Made by a program: the position numbers and the translations under genes. This document shows positions 1 through 64,000 of a DNA stretch of 64,000 bases, piece after piece (position 1 is the stretch's first letter; each line of letters begins with the position of its first letter). Source of the stretch: Flavobacterium sp. YJ01 (lineage in GTDB: Bacteria; Bacteroidota; Bacteroidia; Flavobacteriales; Flavobacteriaceae); contig NZ_CP119757.1 of assembly GCF_029320955.1 (NCBI RefSeq), positions 2,046,001 to 2,110,000 of the forward strand, in the 5' to 3' direction. The notes beneath the pieces were generated by a model. The model made no database searches and was not told where the DNA came from. It worked only from the letters and a program-made list of their open reading frames with translations.

Positions 1-2
1 AA

Positions 3-1385
3 ACCGTTTGGGGCAATCTTCAGAAGAGAAAATACGTTTTAGCTCAATTAGAAAAATCAGAAGAATTAGGTTTAAATCCTGAAGATTATAAGGCATCTCA
101 ACTGAAAAAATTTGAAACTAGAATAAGTTCTCTAAGCGATAAAGATTTAGCAACTTATGATATTTTGCTGACTTATAATTTTGAAAAATACCTAAATGAT
201 TTATACAGAGGAAAACTAGATCCTAAGAAACTTTATGGTAATTGGGATCTCGATGAAAAGGCATTTGATGTAAATAATGTTTTAATTAAAGCTTTTAATA
301 AAAACAAATTAGACAGCATTGTTGACAATATTCAGCCAAAAACCCAAACTTACAAACAGCTTTTAAAAGCACTTGAAATCATCAATGCTTTTCCTGACGA
401 TGAGATCAAAACAATCGAATCGGTAGAAAAAATTGTTTTAAACGATACCAATTCCGCTTTAATAAATATTAAAAAAAGATTACGCTATTGGAACGATCTT
501 ACCGGAAGAGATAGCCTTACAAAGATATATGACAGCAAAACTTTTGAAGCTGTTAAAAAATTTCAGGAAAGACACGGTTTGGCCGCAGACGGAGTTATTG
601 GAGTTGGAACAATTAAAGCATTGAATTATTCGAAAGAACAAAGAAAAGAACAGATTATTGCCAATTTAGAGCGTTGGAGATGGTACCCAAATGAATTTGC
701 AGAGAATTATTTCATTATAAATATTCCCGATTACAGCCTTAATGTTGTAGAAAATCAAGACACTACTTTAGTTCGAAATGTTGTGGTTGGAACAAGCAAA
801 AGAAGAACACCTATTATTACTTCGGTTTTAAAAACAGTGGTTTTTAATCCGACTTGGACAGTTCCTCCAACAATTTTGAAAGAAGATGTTGTTCCTGCAA
901 TGAAACGAAATCGAAATTATTTATCTAAAAAGAATATCACTATTTATGATTCTTCTGGAAATGTTGTCGATCCTGTTAATTGGAACGAAAACAAACCAAA
1001 CAATTATCGCTACGTCCAAAGTCCTGGGTATTCTAATTCGTTAGGTTTAATGAAAATTTTATTTCCAAATCATCATAGCGTTTATCTTCACGACACCAAT
1101 CATCGTAACATTTTTGGACGAAATAATCGTTCTATGAGTTCTGGATGTGTACGTGTTGAAAATCCGCTAGAATTGGCGCAACACATTTTGGATGTAGATG
1201 GTAACTGGCCACAAGATAGAATTGACACCATCATAGCGACTAAAAAAACAATGAGCTTTAAAATCACTAAAAAATATGCATTATATCAGTGGTATTGGAC
1301 AGCTTGGAGCAAAAAAAATCAGCTCCTTTTTAGAGCTGATATTTATAATCTAGATTCGGATTTATATGCTAAATTAAGAAATTAG
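3..1385 (+). CDS. L,D-transpeptidase, YcbB/LdtD family (5' end outside window)
   Basis: Periplasmic enzyme that would form 3-3 cross-links in peptidoglycan. The frame is open from the first bases of the window, so the true start lies upstream and 460 residues are visible. A peptidoglycan-binding helix bundle (KKFQERHGLAADGVIG) precedes a YkuD domain. The catalytic signature MSSGCVRVENP, with a His about 19 residues before the Cys (VYLHDTNH), is the YcbB-type form. The C-terminus overlaps the convergent next gene by 12 bases, and its last codons contain that gene's terminator. Family assignment is firm; which cross-link it makes in this organism is inferred. Confidence 0.9.
   Translation, partial: TVWGNLQKRKYVLAQLEKSEELGLNPEDYKASQLKKFETRISSLSDKDLATYDILLTYNFEKYLNDLYRGKLDPKKLYGNWDLDEKAFDVNNVLIKAFNKNKLDSIVDNIQPKTQTYKQLLKALEIINAFPDDEIKTIESVEKIVLNDTNSALINIKKRLRYWNDLTGRDSLTKIYDSKTFEAVKKFQERHGLAADGVIGVGTIKALNYSKEQRKEQIIANLERWRWYPNEFAENYFIINIPDYSLNVVENQDTTLVRNVVVGTSKRRTPIITSVLKTVVFNPTWTVPPTILKEDVVPAMKRNRNYLSKKNITIYDSSGNVVDPVNWNENKPNNYRYVQSPGYSNSLGLMKILFPNHHSVYLHDTNHRNIFGRNNRSMSSGCVRVENPLELAQHILDVDGNWPQDRIDTIIATKKTMSFKITKKYALYQWYWTAWSKKNQLLFRADIYNLDSDLYAKLRN
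1311..1340 (-). terminator. Intrinsic terminator of the YkuD_2 gene, inside the opposing coding sequence
   Basis: On the minus strand ATCAGCTC and GAGCTGAT form a perfect 8-bp stem with a 7-base loop, followed by eight T. It lies 34 bases past the stop of the minus-strand gene and within the C-terminal codons of the plus-strand gene. Confidence 0.8.
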
Positions 1386-2099
1386 CCTCTCTTCCATCGC
1401 GAAACTTCTTGATGGATGATAAATATATAAACACGATTTATCTTTTATTAATTGAATGATTTCATTTGTCAACTCAACCGGAAGCGCAGGACAACCTTGA
1501 CTTCTTCCTAATCTTTTATGATCTCTAATAAATGACTCAGATACATAATCTGCACCGTGCATTACAACACCTCTTTCGCGAGCATTATCATTTACACCAT
1601 TTTCTAAACCATCTAAACGAAGAGATGCACCATGTTTTCCTTGGTAGATTTCTCCCGTTGCATAAAATCCTAAACTGCTTTTGAAAGAAGAATTAAGATT
1701 TGAAAATGCTGAAGCAAATTCTTCTCCAGTATTTCTACCGTGTGCAACAAGCGAATTGTATAAAATGGTATTTGTTGTCAAATCAATAACCCACAGACGT
1801 TTTGTATTTGATGACAAACTAAAATCAATAAGAGTCAAGATATTTTTCTTGATAACTCCTCTCTCTTTCAACAAATAAAATCCCTTTAAAGCTTCCGAAA
1901 AAGTTTTAAGTTCTGGCATTTTAAAATTGTTTGAATTTAGGGCACTGTAAACGCTTTCGATTTTTGAATCAACAGTTACTTTTTCAACTTTAGCAATCGT
2001 TTTTTCAGTCGCGTTCTTTTTTAGATCGGCAGTGTTTTTAGAATCTTTTGCAAAAGATAACAGCAAAAACACAAATAACGGATAAATCTTGTAAATCAT
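1374..2099 (-). CDS. Murein L,D-transpeptidase catalytic domain protein (YkuD_2 type)
   Basis: 241 residues with an N-terminal hydrophobic segment (about 3-17) that should export it. The second half carries the YkuD_2 pattern: VIDLTTNTILYNSLVAHG near 104-121, MHGADYVS with His181, and GRSQGCPALP with the presumed nucleophile Cys203. This is a different L,D-transpeptidase family from the convergent neighbour, so the pair is not a tandem duplication. Its own promoter is at 2136-2143 and its terminator sits inside the end of the neighbouring gene. Substrate not known; a role in cell-wall cross-linking or trimming is inferred. Confidence 0.85.
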   Translation of the reverse strand: MIYKIYPLFVFLLLSFAKDSKNTADLKKNATEKTIAKVEKVTVDSKIESVYSALNSNNFKMPELKTFSEALKGFYLLKERGVIKKNILTLIDFSLSSNTKRLWVIDLTTNTILYNSLVAHGRNTGEEFASAFSNLNSSFKSSLGFYATGEIYQGKHGASLRLDGLENGVNDNARERGVVMHGADYVSESFIRDHKRLGRSQGCPALPVELTNEIIQLIKDKSCLYIYHPSRSFAMEERLIS

Positions 2100-2135
2100 T
2101 GAAATTCTTTAGGTTAAACAAAAATTTGGGTAAGG

Positions 2136-2143
2136 CAAAAGTA
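2136..2143 (-). promoter_or_regulatory. Promoter -7 element of the YkuD_2 gene
   Basis: On the minus strand TACTTTTG matches TAnnTTTG exactly, with a TTG 18 bases upstream (2162-2164). This fits the Bacteroidota sigma-ABfr promoter and leaves a leader of about 30 bases. The rest of the 2100-2400 spacer holds only weak matches for the plus gene (TATATTTC near 2348 and TATTTTG near 2382). Confidence 0.7.
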
Positions 2144-2400
2144 GAAAAAATTCGTCCCTTGCAAAATACAACCCTGATTTTCAGGCGTTTTTTGCCTAAA
2201 CTTTAACATTATTAACATAAATATGCCGATTCTGTAAGATTTTTTCTTATGGTTAAAAACTTAACATTTTGAGGAATTTTCTTAAGAAATTCAAAAAAAA
2301 GTGGGAATTTTGAAACTTAAACTGTAACAAGTAAAACAAAATCAAGTCTATATTTCATAAATTAATGTGCCTGTGAAGGTATTTTGCATCAAAAACTTTA

Positions 2401-4830
2401 ATGAAAAAAGTAATTGTCTTTTATTTTATTTTATTCTCAATTTGGAATTACGGCCAGAAAAAAACAATTCAGGCCACACTAACTCCACAAAGCATTTCTA
2501 TTGACGGAAAACTAGACGAAATTGCTTGGCAAAATGCGCCAATTGCTACAGATTTTGTGATGTTGGATCCAGACAATGGAAAAGCAATTCCGCAAGAAAA
2601 AAGAACAGAAGTTAAAGTGATATATGATAATGATGCGGTCTATATCGGTGCGATGATGTATGATAACGAGCCTTCTAAAATATTAAAAGAAATTTCGCAA
2701 CGGGACAATTTTGGTACGGCAGATTTATTTGGCGTTTTCATAAACGGATTTAACGACGGACAGCAGGATTTTATGTTTTATGTTTCTGCCGCCGATGTTC
2801 AAGGAGATTGCATTATGACAGACGCAAATGGCGAAGATTATTCGTGGGACGCCGTTTGGATTAGCAAAGCTTCATTAACTGAAAACGGATGGATTGTTGA
2901 AATTAAAATTCCGTATTCTGCCTTACGTTTTTCGCCAGAAAACAAACAAACTTGGGGGATTAATTTTTTTAGAGAAATAAAACGCGAACGTTACAAATAC
3001 ACTTGGAATTTTGTAGACGGAAAAATAGGCAGTTTTACACAACAAGCAGGAATTTTACAAGGAATTGAAAACATCAAACCTCCTACTCGATTGTTTTTAA
3101 TGCCTTATGCATCGTATTATTTGAACGCAGCTGACGGCCAAAAAACATACGGAACTATTAAGGGAGGAATTGATATTAAATACGGAATTAATGATGCTTT
3201 TACCGTAGATGCGATTTTAATTCCAGATTTTGGACAAACAAAATATGACGATCAAATATTAAATCTTGGACCTTTTGAACAGCAGTTTAATGAAAACAGA
3301 GCCTTTTTTACAGAAGGAACCGATTTATTCAGCAAAGGAAAAATGTTCTATTCTAGAAGAATTGGCGGAGTGCCTTCGGTAGATCCGGAATTAAACGAAA
3401 ACGAAGAAATCAGCGAAATGCCACAAGCTGTTAATCTTTTAAACGCTTTAAAATTATCAGGCAGAACCAAAGGCGGATTAGGAATTGGGATTTTAAATGC
3501 TGTAACCGAAAAAACTTTTGCCGTTATAAAAGACACTATTTCCGGAGAAACCAGAAGAGAAGTTGTAGAACCACTTACCAATTATAATGTTTTGGTTTTG
3601 GATCAGCGTTTTCGAAAAAATTCTTCGGTTACTTTAATTAATACAAATGTTAGCCGAAACGGTCATTTTAGAGATGCAAATGTGACTGGTTTGGCTTGGG
3701 ATTTAAACACAAAAGCCAATACTTATAGTTTGTTTGGAAACGTAAAATACAGTTTCATAAATGATGTTCAAGACAAAACCGGTTTATATTCTACGGTAAC
3801 TTTTGCAGAAACTAGCGGAAATTACCGATATAGTTTTGGAACTGATTTTGTAACTAAAGATTTCGATCCCAATGATTTGGGAATTAATTTCTACACTAAT
3901 TATTACAACTTTTACGGAAATGCCAACTATAGAATTCTTAATCCAACTAAGCGTTTCAATACTTTTCGGGTAAACTATAATATGTATACGGAATTCAATA
4001 AAGAATCTGGAAAATTACAAGACAATAGTATTAATGCAAATTTGAATTTAACAACCATAAAAAACAATTATTACGGAACTGGAATCACTTTTTACCCTTT
4101 TGAGACCTATGATTATTATGAGCCTCGTACCGACAACAGATATGTTGCGATTCCGAGAAGAATAGAAACTTGGGGAAGTATTTCAACCAACTATAATCAC
4201 GCATTTGCAATAGACTTAAACGGAACTTTTAATGTTTTTGATGAATCTGAAAGAATTTCATACGGTTTTGATATTGGGCCGAGATACCGTTTTAGCGACA
4301 AATTATTGCTAACCTATTTCTTTAGCTTTTTTAGAAAAAACAATAACAAGGGTTATATCGATCAAATAGACGATGACAATAATTCAAACACACCAAATGA
4401 TATAATTTTTGCCAACCGAAATGTAATTACCTATTCTAACACTTTAGGCGGAAAATATGCTGTAAATAGTACTATGACAATTAATCTTGCTATTCGCCAA
4501 TATTGGTCGTATGCAGATAATAAAGATATTTTAATGTTAGAGCCAAATGGCGATTTAAGTTCTTATCCGCAATATACAAACAATAAAAACTCAAGCTTTT
4601 ATTCCTGGAATGCAGATTTATCTTATTCTTGGTGGTTTGCACCTGGAAGTCAGCTTTCTGCTTTGTACAGAAATAATGCTGCTAATTTTGAACGAATTAT
4701 AGATAAAGATTTTAAACACAATGTTTCTGGGCTTTTAAATAATGACGCTCTAAAACACATTTTTTCTATCAGCGTAAAATATTTTATTGACTATAACGCC
4801 GTCAAAAATAAAGTCAGAAAAAGAGTTTAG
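2401..4830 (+). CDS. DUF5916 domain protein with N-terminal CBM9-like domain
   Basis: 809 residues. A signal peptide (about 1-18, ending near NYGQKK) is followed by a carbohydrate-binding family 9-like beta-sandwich (about 22-215; IDGKLDEIAWQNA, VIYDNDAVYIGAMMYD, WGINFFREIKRERYKYTWNF). The remainder, rich in alternating hydrophobic and aromatic strands and ending in a strand-like tail, is the DUF5916 outer-membrane beta-barrel-like region. The family is common in Bacteroidota; ligand and role are unknown, and it is not beside a SusC/SusD pair here. It stands alone between the L,D-transpeptidase and gpmI. Confidence 0.85.
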   Translation: MKKVIVFYFILFSIWNYGQKKTIQATLTPQSISIDGKLDEIAWQNAPIATDFVMLDPDNGKAIPQEKRTEVKVIYDNDAVYIGAMMYDNEPSKILKEISQRDNFGTADLFGVFINGFNDGQQDFMFYVSAADVQGDCIMTDANGEDYSWDAVWISKASLTENGWIVEIKIPYSALRFSPENKQTWGINFFREIKRERYKYTWNFVDGKIGSFTQQAGILQGIENIKPPTRLFLMPYASYYLNAADGQKTYGTIKGGIDIKYGINDAFTVDAILIPDFGQTKYDDQILNLGPFEQQFNENRAFFTEGTDLFSKGKMFYSRRIGGVPSVDPELNENEEISEMPQAVNLLNALKLSGRTKGGLGIGILNAVTEKTFAVIKDTISGETRREVVEPLTNYNVLVLDQRFRKNSSVTLINTNVSRNGHFRDANVTGLAWDLNTKANTYSLFGNVKYSFINDVQDKTGLYSTVTFAETSGNYRYSFGTDFVTKDFDPNDLGINFYTNYYNFYGNANYRILNPTKRFNTFRVNYNMYTEFNKESGKLQDNSINANLNLTTIKNNYYGTGITFYPFETYDYYEPRTDNRYVAIPRRIETWGSISTNYNHAFAIDLNGTFNVFDESERISYGFDIGPRYRFSDKLLLTYFFSFFRKNNNKGYIDQIDDDNNSNTPNDIIFANRNVITYSNTLGGKYAVNSTMTINLAIRQYWSYADNKDILMLEPNGDLSSYPQYTNNKNSSFYSWNADLSYSWWFAPGSQLSALYRNNAANFERIIDKDFKHNVSGLLNNDALKHIFSISVKYFIDYNAVKNKVRKRV

Positions 4831-4946
4831 CGTGAATAAATTTTAAAAAATAAAGATTTCTATAATTAATTTAATATTTTTTGTTACACTTCATTTTATA
4901 AAATATAAATGTCACAAAGCTTTCTCTTCAAAGTTTAGAAATGCCT

Positions 4947-4954
4947 TATATTTG
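4947..4954 (+). promoter_or_regulatory. Promoter -7 element of gpmI
   Basis: TATATTTG is an exact TAnnTTTG match 16 bases before the ATG at 4971. It overlaps the codons that an upstream ATG at 4941 would use, which argues for the 4971 start. No clear -33 TTG is seen. Confidence 0.65.
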
Positions 4955-4970
4955 TAGAAAACAAAAAGTA

Positions 4971-6488
4971 ATGAACAAAAAAGTTATCCTTATGATTTTA
5001 GACGGTTGGGGAAAATCTCCCGACCCTAAAGTATCTGCAATAGACAATGCAAATGTTCCTTTTATAAACAGTCTATACAAAAATTACCCAAGTGCACAAC
5101 TTAGAACCGACGGATTAAATGTTGGTTTGCCTGAAGGTCAAATGGGAAACAGCGAGGTTGGACACATGAACCTTGGTGCCGGAAGAATTGTATATCAGGA
5201 TTTAGCCAAAATAAATTTAGCAGTAGAACATAAAACACTTGCAAAGGAACAAGTGCTAATTGATGCTTTTACTTACGCTAAAGACAATAATAAAAAAGTA
5301 CACTTTTTAGGATTAGTTTCAGACGGTGGTGTTCACTCACATACTTCACACCTTCGCGGATTAATTGATGCGTCTCAAGAATATGGTTTAGATCAGGTGT
5401 ATGTTCACGCTTTTACAGACGGACGTGACGTTGACCCTAAATCTGGCGGAAAATACATTCACGATTTAGAAGACTATATTAAAGATACTCCAGTAAAAAT
5501 TGCTTCTATCGTTGGACGTTACTATGCAATGGATCGTGACAAACGTTGGGAGCGTGTAAAATTAGCTTACGACCTTGTTGTTAACGGTGTTGGAACTCCA
5601 TCAAGAAATGCTGTTGCAAGTGTACTTGACAGCTATGCAAAAGATGTAACCGACGAATTTATCGAACCCGTTGTTATTGTTGATGAAAATGCAAAACCGC
5701 TTGCTACAATTGTTGAAGGCGATGTTGTTATCTTTTTTAATTTTAGAACAGATAGAGGTCGTGAACTTACAGAAGCACTTTCTCAGCATGATTTCCACGA
5801 GCAAAACATGCACAAATTAAACTTGTATTATGTAACATTGACGAACTACGACGAAACGTACCAAAACGTAAAAGTAGTTTACAACAAAGATAATATTACA
5901 GAAACGCTTGGTGAAGTTTTAGAAAAAGCAGGCAAAAAACAAATCAGAATTGCTGAAACGGAGAAATATCCTCACGTAACTTTCTTCTTCTCTGGCGGAA
6001 GAGAAGTTCCTTTTGTTGGTGAAGAAAGAATTTTGAGAAACTCTCCAAAAGTTGCAACTTACGATTTAAAACCAGAAATGAGCGCTTACGAACTTACAGA
6101 CGCTCTTGTTCCTGAATTAAACAAAGGCGAAGTTGATTTTGTTTGTTTGAATTTTGCCAACGGAGATATGGTTGGTCACACCGGAATTATGGAAGCTGCC
6201 ATTAAAGCTTGTGAAGCTGTTGATGCTTGCGCAAAACGAGTTATCGAAGCCGCTCTTGCAAACGATTATACAACAATTGTAATTGCCGATCACGGAAACT
6301 GTGAAACGATGATCAACCCTGACGGTTCTCCAAATACAGCGCACACCACAAACCCAGTGCCGATTATTTTAGTTGACAAACAATTGAAAAACATTCAAGA
6401 TGGTGTTTTAGGTGATATTGCTCCAACAATTTTAGAATTGATGGGCGTTCAGCAGCCAAATGCAATGACTTGTCATTCTTTATTATAA
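4971..6488 (+). CDS. gpmI: 2,3-bisphosphoglycerate-independent phosphoglycerate mutase
   Basis: Converts 3-phosphoglycerate to 2-phosphoglycerate in glycolysis and gluconeogenesis, cytosolic, Mn-dependent. The 505 residues match the usual family length when read from 4971. MILDGWG carries the metal-binding Asp11, and QMGNSEVGHMN carries the phosphorylated Ser61. FTDGRDVDP, GRYYAMDRD and ADHGNCETMI supply further substrate and metal ligands. An ATG at 4941 would add ten residues absent from the family and would lie inside the promoter, so it is not used. The gene is convergent with the DUF445 gene across a repeat-filled spacer. Confidence 0.97.
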   Translation: MNKKVILMILDGWGKSPDPKVSAIDNANVPFINSLYKNYPSAQLRTDGLNVGLPEGQMGNSEVGHMNLGAGRIVYQDLAKINLAVEHKTLAKEQVLIDAFTYAKDNNKKVHFLGLVSDGGVHSHTSHLRGLIDASQEYGLDQVYVHAFTDGRDVDPKSGGKYIHDLEDYIKDTPVKIASIVGRYYAMDRDKRWERVKLAYDLVVNGVGTPSRNAVASVLDSYAKDVTDEFIEPVVIVDENAKPLATIVEGDVVIFFNFRTDRGRELTEALSQHDFHEQNMHKLNLYYVTLTNYDETYQNVKVVYNKDNITETLGEVLEKAGKKQIRIAETEKYPHVTFFFSGGREVPFVGEERILRNSPKVATYDLKPEMSAYELTDALVPELNKGEVDFVCLNFANGDMVGHTGIMEAAIKACEAVDACAKRVIEAALANDYTTIVIADHGNCETMINPDGSPNTAHTTNPVPIILVDKQLKNIQDGVLGDIAPTILELMGVQQPNAMTCHSLL

Positions 6489-6494
6489 TTTTTC

Positions 6495-6723
6495 AAACCA
6501 TATAAGTGATATAAGTTCATTTAAATAGAACTTAAAAAAATCTCGCAAAGACGCTAAGTCGCAAAGAAATTTATAAACTTTGCGTCTCTGCGACTTTGCG
6601 AGAACTATTTTGTAGCAGATTGTAAAGCTTAAAAATGTTCGAGTCCCATAATTTCTTTTGTGATTTTATTTTCGCAAAGAAAAAACTACGAATTTATATT
6701 TACTTATATCACTTATATGGTTT
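6495..6723. repeat. Inverted-repeat-bounded block filling the gpmI/DUF445 spacer
   Basis: A perfect 22-bp terminal inverted repeat (6495-6516 and 6702-6723; core CATATAAGTGATATAAG) bounds 229 bases. An internal hairpin has about 26-base arms (6540-6603; TCTCGCAAAG at the outer ends). There is no convincing coding sequence. The right end overlaps the DUF445 stop codon by two bases. A related single end occurs at about 10319-10345 (TATAAGTGATACAAGTTCAT). It resembles a miniature inverted-repeat element, or a large bidirectional terminator-like structure. Confidence 0.65.
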
Positions 6724-7972
6724 AAAAAACATAATGATAAAGCTGTTCAACTCCATAAATCACAAGTCCAATAAAACCTCCAACCAAAGTTCCGTTGATT
6801 CTAATATATTGAAGATCTTTTCCGATTTCTAATTCTAATTTTTCTGAAACTTCTTTTCCATCCCAAGATTTTACAGTTGACGAAATTAAATCTCCAATTA
6901 CTTTTTTATTATTTAGAAGAACTGACAACAAATCAATTTTAATAAAATTGTTGATTTTGTCAATCATAACAGAATCTTCTTTAATTCCGTTTCCAAAAGT
7001 TTGAATTAAATTTGAAATACTATTTTTTATTGAAGATTCTTCTCCTTTATCCAAATCATTTGAGATTGAAAGTTTTATTTCGTCCCAAATTCCGTTAATG
7101 TAATCCTGAACTTCTTTTTTTCCGACAAAACCTAAAATCATATCGTTGATTTTAACTCTCATTTCTTCGGAGTTTTTTACTTTTTCTAAGAAATTAAAAA
7201 TATACTCATCAATTTTCAGCCTTACAGCACTTTCTGGCTTTTTAGCTTCGTTTAAGAAATCCTGTAAACCATTAAATACGCCTTCTGTAATGCTTTTATC
7301 AGCCAATCCAAAGCTTAAAAGTGGAGTTGAAGCTTTCACTTTCTGTCTGATTAAATCTTTATTATTGGTCAATTCTGCACTCATTACTTCAAGAAGGTTG
7401 GTCAGCATTTGATTTTTCAAATCGCCTTTCTGCAAAGGTTCTAACGCAACTGCAACCCAATTTCCAAAGTTTATTCCTTCCATTTTTTCTTTGAATTGAA
7501 CTTGAATAAACCTCTTAACATCTTCATCTTTTATCGTTCTTAAAATTCCTGGAATAATATTTACAGCGACAGCATTCGCAATTTTATCGGCATTTTCTTT
7601 TTGCGAAAGCCAATCTGAAGCTTTAGTTGCAAAATTGAATTCGTCCAATTTAATTTCTAATTTCTCTCGATTCAGGAATTCCTCAGAAACAAAATTTCCT
7701 AGATTCTCTCCTATTTCATTTTTTTTGGTTGGAATAATTGCGGTGTGCCAAATCGGAATTCCCATCGGATGGCGGAACAAAGCCACAACAGCAAACCAAT
7801 CGGCAATTCCGCCTACCATCGCTGCTTCGCTAAAAGCCTGAAGTATTGAGATTTTAAAATAAATTGCGATGATAAACAACAGTACCGCAAAACCTAAAAG
7901 AGCCAAAGCATTTCTCTTCATTTTCTTCAGAGCTTTAACTTTAGATATATCGTGATCTATAATAGTTTCCAT
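6722..7972 (-). CDS. DUF445 family membrane protein
   Basis: 416 residues. An N-terminal transmembrane helix (about 22-42) is followed by the DUF445 signature AAMVGGIADWFAVVALFRHPMGIPIWHTAIIP (around 55-85; pieces AMVGGIADWF and FRHPMGIPIWHTA). A long helical region follows, and a last hydrophobic segment near the C-terminus (GTLVGGFIGLVIYGVEQL) suggests both ends are in or at the membrane. Function is unknown in the family. It is divergent from map and convergent with gpmI. Confidence 0.85.
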   Translation of the reverse strand: METIIDHDISKVKALKKMKRNALALLGFAVLLFIIAIYFKISILQAFSEAAMVGGIADWFAVVALFRHPMGIPIWHTAIIPTKKNEIGENLGNFVSEEFLNREKLEIKLDEFNFATKASDWLSQKENADKIANAVAVNIIPGILRTIKDEDVKRFIQVQFKEKMEGINFGNWVAVALEPLQKGDLKNQMLTNLLEVMSAELTNNKDLIRQKVKASTPLLSFGLADKSITEGVFNGLQDFLNEAKKPESAVRLKIDEYIFNFLEKVKNSEEMRVKINDMILGFVGKKEVQDYINGIWDEIKLSISNDLDKGEESSIKNSISNLIQTFGNGIKEDSVMIDKINNFIKIDLLSVLLNNKKVIGDLISSTVKSWDGKEVSEKLELEIGKDLQYIRINGTLVGGFIGLVIYGVEQLYHYVF

Positions 7973-8044
7973 GATTATAAACGTTTTTACTACTAATTTA
8001 TGGCTTTTTTCTGAAACAGTTTAACTCAATTGATTCTTTTGATA

Positions 8045-8141
8045 GCCACGAATTCACGAATTTTCTTCAAAAATTAATTAATTGATTTGTGAAATATCTT
8101 TTTTAAAATTTTTGTTTCGAGATAATTCGTGAATTCGTGGC
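8045..8141. repeat. Inverted repeat in the DUF445/map divergent spacer
   Basis: Perfect 18-bp arms (GCCACGAATTCACGAATT at 8045-8062 and its complement at 8124-8141) around about 60 A/T-rich bases. The word CACGAATT recurs in repeats at 9011-9045, 9490-9518 and 28093-28162, so this belongs to a dispersed family. The right arm ends 23 bases before the map -7 element. Confidence 0.75.
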
Positions 8142-8163
8142 GAAAAATTTTAATTAAAAATTG

Positions 8164-8171
8164 TACTTTTG
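8164..8171 (+). promoter_or_regulatory. Promoter -7 element of map
   Basis: TACTTTTG matches TAnnTTTG exactly, 23 bases before the ATG at 8194. It lies just inside the longer open frame that begins with TTG at 8161, so that longer start is unlikely. Confidence 0.7.
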
Positions 8172-8193
8172 CGAACTGAAAAATGGAAAAAAT

Positions 8194-9012
8194 ATGATTA
8201 TCCAAAAAACTAGAGAGGAAATCGAATTAATGCGCGAAAGTGCTTTAATCGTATCAAAAACATTAGGAATGATTGCTTCTGAAATTAAAGAAGGAGTTAC
8301 AACATTATATCTTGACAAATTAGCGGAAGAATTTATTCGTGATCACGGTGCTGTCCCAAGTTTTCTTGGATTGTACGATTTTCCGAATTCGCTTTGCATG
8401 AGTCCAAACGCTCAGGTTGTTCACGGTATTCCTAATAATGTTCCTCTTAAAAGTGGCGATGTTATTTCGGTTGACTGTGGTGCTTTTAAAAATGGTTTCC
8501 ACGGAGATCACGCATACAGTTTCGAAATTGGAGAAGTTGCACCAGAAGTTAAAAAACTTTTGCGTGTTACTAAAGAATCTCTCTACGTTGGAATTAGAGA
8601 ATTTAAAGCTGGAAATCGCGTGGAAGATGTTGGAAATGCGATTCAGAAATATACCGAAGCTCACGGTTACGGAGTTGTTCGTGAATTGGTTGGACATGGT
8701 GTTGGGCAAAAAATGCATGAAGAACCAGAAATGCCAAACTACGGAAAACGCGGACGAGGAAAAATGTTTGTTGAAGGAATGGTGGTTGCCATCGAACCTA
8801 TGATTAACATGGGAACAAGAAACATCAAACAACTTAAAGACGGCTGGACAATTCTGACCGCTGATGGAAAACCAAGCGCGCATTTTGAGCACGATGTAGC
8901 TTTAGTTGATGGAAAACCAGAATTATTATCGACTTTCCAATACATCTACAAAGCGTTAGGAATCGAAAGCAACGAAGAAGACGAATTCAGACAAATACCA
9001 CTTATTCTATAA
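8194..9012 (+). CDS. map: Type I methionine aminopeptidase
   Basis: Removes the N-terminal Met from nascent proteins; a cytosolic dinuclear metalloenzyme. 272 residues from the ATG at 8194. The five metal ligands of the pita-bread fold are visible: Asp94 (VDCGAF), Asp105 (FHGDHAYSF), His168 (VGHGVGQKMHEEP), Glu201 (AIEPM) and Glu232 (AHFEHDVAL). His76-Gly (VVHGIPN) is also in place. It is transcribed alone, not in the ribosomal protein operon setting common elsewhere. The upstream TTG start is rejected because the promoter lies there. Confidence 0.96.
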   Translation: MIIQKTREEIELMRESALIVSKTLGMIASEIKEGVTTLYLDKLAEEFIRDHGAVPSFLGLYDFPNSLCMSPNAQVVHGIPNNVPLKSGDVISVDCGAFKNGFHGDHAYSFEIGEVAPEVKKLLRVTKESLYVGIREFKAGNRVEDVGNAIQKYTEAHGYGVVRELVGHGVGQKMHEEPEMPNYGKRGRGKMFVEGMVVAIEPMINMGTRNIKQLKDGWTILTADGKPSAHFEHDVALVDGKPELLSTFQYIYKALGIESNEEDEFRQIPLIL

Positions 9013-9045
9013 CACTAATTTCACGAATTATCACGGATTAGTGTT
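9011..9045. repeat. CACGAATT-family repeat, left of the GxxExxY gene
   Basis: AACACTAAT (9011-9019) and ATTAGTGTT (9037-9045) form a perfect 9-bp stem. The left strand overlaps the map stop codon. The interior (TTTCACGAATTATCACGG) is shared, inverted, with the repeat at 9490-9518 on the other side of the GxxExxY gene (24 of 29 positions). Confidence 0.65.
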
Positions 9046-9079
9046 ACAGTAAAAATTACACTAAAACGAAATAAAAATA

Positions 9080-9454
9080 ATGAGTGAATTGTATTTAAGA
9101 GAAGAGTCCTATAAAATTATTGGGATTTGTATGGAAGTCCATAAAATATTAGGAAAAGGACATAGTGAAAAAGTTTATGGCGACGCTTTAGAATATGAAT
9201 TTCAACGAAATCATATTCCTTATAATAGAGAATTAAGATATAATATTGCCTACAAAGACATCATATTACCAAGTTATTATTTTGCAGACTTTGTTATTTT
9301 TGGTGAAATTATATTAGAACTAAAAGCAATTGCAACATTAACAACAGGAGAAATCAAGCAAACATTAAATTATTTAGCGGCATCAAAAAATAAATTAGGC
9401 TTATTAGTCAATTTTGGAGAAGACAGCCTTAAATACAAAAGAATAATACTTTAA
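9080..9454 (+). CDS. GxxExxY protein (PD-(D/E)xK nuclease-like)
   Basis: 124 residues, the usual length for this family. The name motif is present as GKGHSEKVYGDAL (Gly-x-x-Glu-x-x-Tyr near 30-36). A PD-(D/E)xK-like core follows: ADFVIFGEIILELKA supplies Asp, Glu and Lys near 72-85. No nuclease activity has been firmly assigned to the family as far as I know. The gene is bracketed by inverted copies of an intergenic repeat (9013-9043 and 9490-9518), unlike its neighbours, which suggests that it came in with, or is maintained by, those repeats. Confidence 0.85.
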   Translation: MSELYLREESYKIIGICMEVHKILGKGHSEKVYGDALEYEFQRNHIPYNRELRYNIAYKDIILPSYYFADFVIFGEIILELKAIATLTTGEIKQTLNYLAASKNKLGLLVNFGEDSLKYKRIIL

Positions 9455-9489
9455 ACCAAATCAAAAGTTCGTGAAATTTCACCACAACA

Positions 9490-9518
9490 TTAATCCGTGT
9501 AAATTTGTGAAATTCGTG
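9490..9518. repeat. CACGAATT-family repeat, right of the GxxExxY gene
   Basis: The reverse complement of this stretch aligns with 9013-9041 at 24 of 29 positions (shared CACGGATTA end and AATTTCAC core). GTGAAATTTCAC just upstream (9471-9482) is itself a 12-bp palindrome. Together with the left copy it forms an inverted pair around the gene. Confidence 0.6.
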
Positions 9519-9535
9519 TTCAAATTTATTTAACT

Positions 9536-10309
9536 GTGAAGAAACTATTTAAATTAGTCCTTAATACAATACCACGTCCATTATTAATTCGTTTGAGTTA
9601 TGTGGCGCGTCCGATTTTAGCATTATCTCTAAAAGGAAGCAAATATACTGATCCTATTGACGGGAGAAGTTTTAGATCTTTTTTACCTTACGGATACGGA
9701 AAACAACGCAATAATGTACTTTCACCAAGTACACTTTCTTTAGAAAGACACCGTTTACTTTGGTTATATTTAAAAGATCAGACAGATTTTTTTACTGCAC
9801 CAAAAAAGATATTGCATTTTGCTCCAGAACAAGCTTTTTACAAAAGATTTCGCAAACAGAAAAATCTTGATTACACCACGACCGATTTACTTTCGCCTTT
9901 GGCCGATGTAAAAGCAGACATCTGTAATTTACCTTTCAAAGACAATGAATATGACGTTATTTTATGTAATCACGTTTTAGAACATATTCCAGACGATACA
10001 AAAGCGATGCAGGAATTATATCGTGTTTTAAAACCTGGCGGAATGGCAATTCTTCAAATTCCACAAGATTTATCTCGCGAAGTTACTTTTGCAGATGACT
10101 CGATTACAGATCAGAAAGAACGCGCAAAAATCTTCGGACAATACGATCACGTTCGTGTTTACGGCCGTGATTATTTTGATAAATTAAGAAGCATAGGTTT
10201 TATTGTTATTGAAGAAGATTACACTAACAAAATTACACCAGAATTGGTAGAAAAATACTGTTTGGCAAAAGGCGAAATTATTCCGCTTTGCTTTAAACAG
10301 GAAAACTAA
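9536..10309 (+). CDS. Class I SAM-dependent methyltransferase
   Basis: 257 residues from a GTG start. KKILHFAPEQAFYKRF and TTDLLSP correspond to the SAM-binding motif I region, although the glycine-rich loop is atypical. Below it lie motifs for a Methyltransf_11 fold: DICNLPFKDNEYDVILCNHVLEHIPDD and ELYRVLKPGGMAILQIP. N-terminal residues 1-35 are basic and hydrophobic. The substrate cannot be read from the sequence. It ends in a strong terminator at 10343-10390. Confidence 0.85.
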   Translation: MKKLFKLVLNTIPRPLLIRLSYVARPILALSLKGSKYTDPIDGRSFRSFLPYGYGKQRNNVLSPSTLSLERHRLLWLYLKDQTDFFTAPKKILHFAPEQAFYKRFRKQKNLDYTTTDLLSPLADVKADICNLPFKDNEYDVILCNHVLEHIPDDTKAMQELYRVLKPGGMAILQIPQDLSREVTFADDSITDQKERAKIFGQYDHVRVYGRDYFDKLRSIGFIVIEEDYTNKITPELVEKYCLAKGEIIPLCFKQEN

Positions 10310-10342
10310 TTTTTTCACTATATAAGTGATACAAGTTCATTT

Positions 10343-10390
10343 AAAAGGAGTTTTCAAATTATTATTATTTTGAAAACTCCTTTTATTTTT
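10343..10390 (+). terminator. Terminator of the methyltransferase gene
   Basis: A perfect 16-bp stem (AAAAGGAGTTTTCAAA paired with TTTGAAAACTCCTTTT) with a 10-base loop, followed by ATTTTTT. It sits 33 bases after the stop. Confidence 0.85.
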
Positions 10391-10431
10391 TGCCCAAATC
10401 TAAATTATAAGCCTAACCAAATTTTTAAATT

Positions 10432-13335
10432 TTGCAACCTACAAAATCATTTCAGTTCTGTTTTGATATCAGTTTTGAAAAAAATCTGAATGCCTATATT
10501 CCCACAGCGTATATTGCTGAAAATACTATTGAAATCAAATATCTAGACAAAAAAGCAACAAAAGGCGTGCTTGAAAGTTTCGGAATTGATTTCGAAAATT
10601 TAGATTCTAATTCTAAAAGGATTCTCACTATTTGCGAATCTTTAAAACCTGAATTTATTTTTAAAAAATTTGGTGCAAAAATTAAATCGGCTAAAACGAT
10701 TGCCGATTTAAAAAAAGATTCCAAAATTGATTTTGCGATTCGCCAGCATTTACAATTTAATTTAAGTCCGTTTTACGATTTGATTGTAAAGGAACAATTT
10801 CCGCTTTCTTTAAATTTAGGACCCGAAAAGGATTTTTATCGTTCTAGAATTAGCATCGATCCGTTGGATTTTGAACCTCAGATTCAATTTGACAAACATG
10901 CTGAAGGAATCACTTATACCCTTTCATTAAAAGAAAATGAAACTACATTTCTTCCAATGAATAAAACTGCTGATATTCTTTTAGACGAACCTGGCTGGTT
11001 AATTATCGACAAGAAATTAGGCCGATTAAAAGAATTGAATGCTAAAAAACTAACTCCTTTTTTGAAGAAAAAATCGATCGAAATTCCTTCAAAATTAGTC
11101 GATGATTATTTTAAAAATTTTATTCCAGCTATAGCCAAAAAAATCGATATTGAAGCAAATGGTTTTGAAATTGAACTTCGCGACCAAATTGTTTCCTGTA
11201 CAATTCAGCCTTTTTTTGATTTCTTTAAAAACTGTTATTATCTCAATCTTTATTTTGATTATAACGGTTATATTTTTGATGCCAGCAAAAGCAAAAAAAC
11301 ACATTCGTTTGTTGATTTCGCGATAGCGAATGAACCTAAAATTATTCAGTTTAAGAGAAATGCTGATGAGAATTTATATATCGAAAAATTAGTTGAAATT
11401 GGTTTAGAAAAAATCAAAAATGAATTATTTGGATTAAATTCTGATTTAGAAACCTCTGATCCTTACGTTAATATACAATTGATTATTGATCATAAAGAAA
11501 AACTTGAAAGTTTAGGTTTTACCATTCAAAATTTAAAACTCGAAAGCAAGGAAATCATTACAGAAAGCAATACAATTTCGATTGCAAAAGAGACAAAAGC
11601 AGATTGGTTTGATATTAAAATTATAATTACGGTTGGCAATTATAAGATTAATTTCAGTGAAATAATTCCGAACATAAAAAGTAAAGAAAGGCTTTTTGCA
11701 TTGCCCGACGGAAACTACTTTTTAATTCCGTTAGAATGGTTTAGCAAATACGGTTCTTTGGCTAAATTGGCTAAAATCGAAAATGGCGAATTACTTTTAC
11801 GCAAAAGCAATTTTACTGCTTTGGACGGAATTTCAGAAATCGACAATGATTTAGATCAAATTCACAAAGCTGAATTTACCGCTTCAGATCTTATAAAAGC
11901 AACTTTAAGACCTTATCAAATTGATGGCGTAAAATGGCTGTTAGGTCATTTCAATTCCAATATGGGCGCATGTCTTGCCGATGATATGGGACTTGGAAAA
12001 ACACTTCAAACTTTGTCTGTTCTGGTTTCTGTGCAAGAACAATTGGGTTTCACGACCAAAACAACCAATTTTGATTTGTTTGCAAACGAAACTACGATTG
12101 AAAGAGAACCTCTTAAAGCTTTGATTGTCTTACCTTCTTCATTGGTTTTTAACTGGTTTAACGAAGCTGGAAAGTTTACGCCACACTTTTCTAGAATGCA
12201 ATATGTTGGCAACGACAGAAAATTACTGGCCAGCAGATTAGATTCAACCGATTTAATTTTTACAAGTTATAGTATTGTTCATCGTGATATTTCCATTTTA
12301 GAAAAATACGATTTCCATTATCTGATTTTAGACGAAAGTCAATACATTAAAAACAAAAATTCTAAGATTTTTAAGGCCATAAATAAAATTAGTACAGGTC
12401 ATAAAATCGCTTTAAGCGGTACGCCAATCGAAAATTCGCTTGACGATTTATGGTCGCAAATGCAATTTATAAATCCGGATATCTTGGGCAGTTATGCTTT
12501 TTTTATGGAAAACTTCAAAAATCCGATTGAGAAAAAGCAAAATGAAGAAGTTTTAAAGGAATTAAAAAATCTTATTCAACCTTATATTTTACGACGAACT
12601 AAAGAACAGGTTTTAAAAGATTTACCAGAATTGACCGAACAGATTTATTATTGCGATATGGATCCAGAACAGGAGAAATTATACGAAAAAGAAAAATCTA
12701 AGGCTCGTAATTTCTTGCTTAAAACTGACGGATCTCCTGATAAAATCAGTATTATTAATACTTTGATGAAATTGCGTCAGTTGAGTAATCACCCAAAAAT
12801 GGTAGATGCAGAATCAGAAATTGATTCTGGAAAATATATTGCGGTTACAAATTATCTTGAAAATTTGATTAAAGCGAAACAAAAAGTAATCATTTTCAGT
12901 TCGTTTGTTACCAATCTTAATTTTTATACCGATTGGTGTAAAGAAAATAAAATTGATTTTTGTGAAATTACTGGAGAAACGCCTGCAAGCAAACGAGAAC
13001 AAGAAGTAAAGCGTTTTCAGGAAAAAGAAAATCCGTTGTTATTTTTTATTTCGCTTAAAGCGGGAGGAGTCGGTTTAAATATTACGAAAGCTTCTTACGT
13101 TTTATTTTTAGATCCGTGGTGGAATCCTTTCGCAGAAAAACAAGGAGTGGGACGAGCGCATAGAATTGGGCAAATGAATAAAGTAAATGTGATTCGTTTT
13201 ATTTCGAAAAATACGGTTGAGGAAAAAATCATTAAACTGCAGGAAAACAAAAAATTGTTATCAGATTCGCTTTTAGAAGAAAGTTATATTAACGATGAAA
13301 TCGAAAGTAATCTGGAATATATTTTGGGTTCTTAA
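10432..13335 (+). CDS. SNF2-family DEAD/DEAH-box helicase (Swi2/Snf2 ATPase)
   Basis: 967 residues. An N-terminal region of about 480 residues is unassigned. The two RecA-like domains follow: motif I LADDMGLGKT near 518-527, motif II LDESQ near 633, motif III SGTPIENSLDDLW near 660, and motif VI GVGRAHRIGQ near 905. The family are ATP-driven DNA translocases in bacteria; targets are unknown. The start is TTG at 10432, because a stop lies two codons upstream and no ATG occurs until far inside. A weak promoter-like TAAATTTTG overlaps the start, so the 5' end is the least certain part. Confidence 0.9.
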   Translation: MQPTKSFQFCFDISFEKNLNAYIPTAYIAENTIEIKYLDKKATKGVLESFGIDFENLDSNSKRILTICESLKPEFIFKKFGAKIKSAKTIADLKKDSKIDFAIRQHLQFNLSPFYDLIVKEQFPLSLNLGPEKDFYRSRISIDPLDFEPQIQFDKHAEGITYTLSLKENETTFLPMNKTADILLDEPGWLIIDKKLGRLKELNAKKLTPFLKKKSIEIPSKLVDDYFKNFIPAIAKKIDIEANGFEIELRDQIVSCTIQPFFDFFKNCYYLNLYFDYNGYIFDASKSKKTHSFVDFAIANEPKIIQFKRNADENLYIEKLVEIGLEKIKNELFGLNSDLETSDPYVNIQLIIDHKEKLESLGFTIQNLKLESKEIITESNTISIAKETKADWFDIKIIITVGNYKINFSEIIPNIKSKERLFALPDGNYFLIPLEWFSKYGSLAKLAKIENGELLLRKSNFTALDGISEIDNDLDQIHKAEFTASDLIKATLRPYQIDGVKWLLGHFNSNMGACLADDMGLGKTLQTLSVLVSVQEQLGFTTKTTNFDLFANETTIEREPLKALIVLPSSLVFNWFNEAGKFTPHFSRMQYVGNDRKLLASRLDSTDLIFTSYSIVHRDISILEKYDFHYLILDESQYIKNKNSKIFKAINKISTGHKIALSGTPIENSLDDLWSQMQFINPDILGSYAFFMENFKNPIEKKQNEEVLKELKNLIQPYILRRTKEQVLKDLPELTEQIYYCDMDPEQEKLYEKEKSKARNFLLKTDGSPDKISIINTLMKLRQLSNHPKMVDAESEIDSGKYIAVTNYLENLIKAKQKVIIFSSFVTNLNFYTDWCKENKIDFCEITGETPASKREQEVKRFQEKENPLLFFISLKAGGVGLNITKASYVLFLDPWWNPFAEKQGVGRAHRIGQMNKVNVIRFISKNTVEEKIIKLQENKKLLSDSLLEESYINDEIESNLEYILGS

Positions 13336-13409
13336 TAGTTAAATCCAATAGTTTGGCATCTTTTTCGTTATATAAAATTGTTATATTTACAATCTTTCAA
13401 CGTAATAAG

Positions 13410-14663
13410 ATGTCAAAATTTTTATATACAAGCTTTGTTTTTCTTTTTATTATCACTTTCGCGAAAGCGCAAGAAAAAGAAATTGATCCTCCTTACAATA
13501 TTAAAACCGTTTCTTTTGTTCAGAATGGCAGTAATGTAGTTCCAATTTTCGAATTAGGTTCTAGTTTTACATTTCAGTTTGATGATTTATTTGGAAGTGA
13601 AGCAAATTATTATTTTGAGGTAATTCATTGCGATTACAATTGGAAACCAACTGAGATTCCGAAAACAGATTATATTTACGGTCAGGATAATCAACGAATT
13701 ATGGACTATTCTAATTCATTTAACACTTTACAAGTTTATTCTCATTACAATCTTTCTTTTCCGAATCAATTTACGACTCAGTTGCGACTCTCAGGAAATT
13801 ATATGCTTCGAATTCTAAATGAAGATAAGGAAGTAATTCTTTCAAGAAAATTTGTTTTGTATGAAAATCATTCAACCGTTACAGCCCAAGTAAAAAGAAC
13901 GCGAAATTTAAACAATATCAATTTTAAACAAAATCTTGATTTTGCAATATTTTCAAATGATATCGTTTTTCAAACACCTTTGCAAAATGTAAAAGTGCTT
14001 TTGCTGCAAAACGGAAACTTTAATTCTGCAATAAAAAATGTTGTTCCGCAATACACACTTGGCAATCAGCTGATTTACAAATACGATCAAGAAACACAGT
14101 TTTGGGCTGGAAATGAATTTTTATATTTTGAAAATAAAGACATTCGAGCAGCAAATAATTTTGTAGCGCGTATAGGTTCAAATAATGACATTTATAATGC
14201 ATATTTGTACACAAATGCGGCGCGAGGAAATCAGATTTACACATTGTATGAAGATGTAAACGGAAATTTTGTCGTTAAAAACATCAATGGTTCAAACAAC
14301 GATATTGAAGCAGATTATGCTTGGATTTATTTTACGCTTTCTGCACCCGCTTTCAGGCTGAACAAAGACATTTATATTACAGGAATGTTTAACAATTACA
14401 GTCTGTCGCCAGAATATAAAATGGATTATAATACTGATAAAGGCGTTTTTGAAAAAGCGATTATGATTAAACAAGGTTTTACCAATTTTCAGTACACAGT
14501 TGCCGACAAAAAAGGAGTTATTGATTATGAAAATGCTATTGATGGAAACTTCTATCAAACTGAAAATGAATACACCATTTTGGTCTATTATAAAGAGGCA
14601 ACAGACCGCTACCAGCGCGTAATCGGAAAAGGAAATGCAAACTCTATCAATATAGTCAACTAA
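13410..14663 (+). CDS. Type IX secretion system plug protein (DUF5103 family)
   Basis: 417 residues from the ATG at 13410, which begins a clean signal peptide (MSKFLYTSFVFLF...FAKAQ). An ATG at 13353 would put 19 unrelated residues before it. The conserved DUF5103 features are present: PPYNIKTVSFVQNG, FEVIHCDYNW, YMLRILNEDKEVILSRKFV, and a C-terminal domain with AWIYFTLSAP and GMFNNY. In Flavobacterium johnsoniae the family member Plug blocks the periplasmic side of the SprA translocon pore. Function is transferred from that family. A T9SS cargo protein is encoded at 48610 in this window. Confidence 0.85.
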   Translation: MSKFLYTSFVFLFIITFAKAQEKEIDPPYNIKTVSFVQNGSNVVPIFELGSSFTFQFDDLFGSEANYYFEVIHCDYNWKPTEIPKTDYIYGQDNQRIMDYSNSFNTLQVYSHYNLSFPNQFTTQLRLSGNYMLRILNEDKEVILSRKFVLYENHSTVTAQVKRTRNLNNINFKQNLDFAIFSNDIVFQTPLQNVKVLLLQNGNFNSAIKNVVPQYTLGNQLIYKYDQETQFWAGNEFLYFENKDIRAANNFVARIGSNNDIYNAYLYTNAARGNQIYTLYEDVNGNFVVKNINGSNNDIEADYAWIYFTLSAPAFRLNKDIYITGMFNNYSLSPEYKMDYNTDKGVFEKAIMIKQGFTNFQYTVADKKGVIDYENAIDGNFYQTENEYTILVYYKEATDRYQRVIGKGNANSINIVN

Positions 14664-14702
14664 AACAAATGTTAAGGTTCTAGATTAAATGATTTTTTTT
14701 TG

Positions 14703-14710
14703 TAGCTTTG
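14703..14710 (+). promoter_or_regulatory. Promoter -7 element of apaG
   Basis: TAGCTTTG is an exact TAnnTTTG match 33 bases before the apaG start. It indicates a promoter separate from the plug gene. Confidence 0.65.
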
Positions 14711-14743
14711 CCACTATAACACTCACATATATACTGCGTTAGT

Positions 14744-15130
14744 ATGGTTTCTCAGATAACACGAGGCATAAAAATATCAGTTTTGACTAGTTTTGAAGGC
14801 ACTTACTTCAAAAACTACAAGATTCATTTTGCTTTTAGTTATGTAGTTACAATCGAAAATCATAGTAAAGATTCTGTTCAGTTAACATCGCGTCATTGGG
14901 AAATTTTCGATTCTCTTAATGACTTAGAAGTTGTAGATGGCGAAGGTGTAATTGGCAAAAAACCAGTTTTAAAACCTGGAGAAAATCACACTTACAGTTC
15001 TGGCTGTTTATTATCATCTCCTTATGGAGCAATGAAAGGTCATTTTAATATGATCAATTTTACTACTACAAAAATATTCAAAGTAATTGTGCCTACTTTT
15101 AGAATGTGCGCTCCTTTTGCCTTAAACTAA
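14744..15130 (+). CDS. apaG: ApaG protein (DUF525)
   Basis: 128 residues, the standard ApaG length, folding as one fibronectin type III-like domain. Recognisable stretches are FSYVVTIENHSKDSVQLTSRHW, VDGEGVIGKKPVLKPGE and YSSGCLLSSPYGAMKGHF. Linked in enterobacteria to cobalt and magnesium resistance, but the molecular role is not settled. Single gene with its own promoter, between the plug gene and pruA. Confidence 0.93.
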   Translation: MVSQITRGIKISVLTSFEGTYFKNYKIHFAFSYVVTIENHSKDSVQLTSRHWEIFDSLNDLEVVDGEGVIGKKPVLKPGENHTYSSGCLLSSPYGAMKGHFNMINFTTTKIFKVIVPTFRMCAPFALN

Positions 15131-15239
15131 TTTTTAGTTAAGCAGCAGTTTCTTTTTATTATTCCGTTTATCTTAACTTTTTTCAAAAAGAGTAATCTTT
15201 TGTATAAGCAATTTGTTAATTTATAGTCAACATAAACTT

Positions 15240-15259
15240 GTTGTACAATAAAATACAAC
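15240..15259. promoter_or_regulatory. Palindrome upstream of pruA
   Basis: GTTGTA and TACAAC flank 8 bases (CAATAAAA). The site ends 14 bases before the pruA -33 TTG. The interior ACAATA is repeated inverted as TATTGT at 15268-15273. It is a candidate operator, with no regulator identified in the window. Confidence 0.4.
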
Positions 15260-15273
15260 TTTTTAATATTGTA

Positions 15274-15307
15274 TTGTGATATATTCAAATTATCATTTGT
15301 ACTTTTG
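15274..15307 (+). promoter_or_regulatory. Promoter of pruA
   Basis: TTG at 15274-15276 and TACTTTTG at 15300-15307 with a 23-base spacer fit the Bacteroidota promoter. The -7 element lies 41 bases before the start codon. Confidence 0.75.
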
Positions 15308-15348
15308 TAAAAAATTAAACAAATCGTAATTTTAAAATAATTTATCCC

Positions 15349-16974
15349 ATGTTAAAAGGATTCTTTCATGTACCAAAAGCGGTAAACGAGCCTGTAAAAA
15401 GCTACGCACCGAACTCGCCAGAAAAAGCAGCTGTTCAGGCAGCTTACACCACAATGTGGAATTCTCAAATTGACGTTCCATTACATATTGGAAGCGAAGA
15501 AATTAGAACTGGAAACACAAGAAACATTACCGCGCCACATGATCACCAGCATGTTGTTGGAAAATATCATTTGGCTGAAAAACAACATATTGAAAAAGCA
15601 ATTGCAAATGCACTTGAATCAAGAAAAGCATGGGCAAATATGGCATGGGAACAACGTGCTGCTATTTTCTTAAAAGCTGCTGAACTTATTGCAGGACCAT
15701 ATAGAGCTCGTATTAATGCAGCAACAATGATCGGTCAGTCTAAAAATATTCACCAAGCAGAAATTGATGCTTCTTGTGAATTAATCGACTTTTTACGTTA
15801 CAATGTTGAGTTTATGACTCAAATCTACAACGATCAGCCAAAATCAGATTCTACTGTTTGGAACCGTGTAGAATACAGACCTTTAGAAGGTTTTGTTTAT
15901 GCAATTACTCCTTTTAACTTTACAGCTATCGCTGCTAACCTTCCTGCAAGTGCCGCAATGATGGGTAATGTTGTGGTTTGGAAACCAAGTGATAGTCAAG
16001 TATTTTCTACAAAAATTATTTTAGAAGTATTCAAAGAGGCTGGAGTTCCTGATGGAGTTATCAATGTAGTTTTTGGAGACGCATTAATGATTACAGATAC
16101 TGTTTTAGAAAGCCGTGATTTTGCTGGTGTTCACTTTACAGGTTCAACTCACGTATTTAAAGATATTTGGGCAAAAATTGGAGCTAACATTCACAATTAC
16201 AAAACTTACCCAAGAATCGTTGGTGAAACTGGTGGTAAAGATTTTATCATTGCTCACCCAAGCGCAAACGTAAAACAAGTAGTTACAGGAATTACACGTG
16301 GAGCTTTTGAATTTCAAGGACAAAAATGTTCTGCTGCTTCTAGAGCTTATATTCCGCAAAGTTTATGGCCAGCTGTAAAAGAACAATTGATTACTGATGT
16401 AAAATCTATGAAAATGGGTTCTCCAGAAGATTTTGGAAACTTTATTACAGCAGTTATTCACGAAGGTTCTTTTGATAAATTAGCAAGTTATATCGACCAA
16501 GCTAAAAAAGATGCTGACGCAGAAATTATTATTGGAGGAAATTACGATAAATCTGTTGGATATTTTGTTGAGCCAACTGTTATTGTAACTACAAACCCAA
16601 AATATACTACAATGGAAACTGAGTTGTTCGGACCAGTTATTACTATTTATGTTTATGAAGATGCTAAATGGGAAGAAACTTTAGAATTAGTTGATACTAC
16701 TTCTGAGTATGCTTTAACTGGAGCAGTTTTCAGCCAAGATCGTTATGCTATTGAAGTTGCTACAACTAAATTGCAAAACTCTGCTGGTAACTTCTACATC
16801 AACGACAAACCAACTGGAGCAGTTGTTGGAATGCAGCCATTTGGTGGAGCAAGAGCTTCTGGAACTAACGACAAAGCAGGTTCTGCATTGAACTTATTAC
16901 GTTGGGCTTCTCCGAGAACTATCAAAGAAACTTTTGTAACTCCAGAAGATTACAGATATCCTTTCTTAGGATAA
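15349..16974 (+). CDS. pruA: L-glutamate gamma-semialdehyde dehydrogenase (P5C dehydrogenase)
   Basis: Second step of proline degradation: oxidises glutamate semialdehyde to glutamate with NAD+. 541 residues, the size of the stand-alone Bacteroidota and eukaryote-like enzyme, not the bifunctional PutA. Catalytic Cys327 is in FEFQGQKCSAASR, and Glu293 is in VGETGGKD. NAD-binding ITPFNFTAIAANLPASAAMMGN and the C-terminal QPFGGARASGTNDKAG are typical. No proline dehydrogenase gene is adjacent, so the pathway is split in this genome. Confidence 0.95.
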   Translation: MLKGFFHVPKAVNEPVKSYAPNSPEKAAVQAAYTTMWNSQIDVPLHIGSEEIRTGNTRNITAPHDHQHVVGKYHLAEKQHIEKAIANALESRKAWANMAWEQRAAIFLKAAELIAGPYRARINAATMIGQSKNIHQAEIDASCELIDFLRYNVEFMTQIYNDQPKSDSTVWNRVEYRPLEGFVYAITPFNFTAIAANLPASAAMMGNVVVWKPSDSQVFSTKIILEVFKEAGVPDGVINVVFGDALMITDTVLESRDFAGVHFTGSTHVFKDIWAKIGANIHNYKTYPRIVGETGGKDFIIAHPSANVKQVVTGITRGAFEFQGQKCSAASRAYIPQSLWPAVKEQLITDVKSMKMGSPEDFGNFITAVIHEGSFDKLASYIDQAKKDADAEIIIGGNYDKSVGYFVEPTVIVTTNPKYTTMETELFGPVITIYVYEDAKWEETLELVDTTSEYALTGAVFSQDRYAIEVATTKLQNSAGNFYINDKPTGAVVGMQPFGGARASGTNDKAGSALNLLRWASPRTIKETFVTPEDYRYPFLG

Positions 16975-17021
16975 TTTTGTTTGAAGTTTCAGGTTTCAAG
17001 TTTTTTGACCTGTCGACATAC

Positions 17022-17056
17022 AAAAGGCCGAATCTTTCATTAGATTCGGCTTTTTG
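17022..17056 (+). terminator. Terminator of pruA
   Basis: GCCGAATCT and AGATTCGGC form a 9-bp stem with a 6-base loop, preceded by AAAAG and followed by TTTTTG, about 50 bases after the stop. Confidence 0.85.
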
Positions 17057-17195
17057 CTTTTATATTCCATGCACTTATGATTATATTTTGTAATACTTTT
17101 CTTATATTACTAAAAACCAATACTTTAGGTAAATCAAAAACCTTATTCTGTTATTTTTTAGACTTTTAGTTCCCATTTTGATAACCTCATCGTTA

Positions 17196-17203
17196 TAATT
17201 TTG
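17196..17203 (+). promoter_or_regulatory. Promoter -7 element of the unrecognised gene at 17244
   Basis: TAATTTTG matches TAnnTTTG exactly, 40 bases before the start. A TTTG lies 15 bases upstream (17177-17180), slightly closer than usual. Confidence 0.6.
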
Positions 17204-17243
17204 TCTTATTAAATAAGTTGAAAAAAATAAAATAATATAAGAC

Positions 17244-17975
17244 ATGAGAAATTTAAACAATGTTCCAAAAGTAATAATGGAATCAAAAAGTATTGGACAT
17301 CCAATTAACTATAAATGGACAAAAAAGAAAATAAATGATTTGCTAGATCCAATTGAAGGAAATGACGATTTAGAAAATATACTAAAGCAAATTAACCATA
17401 AAGGTTCTATAGGTTTAACGGCTGCTTTGTTAGAATGGATTTACTGGCGCTTTACAGGATACACTCAAGCTACAAACGATACTCAAAAACGTATCGAAGC
17501 ATTATGGTGCTCTATTAACAACAAAGAACAAACAAATCCTTTATTATTTGACACAGACTTTCAGACACCAGCTACTGGTTCTGTAAATGGAGCTTTATGG
17601 ATTGCTTTAATGAATGTAAGAATGATTGATGTGAGATACAGAAAAGGCTCTCACTATTTACAAAATGAACTTGTGGGATTGGTTTTGTTAGCTAGACATA
17701 TTACACCTAGAAAGAAAAAATTTGATAATTGGTTTAGCGAAATTATTTCAGATTTAATGCATACACATCCAAATTCATATAAAAATAGCGAATTGGATGA
17801 AACTGACGAAGCTATCTATGATTCGTCAAATGAACCTGTAATCTCTCGCGAATATTTCTTTGACTCTGAATTTAATTATACAATCGACGCCTCAGAAAAT
17901 GCGCTTCATAATTTCATTGACAATTTAGATCATAAAGCAAATTCTTTTTTAAACTTTTCAAAAAAAGCATCTTAA
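17244..17975 (+). CDS. Hypothetical protein, no family recognised
   Basis: 243 residues, cytosolic by sequence (no signal peptide or membrane helix). I do not recognise the family. The N-terminal half is helical with conserved-looking aromatic stretches (TAALLEWIYWRFTGY, RIEALWCSINN). A central GSVNGALWIALMNVRMID and LVGLVLLARHITPRKKKFD follow, then an acidic tail (ELDETDEAIYDSSNEPVISREYF). Codon use resembles the neighbours. It has its own promoter and shares a terminator with convergent rsmG, so it is a monocistronic real gene. Context gives no clue to function. Confidence 0.75.
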   Translation: MRNLNNVPKVIMESKSIGHPINYKWTKKKINDLLDPIEGNDDLENILKQINHKGSIGLTAALLEWIYWRFTGYTQATNDTQKRIEALWCSINNKEQTNPLLFDTDFQTPATGSVNGALWIALMNVRMIDVRYRKGSHYLQNELVGLVLLARHITPRKKKFDNWFSEIISDLMHTHPNSYKNSELDETDEAIYDSSNEPVISREYFFDSEFNYTIDASENALHNFIDNLDHKANSFLNFSKKAS

Positions 17976-18004
17976 TTGCAATTGTTTATTTTAATTCAAA
18001 AAAT

Positions 18005-18033
18005 AACCCGATCAAAAAATTTATGATCGGGTT
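18005..18033. terminator. Bidirectional terminator between the gene at 17244 and rsmG
   Basis: AACCCGATCA and TGATCGGGTT form a perfect 10-bp stem with a 9-base loop between two convergent genes; it ends 12 bases from the rsmG stop. Confidence 0.8.
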
Positions 18034-18045
18034 GTTATATAAAAT

Positions 18046-18675
18046 CTAAGGCTTAAACTTTAAAGGAAGATGTACCACTTTTTTAGTTTCAAAAAATTCA
18101 TCTTCAAAATAATCTGTCAAATTGTATAAAGTAGCGCTTGGAAAATCTTTTAATTCTTCGGCTAAATCACCACCTTTTAAATAAAGAATTCCATTTTTTA
18201 GTTTATGCTTATGCTGTTTTTTGATTTTATCTTTAATCCAAGAAACAAAATCTGGCATATTGGTTACAGCACGGCTTACAATAAAATCGAAGTCACCTTT
18301 TACCAATTCTGCACGTTTTTGTTCTGCTTTTACGTTCTTTAATTCTAATGCATCAGCAACACCTTGCACTACTTTTATTTTTTTTGCGATAACATCAATC
18401 AAATAAAAACGCGTTTCAGGAAAAAGAATCGCTAACGGAATTCCTGGAAAACCGCCTCCAGTTCCAACATCTAAAACAGTTGTTCCAGGTTCGAACTTCA
18501 TAATTTTAGCGATTCCTAGCGAATGTAAAATATGTTTTGTATATAAAGAATCAATGTCTTTGCGTGAAATCACATTGATTTTTTCATTCCAATCGTGGTA
18601 TAAAAAGTCTAATTTTTGAAATTGTTCGATTTGAAGATCGGTCAAATCAGGAAAATATTTCAATATCTCATCCAT
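18046..18675 (-). CDS. rsmG: 16S rRNA (guanine527-N7)-methyltransferase
   Basis: 209 residues. The SAM-binding motif VLDVGTGGGFPGIPLAILFP is the RsmG (GidB) signature, preceded by FLYHDWNEKINVISRKD and followed by the SRAVTNMPDFVSW region. It methylates G527 of 16S rRNA; loss gives low-level streptomycin resistance in other bacteria. Not linked to mnmG or the origin region here, unlike in many Gram-positives. Confidence 0.95.
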   Translation of the reverse strand: MDEILKYFPDLTDLQIEQFQKLDFLYHDWNEKINVISRKDIDSLYTKHILHSLGIAKIMKFEPGTTVLDVGTGGGFPGIPLAILFPETRFYLIDVIAKKIKVVQGVADALELKNVKAEQKRAELVKGDFDFIVSRAVTNMPDFVSWIKDKIKKQHKHKLKNGILYLKGGDLAEELKDFPSATLYNLTDYFEDEFFETKKVVHLPLKFKP

Positions 18676-18691
18676 TGCTGTAAATTTTTAA

Positions 18692-18699
18692 CAAAAGTA
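18692..18699 (-). promoter_or_regulatory. Promoter -7 element of rsmG
   Basis: On the minus strand TACTTTTG matches TAnnTTTG, 16 bases before the rsmG ATG. Confidence 0.6.
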
Positions 18700-18730
18700 C
18701 TACTTTACGATTGAAATATTTAACTCAATT

Positions 18731-18763
18731 TTGCAAATTGAAAATTTATAATAATTACCTTTG
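18731..18763 (+). promoter_or_regulatory. Promoter of the fatty acid desaturase gene
   Basis: TTG at 18731-18733 and TACCTTTG at 18756-18763 with a 22-base spacer. The start codon follows 19 bases later. Confidence 0.75.
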
Positions 18764-18782
18764 AAAACTATTTAAATTAATT

Positions 18783-19880
18783 ATGAATAACAACGCTCCA
18801 ATTTTTGCTAGGCAAGACAATCTGAAGTTTTTCAGAACACTTAACTCACGGGTAAACAATTACTTCAAGGAGAACAACATTCAGAAGACTGGAAACTGGA
18901 AGTTACATTTAAAAGCTGTTATTCTTTTTGCGGTTTTCCTTACGCCATACTTTTTGATTCTTACACTTAATATGCCTTTTTGGGTAATGTTACTTTTATC
19001 TATAGTTATGGGAATCGGAATGGCAGGCGTTGGAATGAACGTAATGCACGATGGAAATCACGGTTCTTATTCTAATAAAAACTGGATTAATAAATTTATG
19101 GGAGGCACTATCTATGTCTTGGCTGGAAATGTTTATAACTGGCAAGTACAACATAATGTATTACACCATACTTATACAAATATTCCTGGACACGATGAAG
19201 ATTTAGACGCAGGGAGAATTATCCGTTTTACAGAACATGCAGAATGGCATAGTTTTCACCGTTTTCAGCATTATTATTCTGTATTTTTATATGGTCTTTT
19301 AACTTTCAACTGGGCAATTACAACCGATTTCAAACAAATGCGTAATTACCTAAAAAGAAAATTATCTTACGGAGAACCAAAAAGCCCAAAAATTCTTTGG
19401 ACAACTTTAATAATTACCAAGATTATTTATGTTTCAATCTGGATTGTTTTACCAATGTTAATCGGAATTACATGGTGGAAAGTACTTCTTGGATTTTTTG
19501 TAATGCATTATACAACTGGTTTAATATTAAGTGTTGTATTTCAATTGGCACACGTTGTTGATCATACCACAAATCCAACTCCAAATGATTTAGGCGAAAT
19601 GGATAATACTTGGGCTATTCACCAATTGTACACTACAACTAATTTTGCACCAAAAAATGCAATCGTAAATTGGTACACTGGCGGATTAAACCATCAAATC
19701 GAGCATCATATTTTCCCACATATTAGTCACATTCATTATGGTAAAATTGCAAAAATCGTAAAAGAAACTGCAAAAGAATGCAATTTACCATATTACGAAT
19801 ACAAAACAATGAGAAGTGCCATTGTAGCTCACTTCAAACATTTACGTGAATTGGGAATGAAACCAGAGTTATCAGTTTAA
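18783..19880 (+). CDS. Membrane fatty acid desaturase (front-end/acyl-lipid type)
   Basis: 365 residues, integral membrane di-iron enzyme. The three histidine boxes are visible: HDGNH near 89, HNVLHH near 125 and HQIEHH near 310. The Gln in QIEHH is typical of front-end and related desaturases; no cytochrome b5 domain is fused. Paired membrane segments lie near 35-75 and 205-255. It introduces a double bond into acyl chains, probably of membrane lipids; the position of the bond cannot be read from sequence. Own promoter; likely to be temperature-linked by analogy, which is inference. Confidence 0.88.
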   Translation: MNNNAPIFARQDNLKFFRTLNSRVNNYFKENNIQKTGNWKLHLKAVILFAVFLTPYFLILTLNMPFWVMLLLSIVMGIGMAGVGMNVMHDGNHGSYSNKNWINKFMGGTIYVLAGNVYNWQVQHNVLHHTYTNIPGHDEDLDAGRIIRFTEHAEWHSFHRFQHYYSVFLYGLLTFNWAITTDFKQMRNYLKRKLSYGEPKSPKILWTTLIITKIIYVSIWIVLPMLIGITWWKVLLGFFVMHYTTGLILSVVFQLAHVVDHTTNPTPNDLGEMDNTWAIHQLYTTTNFAPKNAIVNWYTGGLNHQIEHHIFPHISHIHYGKIAKIVKETAKECNLPYYEYKTMRSAIVAHFKHLRELGMKPELSV

Positions 19881-19956
19881 AAACTAAAAAAAAATCTATT
19901 AATAATAACCTTCCTTAAACAACACAGCAAATTTAAGGACATTCAAAATTTTTATA

Positions 19957-21147
19957 ATGAATCATATTCTTTCGGACAGAATCAACAATCTTGCGACATC
20001 GCAAACATTAGCAATGGCCGCTTTGGCAAGAGAATTAAAAGCACAAGGAAAAGATATTATCAGCTTAAGTTTAGGCGAGCCAGATTTCAATACACCAGAC
20101 TTTATTAAAGAAGCTGCAAAAAAAGCAATCGACGATAATTACAGCACCTATTCTCCAGTTGATGGATACCAAGATTTAAAAGAAGCTATCTGCAGAAAAT
20201 TCAAAAGAGACAATGATTTAGAGTACAAACCATCTCAAATTGTAGTTTCTACAGGAGCAAAACAATCATTATACAACATTGCACAAGTAATGTTAAACGA
20301 CGGTGACGAAGTTATTTTACCAGCACCTTACTGGGTTTCTTATTTCGAAATCGTAAAACTTTCTGGCGGAGTTCCTGTTGAAGTTCCAACTTCTGTTGAA
20401 ACAGATTTCAAAATTACTCCAGAACAATTAGAAGCGGCTATCACACCTAAAACAAAAATGATGTGGTTTTCTTCTCCATGTAACCCATCTGGATCTGTTT
20501 ACAGCAGAGAAGAATTAACAGCACTTGCAAAAGTTTTAGAAAAACACCCAAATATTTACGTGGTTGCAGACGAAATTTATGAGCACATCAATTTCTCAGG
20601 AACTTTCTGCAGTATCGGTTCTATCCCAGGAATGTTAGAAAAAACAATCACAGTAAACGGAGTTGCAAAAGCATTTGCCATGACAGGATACAGAATTGGT
20701 TATATTGGAGCACCAGAATTCATCGCAAAAGCGTGTACAAAAATTCAAGGACAAGTAACTTCTGGAGCAAATTCAGTTGCACAAAGAGCTACAATTACAG
20801 CTGTAGATGCAGATCCAAGCGTATTAAACGAAATGGTTCAAGCTTTCCACGGACGTAGAGATTTAGTTGTCGGATTATTAAAAGAAATTCCAGGAGTAAA
20901 AATCAACGTTCCAGAAGGAGCTTTTTACGTATTCCCAGACGTTTCATCTTTCTTTGGAAAAACTTTAAAAGGACACGAAATCAAAGATGCAAACGATGTT
21001 TCAATGTATCTTTTGGCAGAAGCAAACGTTGCAACAGTAACGGGTGACGCTTTTGGAAATCCAAACTGTATTCGTTTCTCTTACGCAACAAGCAACGATA
21101 TTTTAAAAGAAGCATTACGCAGAATCAAAGAAGCTTTGACTGCATAA
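19957..21147 (+). CDS. Pyridoxal phosphate aminotransferase, aspartate aminotransferase family
   Basis: 396 residues of fold type I, class I/II. Landmarks are LSLGEPDFNTPDFI, STGAKQSLYN, FSSPCNPSGSVYS, VVADEIYEHI, the PLP lysine in VNGVAKAFAMTGYRIGY (about residue 236) and the C-terminal Arg in NCIRFSYA. Length and motifs fit the Ib aspartate or aspartate/prephenate aminotransferases. The usual Ser before the lysine is Ala here (VAKAF, not VSKAF). A weak inverted repeat, TCCTTAAA/TTTAAGGA (19912-19939), lies just before the start. Substrate range is inferred from the family. Confidence 0.92.
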   Translation: MNHILSDRINNLATSQTLAMAALARELKAQGKDIISLSLGEPDFNTPDFIKEAAKKAIDDNYSTYSPVDGYQDLKEAICRKFKRDNDLEYKPSQIVVSTGAKQSLYNIAQVMLNDGDEVILPAPYWVSYFEIVKLSGGVPVEVPTSVETDFKITPEQLEAAITPKTKMMWFSSPCNPSGSVYSREELTALAKVLEKHPNIYVVADEIYEHINFSGTFCSIGSIPGMLEKTITVNGVAKAFAMTGYRIGYIGAPEFIAKACTKIQGQVTSGANSVAQRATITAVDADPSVLNEMVQAFHGRRDLVVGLLKEIPGVKINVPEGAFYVFPDVSSFFGKTLKGHEIKDANDVSMYLLAEANVATVTGDAFGNPNCIRFSYATSNDILKEALRRIKEALTA

Positions 21148-21169
21148 CAATATTCTAAGTTTTTATAAA

Positions 21170-21222
21170 AACGGCTTAAGGTTCAAAAGTTTCATCACTT
21201 TTATACTTTAAGCTGTTTTTTT
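21170..21222 (+). terminator. Terminator of the aminotransferase gene
   Basis: AACGGCTTAAGGT (21170-21182) pairs with ACTTTAAGCTGTT (21205-21217), allowing two G-T pairs, followed by a run of T. It is directly followed by structured repeat copy A. Confidence 0.7.
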
Positions 21223-21225
21223 TAT

Positions 21226-21308
21226 GGGCGTGTCCTTCGGCCGGGCTATCCGCTATATCTTTTATGGCGAACCCCGCCATAAAAGGATATCGCTCCTATC
21301 CCTCACGC
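21226..21308 (+). repeat. Structured intergenic element, copy A
   Basis: Closing stem GCGTG (21228-21232) with CACGC (21304-21308). An internal hairpin pairs ATATCTTTTATGGCG with CGCCATAAAAGGATAT around ACCC. Conserved single-stranded words are GGGCTATCCG and CTATCCCTC. Three further copies lie at 25547, 33701 and 62764. Downstream, 21346-21379 carries the AAATCTGC words that also follow copy B. Nothing else is seen in the 21148-21498 spacer. Confidence 0.7.
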
Positions 21309-21498
21309 AAAACGTTAAACAAGAAAAATTCATTTTCAAAAGAAATAAATCTGCTAAAATCTGCTAAATCTGCGTGAAACAAAAAAATTACAAAATTCCC
21401 ATTCTACAATATTGTAAAACCTCAACTATAATCCTGTAAGACATAATGCTTTAGAAATCACCAACTTTGTAATGTATTAATTTAAAAACTATTACGTC

Positions 21499-21954
21499 AT
21501 GATACATACAGATGAAACCACAAAAGAAGCAGTTAAAACTCTAGAAGGATTAATTTCAATTCTTGAAGATGGAAAACTAGGATATACAAATGCAGCCGAG
21601 CATGTAGAAAACCCAGCAATGAAAACTGACTTCCTTGAATATGCACGAGAAAGAGCTTTATTTATTGTTGAATTACAAGACGAAATCAATAAACTCGGGA
21701 AATCAACAGAAACTTCTGGTGGCGGACCACTTGGAGCTTTGCACCGAACTTGGATTGATATCAAATCATCATTTACAGGAGGCGATACAGAAGCTATCAT
21801 TAATGCCTGCATTACAGGAGAAGAAGCTGCAATTGAAAAATACAAAAAAGCACTCGAAGAAAATGAATTGGAACACAGCCAAGTTTATGTTGTTTCTAAA
21901 CAATTAAACAGTATTCAAAATACTTTATCACAAATTAAAATGAGAGTGAATTAA
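21499..21954 (+). CDS. PA2169-type four-helix-bundle protein (DUF2383)
   Basis: 151 residues, all-helical, ferritin-like. DUF2383 features are EAVKTLEGLISILEDGKLGYTNAAEHV, FLEYARERALFIVELQDEI, LGALHRTWIDIKSSF and a repeat of acidic residues near EEAAIEKYKKALEE. The family is often stress-associated but has no defined activity. A near-consensus promoter CAACTTTG lies at 21462-21469. The stop codon overlaps a 16-bp perfect palindrome (21953-21968). Confidence 0.85.
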   Translation: MIHTDETTKEAVKTLEGLISILEDGKLGYTNAAEHVENPAMKTDFLEYARERALFIVELQDEINKLGKSTETSGGGPLGALHRTWIDIKSSFTGGDTEAIINACITGEEAAIEKYKKALEENELEHSQVYVVSKQLNSIQNTLSQIKMRVN

Positions 21955-21985
21955 TCGATCGATCGATTCATGCTTTTTTTTTGAG

Positions 21986-22019
21986 AACTGCTCGGTCTTC
22001 GGATTGAGCAGTTTTTTTT
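21986..22019 (+). terminator. Terminator of the DUF2383 gene
   Basis: AACTGCTC and GAGCAGTT form an 8-bp stem with a 12-base loop, followed by eight T. Confidence 0.85.
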
Positions 22020-22088
22020 ATTTGTTAAACTGAAAATAAATCTTACATTCGTTTCAACCAATTCGCAACCAAAAAACTAAAAAACCAT

Positions 22089-22679
22089 ATGACATTAACT
22101 TTACGCTGTTATATTATTTTACTATTCGCAATTTTATTTTCTTCATTAACACAAGCACAAACATCTGGCAATTTCATCAAAGCCTCAATAGGTTATGGAT
22201 CTAGCAGTTCTTACTACATTGAAGATTATGGAAGTCAAGATGAAGTTGATGTTATGGGAGGAGGACTTTATCTTCAGGGTGAGTATATTATAGGACTAAA
22301 ATCGTGGTTTAGTATAAGACCTTACGCTGGTGGCATTTTTGAATCTGTTGACAAAAATCAAAATATACAAAATCAACCTCAATATAAAGTAACAACTAAT
22401 GCTTTTTTAATGGGAGGAAAAGTTCGTTTTTGCGCTCCAATTCCATGGGTTGCACCATTTATAGAAGGAGGTATTGGAACTTCAATAGGCAAATTCGAAA
22501 CCTTTACACCAAAAGTTAATTTTAGTAAAAGCACTATTTTATTACATATTCCATTTAGTATCGGATTGGCAGTAGGCAGGCATAATAATTTTGAAATCGG
22601 GATTTCAGGGTATTTTCATCCAAGTGCAAAACAATCAACTGGAGTATTTGCAGTTGGATATAACTTTCCTTTAGATTAG
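22089..22679 (+). CDS. Outer membrane beta-barrel protein
   Basis: 196 residues with a signal peptide (about 1-23, ending LTQAQ). The mature part alternates polar and hydrophobic residues with aromatic girdles typical of a small OmpX/OmpW-like eight-stranded barrel (LQGEYIIGLKSWFSIRPYAGG, PFIEGGIGTSIGK, and final strand FAVGYNF). Probably in the outer membrane; no specific function can be given. It forms a possible unit with the next exported protein (52-base gap). Confidence 0.7.
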   Translation: MTLTLRCYIILLFAILFSSLTQAQTSGNFIKASIGYGSSSSYYIEDYGSQDEVDVMGGGLYLQGEYIIGLKSWFSIRPYAGGIFESVDKNQNIQNQPQYKVTTNAFLMGGKVRFCAPIPWVAPFIEGGIGTSIGKFETFTPKVNFSKSTILLHIPFSIGLAVGRHNNFEIGISGYFHPSAKQSTGVFAVGYNFPLD

Positions 22680-22731
22680 TTTAAAAATAAATCTTAAATA
22701 AAGTCCAGTACTATTTTAAAATTTACAAAAT

Positions 22732-23508
22732 ATGAAACAATTACTTTTTATTATACTCTTGTCTTTTAAGATTAATACTTATTCTCAGAGCACTCAAACT
22801 TCTTTAAATAAAAAAAATCCTGATTTTCATTCAAGCAAACTAGTTTCTGAAACTGTCACAAATAGAACTTTTTATAATCGCAGTGGCACTATAGAGCGCA
22901 CCAAAGAAATAACATCTTATAATACTCAAAATAACGTTATTGCTGAACTTCGATATGATGAAGACAATAATTTAAAACAACGCTTAACTCGAATTTATGA
23001 CAGCACTGGAACACTTTGTTTAGCCCGAAAATTAGAGAATTGGCACAGGTATTTAGGTCATTCAATCGAAACAGCAATTTATACCTACGACTCTAAAGGT
23101 TTCTTAACAAATGCTTCAGACAAAAATCAAAAAGGGCAAAATTTTAGGAGCACTAATTTCATTAATAATGATAAAGGAGATCCTATTGAGATAATAAATT
23201 TCAACGGGAAAGAGATTATTGGAAAAGAAAAAAACGAATATGATTACGATAAAAATAAAGTGATTACTAAATACTTCAATAAAAATGATGAATTAGTTAG
23301 TTCACAAACAAGCATTATTGATTCATCAAAAATGAACCCTAATGATATTGTAAACGAACATGGCGATATAATTAAATCAGATAACTACGAAAAAGAGATA
23401 TCATACGACAAATTTGGAAACTGGATTAAAGAAAAATATTCCGTAATAAGAGATGGCAAACTCACTAAACAATCCGAAACGTCGCGAACTATAAAATATC
23501 TTAAATAA
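22732..23508 (+). CDS. Exported protein with YD/RHS-like repeats
   Basis: 258 residues with a signal peptide (about 1-19, ending NTYSQ). Four short motifs resemble YD repeats: LRYDEDNNLKQRLTRIYDSTGT, YTYDSKGFLTNASDKNQKG, YDYDKNKVITKYFNKNDEL and ISYDKFGNWIKEKYSV. Such repeats make beta-rich extracytoplasmic proteins. The repeat is weak and I assign no function. Likely co-transcribed with the barrel protein upstream. Confidence 0.65.
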   Translation: MKQLLFIILLSFKINTYSQSTQTSLNKKNPDFHSSKLVSETVTNRTFYNRSGTIERTKEITSYNTQNNVIAELRYDEDNNLKQRLTRIYDSTGTLCLARKLENWHRYLGHSIETAIYTYDSKGFLTNASDKNQKGQNFRSTNFINNDKGDPIEIINFNGKEIIGKEKNEYDYDKNKVITKYFNKNDELVSSQTSIIDSSKMNPNDIVNEHGDIIKSDNYEKEISYDKFGNWIKEKYSVIRDGKLTKQSETSRTIKYLK

Positions 23509-23635
23509 ATTATCATCATTCCATATTAAGTTAACAATTTCAAAAAAATCGCTTCATCACTAGCAAACTCGAATAATTTATTAGACCTTTGCACACTTTT
23601 TTTCGGGAATACCACAAAAGTCTAAAGTTTTAGAA

Positions 23636-25504
23636 ATGAAGAAGAAAATCGAAATATTAGCTCCTGCTAGAGATTTAATTGGAGGAATCGCAGCCATTAA
23701 TAGTGGTGCCGATGCAGTATATATTGGTGCACCACAATTTGGAGCACGTTCTAATGCCAACAACTCAATCGAAGATGTTGCTGAGCTTGTAAAATACGCG
23801 CATTTATTTAATGCTCAGGTTTTTGTGGTTATGAATACCATTTTGTACGACAACGAATTAGAAACTTGCCGCGCTATGATTTGGGAGTTGTACGATATTG
23901 GTGTTGATGCATTGATTATTCAGGATATGGCGATTATGGAAATGGACTTACCTCCCATCGTACTTCACGCCAGTACACAAGCTAATAACCGTGATGCAGA
24001 TAAAATTAAATTCCTTAAAGATGCAGGAATCAAGCGTGTCGTTTTAGCACGCGAATTGAATCTGCATCAAATTAAAACAATATACGACCACGCTGATGTT
24101 GAATTAGAGTTTTTCGTAACTGGAGCATTATGTGTTTCTTTCAGCGGAAACTGTTATATGAGTGTAGCAAACGGAGAACGTAGCGCCAACCGTGGTTCTT
24201 GTGCACAAAACTGTCGTTTGCCTTATAACTTAATTGACGGAAACGGAGATACTTTAATCAGAAATAGTCATTTGCTTTCGATTAAAGATTTAGATGTTTC
24301 TGATCAGATCCCAAATTTAATTGAAGCTGGAATTGTTTCTTTCAAAATCGAAGGAAGGCTAAAAGACGTTGCTTACGTTAAAAACAACGTTTCTTATTTA
24401 CGTCAAAAATTAGACAGTTATTTAGAAGGAAGTGATAAATACACAAAAGCTTCTTCTGGAAAATGTACGTATACTTTTGATTCTACTTTAAGCAGAACTT
24501 TCAACCGCGGTTACACGGATTATTTCGTCAACGAAAGACATAGTTCTATTGGTTCTTGGGAAAGTCCGAAATCAAAAGGTCAATATATTGGAAAATTAAT
24601 CCGAACTGTTGGAAATGCTTACGAAATCGAAAACGGTGAATTATTAAATAACGGTGACGGACTTTGCTTCATCAACGAAAATAATGAAGCTGATGGAATC
24701 TATGTAAACAAAGCCGAAAACGGAAAAGTTTATCCAAACGTTCTTAAAGAAATAAAAGACGGAACTTTCATCTATAGAAATAACGACGCTGCCTTCATTA
24801 AAATTGTAGAAAGAGAAGACAGTGCCATCCGTAAAATTGGAACAACTTTATTACTTACCGAAAACGAAAACGGTTTTGAATTAATTGCAACCGACGAAGA
24901 CGGAAACGTAAGTACAATAAAATTAGAGCACCCGAAAGAGAAAACGAAAACAGGTGAGTCAATCGAAGAAAACATCAAAGTTCAATTGGCAAAAACAGGT
25001 TTTACACCTTACAGCGCCGATGAAATCAATATAATGTTCTCTGAAAACTGGTTCCTTCCTATTTCAAAAATCAACGAAATGAGAAGAAATGTTTTCGAAC
25101 AATTATCAGAAATTCGTTTGGCAAATTACGTTCGTGAAGAACATCAATTGGTAAAAACGTCACATCCGTATCCAGAAACCAAACTGGATTTCATGTACAA
25201 CGTTTCGAACAAAACGGCTCGTAAATTCTACGAACGCCACGGTGTAACCGAAATCGAAAAAGCATTCGAATTACAATGGGATCCAGGAAAATCTCGTGTA
25301 ATGACAACCAAATATTGCATTAAATACGAGTTGAAAAAATGTCCGATACACCAGAAAGACATCGTAGGTGTTAAGGTAAAAGAACCATTAGTATTAAAAC
25401 AGGGAGAATTGGAATACAAACTAAAATTCAACTGCAAACCCTGCGAAATGGAAATCTGGGAAAAAGATGCTGAATTTGAGATTGAAGAAGATCATTTTCA
25501 TTAA
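23636..25504 (+). CDS. U32 peptidase-family protein (RlhA/TrhP-like)
   Basis: 622 residues. The U32 signature is intact as EFFVTGALCVSFSGNCYMS, followed by a cysteine-rich GSCAQNCRLPYN. The N-terminus (ILAPARDLIGGIAAINSGADAVYIGAP) is a TIM-barrel start. A long C-terminal extension ends with KKCPIHQKD and KFNCKPCEMEIW, adding conserved cysteines that could bind Fe-S or metal. Some relatives of this size (E. coli RlhA, TrhP) hydroxylate rRNA or tRNA using prephenate; others were called collagenases. RNA hydroxylation is the better guess here but remains inference. Confidence 0.85.
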   Translation: MKKKIEILAPARDLIGGIAAINSGADAVYIGAPQFGARSNANNSIEDVAELVKYAHLFNAQVFVVMNTILYDNELETCRAMIWELYDIGVDALIIQDMAIMEMDLPPIVLHASTQANNRDADKIKFLKDAGIKRVVLARELNLHQIKTIYDHADVELEFFVTGALCVSFSGNCYMSVANGERSANRGSCAQNCRLPYNLIDGNGDTLIRNSHLLSIKDLDVSDQIPNLIEAGIVSFKIEGRLKDVAYVKNNVSYLRQKLDSYLEGSDKYTKASSGKCTYTFDSTLSRTFNRGYTDYFVNERHSSIGSWESPKSKGQYIGKLIRTVGNAYEIENGELLNNGDGLCFINENNEADGIYVNKAENGKVYPNVLKEIKDGTFIYRNNDAAFIKIVEREDSAIRKIGTTLLLTENENGFELIATDEDGNVSTIKLEHPKEKTKTGESIEENIKVQLAKTGFTPYSADEINIMFSENWFLPISKINEMRRNVFEQLSEIRLANYVREEHQLVKTSHPYPETKLDFMYNVSNKTARKFYERHGVTEIEKAFELQWDPGKSRVMTTKYCIKYELKKCPIHQKDIVGVKVKEPLVLKQGELEYKLKFNCKPCEMEIWEKDAEFEIEEDHFH

Positions 25505-25509
25505 TATAC

Positions 25510-25541
25510 AAAACCGATACTTTTAAAGTGTCGGTTTTTTT
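25510..25541 (+). terminator. Terminator of the U32 gene
   Basis: AAAACCGATACTTT pairs with AAAGTGTCGGTTTT (one mismatch), followed by TTTTA, within 10 bases of the stop. Confidence 0.85.
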
Positions 25542-25546
25542 ATTTT

Positions 25547-25639
25547 GGGCGTGTTTCGCCGCGGCGAATCGGGCCATCCGTTACAAGTCCTCGCACTTCC
25601 TTCGTCAGGCTGTGGGATTTCCACTTCTATCCCTCAAGC
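25547..25639 (+). repeat. Structured intergenic element, copy B
   Basis: Begins GGGCGTG and ends TATCCCTCAAGC as in copy A, with GGGCCATCCG and GGATTTCCACTTC inside. A CGCCGCGGCG stem follows the first word. The closing stem has one mismatch (GCGTG with CAAGC). The 485-base spacer 25505-25989 also holds the hairpin repeat at 25683-25784 and, at 25829-25861, AAATCTGC words like those after copy A. No gene is seen in it. Confidence 0.65.
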
Positions 25640-25682
25640 AAACGGTTCCATAAGAATTTTTGCTATTACAATTTCCTCAATA

Positions 25683-25784
25683 TTGTCATTTCGACGAAGG
25701 AGAAATCTTCGCAAGTAGCTCCGTTCCAATAAGCCAATCTTTGTAGAGCCACTTGTGGAGATTTCTCCTTCGTCGAAATGACAA
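25683..25784. repeat. Long hairpin repeat, GACGAAGGAG arm type
   Basis: Perfect 26-bp arms (25683-25708, 25759-25784; core TTTCGACGAAGGAGAAATCT), continued inward by an imperfect stem (GCAAGTAGCTC with GAGCCACTTG). The tail TGACAAA-N-GGTTACTTT follows the right arm, as it does at 33526 and 33616. Confidence 0.8.
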
Positions 25785-25955
25785 ACTTTGCGGTTACTTT
25801 ATCTTAAAATTAAAATTTCAATTAGATCAAAATCTGCCGAATCTGCAAAATCTGCGTGAGAAATTCTTTGGGCTCCTTTTTTAACTTAAGAACAAAAAAC
25901 TTGCGTTCTTCGTGTAATTCTTTGCGAACTTTGCGGTTAAAAAAAGCTTTTTCGC

Positions 25956-25963
25956 TACTTTTA
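25956..25963 (+). promoter_or_regulatory. Probable -7 element of the purT operon
   Basis: TACTTTTA differs from TAnnTTTG only in the last base, 26 bases before the purT start. Confidence 0.45.
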
Positions 25964-25989
25964 CTACTCAAACATTACAACACTCCAAA

Positions 25990-27150
25990 ATGAAAATACT
26001 ACTCCTAGGTTCAGGCGAATTGGGCAAAGAATTTGTCATTGCCGCACAACGAATCGGACAAACCATAATTGCAGTTGACAGTTACGAAAACGCACCGGCA
26101 ATGCAAGTTGCACACGGATTTGAAGTCATCAACATGCTTGACGGCGAGGCCCTTGACCGAATCGTAGCCAAACACCAACCAGATTTTATCGTTCCTGAAA
26201 TAGAAGCCATTCGTACCGAGCGTTTTTACGATTACGAAAAACAGGGAATTACTGTTGTCCCTTCAGCGAAAGCGGCAAACTTTACTATGAATCGTAAAGC
26301 AATCCGCGATTTGGCTTCGAAAGAACTCGGATTAAGAACAGCCAAATACCAATACGCAACTTCCGCAGAAGAACTACAAAAAGCTGTTCAGGAAGTTGGA
26401 ATTCCGTGCGTAGTGAAACCTTTAATGTCTTCATCAGGAAAAGGACAATCAACAATCAAAACAGAAAGCGATATCGAAAAAGCATGGCAATATGCCGTTG
26501 CAGGTTCGCGTGGTGATGTTATTGAAGTGATTGTTGAAGCTTTTGTTGATTTTGATTCTGAAATTACACTTTTAACGATTACACAAAATAATAATCCAAC
26601 TTTATTTTGTGCTCCAATCGGACACAGACAGGAAAGAGGCGATTATCAGGAAAGCTGGCAGCCTGCTTTAGTTTCAGAAAAAGATTTGTACGAAGCTCAG
26701 GATATGGCCGAAAAAATTACCGAAGCACTTGGCGGTGCCGGACTTTTTGGTGTTGAATTTTTCCTAACCAAAGAAGGCGTTTATTTCTCTGAACTTTCTC
26801 CACGTCCGCATGATACCGGAATGGTAACTTTGGCAGGAACGCAGAATTTCAACGAATTTGAACTGCATTTAAGAGCAATCTTAAGTCTTCCTATTTTCGA
26901 AATTACTTTAGAAAAAGCTGGAGCAAGTGCTGTAATTTTAGCATTGGAAGATTCAACAAATTCAACTTTTAGCGGAATCGAAAAAGTAGCCGCTTTACCC
27001 AAAACTGATTTTAGAATTTTCGGAAAACCAACTTCTAGACCGTATCGCAGAATGGGTGTTGTTTTAAGTCATGATGTACTTTCAACCCCAATTAAAGAAG
27101 TAACAGAACGCGCCAAAGAAACAGCAAAATTAATAACTGTAAATTCTTAA
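25990..27150 (+). CDS. purT: Formate-dependent phosphoribosylglycinamide formyltransferase
   Basis: Third step of purine synthesis using formate and ATP in place of formyl-tetrahydrofolate. 386 residues with an ATP-grasp fold. [20 protein letters not shown] opens the PurK-like N-domain. [23 protein letters not shown] (ATP loop), [14 protein letters not shown] and [14 protein letters not shown] supply nucleotide and metal contacts. First gene of a three-gene unit; the next start is 3 bases after its stop. Confidence 0.95.
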
Positions 27151-27153
27151 ATT

Positions 27154-27474
27154 ATGAAAAATATAATATTAGCCACATTCCTTTTTATTGGAATCGCGGT
27201 ACAAGCTCAGACCAAAAAGAAATTTGACAAACCAACCATTGTAGAAGCTTCTTGCGGAGAATGTAAATTTGGAATGAAAGGCAAAAGCTGTGATTTAGCA
27301 GTTCGTATTGATGGAAAATCGTATTTCGTTGATGGAACAAAAATTGACGAACATGGTGACGCACATGCTGAAGATGGATTCTGCAATGCTATCAGAAAAG
27401 CTTCGGTAACGGGAGAAATCAAAGGAAACCGATTTATCGCTACTTCATTCACTTTAATCGATGATAAAAAATAA
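27154..27474 (+). CDS. Small exported protein, DUF6370-like
   Basis: 106 residues with a signal peptide (about 1-18, ending VQAQ). The mature part has a CGECKFGMKGKSC cluster and a later single Cys in EDGFCNAIRKA; the two CxxC-like cysteines could bind metal or form disulfides. It fits what I recall as DUF6370; function unknown. Starts 3 bases after purT, and its stop overlaps the start of the Crp-family gene (TAATG), so the three are probably translated from one mRNA. Confidence 0.7.
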   Translation: MKNIILATFLFIGIAVQAQTKKKFDKPTIVEASCGECKFGMKGKSCDLAVRIDGKSYFVDGTKIDEHGDAHAEDGFCNAIRKASVTGEIKGNRFIATSFTLIDDKK

Positions 27475-28049
27475 TGGCATTAATTCTTGAAAACATTGCT
27501 AAACACGTTTCTCTGACACCAGAAGAACAGGCACTTTTTTTATCTAAACTAGAAACCAATACTTACAAAGCCAAAACACTTTTACTGAACGCTGGCGAAG
27601 TCTGTAAACATTCGTATTTTGTAAACTCAGGTATTCTGAGAAGCTTCAATATCAACGATAATATTGTAGAACATGTTCTTTCTTTTGCTTGCGAAGGCTG
27701 GTGGATGAGCGATATGTACAGCTTTTTTTCGCAAAAACCAGGACAGCTTTTTATTGAAGTTTTGGAAGAAGCCGAAGTAGTTTCGTTATCGAAAGAAAAT
27801 CAAGAACAATTGTATCTTGAAATTCCAAAATTGGAGCGATTTTTTCGAATTTTAATTGAAAATTCATTGGTTGCAAATCAGCAGAGATTAATGGATAATT
27901 TGAGTTTACCTGCGGAAGAACGCTTTGAAAAATTCACTAAAAAATACGGAACATTGGTTCACAAAGTTCCTCAAAAACAAATCGCTTCTTTCATTGGCGT
28001 AACGCCCGAATTTTTCAGCAAAATGAAAGCTAGGCTTTTGAAGAAATAA
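27474..28049 (+). CDS. Crp/Fnr-family transcriptional regulator
   Basis: 191 residues. The N-terminal cyclic nucleotide-binding-like barrel (ALFLSKLETNTYKAKTLLLNAGEVCKHSYFVNSGILRSF) lacks the PRU-type phosphate cassette of true cAMP receptors. The linker helix carries NQQRLMDNLSLPAEERF, and the C-terminal winged helix (QIASFIGVTPEFFSKMKARLLKK) is short, as in Bacteroidota members. Overlap with the DUF6370 gene by TAATG implies coupled translation. Targets unknown. Confidence 0.88.
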   Translation: MALILENIAKHVSLTPEEQALFLSKLETNTYKAKTLLLNAGEVCKHSYFVNSGILRSFNINDNIVEHVLSFACEGWWMSDMYSFFSQKPGQLFIEVLEEAEVVSLSKENQEQLYLEIPKLERFFRILIENSLVANQQRLMDNLSLPAEERFEKFTKKYGTLVHKVPQKQIASFIGVTPEFFSKMKARLLKK

Positions 28050-28056
28050 AAGGTTT

Positions 28057-28202
28057 AGCCACAGATTTCACAGATTAGAAGGATTTTTTTTCGCCACGAA
28101 TTACACAAATTTTCACGAATTTCATTTTAATTTAATTTGTGAAAATTTGTGTAATTCGTGGCAACATTTTTTTAATCCTTTTAATCTGTGAAATCTGTGG
28201 CT
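28057..28202. repeat. Nested double hairpin repeat
   Basis: Outer arms 28057-28085 and 28174-28202 (AGCCACAGATTTCACAGATT core) pair at 28 of 29 positions. Inner arms 28093-28121 and 28134-28162 (GCCACGAATTACACAAATTT core) also pair at 28 of 29. The inner word matches the repeats near 8045 and 9013. It fills the spacer between the Crp-family gene and the aceA terminator. Confidence 0.8.
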
Positions 28203-28205
28203 ATA

Positions 28206-28234
28206 AAAAAGCCAGTTCAATGAAGTGGCTTTTC
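28206..28234 (-). terminator. Terminator of aceA (bidirectional)
   Basis: AAAAGCCA and TGGCTTTT form the stem, with TTCA/TGAA continuing it after a mismatch. On the minus strand it is followed by TTTTAT. It is 8 bases past the aceA stop. Confidence 0.75.
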
Positions 28235-28241
28235 TTTTGAA

Positions 28242-29522
28242 TTAAAATTGCTCAACCTCTGTAGAATGTTTCATTGCTGTTATGGCTGATTTTCCTAACA
28301 TTACTGTATTTTGAACGGCGTCGAAATAAGAAGTTCCTACAAAAGCTTGATGTTTTACTGCTCTAAATCCATTTTTTTGTAAAGCGAATTCGCGTTCCTG
28401 CAATTCAGAATATCCAGCCATTCCGCGTTCTTTGTACGCTTTAGACAATTCGAACATACTTGTATTCAAAGCGTGGAATCCTGCCAAAGTAATGAATTGG
28501 AAACTATATCCCATTGCTGCTAAATCTTCTCTAAATGTTTCCATTTCGTCAATTGATAATTTTGCTGCCCAATTGAAAGACGGAGAACAATTATAAGCCA
28601 GCATTTTATCTGGAAATTCTTTTTTCATTGCTTTTGCAAACTTTCTTGCATAATCTAAATCTGGATTACTGGTTTCCATCCAAATTAAATCAGCATAAGG
28701 TGCATAGCTTAAACCCCTTGCAATTCCCTGATCAATTCCGTTTTTTACATAGAAGAAACCTTCGGCAGTTTTTTCTCCAGTTAAAAACTTTCTATCTCTT
28801 GGATCCGCATCGCTTGTTAGTAAATTAGCTGCATCGGCATCTGTTCGAGCAACTATTAAAGTTGAAACGCCCATAACATCTGAAGCCAGACGTGCCGCAA
28901 TTAATTTATTAATCGCCTCTTGCGTTGGAACTAAAACCTTCCCGCCTAAGTGCCCGCATTTTTTAGCAGAACTTAATTGATCTTCAAAATGAACTCCAGA
29001 AGCTCCTGCTTCAATCATAGATTTCATCAATTCGAAAGCATTTAAGTTCCCGCCAAAACCTGCTTCAGCGTCAGCTACAATCGGAACTAAATAATCTTTT
29101 TTATCTCCAATATTATTTACAATCTGAATCTGATCGGCACGCAATAAAGCGTTGTTGATCTTTTTTACCACCATCGGAACGCTGTTTACTGGGTAAAGCG
29201 ATTGGTCAGGATACATTTCTCCGGCCAGATTTGCATCAGCAGCAACCTGCCATCCGCTTAAATATATCGCTTCTAAACCTGCATCAACTTCCTGAATCGC
29301 CTGATTTCCAGTCAACGCTCCCAAACCCGCAACATAATCCTGACTTTTTAACTTTCTCCATAATTTCTCAGCTCCCATTTTTGCAATAGAATGCTCAATT
29401 TTATAAGAACCCTGAAGCGTTACTACTTCGCTCGCAGTATAAGGACGCTCAACTCCTTTCCATCTCGGGTTCGTAATCCAATCATTAACCAATTCCTGAA
29501 TTCTGTCTTCTGTTGTTTTCAT
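28242..29522 (-). CDS. aceA: Isocitrate lyase
   Basis: Splits isocitrate into glyoxylate and succinate, the first reaction of the glyoxylate shunt. 426 residues, the usual bacterial length. The active-site signature KKCGHLGGK has the catalytic Cys189. ADAEAGFGG supplies Mg ligands, and the C-terminal region has NCSPSFNW. It lies downstream of aceB on the same strand, separated by 237 bases that hold an inverted repeat, so it may have its own promoter or be expressed by read-through. Confidence 0.96.
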
Positions 29523-29603
29523 AAGTATAGTTTAAGTGGTTAGTAAAGAATAGTTTTCAGTTCACAGTTAAAAGTTTTCAGTTTTTAACCGGATACGTTT
29601 TTT

Positions 29604-29751
29604 AAACACATAGAAACATAGTTAATCCTTGTGGCTAAAGGCGTTTCACTTGTTTCAATACATCTCGAAGCCTCGGGACTATGTGTGAAAAACTAGTTTT
29701 TTTCTTTTTCCTTTTTAAAGAAAAAATTAAAATCTATGTTTCTATGTGTTT
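29604..29751. repeat. Inverted repeat in the aceB-aceA spacer
   Basis: AAACACATAGAAACATAG (29604-29621) is repeated as its exact complement at 29734-29751. The interior is A/T-rich with a GCCTCGGGAC segment. A CAGTT-rich stretch (29552-29586) precedes it. It separates two genes of one pathway. Confidence 0.75.
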
Positions 29752-29759
29752 CAAATAAA

Positions 29760-31361
29760 TTATAAATATTTATAGCACGGAATCGTCAAGAAATCCACAA
29801 AGTGCAGGTTTACTACTAATCTTTCCAGCATTTTTTCGGCTAGTGGAAATTGTTGTTTTTCATAATTTTTCTCTCCTATTTCTTCCTTGATTTTTCTGAA
29901 TTCATCTAAAGCCAATTTGTGATAATAAGCCAAATCTAATTTTCGTCCATTATCCAAAATCACTTTATTTTGAAGCCATTGCCATAATTGCGATCTCGAA
30001 ATTTCGGCCGTTGCGGCATCTTCCATCAAATTGTGCAATGCGGCGGCACCTTGCCCGTTCAGCCATGAAGCCAAATACAATACTCCAACATTTATATTTT
30101 TTCGAACGCCATTTTCAGTAATGATTCCAATTGGTGGTTCAATCAAATCGGCTTCTGTAATTTTTCGATGTTCTCTTTTAATGTGAATCTGATTTGGAGT
30201 TGGCATTCCTTTATCAAAAATTTCTTTTGCAATTGCAACTAAATCCGGATGCGCTACCCAAGTTCCGTCGTGACCATTTCTAACTTCACGTTCTTTATCC
30301 GTTTTTACTTTTGCGAAAGCAATTGCATTTGCTTCTTCGTTATTTCGGATTGGAATTTGAGCTGCCATTCCGCCAATCGCATGAATGCCTCTTTTATGAC
30401 ATCTTTGGATTACCAAATTTGAATAGGCATTCATAAAAGGCGAAGTCATAGTTACCTGATCACGATCAGGAACAATGAATTTTGGATTTTTTCTAAACTT
30501 TTTGATGTAAGAGAAAATATAATCCCAACGCCCGCAGTTCAAGCCAACGATATGTTCTTTCAATTCGTAAATAATTTCGTCCAACTGAAAACTTGCCGTT
30601 ATAGTTTCAATTAAAACCGTTACTTTAATGGTTCCTCGTTTTAGATTTAGATAATCTTCTGTAAAATCAATTACATTATTCCACCAACGCGCTTCCAGAT
30701 AATGTTCTAATTTCGGAATGTAGAAATACGGTCCAGAATTGTTTTCTAAAAGTCGTTTATGATTATGAAAAACATACAACCCAAAATCTATCAAAGAACC
30801 CGAAACTTCATTTCCTTCAATTAGAACATGTTTTTCCGGCAGATGCAAACCTCTCGGACGTACAATTAACGTTGCTATTTTTTCATTTAAATGATACGAT
30901 TTCTGTTTAACCAAATCAGTAAACGTGATCGTTTTGTTTACCGCATCAATCAAATTTACCTGTCCGTCCATCAAGTTTTGCCAGGTTGGTGAAGTGCTGT
31001 CTTCAAAATCGGCCATAAAAGTCTTGGCACCAGAATTCAAAGCATTGATGATCATTTTACGATCAACGGGTCCAGTAATTTCCACTCTTCTGTCCAATAA
31101 ATCTTTCGGAATTTCACAAGCTGTCCAATTTCCTTCTCTGATGTTTTTAGTTTCAGGAATAAAAACCGGCATGATACCTTGATCAAAAGTGACTTGTTTT
31201 TGTTCTCTCTGTAAAAGCAATAGTTTTCGCTGTGATTCGAATTTTCTATGCAATTCAGTTATAAAAACAATCGCTTCTTCTGTCCAGATTTTTGGATAAC
31301 GAAGCTTCTTTTCGGCTAAAAATTCCATTGCCGTTTCGGTAATTTCTAATTGGTTTTTCAT
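29760..31361 (-). CDS. aceB: Malate synthase A
   Basis: Condenses glyoxylate with acetyl-CoA to malate, completing the glyoxylate shunt. 533 residues when started at the ATG at 31361 (KNQLEITETAMEFLAEKK), which equals the family length. Upstream in-frame ATGs at 31382 and 31421 would add 7 or 20 residues rich in Lys and Leu and not family-like. Recognised stretches are MADFEDSTSPTWQNL, GLNCGRWDYIFSYIKKF (signature), QIPIRNNEEAN and RNGHDGTWVAHP. Divergent from the RamB-like regulator at 31559. Confidence 0.95.
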   Translation of the reverse strand: MKNQLEITETAMEFLAEKKLRYPKIWTEEAIVFITELHRKFESQRKLLLLQREQKQVTFDQGIMPVFIPETKNIREGNWTACEIPKDLLDRRVEITGPVDRKMIINALNSGAKTFMADFEDSTSPTWQNLMDGQVNLIDAVNKTITFTDLVKQKSYHLNEKIATLIVRPRGLHLPEKHVLIEGNEVSGSLIDFGLYVFHNHKRLLENNSGPYFYIPKLEHYLEARWWNNVIDFTEDYLNLKRGTIKVTVLIETITASFQLDEIIYELKEHIVGLNCGRWDYIFSYIKKFRKNPKFIVPDRDQVTMTSPFMNAYSNLVIQRCHKRGIHAIGGMAAQIPIRNNEEANAIAFAKVKTDKEREVRNGHDGTWVAHPDLVAIAKEIFDKGMPTPNQIHIKREHRKITEADLIEPPIGIITENGVRKNINVGVLYLASWLNGQGAAALHNLMEDAATAEISRSQLWQWLQNKVILDNGRKLDLAYYHKLALDEFRKIKEEIGEKNYEKQQFPLAEKMLERLVVNLHFVDFLTIPCYKYL

Positions 31362-31490
31362 AGCTGTGGTTTTTAATTTCATTAGCAGCAATTGAATCGA
31401 TTTTATGTTTTTCAAAAACACAAATACATAACAAACTGATAATTAATATTTTCTACACCACAATATTAGAAAAAAGTTTTTTACAAAACA

Positions 31491-31504
31491 AGCGAACGTT
31501 CGCT
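31491..31504. promoter_or_regulatory. Perfect palindrome between aceB and its putative regulator
   Basis: AGCGAACGTTCGCT is a perfect 14-bp palindrome in an otherwise A/T-rich divergent spacer. It lies 20 bases before the regulator's -33 element (43 before its -7 element) and 130 bases before the aceB start. Candidate operator for the adjacent regulator. Confidence 0.65.
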
Positions 31505-31523
31505 AAAAATGAAAAATAATTTT

Positions 31524-31554
31524 TTGGCGATTATTTTTAGAATACCTATATTTG
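31524..31554 (+). promoter_or_regulatory. Promoter of the RamB-like regulator
   Basis: TTG at 31524-31526, a 20-base spacer, and TATATTTG at 31547-31554. The ATG follows only 4 bases later, so the transcript should start at or next to the ATG (leaderless). Confidence 0.75.
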
Positions 31555-31558
31555 GTTC

Positions 31559-33040
31559 ATGGATATCGAAAAAGACTATATAAAGCTGATCTTCGGATTA
31601 AAATTGAAGCAAGTCAGAACGCAAAAAAATCTGTCTCTTTTTGGCTTGGCCAAACTGACCAATCTTTCAAAATCGTATTTAAACGAGATTGAAAAGGGAA
31701 AAAAATATCCCAAAACAGATAAAATTCTGCTTCTTTGTGAACATTTGGACGTGACTTACGACCAAATGGTGTCTTTAAAACTTGACAATAACCTCGCGCC
31801 GATTGGCGAAATCTTGAAATCTGGGATTTTAAAAGAAATTCCGCTAGAGCTTTTCGGAATTCAGGAAGCCGATTTAATTGATATTATTGCTAATGCTCCT
31901 GCAAAAGTCAATGCTTTTATTAGTACGATTATCGAAATTGCACAGCATTATAATTTAAGCCGCGAAAGTTTCTTTTTGGCCGCTTTGCGTTCATATCAGG
32001 AAGCGCATAGCAATTATTTTGAAGATTTAGAAGAAAAAGTAATTGCATTTTCAAAGTCGTTTCAAATCAACCTGGATTCTAAAATCAGTATTGAAGAACT
32101 GGAAGCAATTTTAAAAGAAGAATACGAATACAACATTAAAGAAATTGCTTTTACAGATCAAGAAGCTTTGGGTGATCTTCGTTCGATTTATGTTCCTAAA
32201 AGCAAAACTTTATTACTTTCTACCGAACTTGACGCTCCGCAAAAAGCTTTTATTTTAGCTAAAGAAATAGCTTATAATTATCTAAAAATTTCCGATCGCT
32301 TATTGACTTTCAGTTGGATTAAGTTTGAAAATTTTGATCAGGTTTTGCACAACTTTTATGCTTCTTATTTTGCTGGTGCTTTATTATTGCCGAGAAAATT
32401 AGTGGTGGATAAAATCAATTTTTTTTTAGAAAATGAAAATCCGAAACCGGAAGAATTTGTTCAATTAATTGAAAGTTTTGAAGTTTCGCCTGAATCTTTT
32501 TATCAGCGATTGACCAATTTATTGCCAAAAGATTTTCAGCTAAAAAACCTCTTTTTCTTAAGATTATCTCACCGAATTGGTTCTGATGTTTACCAAATTA
32601 ATAAAGAATTACATATTACGCATCAACAGGAACCGCACGCCAACGAAACCAACGAACATTATTGCCGAAGATGGGTTTCGGTAAAAACGATTGATGAAGC
32701 CATCAAACAAAATAAATCTCATTTTTTTGATGCTCAAATTTCAAGTTATGCGAATAGCGGAAACGAATATTTAGTTTTTTCATCGGCCACAAAAGATCCT
32801 TTTTTACATGATACCATCCGAAGTATTTCGGTTGGAATTTTAATCAATCCGACAATGAAAAAGAAGTTCAAATTTATTGAAGGAAAACCTTTAGTAAAAA
32901 GAATTGTCGGCGTAACTTGCGAAACTTGCGCTGTTCAGGATTGTTTAGAAAGAGCTGCTCCGCCAATTGTTTTAGAAAGAAAGAAACGCCATGAGAATAC
33001 GGATGCTGTTGTTCAGCAATTTATGAATCAATATAGTTAG
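31559..33040 (+). CDS. XRE-family regulator with DUF2083 (RamB/ScfR type)
   Basis: 493 residues. An HTH_3 domain (about 10-65; LKLKQVRTQKNLSLFGLAKL, SKSYLNEIEKGKKYP) is followed by an IrrE-like region near 215-270 that lacks the HExxH zinc motif (LAKEIAYNYL in its place). A C-terminal DUF2083 domain ends in a cysteine motif, GVTCETCAVQDCLERAAPP. Relatives such as RamB in Corynebacterium control acetate and glyoxylate genes, and others sense short-chain acyl-CoAs. Its position divergent from aceB, with a palindrome between, fits that role. The effector is inferred. Confidence 0.88.
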   Translation: MDIEKDYIKLIFGLKLKQVRTQKNLSLFGLAKLTNLSKSYLNEIEKGKKYPKTDKILLLCEHLDVTYDQMVSLKLDNNLAPIGEILKSGILKEIPLELFGIQEADLIDIIANAPAKVNAFISTIIEIAQHYNLSRESFFLAALRSYQEAHSNYFEDLEEKVIAFSKSFQINLDSKISIEELEAILKEEYEYNIKEIAFTDQEALGDLRSIYVPKSKTLLLSTELDAPQKAFILAKEIAYNYLKISDRLLTFSWIKFENFDQVLHNFYASYFAGALLLPRKLVVDKINFFLENENPKPEEFVQLIESFEVSPESFYQRLTNLLPKDFQLKNLFFLRLSHRIGSDVYQINKELHITHQQEPHANETNEHYCRRWVSVKTIDEAIKQNKSHFFDAQISSYANSGNEYLVFSSATKDPFLHDTIRSISVGILINPTMKKKFKFIEGKPLVKRIVGVTCETCAVQDCLERAAPPIVLERKKRHENTDAVVQQFMNQYS

Positions 33041-33046
33041 AGTGCC

Positions 33047-33406
33047 ATGAAATATTTTGCCTTACTTTTTACTTTGCTTACTATTAACTTCAGTCAGAAA
33101 ACGGACAAACTTACTGGCCGTTATAATTATTTGATTGAAGATGAAGGCACTTATATACAGAAAGATAAAATTACTTTCAAGGACAGCATTTTTGCATTTG
33201 ACAACAAATACCTGCCAAAAGGAAAAGTTTCTTATGGAAATATAATACTGTTAGATAATTTTATCAATACTGATTTGATTATAAGCATTCCGAAAGATCA
33301 AATTACAAAAGATACAATTCCTTTTTTTATGCATGATAAGAAAAGTTCTGCTGCGAATTATCTTGATGAAGTTGTTGGGAAAGGGAAATTGATTAGGATT
33401 AAATAA
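33047..33406 (+). CDS. Small exported protein of unknown function
   Basis: 119 residues with a short hydrophobic N-terminus (KYFALLFTLLTINFS) that looks like a signal peptide. The mature part is beta-rich (GRYNYLIEDEGTYIQKDKITF). No known domain recognised. It starts 6 bases after the regulator, so it is probably co-transcribed with it. Confidence 0.6.
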   Translation: MKYFALLFTLLTINFSQKTDKLTGRYNYLIEDEGTYIQKDKITFKDSIFAFDNKYLPKGKVSYGNIILLDNFINTDLIISIPKDQITKDTIPFFMHDKKSSAANYLDEVVGKGKLIRIK

Positions 33407-33436
33407 TTTATTTCGGTCTTTTACCACACCCTTTTT

Positions 33437-33532
33437 TTTGTCATTCCGAGGAACGAGGAATCTCCCCCACAGTATGTCGCCAATCTTTGTCGAGCCACTT
33501 GGGGGAGATTCCTCGTTCCTCGGAATGACAAA
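33437..33532. repeat. Long hairpin repeat, GAGGAACGAG arm type
   Basis: Perfect 32-bp arms (33437-33468, 33501-33532; core TTCCGAGGAACGAGGAATCT). The design matches the hairpin at 25683-25784 but with different arm sequence, changed on both sides. The tail GGTTACTTTGAGGTAAAA follows. Confidence 0.85.
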
Positions 33533-33570
33533 TTATGTGGTTACTTTGAGGTAAAAAACATTGTAATTTC

Positions 33571-33645
33571 TAATCTTTGTAGAGTTACTTGCGAAGATTT
33601 CTCCTTCGTCGAAATGACAAACCATTTGGTTACTTTGAGGTAAAA
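33571..33645. repeat. Solo right half of the 25683-type hairpin
   Basis: Carries AATCTTTGTAGAG, AGATTTCTCCTTCGTCGAAA and the TGACAAA...GGTTACTTTGAGGTAAAA tail, but no left arm. It immediately follows the 33437 hairpin and duplicates its tail. Confidence 0.7.
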
Positions 33646-33700
33646 CCATTGAACCTCTGTAACTTTGTGCCTTTGAACCTTCTTATAAAAATAAAACTTC

Positions 33701-33788
33701 TCGCATAGCCCCGATAGAAGTGGAAATCCTTTTGTTTCTCGTTCCTTTAATGAGACACAAAAGATTGAAACGAATAGCGGGACTAAAC
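33701..33788 (-). repeat. Structured intergenic element, copy C
   Basis: On the minus strand this reads AGTCCCGCTATTCG ... AAAGGATTTCCACTTCTATCG. An internal stem pairs AATCTTTTGTGTCTC with GAGAAACAAAAGGATT around a loop. It is the most divergent copy: the closing stem of copies A and D is not preserved. The 33407-33936 spacer otherwise contains only the hairpin repeats and a word repeat at 33825-33849. Confidence 0.55.
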
Positions 33789-33861
33789 GTCTTCTGAAAA
33801 TGATACTTGTGCTCCAAAAAAAAACTTAGCATCTCAGCCACTTAGAACCTCAGAATCTTTT

Positions 33862-33877
33862 CTTAATCTACATTAAG
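33862..33877. promoter_or_regulatory. Palindrome upstream of the pirin promoter
   Basis: CTTAATCTACATTAAG, near-palindromic with CTTAA/TTAAG arms, ends 22 bases before the -7 element. The same site at the same spacing occurs before yceI (34815-34830). Confidence 0.6.
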
Positions 33878-33899
33878 TGCTTTTCGTTTACATCGACCG

Positions 33900-33907
33900 T
33901 ATCTTTG
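33900..33907 (+). promoter_or_regulatory. Promoter -7 element of the pirin gene
   Basis: TATCTTTG is an exact TAnnTTTG match 29 bases before the ATG at 33937. It follows the 33877 ATG of a longer frame, which is therefore not the start. Confidence 0.7.
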
Positions 33908-33936
33908 TACTATCAAAATCAATAAAAGACAAAATC

Positions 33937-34653
33937 ATGGAAAATATAGTATTGCACAAAGCAGAATCAAGAGGAAATGCAAATCACGGATGGTTAAACG
34001 CTTATCATAGCTTTAGTTTTGCGAGCTGGTACAATCCAGATAGAATTCAGTTTGGAGCGCTTCGTGTTTTGAACGATGATACAATTGCTGCCGGAATGGG
34101 TTTTGGAACTCACCCTCACGATAATATGGAAATTATTACGATTCCATTAGAAGGTGATTTGGCTCACAAAGACAGCATGGGAAACACTGAAGTAATCAAA
34201 AATGGTGACATTCAGGTTATGAGTGCAGGAACAGGAATTCAACATAGCGAGTTTAACCCAAATGCAGATCAGCAAACTAAATTATTGCAGATTTGGTTGT
34301 TTCCAAATAAAAGAAATGTTACACCACGTTATCAGCAGATTACTTTGGATGTTGCTGACAGACATAATAAATTGGCACAAGTTTTATCTCCAAATGCAGA
34401 TGATGAAGGAGTTTGGATTCACCAAGATGCGTGGTTTAATATGGGTAATTTTGATGCTGGAGTTACTGCAGAATATAAAATCAAAAAAGAAGGAAACGGA
34501 GTTTACGCTTTCGTTTTGAAAGGAAATGTAACCTTCAACGGTCAGGAATTAAATTCTCGTGATGCAGTTGGAATTTCAGGAACTGATGTTTTGAATATTA
34601 CAGCAAACACAGATGCTGAATTTTTATTAATGGACATTCCGATGAATTATTAA
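33937..34653 (+). CDS. Pirin family protein
   Basis: 238 residues from the ATG at 33937. Bicupin; the N-terminal cupin holds the metal motif FGTHPHDNMEIITIPLEGDLAHKDS, and ISAGTGIQHSEFN-like VMSAGTGIQHSEFNPN gives the fourth ligand. The second cupin (about 140-235) lacks a full metal set. Family members act as quercetin dioxygenase-like enzymes or redox-sensing proteins. The in-frame ATG at 33877 lies upstream of the promoter and inside the palindrome, and is not used. It appears co-regulated with yceI. Confidence 0.92.
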   Translation: MENIVLHKAESRGNANHGWLNAYHSFSFASWYNPDRIQFGALRVLNDDTIAAGMGFGTHPHDNMEIITIPLEGDLAHKDSMGNTEVIKNGDIQVMSAGTGIQHSEFNPNADQQTKLLQIWLFPNKRNVTPRYQQITLDVADRHNKLAQVLSPNADDEGVWIHQDAWFNMGNFDAGVTAEYKIKKEGNGVYAFVLKGNVTFNGQELNSRDAVGISGTDVLNITANTDAEFLLMDIPMNY

Positions 34654-34814
34654 TTCAAACAAAAACAATTAATACCTGTAACGCTGAAACGATAATAAAT
34701 CTGGAAATCAGATTATTATCGTTTCTTTTTTTACTTAAACTTTACACTAAACCGAAAAAGAAAACTTAAATTTATAGCTATAAGTTTCTTTAAAGAAATC
34801 TAAATCTTTCATTT

Positions 34815-34830
34815 CTTAATCTAGGTTAAG
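34815..34830. promoter_or_regulatory. Palindrome upstream of the yceI promoter
   Basis: CTTAATCTAGGTTAAG pairs along its whole length if one T-G pair is allowed. It ends 22 bases before the -7 element, as at the pirin gene; flanks TTCTTAATCTA and TTAAGTGCTT are shared as well. Confidence 0.65.
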
Positions 34831-34852
34831 TGCTTCAGGACAACTGTCATCG

Positions 34853-34860
34853 TAACTTTG
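34853..34860 (+). promoter_or_regulatory. Promoter -7 element of yceI
   Basis: TAACTTTG matches TAnnTTTG exactly, 43 bases before the start. Confidence 0.7.
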
Positions 34861-34903
34861 TCCTATCAAAATGAAATAAATTAATTATTAAAAAAATAAA
34901 ATT

Positions 34904-35437
34904 ATGGCAACTACAAAATGGTCAATTGACCCAACACATTCAGAAATTGGTTTTAAAGTTAAACACATGATGTTTACTAATGTTTCAGGAAAATTTGGAA
35001 CATACGACGCTACAATCACTACAGACGGAGACAACTTCGAAAATGCAGCAATCGAATTTTCTGCTGATGTCGCTTCAATCGATACTGCAAACGCAGACAG
35101 AGACGGACATTTAAGAAGTGGCGATTTCTTTGATGCTGAAAATCATCCAAAACTAACTTTCAAAGCTTCTTCTTTCAAAAAAATCAACGAAGGAAGCTAT
35201 GAAATTACTGGAGATTTAAACATTAAAGGTGTTTCTAAAAGCGTAACTTTTCCTGTAGAATATAGCGGAATCTTAACTGATCCTTGGGGAAATACAAAAG
35301 TAGGTTTAAGCATAGAAGGAAAAATTAATCGTAAAGATTGGGGTTTAAACTGGAACTCAGCTCTTGAAACTGGTGGTGTTTTGGTTGGAGAAGAAGTTCG
35401 CTTAAACATTGAATTACAATTTGTAAAACAAGCTTAA
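34904..35437 (+). CDS. YceI family lipid-binding protein
   Basis: 177 residues forming one lipocalin-like YceI barrel: KWSIDPTHSEIGFKVKHMMF, VSGKFGTYDA, RDGHLRSGDFFDAENHPKLTF, and the C-terminal WGNTKVGLSIEGKINRKDWGLNW. No signal peptide, so the protein is cytosolic, unlike E. coli YceI. The family binds isoprenoid or fatty amide ligands. Shares promoter architecture with pirin upstream, which suggests one regulator. Confidence 0.93.
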   Translation: MATTKWSIDPTHSEIGFKVKHMMFTNVSGKFGTYDATITTDGDNFENAAIEFSADVASIDTANADRDGHLRSGDFFDAENHPKLTFKASSFKKINEGSYEITGDLNIKGVSKSVTFPVEYSGILTDPWGNTKVGLSIEGKINRKDWGLNWNSALETGGVLVGEEVRLNIELQFVKQA

Positions 35438-35468
35438 TACTTTAAAAATAGGTTTTAATTTGGTTGGT

Positions 35469-35508
35469 AAAAAAGCCTGCACTTTTTCTCGGGAGTGCAG
35501 GCTTTTTT
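35469..35508 (+). terminator. Terminator of yceI
   Basis: AAAAAAGCCTGCACT pairs perfectly with AGTGCAGGCTTTTTT around a 10-base loop; T-run on both strands. Confidence 0.9.
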
Positions 35509-35522
35509 CCTTTTAGGAGCGT

Positions 35523-35594
35523 GGCTTCGACTTCGCTCAGCCTGACAATCGTACTCTTAAGATATCGTATGTCAGGCTGAGCGAAGTCGTAGCC
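35523..35594. repeat. Hairpin repeat, GACTTCGCTCAGCCTGAC arm type
   Basis: 24-base arms (35523-35546, 35571-35594) with one mismatch. It fills the spacer between convergent yceI and the AraC-family gene. A related arm occurs at 62975-63000. Confidence 0.85.
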
Positions 35595-35599
35595 CTTTT

Positions 35600-36460
35600 T
35601 TACTTTATATTTCGAAATTCTGTTGGTGATAATCCCGTTTGTTTTTTGAAGAATCTGGAGAAATAGGAATAGTCTTCGTAACCAACTTTGAAAGCTACTT
35701 CGTTTACGGCTAATTGTTTATCGATCAGCATTCTTTTAATTTCTAGAATTACTCGGTCTGTAATAACTTCTGTAGCTGTTTTTTGGAGAATTTCATTGCA
35801 GATTCTGTTTAAATGTTTCAGCGTTATATTTAGTTTTTCGGCATAAAAAGACGGCAATTTTTCGGTTCTGAAATATTCTTCCAAAAGTGACTCAAACTTG
35901 TTGATTTTTATATTGTACGAATGCGTTTGATGCGAATAAGTTTCTCCATATTTTCTTGCTACTTCAATGTGAATGCAATCCAATAAATTCAACAGTTTAT
36001 CTAATTGATATTTATTATTTTGAATACTCTCTTGAATCAGCAAATCGAAATAAGGCTGGATTTTCGGGATTTCCTTTTCTTCAAAAACCATTTCTGGTCG
36101 GTTATGAATGGAATGATAAAAATTATAATCGTTTATATTTTTTTGTCCGAAATACAAATTGTACAATTCCTGCGAAAAGATAATTACAAAACCTTCAATG
36201 TCTTCGGATAAACTCCAATGATGCATTTGTCCTGGTTGAAGCACAAAAAGACTTCCTCTTTTAATATCAAACTGATCAAAATCAACTTCGTGCAATCCCG
36301 ATCCTTTTGTAAAAAATACCATTAAATAAGAATCATGCCGATGCGGTTCTTCAACAAAACTGTGGCTTTTTAAATGTTCTTTAAAAGTATTCACATAAAA
36401 ATCACGATGAATGTCATTACAGCTAAAATTCTGAACACTATAAATTGGATATCGCTTCAT
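35600..36460 (-). CDS. AraC-family transcriptional regulator
   Basis: 286 residues. An N-terminal cupin sensor (EPHRHDSYLMVFFTKGSGLHEVDF, FVLQPGQMHHW) is followed by a central helical linker and a C-terminal pair of helix-turn-helix motifs (PSFYAEKLNITLKHLNRICNEI, EVAFKVGYEDYSYFSRFFKKQTGLSPTEFR). The His-rich cupin suggests a small aromatic or sugar-like ligand, not identifiable. Divergent from the DUF983 gene; a perfect palindrome lies 11 bases before its start. Target genes may include DUF983. Confidence 0.92.
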   Translation of the reverse strand: MKRYPIYSVQNFSCNDIHRDFYVNTFKEHLKSHSFVEEPHRHDSYLMVFFTKGSGLHEVDFDQFDIKRGSLFVLQPGQMHHWSLSEDIEGFVIIFSQELYNLYFGQKNINDYNFYHSIHNRPEMVFEEKEIPKIQPYFDLLIQESIQNNKYQLDKLLNLLDCIHIEVARKYGETYSHQTHSYNIKINKFESLLEEYFRTEKLPSFYAEKLNITLKHLNRICNEILQKTATEVITDRVILEIKRMLIDKQLAVNEVAFKVGYEDYSYFSRFFKKQTGLSPTEFRNIK

Positions 36461-36471
36461 AAAAAATGTCT

Positions 36472-36488
36472 TTATTGTGCTACAATAA
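36472..36488. promoter_or_regulatory. Palindrome in the araC-type/DUF983 divergent spacer
   Basis: TTATTGT-GCT-ACAATAA, perfect 7-bp arms. A second short repeat AGACT...AGTCT (36504-36521) lies 4 bases before the DUF983 -7 element. Candidate autoregulatory and activator sites. Confidence 0.5.
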
Positions 36489-36525
36489 GCGAAGATACTA
36501 AAAAGACTTTCATGCTAGTCTAAAT

Positions 36526-36533
36526 TACCTTTG
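36526..36533 (+). promoter_or_regulatory. Promoter -7 element of the DUF983 gene
   Basis: TACCTTTG matches TAnnTTTG exactly, 23 bases before the start. Confidence 0.65.
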
Positions 36534-36556
36534 TATAAATAAAAAACATCAACGTC

Positions 36557-36919
36557 ATGTCAAATTCATTAACTCATATTTTAAGTAACGAATGTCCTGT
36601 TTGTCATAAAGGAAAAGTTTTTACAGATAAAAATATTTTCTTGACTTTCGGTCTTCCAAAAATGAATGAATACTGCAGTCATTGCCATTATAAATTTCAA
36701 AAAGAACCTGGTTATTTCTTTGGCGCCATGTATGTAAATTATGGACTAACAGTTGCTCAGGGAATCGCAACTTATTGCGTTGCACAGTTTTTCTTTGAGA
36801 AAAATTTTGATTTGAGAATCATTCCAATTATTGCTGTTGTTATTACTTTACTGACCTCTTTTAATCTCCGATTTTCAAGATTAGCATGGATTTACATGTT
36901 TAAGGATTATTCGAAATAA
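36557..36919 (+). CDS. DUF983 family membrane protein
   Basis: 120 residues. An N-terminal zinc-ribbon-like CPVCHKGKVF and YCSHCHYKFQ is followed by EPGYFFGAMYVNYGLTVAQGI and two transmembrane helices (about 53-72 and 82-100). The CxxC pairs and helices are the family hallmark. Function unknown. Divergent from an AraC-family regulator that may control it. Confidence 0.9.
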   Translation: MSNSLTHILSNECPVCHKGKVFTDKNIFLTFGLPKMNEYCSHCHYKFQKEPGYFFGAMYVNYGLTVAQGIATYCVAQFFFEKNFDLRIIPIIAVVITLLTSFNLRFSRLAWIYMFKDYSK

Positions 36920-36927
36920 AAAAATAG

Positions 36928-36935
36928 TACTTTTG
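36928..36935 (+). promoter_or_regulatory. Promoter -7 element of fabD
   Basis: TACTTTTG matches TAnnTTTG exactly, 56 bases before fabD. Confidence 0.65.
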
Positions 36936-36991
36936 CCTTCCAATTGAAACTAATTTTCAGTTTTAAAAAAAGTAAAAATTAAATTAGACAA

Positions 36992-37864
36992 ATGAAAGCA
37001 TACGTATTTCCAGGTCAGGGCGCACAGTTTACAGGAATGGGCAAAGACCTTTATGAAAACTCGGCTCTAGCCAAAGAATTATTCGAAAAAGCCAATGAAA
37101 TTTTAGGTTTCAGAATTACAGATATTATGTTCGAAGGTACTGCCGAAGAACTAAAAGAAACTAAAGTTACACAGCCAGCTGTATTTTTACACTCTGTTAT
37201 TTTAGCTAAAACTTTAGAAGATTTTAAACCAGAAATGGTTGCAGGACATTCATTAGGAGAATTTTCTGCTTTGGTTGCAAACGGAACTTTATCTTTTGAA
37301 GATGGTTTAAAATTAGTTTCTCAACGTGCTCTTGCTATGCAAAAAGCATGTGAAATCACTCCATCTACAATGGCTGCGGTTTTAGGTTTAGCTGACAATG
37401 TTGTAGAAGAAGTTTGTGCTTCTATCGACGGAGTTGTAGTTGCAGCAAATTACAACTGCCCTGGACAATTAGTTATTTCTGGAGAAACTTTAGCTGTTGA
37501 AAAAGCTTGTGAAGCCATGAAAGTTGCGGGAGCAAAACGCGCTTTAATTTTACCTGTTGGTGGAGCTTTTCACTCACCAATGATGGAGCCAGCAAGAGAA
37601 GAATTGGCTGCTGCAATTGAAGCAACTAATTTCTCTACTCCTATCTGTCCGGTATATCAAAACGTAACTGCAAATGCGGTTTCTGATGCAAACGAAATTA
37701 AAAAGAACTTAATCATTCAATTAACTGCGCCAGTAAAATGGACGCAATCTGTACAGCAAATGATCGCTGATGGTGCTACTTTGTTTACTGAAGTTGGTCC
37801 CGGAAAAGTTTTAGCTGGTTTGATTAATAAAATAGATAAAGAAGCTGCTACTGCTAACGCATAA
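36992..37864 (+). CDS. fabD: Malonyl-CoA:ACP transacylase
   Basis: Loads malonyl groups onto acyl carrier protein for fatty acid synthesis. 290 residues. FPGQGAQFTGMGKDL opens the alpha/beta hydrolase-like fold. The catalytic Ser87 is in AGHSLGEFSAL, and the His is in GGAFHSPMM (about residue 191). The C-terminal TEVGPGKVLAGL is typical. Not clustered with other fab genes here. Confidence 0.95.
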   Translation: MKAYVFPGQGAQFTGMGKDLYENSALAKELFEKANEILGFRITDIMFEGTAEELKETKVTQPAVFLHSVILAKTLEDFKPEMVAGHSLGEFSALVANGTLSFEDGLKLVSQRALAMQKACEITPSTMAAVLGLADNVVEEVCASIDGVVVAANYNCPGQLVISGETLAVEKACEAMKVAGAKRALILPVGGAFHSPMMEPAREELAAAIEATNFSTPICPVYQNVTANAVSDANEIKKNLIIQLTAPVKWTQSVQQMIADGATLFTEVGPGKVLAGLINKIDKEAATANA

Positions 37865-37922
37865 TTAGTGTTCAGTATTCAGTATTCAGTTTTTAGTGAT
37901 CAGTTGAAAACTATACGCACAA

Positions 37923-37957
37923 AAAATCCTCATGAACTAATTGTTTATGAGGATTTT
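37923..37957. terminator. Bidirectional terminator between fabD and the toxin gene
   Basis: AAAATCCTCAT and ATGAGGATTTT, perfect 11-bp stem with a 13-base loop, between convergent genes. The fabD side of the spacer holds CAGTATT direct repeats (37870-37890). Confidence 0.85.
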
Positions 37958-37961
37958 GTTT

Positions 37962-38288
37962 TTATAACTCTTTTGCTTCTTCACTGTAATTATTCAAAAT
38001 TCCAGTAATCAGATAATTTTGATTTCTTTTTTCAAAAAATGCATACCAGGTTGTTCTTGTATTGGGTTTATAAAAAATATATTCTGAACCTAAGTGCTTA
38101 AGTGATTTTGGAGTTTTCTTATGTAGAGATTTTTTAATCCTTTCAGGAACTGCGTCATAAATAGCATCAACATATTCTTCCGCAGATTCGATAAAACCAA
38201 AGTATTCTTTCTTATATAATATTACGACCAAATCATCAAGATAACTAATTACGGATGGAGTAAAAACAACTTCTATTTGCCCCACCAT
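37962..38288 (-). CDS. Type II toxin, RelE/ParE-like
   Basis: 108 residues of ParE/RelE-type fold: an N-terminal strand (QIEVVFTPSVISYLDDLV), basic middle (ERIKKSLHKKTPKSLKHLG) and C-terminal strands (YIFYKPNTRTTWYAFFEKRNQNYLITGILNNYSEEA). Its start overlaps the end of the upstream small acidic gene by 16 bases, the classic antitoxin-first layout. The toxin target (ribosome or gyrase) cannot be read. The sequence is divergent, so family placement is moderate. Confidence 0.72.
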   Translation of the reverse strand: MVGQIEVVFTPSVISYLDDLVVILYKKEYFGFIESAEEYVDAIYDAVPERIKKSLHKKTPKSLKHLGSEYIFYKPNTRTTWYAFFEKRNQNYLITGILNNYSEEAKEL

Positions 38289-38464
38289 TCTCTAATCCTT
38301 CTTTTTGCTTCAGTTTTTGCTTCCTCAAGAGTTAAACCTTTCGCAAACTCGGCATCAAAATCAAAAGTTTCAGGATCTATTCCCTGAATTTTCGGTTTTC
38401 GAATTTCATATTCTACTCTTGGTTCTTCAATCTTATCTTTTTTATTTTCTTTATCCGAATCCAT
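38273..38464 (-). CDS. Antitoxin of the RelE/ParE-like pair
   Basis: 63 residues, strongly charged, with a disordered N-terminus (DSDKENKKDKIEEPRVEYEI) and a C-terminal helix (LTLEEAKTEAKRRIREWW) that could dimerise or bind DNA. Position before, and overlap with, the toxin gene define the role. No recognised DNA-binding family. Confidence 0.65.
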   Translation of the reverse strand: MDSDKENKKDKIEEPRVEYEIRKPKIQGIDPETFDFDAEFAKGLTLEEAKTEAKRRIREWWGK

Positions 38465-38514
38465 AATTCCTACATTTTAATCTTACAAATTTACAAAATA
38501 AACTTAATCAAAAT

Positions 38515-39420
38515 TTATAAAGCTTTCTTTTCCTTCTTTTTGTAATTAATAATAAAAACTCCCAAAATAATCAGGATTGTTGCAATTATAAAATCAATTG
38601 TAATTTTTTCATCCAAAATCAGCCAACCAAAAAACACCGCAATTATGGTATTGATATACGCTAAAATAGAAACCTGAACCGGAGTAACATGCTTTAGAGC
38701 GTAATTATAGCTAAAAAAAGCAATTACAGATCCAAAAATCGACAAATATAATGCTGCTAAAATACTTTTAGAACTCCATAAATTCACATCAATAGTGGGT
38801 GAAAAAATAAATGCCAAAACAATCTGAATACATGAAGCCATTGTAAACTGGTAAAATAAATTAAGAACTATATTTTTAGATTTATTACCATGAATTTTGG
38901 TATAAATTGTTCCACCAGCCCAAGCAGTAATCGCAAATCCCATAAACATCATTCCGATTCTGTAATCGGCATCTAAAAAAGATCCCAATCCGTCTTTAAA
39001 TATAAAAACGACTCCCGAAAATCCTATTATAACCCCAATAAATCCTCTTAAACTTGGCTTTTGTAATTTAAACAAAATACTGCCCAAAAAAATAAGTATA
39101 GGTGCCATAGCACTAATTACCGAAGCTAGTCCGCTTGGCACAGTCTGTTCAGCAACGGTTGTAAAACCATTCGCTACTACGATCATCAAAATAGAAGGAA
39201 CGAGCTGATGTTTTAAATTTTCCCAGCCAATCCATTTCAATTCTTTTTTAAACAATAGAATAATCATCATGATTATTCCCGCCAATCCCTGTCGAATTGA
39301 AGTTACAAACCAAGGCGGAATCGTTTCAACCGCAACACGAATTCCTAAAAAGGTTGTTCCCCAAATAATTCCAACTGCCGCAAGAGCAAAAATTAATTTA
39401 TAATCTAGATTTTGTTTCAT
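38515..39420 (-). CDS. EamA (DMT superfamily) transporter
   Basis: 301 residues from the ATG at 39420 (KQNLDYKLIFALAAVGIIWG). Ten predicted transmembrane helices in two EamA repeats; LAAVGIIWGTTFLGIRVAVETIPPWFVTSIRQGLAG-like start and SVIAFFSYNYALKHVTPVQVSILAYINTI in the second repeat. Likely exports a metabolite or amino acid; substrate unknown. Independent of the galE unit, whose terminator lies between. Confidence 0.88.
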   Translation of the reverse strand: MKQNLDYKLIFALAAVGIIWGTTFLGIRVAVETIPPWFVTSIRQGLAGIIMMIILLFKKELKWIGWENLKHQLVPSILMIVVANGFTTVAEQTVPSGLASVISAMAPILIFLGSILFKLQKPSLRGFIGVIIGFSGVVFIFKDGLGSFLDADYRIGMMFMGFAITAWAGGTIYTKIHGNKSKNIVLNLFYQFTMASCIQIVLAFIFSPTIDVNLWSSKSILAALYLSIFGSVIAFFSYNYALKHVTPVQVSILAYINTIIAVFFGWLILDEKITIDFIIATILIILGVFIINYKKKEKKAL

Positions 39421-39437
39421 AAAAATCAAATACCATT

Positions 39438-39477
39438 AAAAAAAAATCCCAAACTATATTGCTATAATCTGGGATTT
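39438..39477 (-). terminator. Terminator of galE
   Basis: AAATCCCA and TGGGATTT with an 18-base loop, followed on the minus strand by a long T run; 26 bases past the galE stop. Confidence 0.8.
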
Positions 39478-39502
39478 AAAAATTTATAATTTTATAAAAA
39501 AA

Positions 39503-40519
39503 CTATTTATTCCTCACTTTTTGTTCCCATTTCCATGCGCTAGCCATTGCTTCGTCTAAACTTAGTTCAGACTTCCATCCTAGTACATTATTTGCCTTAT
39601 CTGTGTTTGCATAAGCTTCTGTAATATCACCTTCGCGACGTGGCTTAATGACGTATGGTAATTTTTTATCGCTTACTTTTTCGAAACTATGAATTACTTC
39701 CAACACAGAACTTCCTTTTCCTGTTCCCAAATTGAAAGTTTCAACTTTTGCTAAATTCTTTTTGTTCAACAAACGTTGCAAAGCAATTACGTGTGCTTTT
39801 GCTAAATCTACAACGTGAATATAATCGCGAACAGCTGTTCCGTCTGGCGTTGGATAATCATTTCCAAAAACCGATAATTCCTGACGCAATCCTACTCCAG
39901 TTTGTGTAATAAATGGAACTAAGTTTTGCGGAACTCCTAATGGTAATTCTCCAATTTCAACAGATTCGTGTGCTCCTACTGGATTAAAGTAACGCAATAA
40001 AATAGCGCTAATATTGGTAACTTTAGCTGTATCTGTAATGATTTCTTCACCAATTTGCTTTGTGTTTCCATAAGGAGACATCGCTGCTTGAACTGGCGCA
40101 TCTTCTGTAATTGGCATTTTTTCGGCTTGACCGTAAACCGTACAAGAAGAACTAAAAATAAAACTTGCCTCAGGTTTTTGTTGTAATTCCTGTAAAAGAT
40201 ATACTAAACTGCTAATATTATTTTCATAATACAATAAAGGCTGCTCAACACTTTCACCAACCGCTTTTGAAGCTGCAAAATGAATCACACCAGTAACATC
40301 ATTGTGTTTTTTAAAGAAATCCCGAACGGCACTTTTTTCTCTTAAGTCAATTTTTTCGAATAAAGGCGTTTTTCCTGTGATGGCTGTAATTCCTTTTAAA
40401 ACATCTTCTGAAGAGTTTGAAAGATTATCTATTATCACAACTTCAAAGCCTTCATTTTGCAATTCGACAACGGTGTGAGAACCTATAAATCCTAATCCTC
40501 CTGTTACTAATACTTTCAT
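39503..40519 (-). CDS. galE: UDP-glucose 4-epimerase
   Basis: 338 residues, extended short-chain dehydrogenase. TGGLGFIGSHTVVEL binds NAD. The catalytic triad is in SSSCTVYG and SPYGNTKQIGEE (Tyr and Lys). RYFNPVGAH, YIHVVDLAKAHV and NLGTGKGSSVLEV are typical of GalE. It supplies UDP-galactose for surface polysaccharide. Follows the aminotransferase by 47 bases on the same strand, so the two are probably co-transcribed. Confidence 0.93.
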   Translation of the reverse strand: MKVLVTGGLGFIGSHTVVELQNEGFEVVIIDNLSNSSEDVLKGITAITGKTPLFEKIDLREKSAVRDFFKKHNDVTGVIHFAASKAVGESVEQPLLYYENNISSLVYLLQELQQKPEASFIFSSSCTVYGQAEKMPITEDAPVQAAMSPYGNTKQIGEEIITDTAKVTNISAILLRYFNPVGAHESVEIGELPLGVPQNLVPFITQTGVGLRQELSVFGNDYPTPDGTAVRDYIHVVDLAKAHVIALQRLLNKKNLAKVETFNLGTGKGSSVLEVIHSFEKVSDKKLPYVIKPRREGDITEAYANTDKANNVLGWKSELSLDEAMASAWKWEQKVRNK

Positions 40520-40566
40520 TTTATGGGTTTGTTTGTGGTTATTTTTCGGCTAATAAGCTGTTTTTT

Positions 40567-41697
40567 TTATTTCAAAAATTCAATTACGCTGTCAGTAATA
40601 TATTTAATCTGCTCGTCATCAAGTTCTGTATGCATTGGCAACGCAATTACTTCTTGAACTAATTGATTTGTAACAGGAAATTGTTCTTCTTTATATCTCG
40701 GATCCAAATAAGCTTTTTGAGAATGCAACGGAATTGGATAATAAATCGCACATGGAATTCCTTTATCTAATAAATGTTGCATTAAAGCATTACGATCTGC
40801 ATCAATGATTCTTAATACATATTGATGAAAAACGTGATCATTTTCGTTTGCATCAAATTCTGGTGTAATAATATGTTTGTTTCCAGCAAAAGCTGCATTG
40901 TATTTTGTTGCCGCTAAACGACGTGCTTTATTATATTCATCTAATAAAGGCAATTTTGCATTCAAAACTCCAGCTTGAATACTGTCTAAACGTGAATTCA
41001 CACCAACAACATCGTGATGGTAACGCTCGTACATTCCGTGATTTACGATTCCGCGGATGATATGAGCCAAATTATCATCGTTTGTAAAAATTGCTCCACC
41101 GTCTCCATAACAACCTAAATTTTTAGATGGAAAAAAAGAAGTCGCAGCAACGTGGCCAATTGTACCTACTTTTGATTTTGTCCCAGATTTAGAAATATAA
41201 TCTGCTCCAATTGCTTGCGCATTATCTTCAATTACGTATAAATTATATTGTGCCGCGATTTCCATAATCGCATCCATATTAGCAGCGCGACCAAATAAAT
41301 GTACCGGAACAATTGCTTTTGTTTTTGGAGTAATTGCTTTTTTTACTGCATCAATATCGATATTCATATTAGTCATATCAACATCAACCAAAACTGGAGT
41401 TAATTGCAATAAAGCAATAACCTCAACTGTAGCCGCAAAAGTAAAATCGGCAGTTATAACTTCATCTCCTGGCTGAAGACCAAGTCCCATCATTGCAATC
41501 TGTAAAGCATCAGTTCCGTTTGCACATGGAATAACATGCTTTGCACCTAAATAATCTTCAAGATTTTTTTGAAACTGATGAACTAAAGGTCCGTTAATAT
41601 AAGTATTTGTGTCTAAAACTTCTTGAATAGAAGCATCTACAGTAGATTTTATTTTTTCATATTGACTTTTTAAGTCAACCATTTGAATTTTTTTCAT
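40567..41697 (-). CDS. DegT/DnrJ/EryC1/StrS nucleotide-sugar aminotransferase
   Basis: 376 residues of the sugar aminotransferase family. CANGTDALQIAMMGLGLQPGDEVI, VHLFGRAANMDAI, IEDNAQAIGA, and SFFPSKNLGCYGDGG with the PLP lysine are clear. Closest in feel to WbpE-type enzymes that make 3-amino sugars for O-antigen; the exact sugar is inferred. A second ATG at residue 6 (VDLKSQ) is equally plausible as start. Lies upstream of galE and divergent from waaA. Confidence 0.9.
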   Translation of the reverse strand: MKKIQMVDLKSQYEKIKSTVDASIQEVLDTNTYINGPLVHQFQKNLEDYLGAKHVIPCANGTDALQIAMMGLGLQPGDEVITADFTFAATVEVIALLQLTPVLVDVDMTNMNIDIDAVKKAITPKTKAIVPVHLFGRAANMDAIMEIAAQYNLYVIEDNAQAIGADYISKSGTKSKVGTIGHVAATSFFPSKNLGCYGDGGAIFTNDDNLAHIIRGIVNHGMYERYHHDVVGVNSRLDSIQAGVLNAKLPLLDEYNKARRLAATKYNAAFAGNKHIITPEFDANENDHVFHQYVLRIIDADRNALMQHLLDKGIPCAIYYPIPLHSQKAYLDPRYKEEQFPVTNQLVQEVIALPMHTELDDEQIKYITDSVIEFLK

Positions 41698-41830
41698 TTT
41701 GAATTAATTTAAATTAAAGACACCGTTTTCATACAGAAATCTCTAAAAGGAGGAACAAAAATAGTTATTAATAGCTTCAAACCAATGAAAATAGTCGAAA
41801 GAAATGTAATTTAGCTGCAAAAAAAATTAC

Positions 41831-43060
41831 ATGCTTTTTTTATATAATTTAGCCATACACGTCGCAGGATTTTTCTTAAGAATCATAGCCTTATTTAGTC
41901 CGAAAATTAAGCTTTTTGTTGAAGGGCGAAAAAACGTATTTTCAATTTTAGAAGAAAAAATAAAACCAGAAGACAAAACAATTTGGTTTCACTCAGCCTC
42001 TTTAGGAGAATACGAGCAAGGACTTCCTGTTATCGAAAAAATAAAAGAAAAATATCCTTCTCACAAAATAATTGTAACCTTTTTTTCACCATCTGGATAC
42101 GAAGTGCGTAAAAATAACACAGTTGCAGATTTCACTGTTTATCTTCCTTTGGACTCAAAAAAGAATGCAAAAAAATTTCTCAAATTAGTTCATCCTGAAA
42201 TTGTTTTTTTTATCAAATACGAATTCTGGCTAAATTATTTAAAAGAATTAGAAACAAAGAAAACTCCAACCTATCTGATTTCTGGAATCTTCAGAGACAA
42301 TCAAATGTTTTTTAAATGGTATGGCGGATTTTACAGAAAAGCATTAAAAGCATTTACTTATTTCTTTGTACAAAACGAAAAATCGAAACAAAAAGTCGAA
42401 AGTTTAGGCTTTAATAATGTCATTGTTTCTGGCGACACAAGATTTGATCGAGTAAATGCCATCTTAGAACGCGACAATACGCTAGATTTTATAGAAAACT
42501 TCAAAAACAATAAACCCGTAATTGTTATTGGAAGTTCATGGCCAAAAGATGAAGCTATTCTTGCCGAATATATTAATCAAGCGACAGAAAACGTAAAATT
42601 CATCATTGCGCCGCACAATATTAAAGACGAGCAAATCTCAAATCTCAAATCTCAGATAAAAAAATCTACTATATTATATTCTGAAAAAGAAAACAAAGAC
42701 TTAGCGCAATACAATGTTTTGATTGTTGATACAGTTGGTTTATTAACTAAAGTATATAGTTACGCAACTATCGCCTATGTTGGAGGCGGTTTTGGAAATC
42801 CTGGCATTCATAATATCCTAGAACCGGCAACATTCGGAATTCCAATTGTAATTGGACCTAACTACTCTAATTTTGCAGAAGCAATTTCTCTTGTCGATTT
42901 AAAAGGCTGCAACGTAATCAGCAATAGTGAAGAGCTGAAAAAAGCACTAGACAAACTTTTATCTGACCAATCTTACTTTGCGGAAAAGAGCGAAATTTGC
43001 CGTTCTTTTATCCAAAACAATAAAGGCGCAACAGAAACAATTATGAAAAACATTTCATAA
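41831..43060 (+). CDS. waaA: 3-deoxy-D-manno-octulosonic acid transferase
   Basis: Adds Kdo to lipid A precursor at the inner membrane. 409 residues. An N-terminal membrane anchor (LFLYNLAIHVAGFFLRIIALF) precedes the GT-B N-domain (FHSASLGEYEQGLPVI, with the catalytic Glu) and the C-domain (GSSWPKDEAI, YVGGGFGNPGIHNILEPATFGIP). Codons around 42632-42655 contain a short ATCTCAA direct repeat without disturbing the frame. No clear promoter was found. Confidence 0.94.
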   Translation: MLFLYNLAIHVAGFFLRIIALFSPKIKLFVEGRKNVFSILEEKIKPEDKTIWFHSASLGEYEQGLPVIEKIKEKYPSHKIIVTFFSPSGYEVRKNNTVADFTVYLPLDSKKNAKKFLKLVHPEIVFFIKYEFWLNYLKELETKKTPTYLISGIFRDNQMFFKWYGGFYRKALKAFTYFFVQNEKSKQKVESLGFNNVIVSGDTRFDRVNAILERDNTLDFIENFKNNKPVIVIGSSWPKDEAILAEYINQATENVKFIIAPHNIKDEQISNLKSQIKKSTILYSEKENKDLAQYNVLIVDTVGLLTKVYSYATIAYVGGGFGNPGIHNILEPATFGIPIVIGPNYSNFAEAISLVDLKGCNVISNSEELKKALDKLLSDQSYFAEKSEICRSFIQNNKGATETIMKNIS

Positions 43061-43088
43061 TTTCTTATAAATTTTGATTTACAACTCA

Positions 43089-43116
43089 TTTAAAAGACAT
43101 TTTTCGTCTTTTTAAA
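43089..43116 (+). terminator. Probable terminator of waaA
   Basis: TTTAAAAGAC and GTCTTTTTAAA pair with one bulge and a 7-base loop, 29 bases after waaA. The rest of the 43061-43414 spacer is A/T-rich with no other structure except the promoter at 43370. Confidence 0.55.
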
Positions 43117-43369
43117 GAACCCAAAATCATCATTCTGCAATTACTTACAAATCGAAAAAATTCCCAAAAAACAAAACAAACTACAACAAATACATTCAAA
43201 GAGCCAAAAACACCGTAGAATTTTCAATGAAAAATAAAATTGACAAAACATACTGCAATATCAATTATTTTTCCTATTTTGGCATATTATTTGATAAATA
43301 AGATAATCGTGAGCAAGGAAAATATTTTAAAAAAAAAGTGAAAAAATATTTTACATATTAAAAAATTTA

Positions 43370-43377
43370 TATCTTTG
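43370..43377 (+). promoter_or_regulatory. Promoter -7 element of the repetitive lipoprotein gene
   Basis: TATCTTTG matches TAnnTTTG exactly, 37 bases before the start. Confidence 0.65.
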
Positions 43378-43414
43378 CCACGAATTAATAATTAACCTTT
43401 TATAATAAAGTAAG

Positions 43415-43630
43415 ATGAAAAAAGTATTTTTAAGTTTAGCTGTTGTTGCTGTTTTAACTGTTGTATCTTGTAAAAAAGCTGACGCTGCTGCTACAGAAGC
43501 TGCTGTAGATTCTACTGCTGTAACTGTTGATTCTGCTGCTGCTGTTGTTGATTCTGCTGCTGCAACTGTTGATTCTGCTGCTGCTAAAGTTGATTCTGCT
43601 GCTGCTAAAGTAGAAGAAGTAAAAAAATAA
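43415..43630 (+). CDS. Small repetitive lipoprotein
   Basis: 71 residues. The signal peptide ends in a lipobox-like VVSC (Cys19), so the mature protein should be lipid-anchored. Five 7-residue units follow (VDSTAVT, VDSAAAV, VDSAAAT, VDSAAAK, VDSAAAK), ending VEEVKK. The heptad spacing with Val and Ala in fixed places would suit a helical or coiled-coil rod. Such Ala-rich lipoproteins are frequent in Flavobacterium; no function known. It has its own promoter and terminator. Confidence 0.8.
   Translation: MKKVFLSLAVVAVLTVVSCKKADAAATEAAVDSTAVTVDSAAAVVDSAAATVDSAAAKVDSAAAKVEEVKK
43505..43609 (+). repeat. 21-bp coding tandem repeat, five units
   Basis: Units of 21 bases encoding VDSxAxx, with the last two encoding identical peptides and GTTGATTCTGCTGCTGC common to most. 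The length keeps the frame whatever the copy number. Confidence 0.8.
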
Positions 43631-43655
43631 TTAGAACCTAAGTTCTAACGATTTT

Positions 43656-43684
43656 AAAACCATCATTGAGATGGTTTTTTTTTT
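43656..43684 (+). terminator. Terminator of the lipoprotein gene
   Basis: AAAACCATC and GATGGTTTT with a 5-base loop, followed by a run of T. A second small palindrome, TTAGAAC-CTAA-GTTCTAA, lies at 43631-43648. Confidence 0.85.
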
Positions 43685-43715
43685 GGACTAATTGCAAAAT
43701 AAGTCAACTTCAAAT

Positions 43716-43750
43716 AAAAAAAGCGCTTACAAATTGTAAACGCTTTTTTT
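43716..43750 (-). terminator. Terminator of the DUF1508 gene
   Basis: AAAAAAAGCG-C-TTACAA pairs with TTGTAA-A-CGCTTTTTTT, ending 1 base from the gene's stop. Confidence 0.8.
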
Positions 43751-43751
43751 A

Positions 43752-44135
43752 TTATTCTGCCGCTTCCTCCAACTCTTCTTCAGATTCCTCGTCGTCAAAA
43801 ATCAATTCATTTGATGAGAAATCCAAAATTTCCGATCTCGAAGCATAAGTTACAATTTCTTTTATCCCTTTCTGCAAAAGCAATTCTGTACTGTATTTTC
43901 GACTTGTTGCAAAATGAATATCCCCTAACATCAATTTAAAAAAATACTTTCCTCCAGAGCCTTTAAATTTCAAGAATCTAGCAAGTTCAATGTTAGCTTT
44001 AAACTTTTCAATATCTTCTTCACATTCAAATCTTAATTCATAACTCAAACTCGTAAAAATAATTTTACCTCTTCGCGAAGTAAAAGTAAATTTATATTCG
44101 TCATTAAACCGCCTGCTAATTACAAAAGCACCCAT
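43752..44135 (-). CDS. DUF1508 (YegP-like) protein
   Basis: 127 residues with two tandem DUF1508 units: KFTFTSRRGKIIFTSLSYELRFECEEDIE and YFFKLMLGDIHFATSRKYSTELLLQKGIKEI. An acidic tail (DDEESEEELEEAAE) follows. The units are more divergent than in YegP, and the N-SRGKxxxS pattern is clearer in the first. Function unknown. An 8-bp tandem array lies 43-145 bases upstream of its start and could affect its expression. Confidence 0.75.
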   Translation of the reverse strand: MGAFVISRRFNDEYKFTFTSRRGKIIFTSLSYELRFECEEDIEKFKANIELARFLKFKGSGGKYFFKLMLGDIHFATSRKYSTELLLQKGIKEIVTYASRSEILDFSSNELIFDDEESEEELEEAAE

Positions 44136-44177
44136 TTATAAATTTTAGATTTTAAATTGTTGATTTTAGATTTTTTC

Positions 44178-44280
44178 GAGATTCTGAGATTCTGAGATTC
44201 TGAGATTCTGAGATTCTGAGATTCTGAGATTCTGAGATTCTGAGATTCTGAGATTCTGAGATTCTGAGATTCTGAGATTC
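44178..44280. repeat. 8-bp tandem array, 12.9 copies of GAGATTCT
   Basis: 103 bases of GAGATTCT without a single change, in the spacer between the tRNA terminator and the DUF1508 start. Perfect short arrays of this length usually vary in copy number. The array creates an open frame on the minus strand (repeating ISESQNLR) that I do not regard as a gene. Confidence 0.95.
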
Positions 44281-44324
44281 CAATAAATTTACTGCGCAAA
44301 TTTATTATCTGCAAGTCTGCAAAT

Positions 44325-44354
44325 AAAAAAAGCCTCTTCAAAAGAAGAGGCTTT
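44325..44354 (-). terminator. Terminator of the tRNA unit
   Basis: AAAGCCTCTTC and GAAGAGGCTTT with a 4-base loop, followed by T7 on the minus strand, starting 3 bases past the tRNA-Leu 3' end. Confidence 0.85.
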
Positions 44355-44356
44355 AG

Positions 44357-44442
44357 TACTCAGAGCGGGACTTGAACCCGCACGAACATTGCTGTTCACT
44401 GGATTTTAAGTCCAGCGTGTCTACCAATTTCACCATCCGAGC
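44357..44442 (-). tRNA. tRNA-Leu (anticodon TAA)
   Basis: 86 bases, class II with a long variable arm. Acceptor GCTCGGA pairs with TCTGAGT (two G-T pairs). Anticodon arm CTGGA-CTTAAAA-TCCAG gives TAA. T-arm GCGGG-TTCAAGT-CCCGC. CCA is not encoded. It follows tRNA-Gly by 14 bases. Confidence 0.97.
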
Positions 44443-44456
44443 ATTATATGGTTTTG

Positions 44457-44529
44457 AGCGAAAAACGGGGCTCGAACCCGCGACCTCGACCTTGGCAAGG
44501 TCGCGCTCTACCAACTGAGCTATTTTCGC
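44457..44529 (-). tRNA. tRNA-Gly (anticodon GCC)
   Basis: 73 bases. Acceptor GCGAAAA pairs with TTTTCGC. D-arm AGCTCAGTTGGTAGAGC. Anticodon arm CGACC-TTGCCAA-GGTCG gives GCC. T-loop GGTTCGAGCC. CCA is not encoded. Confidence 0.97.
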
Positions 44530-44547
44530 ATTTTAAATCTTAAAAGA

Positions 44548-44612
44548 ACTCGCAACACTTGATTTGTTTCGTATTGCGAGTGCAAATTTAGGACATTTAT
44601 TCAATTACACAA
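44548..44612 (-). promoter_or_regulatory. Promoter and leader hairpin of the tRNA unit
   Basis: On the minus strand TTG (44610-44612), a 19-base spacer and TAAATTTG (44583-44590) form an exact promoter. Immediately downstream ACTCGCAA and TTGCGAGT (44574-44581, 44548-44555) make a perfect 8-bp stem in the tRNA precursor leader. Confidence 0.75.
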
Positions 44613-44689
44613 GCGTTTTTCGAAAAAAAAATCTACTTATTTTATAACATTCTGATAACCTAAACTTTAAAATTTAAATTTTCTAGAAT

Positions 44690-47296
44690 TTATTTTTTAA
44701 CCAACATTCTTTTAATCTCATTCAATTTCATTAGCGCTTCTACCGGAGTAATGGCGTTAATGTCGAGACTTAAAATTTCTTCTTTTATTTCTTCCAACAA
44801 AGGATCATCAAGATTAAAGAAACTCATTTGCATTTCATCGTTGGCTGCTTTTATTCCGTTCAAAGCATCACTTGAATGATTTTTCTCTAGTTTCTTCAAA
44901 AGCTTTTGCGCTTTCGTTATTACAAGCTGAGGCATTCCCGCCATTTTAGCAACATGAATTCCGAAACTATGGGCGCTTCCACCTTTTACAAGCTTTCTAA
45001 CAAAAAGCACCGTGTCTTTCAATTCTTTTACCGCCACATTAAAATTCTGAATTCTCGGCATCGATTCGGTCATCTCATTTAATTCATGATAATGCGTTGC
45101 AAAAAGCGTTTTTGCTTTTGAAGGATGTTCGTGCAAAAACTCCGCAATTGCCCAAGCAATGGAAATACCATCGTAAGTACTAGTTCCTCTTCCAATTTCA
45201 TCCAATAAAACCAAACTTCTATCTGAAATATTATTCAAAATAGAGGCAGTTTCATTCATTTCGACCATAAAAGTAGATTCTCCCATCGAAATATTATCCG
45301 AAGCCCCTACTCTGGTAAAAATTTTATCTACGGTTCCCATTCTCACACTATCCGCAGGAACAAAACTACCCATTTGAGCTAGAAGCACAATCAAAGCCGT
45401 TTGCCTTAAAATAGCCGACTTACCCGACATGTTAGGACCGGTAATCATAATAATCTGTTGCGTTTCTCTATCCAAGAAAACATCATTGGCAATATATGGA
45501 GTTCCAACTGGCAATTGTTTTTCAATTACTGGGTGTCTTCCGTTTTTGATATCTAATTCGAATGTTTCGTCAATTTCTGGCTGAACATATTGGTTTTCGA
45601 CAGCCATTTGCGTAAACGAACACAAACAATCTAATTGTGCAACCAAATACGCATTCATTTGAACTGGCTTAATATAAGTTGAAATCCAAGCGACTAATTG
45701 CTCAAAAAGCTCACTTTCTATTTTATATATTTTTTCCTCAGCGCCTAAAATTTTGGTTTCGTATTCTTTTAACTCTTCTGTAATATAGCGTTCTGCATTT
45801 ACCAGAGTTTGTTTACGAATCCATTCTTCAGGAACTTTATCTTTATGCGTGTTCCTAACTTCGATATAATATCCGAAAACATTATTAAAAGAAATTTTAA
45901 GAGATGAAATTCCTGTTCTTTCAGATTCTCTTTTTTCAATTCCTTCTAAAAATTCTTTTCCTGAAGTCGAAATTGCTCTTAATTCATCTAATTCTGCACT
46001 AATTCCACTTGCGATTGCATTTCCTTTTGCAATGGCAACTGGCGCGTCTTGATTTAGTGTGTTTTTAATTTTTTCGCGAAGCAAATCACATGCGTGTAGA
46101 CTGTCTCCGATAACTTTTACTGCCTCTTGTGGACTTTGAAGCGCTAGAGTTTTTATCGGAATAATTGCATCTAGAGATTCTTTCAAATAAACTATTTCAC
46201 GAGGAGAAACTTTTCCCGCTGCAATTTTAGAAATCAGACGCTCTAAATCTGAAATTTGCTTGATTTGATACTGAATATTGTGCAGGATTTCAGGATTCGA
46301 CTTTAAATACGCCACAACCTCATGACGACTTTTAATTTTGTTCGAATCTTTTAAAGGCAATGCCAACCAGCGTTTCAACAAACGACCTCCCATTGGAGAA
46401 AGCGTTTTATCAATAACATCCAAAAGCGTAACTGCATTCGGGTTATAACTGTGATATAATTCTAAGTTTCGAATCGTAAAACGATCCATCCAAACATAAG
46501 CATCTTCTGCAATACGCTGAATTGCCGTAATATGCTGCACTCGATTATGCTGTGTTTCTGACAGATAATATAAAATTGCACCAGAAGCAATAATTCCTTC
46601 TTTTAATTCTTCAACTCCAAATCCTTTCAAAGAAACGGTTTGAAAATGCTTTGTCAAGGTTTCTAAAGCATAATCTTCTTTATAAATCCAATCTTCTAAA
46701 TAAAAACTATGAAAATCTTCTCCAAAAGCAGTTTTAAAATCACTTTTATTATTCTTTGGAACTAAAACTTCGCTCGGATTAAAATTCTGCAATAATTTAT
46801 CAATGTATTCTGCATTTCCCTGAGCTGTTAAAAACTCTCCCGTTGAAACATCTAAAAAAGAAATTCCGATATTTTTATTAGCAAAATAAACCGATGCTAA
46901 AAAGTTATTTGATTTAGAATGCAAAACTTCATCATTCAAAGAAACTCCAGGAGTTACAAGTTCCGTTACGCCTCTTTTTACGATTGTTTTTGTCATTTTT
47001 GGATCTTCTAATTGGTCGCAGATTGCGACACGAAGTCCCGCTTTTACCAACTTTGGCAAATAAGTATTTACAGAATGATGAGGAAAACCAGCCAAAGCAG
47101 TTTCAGTATCAGAGCCCGCGCCTCTTTTAGTTAAAGTAATACCTAAAATTTTAGAAGCTCTAATGGCGTCTTCTCCAAAGGTTTCATAAAAATCTCCTAC
47201 TCTGAAAAGCAGACATGCATCAGGATATTTCGCCTTGATTTCATTGTACTGTTTCATTAAAGGTGTTTCCTTCACCACTTTCTCTTTAGCTGCCAA
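44690..47296 (-). CDS. mutS: DNA mismatch repair protein MutS
   Basis: 868 residues, the normal length for MutS1. Mismatch-binding [14 protein letters not shown] (Phe-x-Glu) lies near 32-45. The connector, lever and clamp domains follow. Walker [33 protein letters not shown] and the signature ATHYHEL are near the C-terminal third. The start is TTG at 47296 ([12 protein letters not shown]), because no in-frame ATG lies upstream; the next is Met14. Works with MutL, which is not in this window. Confidence 0.96.
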
Positions 47297-47396
47297 ATTA
47301 TTATGTTTTAAATGAAAAATTAAGACAGCGAATTTATGATTTTTTGGAGGAATATGGAAAGCTTCAAAAATTAAAATATTTTAAGATATTTTTAGG

Positions 47397-47425
47397 TTGT
47401 GATTTAAGTTTTTTACATAGCTTTG
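47397..47425 (+). promoter_or_regulatory. Promoter of the DUF1573 gene
   Basis: TTG at 47397-47399, an 18-base spacer, and TAGCTTTG at 47418-47425; the start is 28 bases further. Confidence 0.75.
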
Positions 47426-47453
47426 TTTATCATTTAAAAAAAGACCCTTAAAG

Positions 47454-47885
47454 ATGAAAAAAATAATCTTATTCGCTATGTTAGCTGTTGCTGGTATCAC
47501 AGCTACTAATGCGCAAACAACTAAAAAAGCTAAGGCTACTAAAGTGGCTAAAATTGAAGGCGCTGGAATGGTTTTCGAAAACGAAACTATCGATTATGGA
47601 ACTATCGCTCACAATGCTGATGGAAAACGTGAATTCGTTTTTGTAAACAACGGAACAAAACCGTTAATTATTACTAATGCTGCAGGATCTTGCGGATGTA
47701 CAGTTCCAACTTCTCCAAAAGAACCAATTGCTCCAGGAGCTAAAGGTGTTATTGGTGTAAAATATGCTACTGACAGAGTTGGTGCTTTTACAAAAACTGT
47801 AACTATCACTTCTAACGCTGAAGGACAACCAACAAAAATCCTTACTATTAAAGGTACTGTTTTACCAGATCCAGTAAAAAGCTAA
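47454..47885 (+). CDS. DUF1573 domain protein (exported, Ig-like)
   Basis: 143 residues with a signal peptide (about 1-20, ending TNAQ). One ASH/DUF1573 beta-sandwich: FENETIDYGTIAHNADGKREFVFVNNGTKPLIITNAAGSCGCTVP, with the Cys-Gly-Cys typical of the family, then GVIGVKYATDRVGAFTKTVTI. Very common in Bacteroidota; role unknown. Codons are biased to a few preferred forms, which suggests high expression. Confidence 0.92.
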   Translation: MKKIILFAMLAVAGITATNAQTTKKAKATKVAKIEGAGMVFENETIDYGTIAHNADGKREFVFVNNGTKPLIITNAAGSCGCTVPTSPKEPIAPGAKGVIGVKYATDRVGAFTKTVTITSNAEGQPTKILTIKGTVLPDPVKS

Positions 47886-47908
47886 TCTGAAAAACATTTA
47901 AAATAATC

Positions 47909-47940
47909 AAAAAGCTTCCTTACCTTTGGAAGCTTTTTTT
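47909..47940 (+). terminator. Terminator of the DUF1573 gene
   Basis: AAAAAGCTTCC and GGAAGCTTTTT with an 8-base loop, followed by more T. The loop and right arm carry the next gene's promoter element. Confidence 0.85.
47921..47928 (+). promoter_or_regulatory. Promoter -7 element of the SpoU methyltransferase gene, inside a terminator
   Basis: TACCTTTG is an exact TAnnTTTG match located in the loop of the upstream terminator, 32 bases before the ATG at 47961. Confidence 0.6.
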
Positions 47941-47960
47941 ATGACTTGAATTCAAACCAA

Positions 47961-48503
47961 ATGAGAAAACTCGAAAACAGTGAACTAGACCGCAAATCAA
48001 TTGAAGATTTTAAGAAATCTGAAAAAATACCTCTAATATTAGTTTTAGACGATATTAGAAGTCTGCATAATATTGGTTCTGTTTTTAGAACTGCCGATGC
48101 GTTTTTGATTGAAAAAATAATATTATGCGGAATTACTGCAACTCCGCCAAATAAAGAAATTCACAAAACCGCTCTTGGTGCTACCGAAACTGTAACGTGG
48201 GAACATCATGAAAATGTTTTGGAAGTAATTGAGAACTTAAAGAAAGAAAATGTTCTTACAATGGCAATTGAACAAGTTGAAAGTTCTGTTTTTCTTCAGG
48301 ATTTCGAAATTAAAAAAGACCAAAAATATGCTTTAGTTTTTGGTAATGAAGTTTTTGGAGTTTCTCAAGAAGCAGTTGCAATTTGCGACGGATGCATCGA
48401 AATTCCGCAACTTGGAACTAAACATTCGCTTAATATTTCTGTAAGTGCAGGAATTGTCGTTTGGGATTTGTTTCAGAAAATAAATTGGCCAAATAACAAT
48501 TAA
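47961..48503 (+). CDS. TrmH/SpoU-family RNA methyltransferase
   Basis: 180 residues from the ATG at 47961. SPOUT fold with the three motifs: LVLDDIRSLHNIGSVFRTADA (motif 1 with Asn and Arg), ALVFGNEVFGVSQEAV (motif 2) and IPQLGTKHSLNISVSAGIVVWDL (motif 3). 2'-O-methylates a ribose in tRNA or rRNA; the short length without an N-terminal substrate-binding domain is nearer TrmH/TrmL than RlmB. Target position unknown. The TTG frame start at 47946 is not favoured. Confidence 0.88.
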   Translation: MRKLENSELDRKSIEDFKKSEKIPLILVLDDIRSLHNIGSVFRTADAFLIEKIILCGITATPPNKEIHKTALGATETVTWEHHENVLEVIENLKKENVLTMAIEQVESSVFLQDFEIKKDQKYALVFGNEVFGVSQEAVAICDGCIEIPQLGTKHSLNISVSAGIVVWDLFQKINWPNNN

Positions 48504-48609
48504 AGAATATTTTTACATTATAAATGTGATTTTAACATATTTATAATACATTAAATGTTAGAAATATAAAAATATTTTTTTATTATTATAAAATTGATAC
48601 TTTTATAAA

Positions 48610-51555
48610 ATGAAAAAATACATTTTCTTAAAAATATCAACTATATTTATCTTACTGCTTTCCAGTTCTGTTGGATTTGCACAATATACATCCATTCCTG
48701 ATGCCAACTTTGAACAAGCCTTAATTGATTTCGGGATTGATGTTGGCCCTAGAGATGGGCAAGTCTTAACAGCAAGTGTCGCAAGCGTAATTAGTTTAAA
48801 TATTTCTAATAGAGGAATTACAAACTTAAGTGGTATTGAAGATTTTGTTTCTTTAAAAGAATTGTATTGTGTTCAAAATCCAATATTTACCTTAGATCTT
48901 TCAAAAAATATTGCTTTGACCAATTTGAGTTGCAGTTTAACTCAATTATCAAGTTTAGATCTTTCTAAAAATATTGCTTTAAAAGAACTTGAGTGCGAAA
49001 AAAGCAATTTAACCAGTTTAGATCTTTCTAAAAACATCGCCCTTACAAAACTATATTGCGCAGAGAATAAATTAACTTCTTTAGATTTATCTAAAAACAC
49101 ATTGCTAGATTTTGTGCAATGTAACAAAAATCAAATAACCGCCTTAGATGTTTCGACTTGTGCCGTTTTAAATCATTTAAACTGTGGTGATAATCTAATA
49201 ACGAGTCTTAATTTAACTTCTAGTACAATTTTAACCAATTTAGATTGTAGTAATAATAAATTATCAAGCTTAGACGTTACTAAAAACCCCAATTTAATTA
49301 ATATTTATTGTAGCCACAACCAAATAACTGCATTAGATTTTTCAAAAAACACAGCTATTGAACGTTTATTAATAGATGACAACCAGCTTACTAAATTGGA
49401 TTTAAGAAACGGGAAAAACACTTTGCTTTCTATTGGTAATTTTAAAATAAATAGTTCCCTTACTTGCATAGATGTTGATAACGAGATTTATTCTATGACA
49501 AATTGGTCAACTTATAAAGATGGAACCGCTTTTTATTCTAACGATTGCAGCAAAGTTATTTACAGCATACCAGAATTAAACGCAACAGGAGACCAAACGT
49601 ACTGTCCCGGTTCTGAAATAAAAATTGTAGAAACATTTTCTATTACCCATGATCCAAATGAAAAAGGAACAACAGCTGGTTATGTTCAAATTTCTTCTGG
49701 TTATTCTAGTGGAGATCTGCTTACGCTTTCAAATTCGACTGCGTATCCAACAATTGTAACGCAATGGGATCCTGTTGCTGGAAAATTAACAATTACCAAA
49801 TCAAACGGAAGCGAGATTTTATACTCTGATTTAGAATCGATTATAAAAGACGTTGTGTTTTCAAATCCTTCTGCAACAATATCTGGCACAAAATCTTTTT
49901 CAATAACAATTGGAAAAGCTAATTTTTTGGCCTCTACCGGGCACTTTTACATGTACATTCCTACCGTTGGCATTAGATGGACAACTGCAAGGGCAGAAGC
50001 AGAAACTCTTGTATATTACGGACTTAAAGGATATTTAGCAACAATTTTATCCGCAGATGAAGCTAAATTAGTTGGAGAACAAGCTTCTGGAACTGGATGG
50101 ATTGGCGGAAGCGATGCCGAAACTGAAGGTGTTTGGAAATGGGTTACAGGTCCTGAAGCAGGAACTATAATGAGTTATACTTTTTGGAATACTGGAGAAC
50201 CAAACAATCAAGGTAATGAAGATTACGCACACATTACTCAGCCCGGAGTTGGAATAAAAGGTTCATGGAATGATTTATCAGATACAGGATCATTGATTCC
50301 TGGAGATAATTACCAGCCAAAAGGCTATGTTGTTGAGTTTGGAGGAATGCCTGGCGAAGCTCCAGTGAAAATTGCCGCGAGTACCAAAATCACAATTCCA
50401 GTTGCAACGCCTTCTGCGAATCCGAGTCCGCTTTGTGATTCTGGAAGTTTTAATCTTAGCGCAACTGCGACTGCTGGAGCAACAATTAGTTGGTACGATG
50501 CAGCAACTGGAGGAAATTTATTAGGAACTGGAAATACTTATACAACTCCAACAATAACCGCAACAACAACTTATTATGTAGATGCTGGCTGCGAAGTAAA
50601 TCGTAAGCCTGTTATTGCCACTATAAATCAAACTCCAAATGCCCCAACCGCAACTAACACAACTGTTTCAAGATGTGGCGCTGGAACAGTAACTCTAGAA
50701 GCCACATCGAATATCGGAACAATCAACTGGTTTAATGCTCCAAGTGGCGGAACTAGCATTTTTTCAGGAAGCAATTTCACAACTCCTTCTATTTCTTCGA
50801 ATACAACTTATTATGCAGAAGCTTCAAGCAATGGATGTGTAAATCCTAATAGAACTGCTGTAAATATTACCATCTATACACCGCCTGTTATTACCGATGA
50901 AAATTTGACTTTATGCGAGTTTGAAACTATAACACTTGATGCTGGAATTTCTGGAATGAATTATTTGTGGTCAAATGGAGCGACAACTCAAACTACAACC
51001 GTAAATACAGGAGGAACTTATACCGTTGATGTAACAAGCCCAGCACCAGAAAATTGTACAAGCAGAAAAACGATTGTTGTTGAAGAACACAAAATTCCGC
51101 AAATAGATCGCATAAATGTTGAAGGAACAAGAGCTATTATTTTTCCTGTAAAAGCTGAAGAATATTTTGAATATTCTGTAGACGGAATTAACTACCAAGC
51201 TTATAACGTTTTTTATGATGTTCCTGCAGGATTGCAAACTGCATATATAAGAGAAAAAAACGGATGCGGAGAAGTTACCAAACAGTTTGTTGTTCTTGTT
51301 TTTCCTCCATTTTTTACTCCAAACAATGACACTTTCAATGACGTTTGGGAAGTAACAGGAATGGAAAATTATCCTCAAGCACAAGTAACCATTTTTGATC
51401 GATACGGAAAATTGGTTGCTGTATTAAGCAAATCTAAAATGAGCTGGGATGGCACTTCAAACCAAGTTCCGCTTCCCGCTTCAGATTATTGGTATGCTTT
51501 AAAAGTAGATGATTCTATGCCTATTTTAAGAGGACATTTTACTCTAAAAAGATAG
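48610..51555 (+). CDS. T9SS type B cargo protein with LRR, C-type lectin and Ig-like domains
   Basis: 981 residues, predicted cell-surface or secreted. Signal peptide about 1-24. Leucine-rich repeats of the LTSLDLSKN/LxCxxN type span about 60-280. A C-type lectin-like domain (about 442-577; WTTARAEAETLVYYGLKGYL, FWNTGEPNNQGNEDYAHI with EPN motif) follows. Two Ig-like units come next (about 597-757; ISWYDAATGGNLLGTGNTYT). The end (FFTPNNDTFNDVWEVTG, ITIFDRYGKLV-like, DYWYALKVDD) is the gliding motility-associated type B sorting domain. EPN suggests mannose-type sugar binding; adhesion is inferred. Confidence 0.9.
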   Translation: MKKYIFLKISTIFILLLSSSVGFAQYTSIPDANFEQALIDFGIDVGPRDGQVLTASVASVISLNISNRGITNLSGIEDFVSLKELYCVQNPIFTLDLSKNIALTNLSCSLTQLSSLDLSKNIALKELECEKSNLTSLDLSKNIALTKLYCAENKLTSLDLSKNTLLDFVQCNKNQITALDVSTCAVLNHLNCGDNLITSLNLTSSTILTNLDCSNNKLSSLDVTKNPNLINIYCSHNQITALDFSKNTAIERLLIDDNQLTKLDLRNGKNTLLSIGNFKINSSLTCIDVDNEIYSMTNWSTYKDGTAFYSNDCSKVIYSIPELNATGDQTYCPGSEIKIVETFSITHDPNEKGTTAGYVQISSGYSSGDLLTLSNSTAYPTIVTQWDPVAGKLTITKSNGSEILYSDLESIIKDVVFSNPSATISGTKSFSITIGKANFLASTGHFYMYIPTVGIRWTTARAEAETLVYYGLKGYLATILSADEAKLVGEQASGTGWIGGSDAETEGVWKWVTGPEAGTIMSYTFWNTGEPNNQGNEDYAHITQPGVGIKGSWNDLSDTGSLIPGDNYQPKGYVVEFGGMPGEAPVKIAASTKITIPVATPSANPSPLCDSGSFNLSATATAGATISWYDAATGGNLLGTGNTYTTPTITATTTYYVDAGCEVNRKPVIATINQTPNAPTATNTTVSRCGAGTVTLEATSNIGTINWFNAPSGGTSIFSGSNFTTPSISSNTTYYAEASSNGCVNPNRTAVNITIYTPPVITDENLTLCEFETITLDAGISGMNYLWSNGATTQTTTVNTGGTYTVDVTSPAPENCTSRKTIVVEEHKIPQIDRINVEGTRAIIFPVKAEEYFEYSVDGINYQAYNVFYDVPAGLQTAYIREKNGCGEVTKQFVVLVFPPFFTPNNDTFNDVWEVTGMENYPQAQVTIFDRYGKLVAVLSKSKMSWDGTSNQVPLPASDYWYALKVDDSMPILRGHFTLKR

Positions 51556-51620
51556 TTTTTAATGAGAGAGTATGTCAATTTGATAATTACATCATTCAAA
51601 ACAGTGTTTTTAGGAAATTA

Positions 51621-51668
51621 TCTAATTGACTCATTCTCTAATTGACTCATTCTCTAATTAACACATTA
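51621..51668. repeat. 16-bp direct repeat at the end of the folK-dNK gene
   Basis: TCTAATTGACTCATTC occurs twice in tandem (51621, 51637), followed by a third degenerate part that overlaps the stop codon of the minus-strand gene. Confidence 0.75.
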
Positions 51669-52799
51669 GCGCAACTTTTTCTTTATTTCATTTAAAATAA
51701 AAATGTAATCTTCGTGTTTTTTTACGAAATCACGATCAGAAACATCAATGATTAGAACATTTAGATCTGTTTGCGATTTTATGTATTCTAAATATCCGTT
51801 ATTGATTTTTTCTAAATAAGCAGCTTCAATATTTTGTTCGTAAGAACGTCCGCGTTTTTTTATATTTTGAAGAAGCCTTTCTGTATTTTGATATAAATAA
51901 ACATACAAATCTGGCTTTGGCATTTCTTTATAAATAATATCAAAAAGGTTTCGATACAAACGATATTCATCTTCTTGCAACGTAATTTTAGCAAAAATCA
52001 AAGATTTAAAAATATGATAATCGGCAACAATAAAATCTTTGAACAAATCAAATTGCGCTAAATCATCTGATAATTGCTGGTAACGATCTGCCAGAAATGA
52101 CATTTCTAATGGAAAGGCATATCGATTTTGATCTTTGTAAAATTTAGGTAAAAACGGATTATCAGCAAATCTTTCTAAAACAGTTTTCCCATTAAAATCT
52201 TCAGCAATTTTATGAACCAAAGTAGTTTTTCCTGCTCCAATATTTCCTTCAAAAGCAACATAATTAAATTGATTTAACGGAATTTCGTCAAGCGGACTTT
52301 TTAAATTTTGAACTATTGTGCAAACACTTTCATCTGGTGTAACTGCAATTAGCTCAGAAATTGTTTTTTGCAGAATAGGATGTTTCCAATTTAATTTCAA
52401 ATCCTGCATCGGAAGCAAAACAAAATTTCTATTCTGCATTAAAGGATGCGGAACATTCAATTTTTCCGAATCAATAATTTCATCATCAAAAACAATCAAA
52501 TCAATATCGATAATTCTAGATTGATAACCTTCTTGATTCAAGCGGATTCTACCCAATTCTTTTTCAACCTTTAAAATCTGATTTAGAATCTTTTGCGCAG
52601 ATGAATTCGTATATAAGAGAAGTGCACAATTATAAAACGCATCACTTTCAAAACCCCACGCAGGAGTTTCATAAAGTTTAGAAACTTTTACAACAGATCC
52701 AACTTTTTGATGAATTAAATCAATACAATTTTGGATGTTTTCTAGTCTGCTGCCTTGGTTGCTGCCTATCGATAAAACGACTTGATGCTGTAATTTCAT
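51666..52799 (-). CDS. FolK / deoxynucleoside kinase fusion
   Basis: 377 residues. Residues about 1-160 are 2-amino-4-hydroxy-6-hydroxymethyldihydropteridine pyrophosphokinase (SIGSNQGSRLENIQ, YETPAWGFESDAFYNCA, GRIRLNQEGYQSRIIDIDLI, PHPLMQNRNFVLLPM), a folate synthesis enzyme. Residues about 178-377 are a deoxynucleoside kinase (P-loop FEGNIGAGKTTLV, LERFADNPFLPKFY, DRYQQLSDD, RGRSYEQNI) for nucleotide salvage. Both halves look intact. The fusion is seen in Bacteroidota. Divergent from sppA. Confidence 0.93.
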   Translation of the reverse strand: MKLQHQVVLSIGSNQGSRLENIQNCIDLIHQKVGSVVKVSKLYETPAWGFESDAFYNCALLLYTNSSAQKILNQILKVEKELGRIRLNQEGYQSRIIDIDLIVFDDEIIDSEKLNVPHPLMQNRNFVLLPMQDLKLNWKHPILQKTISELIAVTPDESVCTIVQNLKSPLDEIPLNQFNYVAFEGNIGAGKTTLVHKIAEDFNGKTVLERFADNPFLPKFYKDQNRYAFPLEMSFLADRYQQLSDDLAQFDLFKDFIVADYHIFKSLIFAKITLQEDEYRLYRNLFDIIYKEMPKPDLYVYLYQNTERLLQNIKKRGRSYEQNIEAAYLEKINNGYLEYIKSQTDLNVLIIDVSDRDFVKKHEDYIFILNEIKKKLR

Positions 52800-52840
52800 A
52801 ATTAATGCAAATTAACTAAAACTATTTTAGAATTAACCAA

Positions 52841-52848
52841 TATATTTG
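52841..52848 (+). promoter_or_regulatory. Possible -7 element of sppA
   Basis: TATATTTG matches TAnnTTTG in the folK-dNK/sppA divergent spacer, 89 bases before sppA. No -33 TTG is evident. Confidence 0.4.
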
Positions 52849-52937
52849 TGAAACGACGTCGAGATTTTATCATAAATTTTAGATTTCTAATTTGTAACAT
52901 TTTACCCTTTTTCGCGACTTATTAAAAAAATATACAT

Positions 52938-54695
52938 ATGAAGTTTTTAGGAAATGTACTTGCCACTGTTATTGGTATTTTTGTTTTTATGATGCTCTTC
53001 TTTTTTGGAGTAATTTTTATCGGCGCTCTTTTTGGCGGTGATGATACCGTTTCGGTTAAATCTGATTCGGTTATTGAATTAAATTTAAAAGAAATCAATA
53101 ACGATTATGCAGGAAAATATAAAGATCCTTGGGTAAGCATCTTTTCAGATAAAAAAGGAATTGGTTTAACTGATGTTATCAATGCTATTGATGCTGCTAA
53201 AACGGATGACAATATCAAAGGAATTTCGATTTTAAATGATGAATCTTCTCTTGGTCTAGCGCAATATAAAGACTTGAGAAATGCGCTTGAAAGATTCAAA
53301 AAATCTGGAAAATTTGTTTGGGCTTACGCGAATACTTACTCGCAGAAAGAATATTATTTAAATTCTGTTGCCAACACGATTTACATAAATCCAGCAGGAG
53401 ATTTAGACTTTAAAGGGCTTTCTTCTGAAGTAATGTTTTTCAAAGATTTTCAAGATAAATCGGGGATTCATATGGAAGTTATTCGTCACGGAAAATACAA
53501 AAGTGCCGTTGAACCTTTCTTAGAAAATAAAATGAGCGACGCCAATAGAGAACAAATGACTGCGCTTTTAAACTCTCTTTGGACAACTGTTTCAACTGAT
53601 ATTTCAAAAAGCAGAAATATTCCGTTACCGAAATTAAACGAAATCGCAAACGGACTTCTTGCTAGAACTCCAGAAATGGCAAAACAACAACATTTAGTAG
53701 ATATCGTTGCTTACGAAGATGTTTATCACAATGCCATTAGAAAAGCGCTGAAAGTAAAAGAAGATGAAGATTATAATAAAATTTCAATCTCAGATTACAC
53801 TCAAAACAACGTTACGACTGCTTTGGCAAATACTGCAACCGATCAAATTGCGATTATTTACGCTCAAGGCGAAATTGGAAGTGGAGAAGGCGATGTAAAT
53901 ACTATTGGAGAAGGCTCAATGCGTCGTTCTTTGCAAGAAGCAAGAAAAAATGACGATGTAAAAGCAATTGTACTAAGAATTGACAGTCCGGGCGGAAGCG
54001 CTCTAACTTCTGATTTGATTTGGAGAGAAATTGAAATTACTAAAAAAGTAAAACCAGTTGTGGTTTCTATGGGAAATTATGCAGCTTCTGGAGGTTATTA
54101 CATTGCTTGTAATGCCAATACAATTTTTGCCGAAAATAATACAATTACAGGTTCAATTGGAGTTTTCGGAATACTTCCAAACTTTAGTCCACTTGCTAAT
54201 AAATTAGGAATTAATTCTGAACAAGTTAAAACACACGAGAATTCAGCAAATTATAGTCCGTTTGTGCCTGTTGACGAAAAATTTAAAGCCTTTACTTTAG
54301 AAGGAGTTGAGAAAATATACAACACTTTTGTTACGCATGTAGCGGAAGGAAGAAAAATGACTTTTGACCAAGTTGATGCTATTGCTCAAGGAAGAGTTTG
54401 GTCCGGAACAGAAGCTTTAAAATTAGGTTTAGTAGACAAAATTGGAGGATTGAATGATGCCATTGCAGAAGCTGCTCGAATTGCTAAAGTAAAAAACTAC
54501 AGTACTCAGAATTATCCAGAATACGAAAAAACTTTTAACGATTTGGTTTCAGGTTTACCTTTTGCGAAGTCTAAAGAAGCTTTCTTGAAAGAAGAAATTG
54601 GAGAGGAAAACTATCTTCTTATCGAACAGGTTAAGAAGCTTCAAAAACAAAAAGGTATTCAAGCTATAATGCCATACGGAATCAACATTTATTAA
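52938..54695 (+). CDS. sppA: Signal peptide peptidase SppA, 67K type
   Basis: Membrane-bound serine protease that degrades cleaved signal peptides. 585 residues with an N-terminal transmembrane helix (about 8-30). Two tandem ClpP-like domains. The catalytic Lys188 is in HGKYKSAVEPF of the first, and the nucleophile Ser384 is in MGNYAASGGYYIAC of the second, the Lys/Ser dyad of the E. coli-type enzyme. DSPGGSALTSDLIW is also conserved. The next gene starts 12 bases after the stop. Confidence 0.95.
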   Translation: MKFLGNVLATVIGIFVFMMLFFFGVIFIGALFGGDDTVSVKSDSVIELNLKEINNDYAGKYKDPWVSIFSDKKGIGLTDVINAIDAAKTDDNIKGISILNDESSLGLAQYKDLRNALERFKKSGKFVWAYANTYSQKEYYLNSVANTIYINPAGDLDFKGLSSEVMFFKDFQDKSGIHMEVIRHGKYKSAVEPFLENKMSDANREQMTALLNSLWTTVSTDISKSRNIPLPKLNEIANGLLARTPEMAKQQHLVDIVAYEDVYHNAIRKALKVKEDEDYNKISISDYTQNNVTTALANTATDQIAIIYAQGEIGSGEGDVNTIGEGSMRRSLQEARKNDDVKAIVLRIDSPGGSALTSDLIWREIEITKKVKPVVVSMGNYAASGGYYIACNANTIFAENNTITGSIGVFGILPNFSPLANKLGINSEQVKTHENSANYSPFVPVDEKFKAFTLEGVEKIYNTFVTHVAEGRKMTFDQVDAIAQGRVWSGTEALKLGLVDKIGGLNDAIAEAARIAKVKNYSTQNYPEYEKTFNDLVSGLPFAKSKEAFLKEEIGEENYLLIEQVKKLQKQKGIQAIMPYGINIY

Positions 54696-54707
54696 TTCTA
54701 TTAAAAA

Positions 54708-55655
54708 ATGAACAAAATAATTCTTTTTCTTACGGTTTTGTTTTTGAGTGTTTTAAATGCTCAAACCAAAAAAGAAATCACTTTTAAGGAAAGTCCGGCG
54801 ATACTTAAAATCAACAACGACCAAATTTACGGCACGTTGACTACGCCAGATTTAACTGCGAAATTTCCTGTTGCTTTAATTATTGCTGGATCTGGACCAA
54901 CAGACAGAGACGGAAATAATCCGATGATGAAAAACAATTCGTTGAAAATGCTCGCAGAAGCATTAGCAAAAAACGGAATTGCATCATTACGATATGATAA
55001 AAGAGCCATTGGAGAAAGTAAAGCAGCTGGAGGCTCTGAGAGCAGTTTGGTTTTTGAAAATTATATTCAAGACGCAAAAAGCTGGATAAACTATTTAAAA
55101 CAAGACAAACGTTTTTCTAAAATTATTATAATTGGTCATAGCGAAGGTTCGTTAATCGGAATGGTTGCAAGTGCAAAAGCCGACAAATTTGTTTCGATTG
55201 CAGGCGCTGGAGAACCAGCAGATAAGATTATAAAAACGCAGATTGCTGCAAAAAAAATGAAACAATTGGACGACATGACTTTTCCGATTATTGATAGTCT
55301 AAAAAACGGATTTGAAGTAAAAAAAGTAGATCCAATGCTGAATGCGCTTTTCAGACCAAGCGTACAACCTTATTTAATTTCTTGGTTCAAATACAATCCG
55401 CAGACAGAAATTAGTAAATTGACAATTCCAGTTTTAATTTTACAAGGAAATAATGATTTGCAGATTGCTGTTAAAGACGCTGAAAATTTATCTAAAGCCA
55501 ATAAAAGTGCTGAAATGGCAATTATTGACAAAATGAATCATATGATGAAAATCATTGACGGCGATCAAAATGCAAATATGGCAAGTTATAATAATGAAAC
55601 ACTTCCGCTTTCGGAAACACTCGTAGAGAAAATAGTTTCATTTATAAAGAAATAA
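54708..55655 (+). CDS. Exported alpha/beta hydrolase
   Basis: 315 residues with a signal peptide (about 1-18, ending LNAQ). An alpha/beta hydrolase fold: IIAGSGPTDRDGNNP (oxyanion region), nucleophile elbow IIGHSEGSLIGM with Ser145, PVLILQGNNDLQI with the acid, and the His in MIDKMNHMMKII-like DKMNHMMK. Esterase or dienelactone-hydrolase-like activity expected; substrate unknown. It forms an operon with sppA. Confidence 0.85.
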   Translation: MNKIILFLTVLFLSVLNAQTKKEITFKESPAILKINNDQIYGTLTTPDLTAKFPVALIIAGSGPTDRDGNNPMMKNNSLKMLAEALAKNGIASLRYDKRAIGESKAAGGSESSLVFENYIQDAKSWINYLKQDKRFSKIIIIGHSEGSLIGMVASAKADKFVSIAGAGEPADKIIKTQIAAKKMKQLDDMTFPIIDSLKNGFEVKKVDPMLNALFRPSVQPYLISWFKYNPQTEISKLTIPVLILQGNNDLQIAVKDAENLSKANKSAEMAIIDKMNHMMKIIDGDQNANMASYNNETLPLSETLVEKIVSFIKK

Positions 55656-55673
55656 TTAAAATAAACAAGATCT

Positions 55674-55709
55674 AAAATCCGTTTGAAGTAGTTTCAAACG
55701 GATTTTTTT
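55674..55709 (+). terminator. Terminator of the sppA-hydrolase unit
   Basis: AAAATCCGTTTGAA and TTCAAACGGATTTT pair perfectly around a 5-base loop, with a T run. Confidence 0.9.
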
Positions 55710-55756
55710 ATTTAACAAAATAAAGTAATATTCTTACAATTTAAGAAAACTTTATC

Positions 55757-55786
55757 TTGGGACTCTAGTAAAAAAAACTATTTTTG
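55757..55786 (+). promoter_or_regulatory. Promoter of the AsmA-like gene
   Basis: TTG at 55757-55759, a 19-base spacer, and TATTTTTG at 55779-55786; the start is 37 bases downstream. Confidence 0.75.
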
Positions 55787-55822
55787 CAAGGTCGATTTTA
55801 AGAAACCCTCAAATCTAATTAT

Positions 55823-58426
55823 ATGCTAAAGAAAGTTTTAAAAATAAGCGCCATTGTAATTGTGGTTCTTGTTGCCGCATTATTTGCCTTACCTTTTTTA
55901 TTTAAAGATCAGATCAAAGCCAAAATTGTCGAAGCTATTAACGAAAGTGTTGATGCTAAAGTTAGTTTTACAGATGCTGATTTAAGTTTGTTTAAAAATT
56001 TCCCGAACGCAACCGTTGGGATTGAAAAACTGGTTATTATAAACAAAGCACCTTTTGAAGGTGACACTTTGGTTTCTCTTGGCGAATTAAACTTAAAAAT
56101 GAGTGTTAAAGAACTTTTTAAAGGAAAAGACGAACCATTAAACATTCAAGGAATTAGTTCTACAAACGGATTAGTAAATATTATTTTTAATAAAGATGGT
56201 GTCGGCAACTTTGATATCGCCTTAAAAGATAAAAAAGAAGACAAAAAAGACGAAGCAGGCAAACCGCTTTCTTTAAAAATCCAAAATTACAAAATCGAGA
56301 ATTTTACTTTTAGATACATCGATCAAGGTTCTAAAATTAAAATGGTAATTGACAGTTTAAACCACGAAGGAACTGGAGATTTTACCAATTCAAAACTGGA
56401 TTTGAATACAAAAACAACGGCTAAAGTTTCATTAGACATGGATAAAATGAATTACATGAAAAATGTAAAACTTACTTTAGACGCAATTCTTGGAATTGAT
56501 TTGGATAAAAGCAAATATACTTTTAAAGAAAATAAAGCTTTAATCAACCAATTGCCTCTAGAGTTTGACGGATTTATTCAAATGGCAGAAAACAAACAGA
56601 TTTACGATTTGAAATTTAAAACTCCGACTTCTTCTTTTACAAACTTTTTAGGTTTAATTCCTTCTGCTTATGCCTCAAGTTTAGATGGCGTAAAAACTAC
56701 TGGAGATTTTACGGTAAAAGGTTTTGCAAAAGGAGAATTGACAGAAACTACAGTTCCTAAATTTAATGTAGAAATTGCATCAAACAATGCTTCTTTTCAA
56801 TATCCGAACCTTCCAAAATCGGTTCAAAATATTGTTATTGACACTAAAATCATCAATGAAACAGGAATTTTAAATGACACTTACGTGAATTTAGATAAGC
56901 TGTCTTTTAGAATTGATCAAGATGTTTTTAACGCTAAAGCGAATATCAAAAACATTACTGTAAATCCAATAATTGATGCAGCTTTGAAAGGAACAATCAA
57001 CTTGGCTAATCTTTCAAAAGCATATCCAATTAAAATGGACAAACCTTTGGCAGGTATTTTAAAAGCAGATGTTACTACCAATTTTGATATGGCTTCTGTT
57101 GAAAAAAGTCAATATCAAAACATCAAAAATGCGGGTACAATGAGTTTGTCAGGATTTAAATACACTGATGAAAACAATAAATCCATGAACATTAGTACGG
57201 CTTTGGTTGAATTTAATCCAAGCAGAATTAATCTAAAACAATTTGATGCTACAACTGGAAAAAGTGACATTAGCATTAATGGAGTTTTAGAGAATTTCTA
57301 TGGCTTTATGTTTAAAAAACAAGAATTGAGAGGAAACTTCAACATGAGTTCAAATCAATTGGCTGTTGATGATTTTATGACTGCTGGAGAACCTGCAAAA
57401 GCAGAAACCAAAACTGCTGCAAAACCAGCAGAAGCTATGAAGATTCCTGCTTTCTTAAACTGTACTTTGAATGCAAAAGCAACAACAGTTTTATATGACA
57501 ATTTAAAACTGAAAGATGTTTCTGGAAAATTGTTGATTAAAGACGAAAAAGCAACTTTAGAAAACTTCAAAACTAATATTTTTGGAGGATCAATTGGGCT
57601 TAATGGAGCCGTTTCTACAAAAGAAAAAGTGCCAACTTTTGATATGAATTTAGGTTTCAATCAAGTTGATATTGCACAGACTTTTACACAATTGGATATG
57701 ATGAAAAAAATCGCTCCGATTGCTGGAATTATTAACGGAAAATTGAATTCGACTATTAAATTGAATGGAAATTTAGACGCAAAAGAATTAACGCCAGATT
57801 TAAAATCTATTTCTGGGGATTTAATTGGTCAATTGCTTTCGACAACTGTAAATTCTCAAAATTCAACTTTACTGAAAGCTTTAAGTTCAAATGTAAAATT
57901 TGTTGATTTAAATAAAGTAAATCTAAACGACATTAAAGCGGCTTTGACTTTTGATAATGGAAAAGTAAATATCAAACCTTTTGATATTAAATACCAAGAT
58001 ATTAAAGTAACAGTTGGCGGAACTCACGGTTTTGACCAAACGATGAATTATAATTTAAAATTTGATGTTCCTGCTAAATATTTAGGTACTGAAGCCAATA
58101 ATTTAATAGCAAAATTATCTCCTGCCGATGCTGCAAAATTAGATAACATTCCGATTAATGCGACTTTGACTGGAAACTTTTCAAATCCTAAAGTGAGTAC
58201 AGACATGAAAACTGCTGTAAGTAATTTAACCACCCAATTGGTGAATCAACAGAAAGAAAAACTGACTCAAAAAGGAACTTCAGCGCTCACAGATTTAATC
58301 AATAAAAACACAAAAGCGAAAGATACAACGCAAGCTGCAAAAGCAGAAAAAGAACAAAAAACTCAAGAAGTTACCAAAAAAGCAAGTGACTTATTGAATG
58401 GTCTTTTTAAGAAAAAGAATCCCTAA
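55823..58426 (+). CDS. AsmA family protein
   Basis: 867 residues. An N-terminal membrane anchor (about 7-27; ISAIVIVVLVAALFALPFLF) leads into the AsmA N-domain (IKAKIVEAINESVDAKVSFTDADLSLFKNFPNATVGIEKLVI). A long beta-rich periplasmic part and a C-terminal AsmA_2-like region (about 590-780; FGGSIGLNGAVSTKEKVP, IAGIINGKLNSTIKLNGNL) follow. It ends in a charged Lys/Ala/Thr tail. AsmA-like proteins are thought to bridge membranes and move phospholipids; that role is inferred from the family. Confidence 0.88.
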   Translation: MLKKVLKISAIVIVVLVAALFALPFLFKDQIKAKIVEAINESVDAKVSFTDADLSLFKNFPNATVGIEKLVIINKAPFEGDTLVSLGELNLKMSVKELFKGKDEPLNIQGISSTNGLVNIIFNKDGVGNFDIALKDKKEDKKDEAGKPLSLKIQNYKIENFTFRYIDQGSKIKMVIDSLNHEGTGDFTNSKLDLNTKTTAKVSLDMDKMNYMKNVKLTLDAILGIDLDKSKYTFKENKALINQLPLEFDGFIQMAENKQIYDLKFKTPTSSFTNFLGLIPSAYASSLDGVKTTGDFTVKGFAKGELTETTVPKFNVEIASNNASFQYPNLPKSVQNIVIDTKIINETGILNDTYVNLDKLSFRIDQDVFNAKANIKNITVNPIIDAALKGTINLANLSKAYPIKMDKPLAGILKADVTTNFDMASVEKSQYQNIKNAGTMSLSGFKYTDENNKSMNISTALVEFNPSRINLKQFDATTGKSDISINGVLENFYGFMFKKQELRGNFNMSSNQLAVDDFMTAGEPAKAETKTAAKPAEAMKIPAFLNCTLNAKATTVLYDNLKLKDVSGKLLIKDEKATLENFKTNIFGGSIGLNGAVSTKEKVPTFDMNLGFNQVDIAQTFTQLDMMKKIAPIAGIINGKLNSTIKLNGNLDAKELTPDLKSISGDLIGQLLSTTVNSQNSTLLKALSSNVKFVDLNKVNLNDIKAALTFDNGKVNIKPFDIKYQDIKVTVGGTHGFDQTMNYNLKFDVPAKYLGTEANNLIAKLSPADAAKLDNIPINATLTGNFSNPKVSTDMKTAVSNLTTQLVNQQKEKLTQKGTSALTDLINKNTKAKDTTQAAKAEKEQKTQEVTKKASDLLNGLFKKKNP

Positions 58427-58439
58427 ATTGAGGTGCTAA

Positions 58440-58464
58440 GGTTCTAAGTGGCTGAGGCGCTAAG
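58440..58464. repeat. Word repeat GGTTCTAAGTGGCTGAG, plus copy
   Basis: Matches the reverse complement of 33825-33849 at 23 of 25 positions. A dispersed intergenic word with no structure of its own that I can see. Confidence 0.6.
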
Positions 58465-58480
58465 ATTTTATTATCATAAA

Positions 58481-58510
58481 AAAATCCTGTTCTTTCGAAC
58501 AGGATTTTCT
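58481..58510. terminator. Bidirectional terminator between the AsmA-like and GT9 genes
   Basis: AAAATCCTGTTC and GAACAGGATTTT with a 4-base loop, between convergent genes. Confidence 0.9.
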
Positions 58511-58517
58511 TTTAATT

Positions 58518-59564
58518 TTACTTTTTCAAAACTTCTTTTATAGCTTTTATAAAATCAGGAACACCTAAAACGTTTGTATCTAAGCCTTTACTTCCGTTTC
58601 CGTAAGGTTCATATTTTTTAATATTCGAGCCAGAAAACAAACCTAATGTAGGCGCTTTTGCAGCACTTGACAAATGCATAATCCCGCTATCTGCTCCAAC
58701 AAAAACATCTACATTTGCTAAAACAGAACCAATTTCTCTAATATCTTTACTGTAAAAAGTAGGTGCTTCAAAATTGATTTGAGAAACATTTTCTACCGGT
58801 AAAACTTCAAAAATATTCTCGTCTGGAAATTCGTTTTTCAAAGCGGTATAAAATTCTGCCCACCAATCTGTACTGTAGCATTTTTCTCCTGTAGCAAAGG
58901 TAAAAATCGCAATTGATCTTTTGTTTGGATCAATAATTTTATCTAAAATTTGTTTACCGTTTGCAATTTCTTCTTTTGATAATTTTAAATCAATTAGCGC
59001 AATAGGTTCACTTTTATCTTCAACTCCAACCTGACTTAAAAAATGTCTGAAATTGTAAACTGGATATTTTGCAATGTGTTCGTAATCTGAATGATTTAAA
59101 TTAACACCTTCAGGTAGATTTCCGAAAAACTTATATTTTGCAGTAGAAAATTTCACACCAAGCCTTCCCGATGAAGAATTCTGATCTACATTTATGGCGA
59201 GATCATAATTTTGTTTTCTAATTAAAGTCCAAACTTTAAAGTATTTTACTAATTCTTTAAAAGGCTTTTTAGGTAACGGGATAACTTTATCTACATTATC
59301 ATAATTTTCAAAAACAATAGGAGCTAGAAAACCTTTTACAAATACATCAATTGTACATCCAGGAAAAGTTTTCGTCACTTCTTCAACCAATGGAGTAATT
59401 AACAGCATGTTTCCTAACCTGCCGTTTGGTCTGCAGATTAGAACTTTTTTAATTTTGCTTTTATCAATTGGCTCAATATTTCTAATGTCTAAATTTCCAA
59501 CATTCTTGGTTAAACTCTGCATTAGAGAACGCCTAAAAGCGTTGACTTTTTTTTTGCTGCTCAT
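58518..59564 (-). CDS. Glycosyltransferase family 9 (heptosyltransferase-like)
   Basis: 348 residues of GT-B fold: VLICRPNGRLGNMLLITPLVEEV in the N-domain, AINVDQNSSSGRLGVKF, and in the C-domain FVGADSGIMHLSSAAKAPTLGLFSG, the ADP-heptose binding signature. Adds heptose or a related sugar to LPS core by family analogy. The N-terminus has about 25 basic residues before the domain. Not linked to waaA at 41.8 kb. The 59565-59729 stretch upstream shows no clear promoter. Confidence 0.88.
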   Translation of the reverse strand: MSSKKKVNAFRRSLMQSLTKNVGNLDIRNIEPIDKSKIKKVLICRPNGRLGNMLLITPLVEEVTKTFPGCTIDVFVKGFLAPIVFENYDNVDKVIPLPKKPFKELVKYFKVWTLIRKQNYDLAINVDQNSSSGRLGVKFSTAKYKFFGNLPEGVNLNHSDYEHIAKYPVYNFRHFLSQVGVEDKSEPIALIDLKLSKEEIANGKQILDKIIDPNKRSIAIFTFATGEKCYSTDWWAEFYTALKNEFPDENIFEVLPVENVSQINFEAPTFYSKDIREIGSVLANVDVFVGADSGIMHLSSAAKAPTLGLFSGSNIKKYEPYGNGSKGLDTNVLGVPDFIKAIKEVLKK

Positions 59565-59729
59565 GTGGTATTTGTTTTGTACTAATTGTTTTTGAAACGT
59601 TCATTTGCTTTAGCAACCCAAAGCTATAATTATTCATCAATTAATTAACACAAAACCATGAAATAAATTGTAATTTTTAAATTAAAATAATTTTAATCTA
59701 AAAAAAGATAACAATTTAATAATAAAACC

Positions 59730-60524
59730 TTACACATTTATCGTTACAACATATCCTTCAGAACCACGCACATTAAATACAGTACCATTTTCAAACAATA
59801 AGTACTGGCCTTTAATTCCAGTTAATTTTCCGCTGAAAGAAGGTGTTTTATCCAAATTTAAACTATTTACTTTTGCAGGATAACTCAAAACAGGATACTG
59901 TAAATCATAAAGGTCATTCTTTTGCGAGTAGAAATATTCTTTAACATCATCTGGAATTAAACTCTCAATTTTGACTTTTTCGGCAACCAAATCAAAAACT
60001 TCAACCGAATTCTGTAGCATTTTTCTCCAATTGGTTTTATCTGTATAATGATCTTTTAAGGCAACCTCGGTAATTCCTGCCAAATATCGATTTGGAACCT
60101 CAACAACTGCAATTGCTTGCGAAGCGCCCTGATCGATCCAACGTGTCGGAACTTGCGTTTTGCGTGTAACACCAACTTTTATTTCGCAAGCCGCTGCCAG
60201 ATAAACAATATGAGGCTGTAATTGAACTTTAGATTCATAATCTAAATCTCTATCCGCAATTCCTAAATGTGCCGTACTTAATTCTGGTCGCATAATCCAG
60301 TCTCCAACAGCTGGACTTGAATAAAAACAGTCGTAACAAAAACCTTGTCGGTATATTTTTTTCTTTTTACCGCAATTCAAACACTGATAACCAATAAAGT
60401 TAATTTCGATTTCTTTATCTAATAACTGATTGACATTTAAAAAACTATCTTCGAAAACCAAATAATATTGAATTGGACTTCCAAGTTCGGTTTGCATTTT
60501 TGTCAGTACACCTTGATATTGCAT
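59730..60524 (-). CDS. DUF2797 domain protein
   Basis: 264 residues. A zinc-binding-like CLNCGKKKKIYRQGFCYDC near 48-66 is followed by GDWIMRPELSTAHLG, HIVYLAAACEIKVGVTRKTQVPTRWIDQGA (GIY-YIG-like strand and helix) and AIAVVEVPNRYLAGITEVALK. The combination defines DUF2797. A nucleic-acid role is suggested by the GIY-YIG resemblance, but no activity is established to my knowledge. Divergent from the GH3 gene. Confidence 0.88.
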   Translation of the reverse strand: MQYQGVLTKMQTELGSPIQYYLVFEDSFLNVNQLLDKEIEINFIGYQCLNCGKKKKIYRQGFCYDCFYSSPAVGDWIMRPELSTAHLGIADRDLDYESKVQLQPHIVYLAAACEIKVGVTRKTQVPTRWIDQGASQAIAVVEVPNRYLAGITEVALKDHYTDKTNWRKMLQNSVEVFDLVAEKVKIESLIPDDVKEYFYSQKNDLYDLQYPVLSYPAKVNSLNLDKTPSFSGKLTGIKGQYLLFENGTVFNVRGSEGYVVTINV

Positions 60525-60647
60525 TCTTATTTTTATTTATTATTGCTGATTTAGACTTATCAAAAGAATTAAAATTTTTTGTGTTAAAATTCGACTTATT
60601 AGGTAGAATCTTTACTTCAAATCGGATGGTTTTTTACAAAAAAACAT

Positions 60648-60655
60648 TATTTTTG
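60648..60655 (+). promoter_or_regulatory. Promoter -7 element of the GH3 gene
   Basis: TATTTTTG matches TAnnTTTG, leaving a leader of about 105 bases before the GH3 start. Nothing structured is seen in the leader. Confidence 0.5.
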
Positions 60656-60766
60656 ATATGAAGACAAAGTTACTATTTGTCTCTCGATATTCAAATTTTA
60701 AGTTTTCTGTTTTTACGTTAATTGCGTAACTTAAAACCTAAAATCAGTTAACTAAAAACCAAATTC

Positions 60767-62278
60767 ATGCCTTTATCTATAATCAATTCGTTTGCCTCTT
60801 GGGTTCTTAAACAGAGAATTCATCAAATAGAGCTTTTTTTAAAATACCCAAATGAAGTTCAGGAAGAATTATTGCACAACTTATTGACGGCATCAGAAAA
60901 TACGATTATTGGTAAACAATATGATTTTGCTAGCATCAACTCTTATCAGACATTCTCAGAAAGAGTTCCAATCTCGACTTACGAAGAATTACAACCGCTA
61001 ATTGAACGCACGCGTTTGGGCGAACAAAACGTTTTCTGGGAAACTCCAATTAAGTGGTTTGCAAAATCGAGCGGTACAACCAATGCAAAAAGCAAATTTA
61101 TTCCTGTAAGTAACGAAGCCTTAGAAGATTGCCATTATAAAGGAAGTAAAGATTTATTATGTCTTTATTTAAACAACAATGAAGATTCTGAATTGTTTTT
61201 AGGAAAAAGTCTTCGCTTGGGCGGAAGTTCTCAGATTTACGAAAACAACAATACTTTCTTCGGAGATTTATCGGCAATTTTGATTGAAAATATGCCCATT
61301 TGGGCCGAATTTAGCAGTACGCCTAGCAGTAAAACTTCGTTAATGAGCGAATGGGAAACTAAAATTGCTGCCATTATTAATGAAACTAAAAATGAAAATG
61401 TAACAAGTTTTGCTGGTGTTCCTTCTTGGATGCTGGTTTTAATGAATAAAGTTTTAGAAAATACTGGCAAACAAAACTTACTGGAACTTTGGCCAAATCT
61501 TGAAGTTTATTTTCATGGTGGCGTGAGTTTTTCTCCGTACAAAGAACAATACAAAAAAATTCTGCCAAGTTCAGATTTTAAATATTACGAAATCTACAAT
61601 GCTTCTGAAGGTTTTTTCGCCATTCAGGATTTAAATTATTCTAGTGATTTATTGCTGATGCTGGATTACGGAATCTTCTACGAATTTATTCCGATGGATA
61701 CTTTTGGAACTCCTGATCAAAAAGTGGTTCGTTTGGCAGATGTTGAACTGAATAAAAACTATGCCATTGTTATTACAACCAATTCTGGTTTATGGCGTTA
61801 TTTAATTGGTGATACGGTTCGTTTTACGTCTTTAAATCCATATCGAATTAGAGTCACAGGAAGAACCAAACATCATATTAATGTTTTTGGAGAGGAATTA
61901 ATGGTAGAAAATACCGATCAGGCGATTGCAAAAGCATGTCAGGTAACTCAGACAGAAGTCATTGATTACACGGTTGCCCCAATTTTTATGCAAGACAAAG
62001 AAAAAGGTGCACACGAATGGATGATTGAATTTAAGAAACATCCTGCCGATGTTGGTCTTTTCCAAAAAGTTTTGGATGAAACTTTGCAAACTTTAAATTC
62101 AGATTACGAAGCAAAACGCTACAACAATATGACTTTAAATCCTTTGGTGATTAATGTTGCGCGTGAGAATTTATTTTATGATTGGCTGAAAGAAAGAGAC
62201 AAGTTGGGCGGACAGCATAAGATTCCGAGACTTTCAAATCAGAGGGATTATTTGGAGCAATTGAAGGAAATGTGTTAA
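60767..62278 (+). CDS. GH3 auxin-responsive promoter family protein
   Basis: 503 residues of the GH3 branch of acyl-adenylate-forming enzymes. ATP motifs are FAKSSGTTNAKSKFIPVS (P-loop), YNASEGFFAIQD and YLIGDTVRFTSL with the Asp near 368. The plant enzymes join amino acids to jasmonate or auxin. The bacterial members have no settled substrate; an acid-amino acid ligase activity is the likely class. Followed at 21 bases by a small membrane protein gene. Confidence 0.9.
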   Translation: MPLSIINSFASWVLKQRIHQIELFLKYPNEVQEELLHNLLTASENTIIGKQYDFASINSYQTFSERVPISTYEELQPLIERTRLGEQNVFWETPIKWFAKSSGTTNAKSKFIPVSNEALEDCHYKGSKDLLCLYLNNNEDSELFLGKSLRLGGSSQIYENNNTFFGDLSAILIENMPIWAEFSSTPSSKTSLMSEWETKIAAIINETKNENVTSFAGVPSWMLVLMNKVLENTGKQNLLELWPNLEVYFHGGVSFSPYKEQYKKILPSSDFKYYEIYNASEGFFAIQDLNYSSDLLLMLDYGIFYEFIPMDTFGTPDQKVVRLADVELNKNYAIVITTNSGLWRYLIGDTVRFTSLNPYRIRVTGRTKHHINVFGEELMVENTDQAIAKACQVTQTEVIDYTVAPIFMQDKEKGAHEWMIEFKKHPADVGLFQKVLDETLQTLNSDYEAKRYNNMTLNPLVINVARENLFYDWLKERDKLGGQHKIPRLSNQRDYLEQLKEMC

Positions 62279-62299
62279 ACAATTATATTTAATAGAAAC

Positions 62300-62542
62300 A
62301 TGAAGAATACAAAATTCAGCGATATGAGTACGGAAGAACTCATTAAAAACCAAAAAACATTGAAAACAGTTAATACTATTTTTGCTGTCGTGTTATTTAT
62401 GCTTTTTGCTCTTAATATTTTCATTGTTTTCAACAAAGGTTTTAGTGCTATGAATGTTGTTCCGATTGCTTTGTTACCTATTCTATTTTTGAATATTAGT
62501 AATTTAAAGGAGATTAAAAAAGAATTGGAATCGAGAAAATAA
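62300..62542 (+). CDS. Small two-helix membrane protein
   Basis: 80 residues. A polar N-terminus (KFSDMSTEELIKNQKTLKTV), two hydrophobic helices (about 24-45 and 50-67), and a basic C-terminal helix (NLKEIKKELESRK). No cysteine. The family is widespread in Bacteroidota as I recall, without a function. Starts 21 bases after the GH3 gene, so probably co-transcribed. Confidence 0.7.
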   Translation: MKNTKFSDMSTEELIKNQKTLKTVNTIFAVVLFMLFALNIFIVFNKGFSAMNVVPIALLPILFLNISNLKEIKKELESRK

Positions 62543-62576
62543 GAATATAAAATTTATTCTATTAACTCTTCAATTG

Positions 62577-62702
62577 CCACTAGCTTTAGCTAGTGGTTCA
62601 AAATAGAATTGTTATTGGCTTTAGCCAAAATTCACTTTGATTGTTAATTTGGCTAAAGCCGAAAATCAATTTCAATCAATTTTCCTCCAGCTAAAGCAGG
62701 AG
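62577..62702. repeat. Array of four short hairpins sharing GCTTTAGC
   Basis: CCACTAGCTTTAGCTAGTGG (62577-62596), TTGGCTTTAGCCAA (62615-62628), GGCTAAAGCC (62651-62660) and CTCCAGCTAAAGCAGGAG (62685-62702). Each stem pairs fully or almost so, and all have the same core with different outer pairs. Confidence 0.75.
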
Positions 62703-62763
62703 GCAATTCAAATCACAATATAAATTTTACAGGACTTTAAAAACCGATAATTCCACTAAGCCC

Positions 62764-62861
62764 GCATGAGGGATAGAAGTGGAAATCCTTTTTGTACGCC
62801 GCGGCGGACAAAAAGATTGCAACGGATAGCCCGGCCCGCCTTTTTCTGGCGGGACATGCCC
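62764..62861 (-). repeat. Structured intergenic element, copy D
   Basis: On the minus strand it runs from GGGCATG to CTATCCCTCATGC. The closing stem GCATG/CATGC differs from copy A (GCGTG/CACGC) by a compensated base pair. Internal stems are CCCGCC/GGCGGG and TTTTTGT/ACAAAAA capped by CCGCCGCGGCG. GGGCTATCCG and GGATTTCCACTTCTATCC are conserved. Confidence 0.7.
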
Positions 62862-62865
62862 AAAT

Positions 62866-62905
62866 AAAAAAACCTCAGCTCTTAATTGAAAGACTGAGGT
62901 TTTTG
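62866..62905 (+). terminator. Terminator after the GH3 unit
   Basis: AAACCTCAG and CTGAGGTTT with a loop of 15, preceded by A and followed by T runs; usable on both strands. It lies beyond the hairpin array and copy D, 320 bases after the last plus-strand gene. Confidence 0.6.
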
Positions 62906-62930
62906 TTTTTATTTTAATTGTCGAGTTTCT

Positions 62931-63000
62931 TGCGGAGATTTCTCCTTCGTCGAAATGACAATATTCTGTTGAATCCTTCGACTTCGCTCAGGGTGACAAT
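62931..63000. repeat. Two solo right arms of different hairpin families in tandem
   Basis: AGATTTCTCCTTCGTCGAAA (25683-type right arm) is followed at 62975 by CCTTCGACTTCGCTCAGGGT (35523-type arm). Neither has its partner arm. They abut the serB stop. Confidence 0.7.
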
Positions 63001-63004
63001 TGTA

Positions 63005-64000
63005 TTACATCATATCAATATATCTGTCATGGTAACCTAAAAGATATAAAACACCATCAAGTCCTAAACTTGAGATAGACGTTGAAGCGCTTTCTTTTAC
63101 TTTTGGTTTTGCGTGAAAGGCGATTCCAAGACCTGCTAGATTTAGCATTGGCAAATCGTTTGCTCCGTCACCAACTGCGATTGTCTGATTGATATGAATT
63201 CCTTCTTTTTCGGCAATTGCTTTTAAGTATTCTGCTTTTTTCTGACCGTCTACAATATCTCCGATATATTTACCAGTTAGTTTTCCGTCTTTTATTTCTA
63301 ATTGATTGGCGTGAACGTAATCTATTCCGAGTTCTTTTTGCAAGTATTCTCCAAAATAAGTAAATCCTCCAGAAAGAATTGCGGTTTTATAACCGTAATA
63401 TTTCAAGGCTTTCATTAGACGATGTGCGCCTTGCGTAATTGGTAAATTAATCGCAACATTTTGCAAAACTTCTTCGCTTAAACCTTCCAACAAAGCCATA
63501 CGTTTTTTGAAACTTTCGTTGAAATCAATTTCACCGTTCATCGCAGATTCTGTAATTGCACGAACTTGATCTCCTACTCCATTTAGTTCTGCCAATTCAT
63601 CGATTACTTCGGTTTGGATTAAAGTTGAATCCATATCGAAGCAAACCAGACGGCGGTTTCTTCTGTAAATATTATCTTCTTGGAAAGAAATGTCAACATT
63701 AAGCGTTCTGGAAATTTCCATAAAACTTGCTGTCATAATAATCTTGTTTACAATTTCGCCCGTTACAGACAATTGAATACAAGAACGCGGATATTCTTCT
63801 TTTTCGACAACAGAAGTTCTTCCTGTTAAACGAATAATCGAATCGATATTTAAGTTTTGATCTGACATTATTTGAGTTACTGCTGACAATTGAGAAGCCG
63901 CCAGTTTTTCGCCCAAAATATTGATGATGTAGCGCTGTTTAGATTGTGATTTTACCCACTTTTCGTAATCTTCGATAGAGATCGGAATAAATTTTACTTT
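63005..64000 (-). CDS. serB: Phosphoserine phosphatase with ACT domain (5' end outside window)
   Basis: Last step of serine synthesis. The frame stays open to the window edge (331 visible residues), so the start is beyond 64000. The N-terminal part is an ACT-like domain (RYIINILGEKLAASQLSAVTQ). The HAD core follows: CFDMDSTLIQTEVIDELA with the nucleophile Asp, ILSGGFTYF, and GDGANDLPMLNLAGLGIAFHAKP. A TTG at 63916 is not the start, since homologous sequence continues upstream. Confidence 0.95.
   Translation of the reverse strand, partial: KVKFIPISIEDYEKWVKSQSKQRYIINILGEKLAASQLSAVTQIMSDQNLNIDSIIRLTGRTSVVEKEEYPRSCIQLSVTGEIVNKIIMTASFMEISRTLNVDISFQEDNIYRRNRRLVCFDMDSTLIQTEVIDELAELNGVGDQVRAITESAMNGEIDFNESFKKRMALLEGLSEEVLQNVAINLPITQGAHRLMKALKYYGYKTAILSGGFTYFGEYLQKELGIDYVHANQLEIKDGKLTGKYIGDIVDGQKKAEYLKAIAEKEGIHINQTIAVGDGANDLPMLNLAGLGIAFHAKPKVKESASTSISSLGLDGVLYLLGYHDRYIDMM

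Follow-up and report, generated by a model that had tools for sequence, protein, structure and literature searches.

A palindrome conserved beside aceB and a divergent ScfR/IsaR-type regulator gene as the likely docking site of a glyoxylate-shunt switch in Flavobacterium

What controls the glyoxylate shunt in Flavobacterium, and does the palindrome found between its malate synthase gene and a divergently oriented regulator gene take part in that control? The locus lies in a 64-kb stretch of DNA from Flavobacterium sp. YJ01, which was analyzed as a whole and is here called the window. It encodes malate synthase A (aceB, 29760..31361, minus strand; TIGR01344, 773 bits) and, downstream of it, isocitrate lyase (aceA, 28242..29522, minus strand; NF011645, 737 bits), both exceeding the respective NCBIfam cut-offs. 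The 197-bp spacer between the aceB ATG (31361, minus strand) and the ATG of the regulator (31559, plus strand) holds AGCGAACGTTCGCT, a perfect 14-bp palindrome at exactly 31491-31504, as the sequence-only reading had claimed. Written as AGCGAA-CG-TTCGCT, it comprises two inverted half-sites (31491..31504, no strand) and is, from its sequence and conservation, a putative operator; the next bases outward, A and A, are unpaired. By simple arithmetic, the chance of encountering some 14-bp palindrome in a spacer of this size is about 1%, and it is the conservation described below, rather than palindromicity itself, that constitutes the real evidence for the site. Its recurrence beside these genes in many bacteria of the class Bacteroidia makes the palindrome the probable target of a regulatory switch for growth on two-carbon compounds.

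No copy of the site had been seen ahead of aceA in the earlier reading, which was correct: the 240-bp aceB-aceA spacer of the window contains neither a half-site nor a TAnnTTTG box on the aceA strand. A separate aceA site was also rejected among relatives: of 72 aceB-aceA spacers, 71 could be scored and none holds a site, the best match having 5 mismatches. The gap between the two genes is only 22-100 bp in 47 of the 72 relatives, and these short gaps, together with a window gap free of any site or -7 box, support an aceB-aceA operon. The same spacer carries an 18-bp inverted repeat at 29604-29751 (arms 29604-29621 and 29734-29751). Elsewhere in the window, a perfect 33-bp inverted repeat at 33437-33532 (arms 33437-33469 and 33500-33532) resembles an intergenic repeat element, although its first 30 bases occur only once in the window, and a 20-bp inverted repeat lies between two genes at 35528-35589 (arms 35528-35547 and 35570-35589).

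The regulator (31559..33040, plus strand, 493 aa) was placed in the ScfR/IsaR (RamB/PrpR) type by fold, cysteines and domain order. It has an N-terminal XRE-type helix-turn-helix (HTH_3, 41.7 bits against a cut-off of 23) and an IrrE-like/GAF core which, in the model, has the PrpR fold and has lost the HEXXH motif. Its cysteines are C369 followed by C454-X2-C457-X4-C462; C369 is kept in 141/141 and the other three in 140/140 of the sequences covering these positions (alignment of 143 rows, with L109 and L151 empty and L125 incomplete). The model is of low confidence at residues 78-133, 355-369 and 455-469, stretches that surround the cysteine loops. PrpR was not among the matches of sequence searches of the PDB, whereas the fold comparison did find it. 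The description of the protein as RamB-like stands at the level of the ScfR/IsaR (RamB/PrpR) family, by fold, cysteines and domain order, and falls for the actinobacterial RamB equivalog itself, as the score against NF038139 (61.8 bits, similarity over residues 13-321) is far below the cut-off of 700. The Pfam ScfR profile PF09856 gave 22.5 bits, below its gathering cut-off of 24, while this assignment is precomputed for some relatives 77-78% identical to the regulator. Further traits of the ScfR/IsaR family are a bound [4Fe-4S] cluster, CoA-ester binding and a tetrameric state. The nearest named locus among the matches listed is that of Flavobacterium sp. LPB0248, with a regulator 99% identical. 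Immediately 3' of the regulator gene is an ORF for 119 aa (33047-33406) without any Pfam or NCBIfam match at E <= 0.001.

The palindrome is rare in its own surroundings. In the 64-kb window no further copy with one mismatch was found, and a two-mismatch copy, AGCGAAGGTTCGTT, is located at 55140-55153 (shuffled versions of the window gave a mean of 0.11 matches at <=2 mismatches). The 5,483,844-base genome contains no second copy at <=1 mismatch and two other sites at two mismatches; a wider regulon in this genome was rejected on the grounds of that uniqueness at <=1 mismatch.

Loss of the palindrome from relatives with the same gene order had been named as the finding that would overturn its proposed role, and no such loss was observed: all 155 linked Flavobacteriaceae loci read and all 34 linked loci read from other families of the class Bacteroidia keep it with <=1 mismatch, these being counts of loci related by descent and of sequences within clades rather than of independent events. 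The 155 comprise 109 Flavobacterium loci (window included) and 46 from other genera, with 9 aceB-only loci, 8 regulator-only loci and L120 left out; the spacing analysis below took 173 loci, leaving out L002-L004 and the named loci L158-L237, and L302 and L303, which repeat L279 and L274, were excluded from all counts. For the proposed circuit, a restriction to Flavobacterium is too narrow, since the site recurs in the class.

Within the genus, a protein search of 299 genomes gave matches to the regulator in 160 (E <= 0.001), with 115 genomes having the long matches taken as orthologues (best E 1e-190 or better) and the others short helix-turn-helix matches or fragments. The same 115 genomes carry aceB, and the other 184 have neither gene. 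The pattern AGCGAACGTWCGC matched 113 genomes, 112 of them within the regulator-bearing 115, and the rest of the 115 (G147, G019 and G231) have a one-mismatch site ahead of aceB. A match in G259, near a contig end in a genome lacking both regulator and aceB, was taken as chance because a reversed control pattern also matches some genomes. In 80 named Flavobacterium loci, the best 80 of 540 confirmed matches, the site within 300 bp of the regulator is exact in 71 and AGCGAACGTACGCT in 9; this variant, seen in part of the genus, is changed outside the palindrome center.

The wider family sample consisted of 349 Flavobacteriaceae genomes from 237 genera, 52 of which (43 genera) encode the regulator (E <= 1e-20). 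An exact copy of the 14-mer is present in 49 of the genomes, from 42 genera, and only once in each, against a chance expectation of about one copy across the sample, assuming 35% G+C and 3.3 Mb per genome; the reversed control pattern had no match seen in the 349 genomes. All 49 sites are 53-63 bp from the aligned regulator start. The regulator genomes without an exact site are G336, G558 and G311, the last holding a regulator fragment. When aceB was sought in 159 of the family genomes it was found in 22, all among the 52 with the regulator; G311 had none in this search, and G336, which may lie outside the 159 sampled, is not among the 22. Two of the 52 genomes have fragments and were kept outside the loci (G422 and G311) and two are Flavobacterium (G000 and G063); 46 exact-site loci of the 48 read entered the half-site analysis.

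In the class sample of 237 genomes the regulator was found in 44, four of them Flavobacterium and 40 from 18 other families. All 40 loci outside Flavobacterium were read, and aceB is adjacent and divergent in 34, from 14 families. Each of these 34 has AGCGAA-NN-TTCGCT; the outer twelve bases match fully in 31 and differ at one position in 3. The central NN is CG in the linked Flavobacteriaceae loci and AT, TT, TA or AA outside the family, with the exception of L262 (CG). The six class loci without an adjacent aceB include two exact sites, one with one mismatch and three loci without a site.

Which of the two genes the site serves could be read from genomes in which they are separated, a natural experiment indicating that it serves aceB. 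In six Flavobacterium genomes (G271, G220, G131, G147, G231 and G019) aceB is not adjacent to the intact regulator, and all six encode a second operon type, aceB2-aceA2, elsewhere; its isocitrate lyase, of 538 to 541 aa, shares 28-30% identity with the window enzyme. Both shunt operons occur together in another four genomes (G036, G047, G113 and G142). All ten aceB2 promoters (L114, L115, L116 and L118-L124) have a one-mismatch site, each 37 bp from the -7 box, and no trace of a regulator lies beside these operons save a degraded relic of a regulator gene in G019 (L120, 5027-5397), which suggests that a divergent regulator formerly belonged to the aceB2-aceA2 operon. Next to the six separated regulators (L065, L086, L087, L094, L098 and L117), the best sites have 1, 2, 2, 2, 3 and 2 mismatches, and five of the six are at an unusual distance. 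As the site is kept at the unlinked aceB2 and drifts beside the separated regulators, it appears to be kept for aceB and read by a trans-acting factor. The site pairs exclusively with this regulator and aceB, and it is aceB that it tracks. Its main conserved function looks like control of aceB, with autoregulation secondary, which refines the earlier suggestion that it may serve both; autoregulation as the main selected function was rejected, because the six regulators' own sites drift while all their aceB2 promoters keep a one-mismatch site. In two species of one genus (L145 and L157, from G558 and G336), an intact regulator has no aceB within the fetched flanks and its best site, AACGAACGTTCGCA, falls within its own core promoter, which suggests self-repression there. 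The regulator of these two loci adjoins ORFs resembling, by eye, MBL-fold lipoproteins and an arginase-like protein.

The position of the site relative to promoter-like boxes is also conserved. The predicted aceB -7 box is TAATATTG (31461..31468, minus strand; predicted start near 31456), and the predicted -33 TTG (31489..31491, minus strand) has one base in common with the palindrome; CA stands directly ahead of the palindrome in 150 of 166 loci with <=1 mismatch. Facing the other way, the regulator has a -33 element predicted from sequence, TTTTTTG (31520..31526, plus strand), and a predicted -7 box, TATATTTG (31547..31554, plus strand), with a leaderless start predicted at 31559: if the box is placed at -12 to -5, the span of the sigma-A -7 box in F. 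psychrophilum (PMC9723704), +1 falls on the A of the ATG. The leaderless promoter proposed earlier holds as a prediction, given this box spacing and predicted leaders of 0-2 nt in 129 of 158 loci with a scorable box, whereas leaderless mRNAs make up only 5.5% in the F. psychrophilum study (PMC9723704). In 148 of the 155 linked Flavobacteriaceae loci, the last base of CAAWnnTA (TAnnWTTG on the aceB strand) is at a distance of 36-37 from the operator center, and in 138 of them the TAnnTTTG box of the regulator is at 57-59. With the sigma-A box at -12 to -5, the operator would be centered near -41.5 relative to the aceB start and between -61.5 and -63.5 relative to that of the regulator, start sites here being derived from the -7 boxes by a loose pattern chosen after the sequences were seen. 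In other families, candidate aceB boxes are mostly 30-37 bp from the center, with a second candidate at 45 in three loci and none in a few, so that exact -41.5 phasing is not universal. Centers near -41.5 and -61.5 are positions known from activators such as CRP.

The best explanation, which we consider probable as a whole, is that the palindrome is the operator of the adjacent acyl-CoA-gated ScfR/IsaR regulator acting on aceB-aceA; that the regulator binds the palindrome at all, which we infer from the pairing above, is very likely. The helix-turn-helix domains of a dimer would contact the two inverted TTCGCT half-sites, and the C-terminal part, with a predicted [4Fe-4S] cluster and a pocket for CoA thioesters, would report short-chain acyl-CoA, candidate ligands being acetyl-, propionyl- or succinyl-CoA. 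Judged from analogy and geometry, an acyl-CoA-responsive activator with a possible repressing state is the most likely mode, and a reasonably probable one. The relevant analogue is RamB of Paracoccus, which shares the gene order and binds boxes that precede ms; it is an activator during growth on acetate, apparently turns repressor on succinate, and has CoA esters as ligands (PMC10370305). At about -41.5, against the aceB -33 box, the regulator may, at high acyl-CoA, recruit RNA polymerase to aceB-aceA and would otherwise probably hold the aceB promoter down, as the Paracoccus protein seems to do. Through its position near -61.5 relative to the divergent promoter, the site would also give secondary control of the regulator gene. 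Besides the loose box pattern, the non-universal phasing, the low model confidence around the cysteines and the PF09856 score, two further observations count against this explanation: main-group Flavobacterium has a single palindrome whereas Paracoccus RamB needs two boxes, and half (3/6) of the other-family regulators without an adjacent aceB have no site.

A site abutting the -33 box also suits a repressor, and the same regulator and operator could work by pure repression, blocking the aceB -33 at low acyl-CoA until released by ligand and repressing its own gene. This alternative, possible though the less likely of the two modes, fits the one-base overlap with the predicted -33 TTG, the position of the site between the -33 and -7 of the regulator itself in L145 and L157, and the description of M. 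tuberculosis RamB as more likely a repressor (PMC6765138). It is countered by the near-constant aceB -7 spacing (148/155 Flavobacteriaceae), which exceeds what steric blocking needs, and by the activating role of both Paracoccus RamB and PrpR (PMC10370305, PMC6765138).

Much less plausible is that another, unlinked transcription factor, e.g. of the TetR type, uses the palindrome and the neighboring regulator has another site. Perfect even-spaced palindromes with GAACGTTC cores do suit other factor families, and the presence of the site across the genus cannot separate the regulator from aceB because both occur in the same genomes. Yet the exact site is found only beside this regulator in the 349 family genomes, it also stands, exact or with 1-2 mismatches, beside some regulators without an adjacent aceB (L279, L289, L290, L145 and L157), the recognition helix and the outer half-site are conserved together across families, and the half-sites resemble the PrpR box (PMC6765138). 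That the conserved block serves the divergent genes as a promoter element or through its DNA structure, with no dedicated regulator bound, is hardly credible, since, although it adjoins a predicted -33 box, it is kept by ten aceB2 promoters without a divergent regulator, is absent elsewhere in the 349 genomes, unlike a general promoter element, and shows symmetric exact conservation across families despite a changing center.

The ScfR/IsaR family has a binding box of the type TTTGC(A/G)AA, and half-sites additional to the palindrome were looked for in the spacers. In 42 of the 46 exact-site loci from other Flavobacteriaceae genera, further TTCGC half-sites (33 as TTCGCWAA) lie on the regulator side and begin 17-18 or 34-36 bp past the palindrome's own TTCGC, while shuffled flanks gave a mean of 0.48 of 46 with such a half-site. 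The aceB2 promoters have a half-site 35 bp on in 9/10, and the 36 other-family sites scored (L262 left out) have half-sites at steps of 17 and 34-35, 14 of them with a further GCGAA 17-18 bp on the aceB side. Read on the opposite strand, TTCGCAAA gives TTTGCgAA, which is the imperfect half of the recognition sequence proposed for PrpR (PMC6765138). Main-group Flavobacterium, window included, has further half-sites in 0/96 loci, the palindrome half there being TTCGCTAA; in the window, the 66 bases read on the regulator side contain no second TTCGC and the spacer no second near-copy.

Lys occupies residue 38 of the regulator in 142/142 Flavobacteriaceae rows (the window entering twice) and in none of the 38 rows from other families, and L262, the locus outside Flavobacteriaceae with a CG center, also has Lys38. 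A co-variation of residue 38 with the palindrome center is only an idea and may reflect one event on the tree. On a broader reading, the locus would be a switch of ancient origin, dedicated to the glyoxylate shunt and shared by much of the class Bacteroidia, with a [4Fe-4S] cluster, gated by acyl-CoA, activating aceB-aceA near -41.5 on the unusual promoters of the phylum, with a code co-evolved with the protein and a possible light link in Dokdonia MED134. The code would combine a constant AGCGAA half with a clade-specific center, CG with Lys38 and A/T with Val, Asn, Ile or Gln. We regard this full picture as speculative and rather doubtful.

Few local regulators of central carbon metabolism are, to our knowledge, known in Bacteroidota. 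No description of this regulator or site in the phylum was found among the titles and abstracts listed from the open-licence literature. A light-responsive glyoxylate shunt in Dokdonia MED134 is mentioned in PMC9040609, and a link to it is only a suggestion. If the broad reading is true, the regulator could tie the redox or acyl-CoA state to a light-responsive shunt in proteorhodopsin-bearing flavobacteria such as that strain, and, if confirmed, it would be a candidate for the reported response. From one operator and one regulator, a prediction of what controls the shunt follows for many genera, at the level of single bases. Confirmation would also add Bacteroidota to the groups that have Fe-S regulators responding to acyl-CoA, here with an operator of new layout, and provide a genome-unique promoter switch for Flavobacterium genetics.

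Among known systems, IclR of Escherichia coli is a dedicated local regulator of the aceBA operon; the likeness lies in this dedicated role and the difference in an unrelated protein family and operator. RamB of Corynebacterium glutamicum (NF038139), to which the regulator is similar over residues 13-321 at a score far below the equivalog cut-off, targets acetate and glyoxylate genes and acts on many genes, whereas the site described here is unique in its genome.

PrpR of M. tuberculosis (6CZ6 and related entries) has a common fold with the model over residues 137-465, without an IrrE-type HEXXH and at about 18% identity in the structural alignment. Both proteins have one Cys followed by C-X2-C-X4-C, at C363/447/450/455 in PrpR (PMC6765138) and C369/454/457/462 here. 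The target of PrpR is the methylcitrate cycle and its proposed operator TTTGCAAA-N-TTTGCgAA (PMC6765138), compared with aceB-aceA as predicted target and AGCGAA-NN-TTCGCT as putative operator in the present case.

RamB of Paracoccus denitrificans (class 2, ScfR family) is likewise encoded divergently to ms(aceB)-icl; it controls the glyoxylate cycle from a site preceding ms (PMC10370305), and the window has the gene order of this class, with the regulator divergent from ms-icl. The P. denitrificans operator consists of two near-identical boxes 18 bp apart, both of which are needed (PMC10370305); the window has one palindrome where class 2 has two boxes, and further half-sites are seen only in other genera. 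The [4Fe-4S] cluster of P. denitrificans RamB has a predicted counterpart here, and while its ligands are CoA esters of the ethylmalonyl-CoA pathway (PMC10370305), an acyl-CoA is the predicted ligand of the Flavobacterium regulator.
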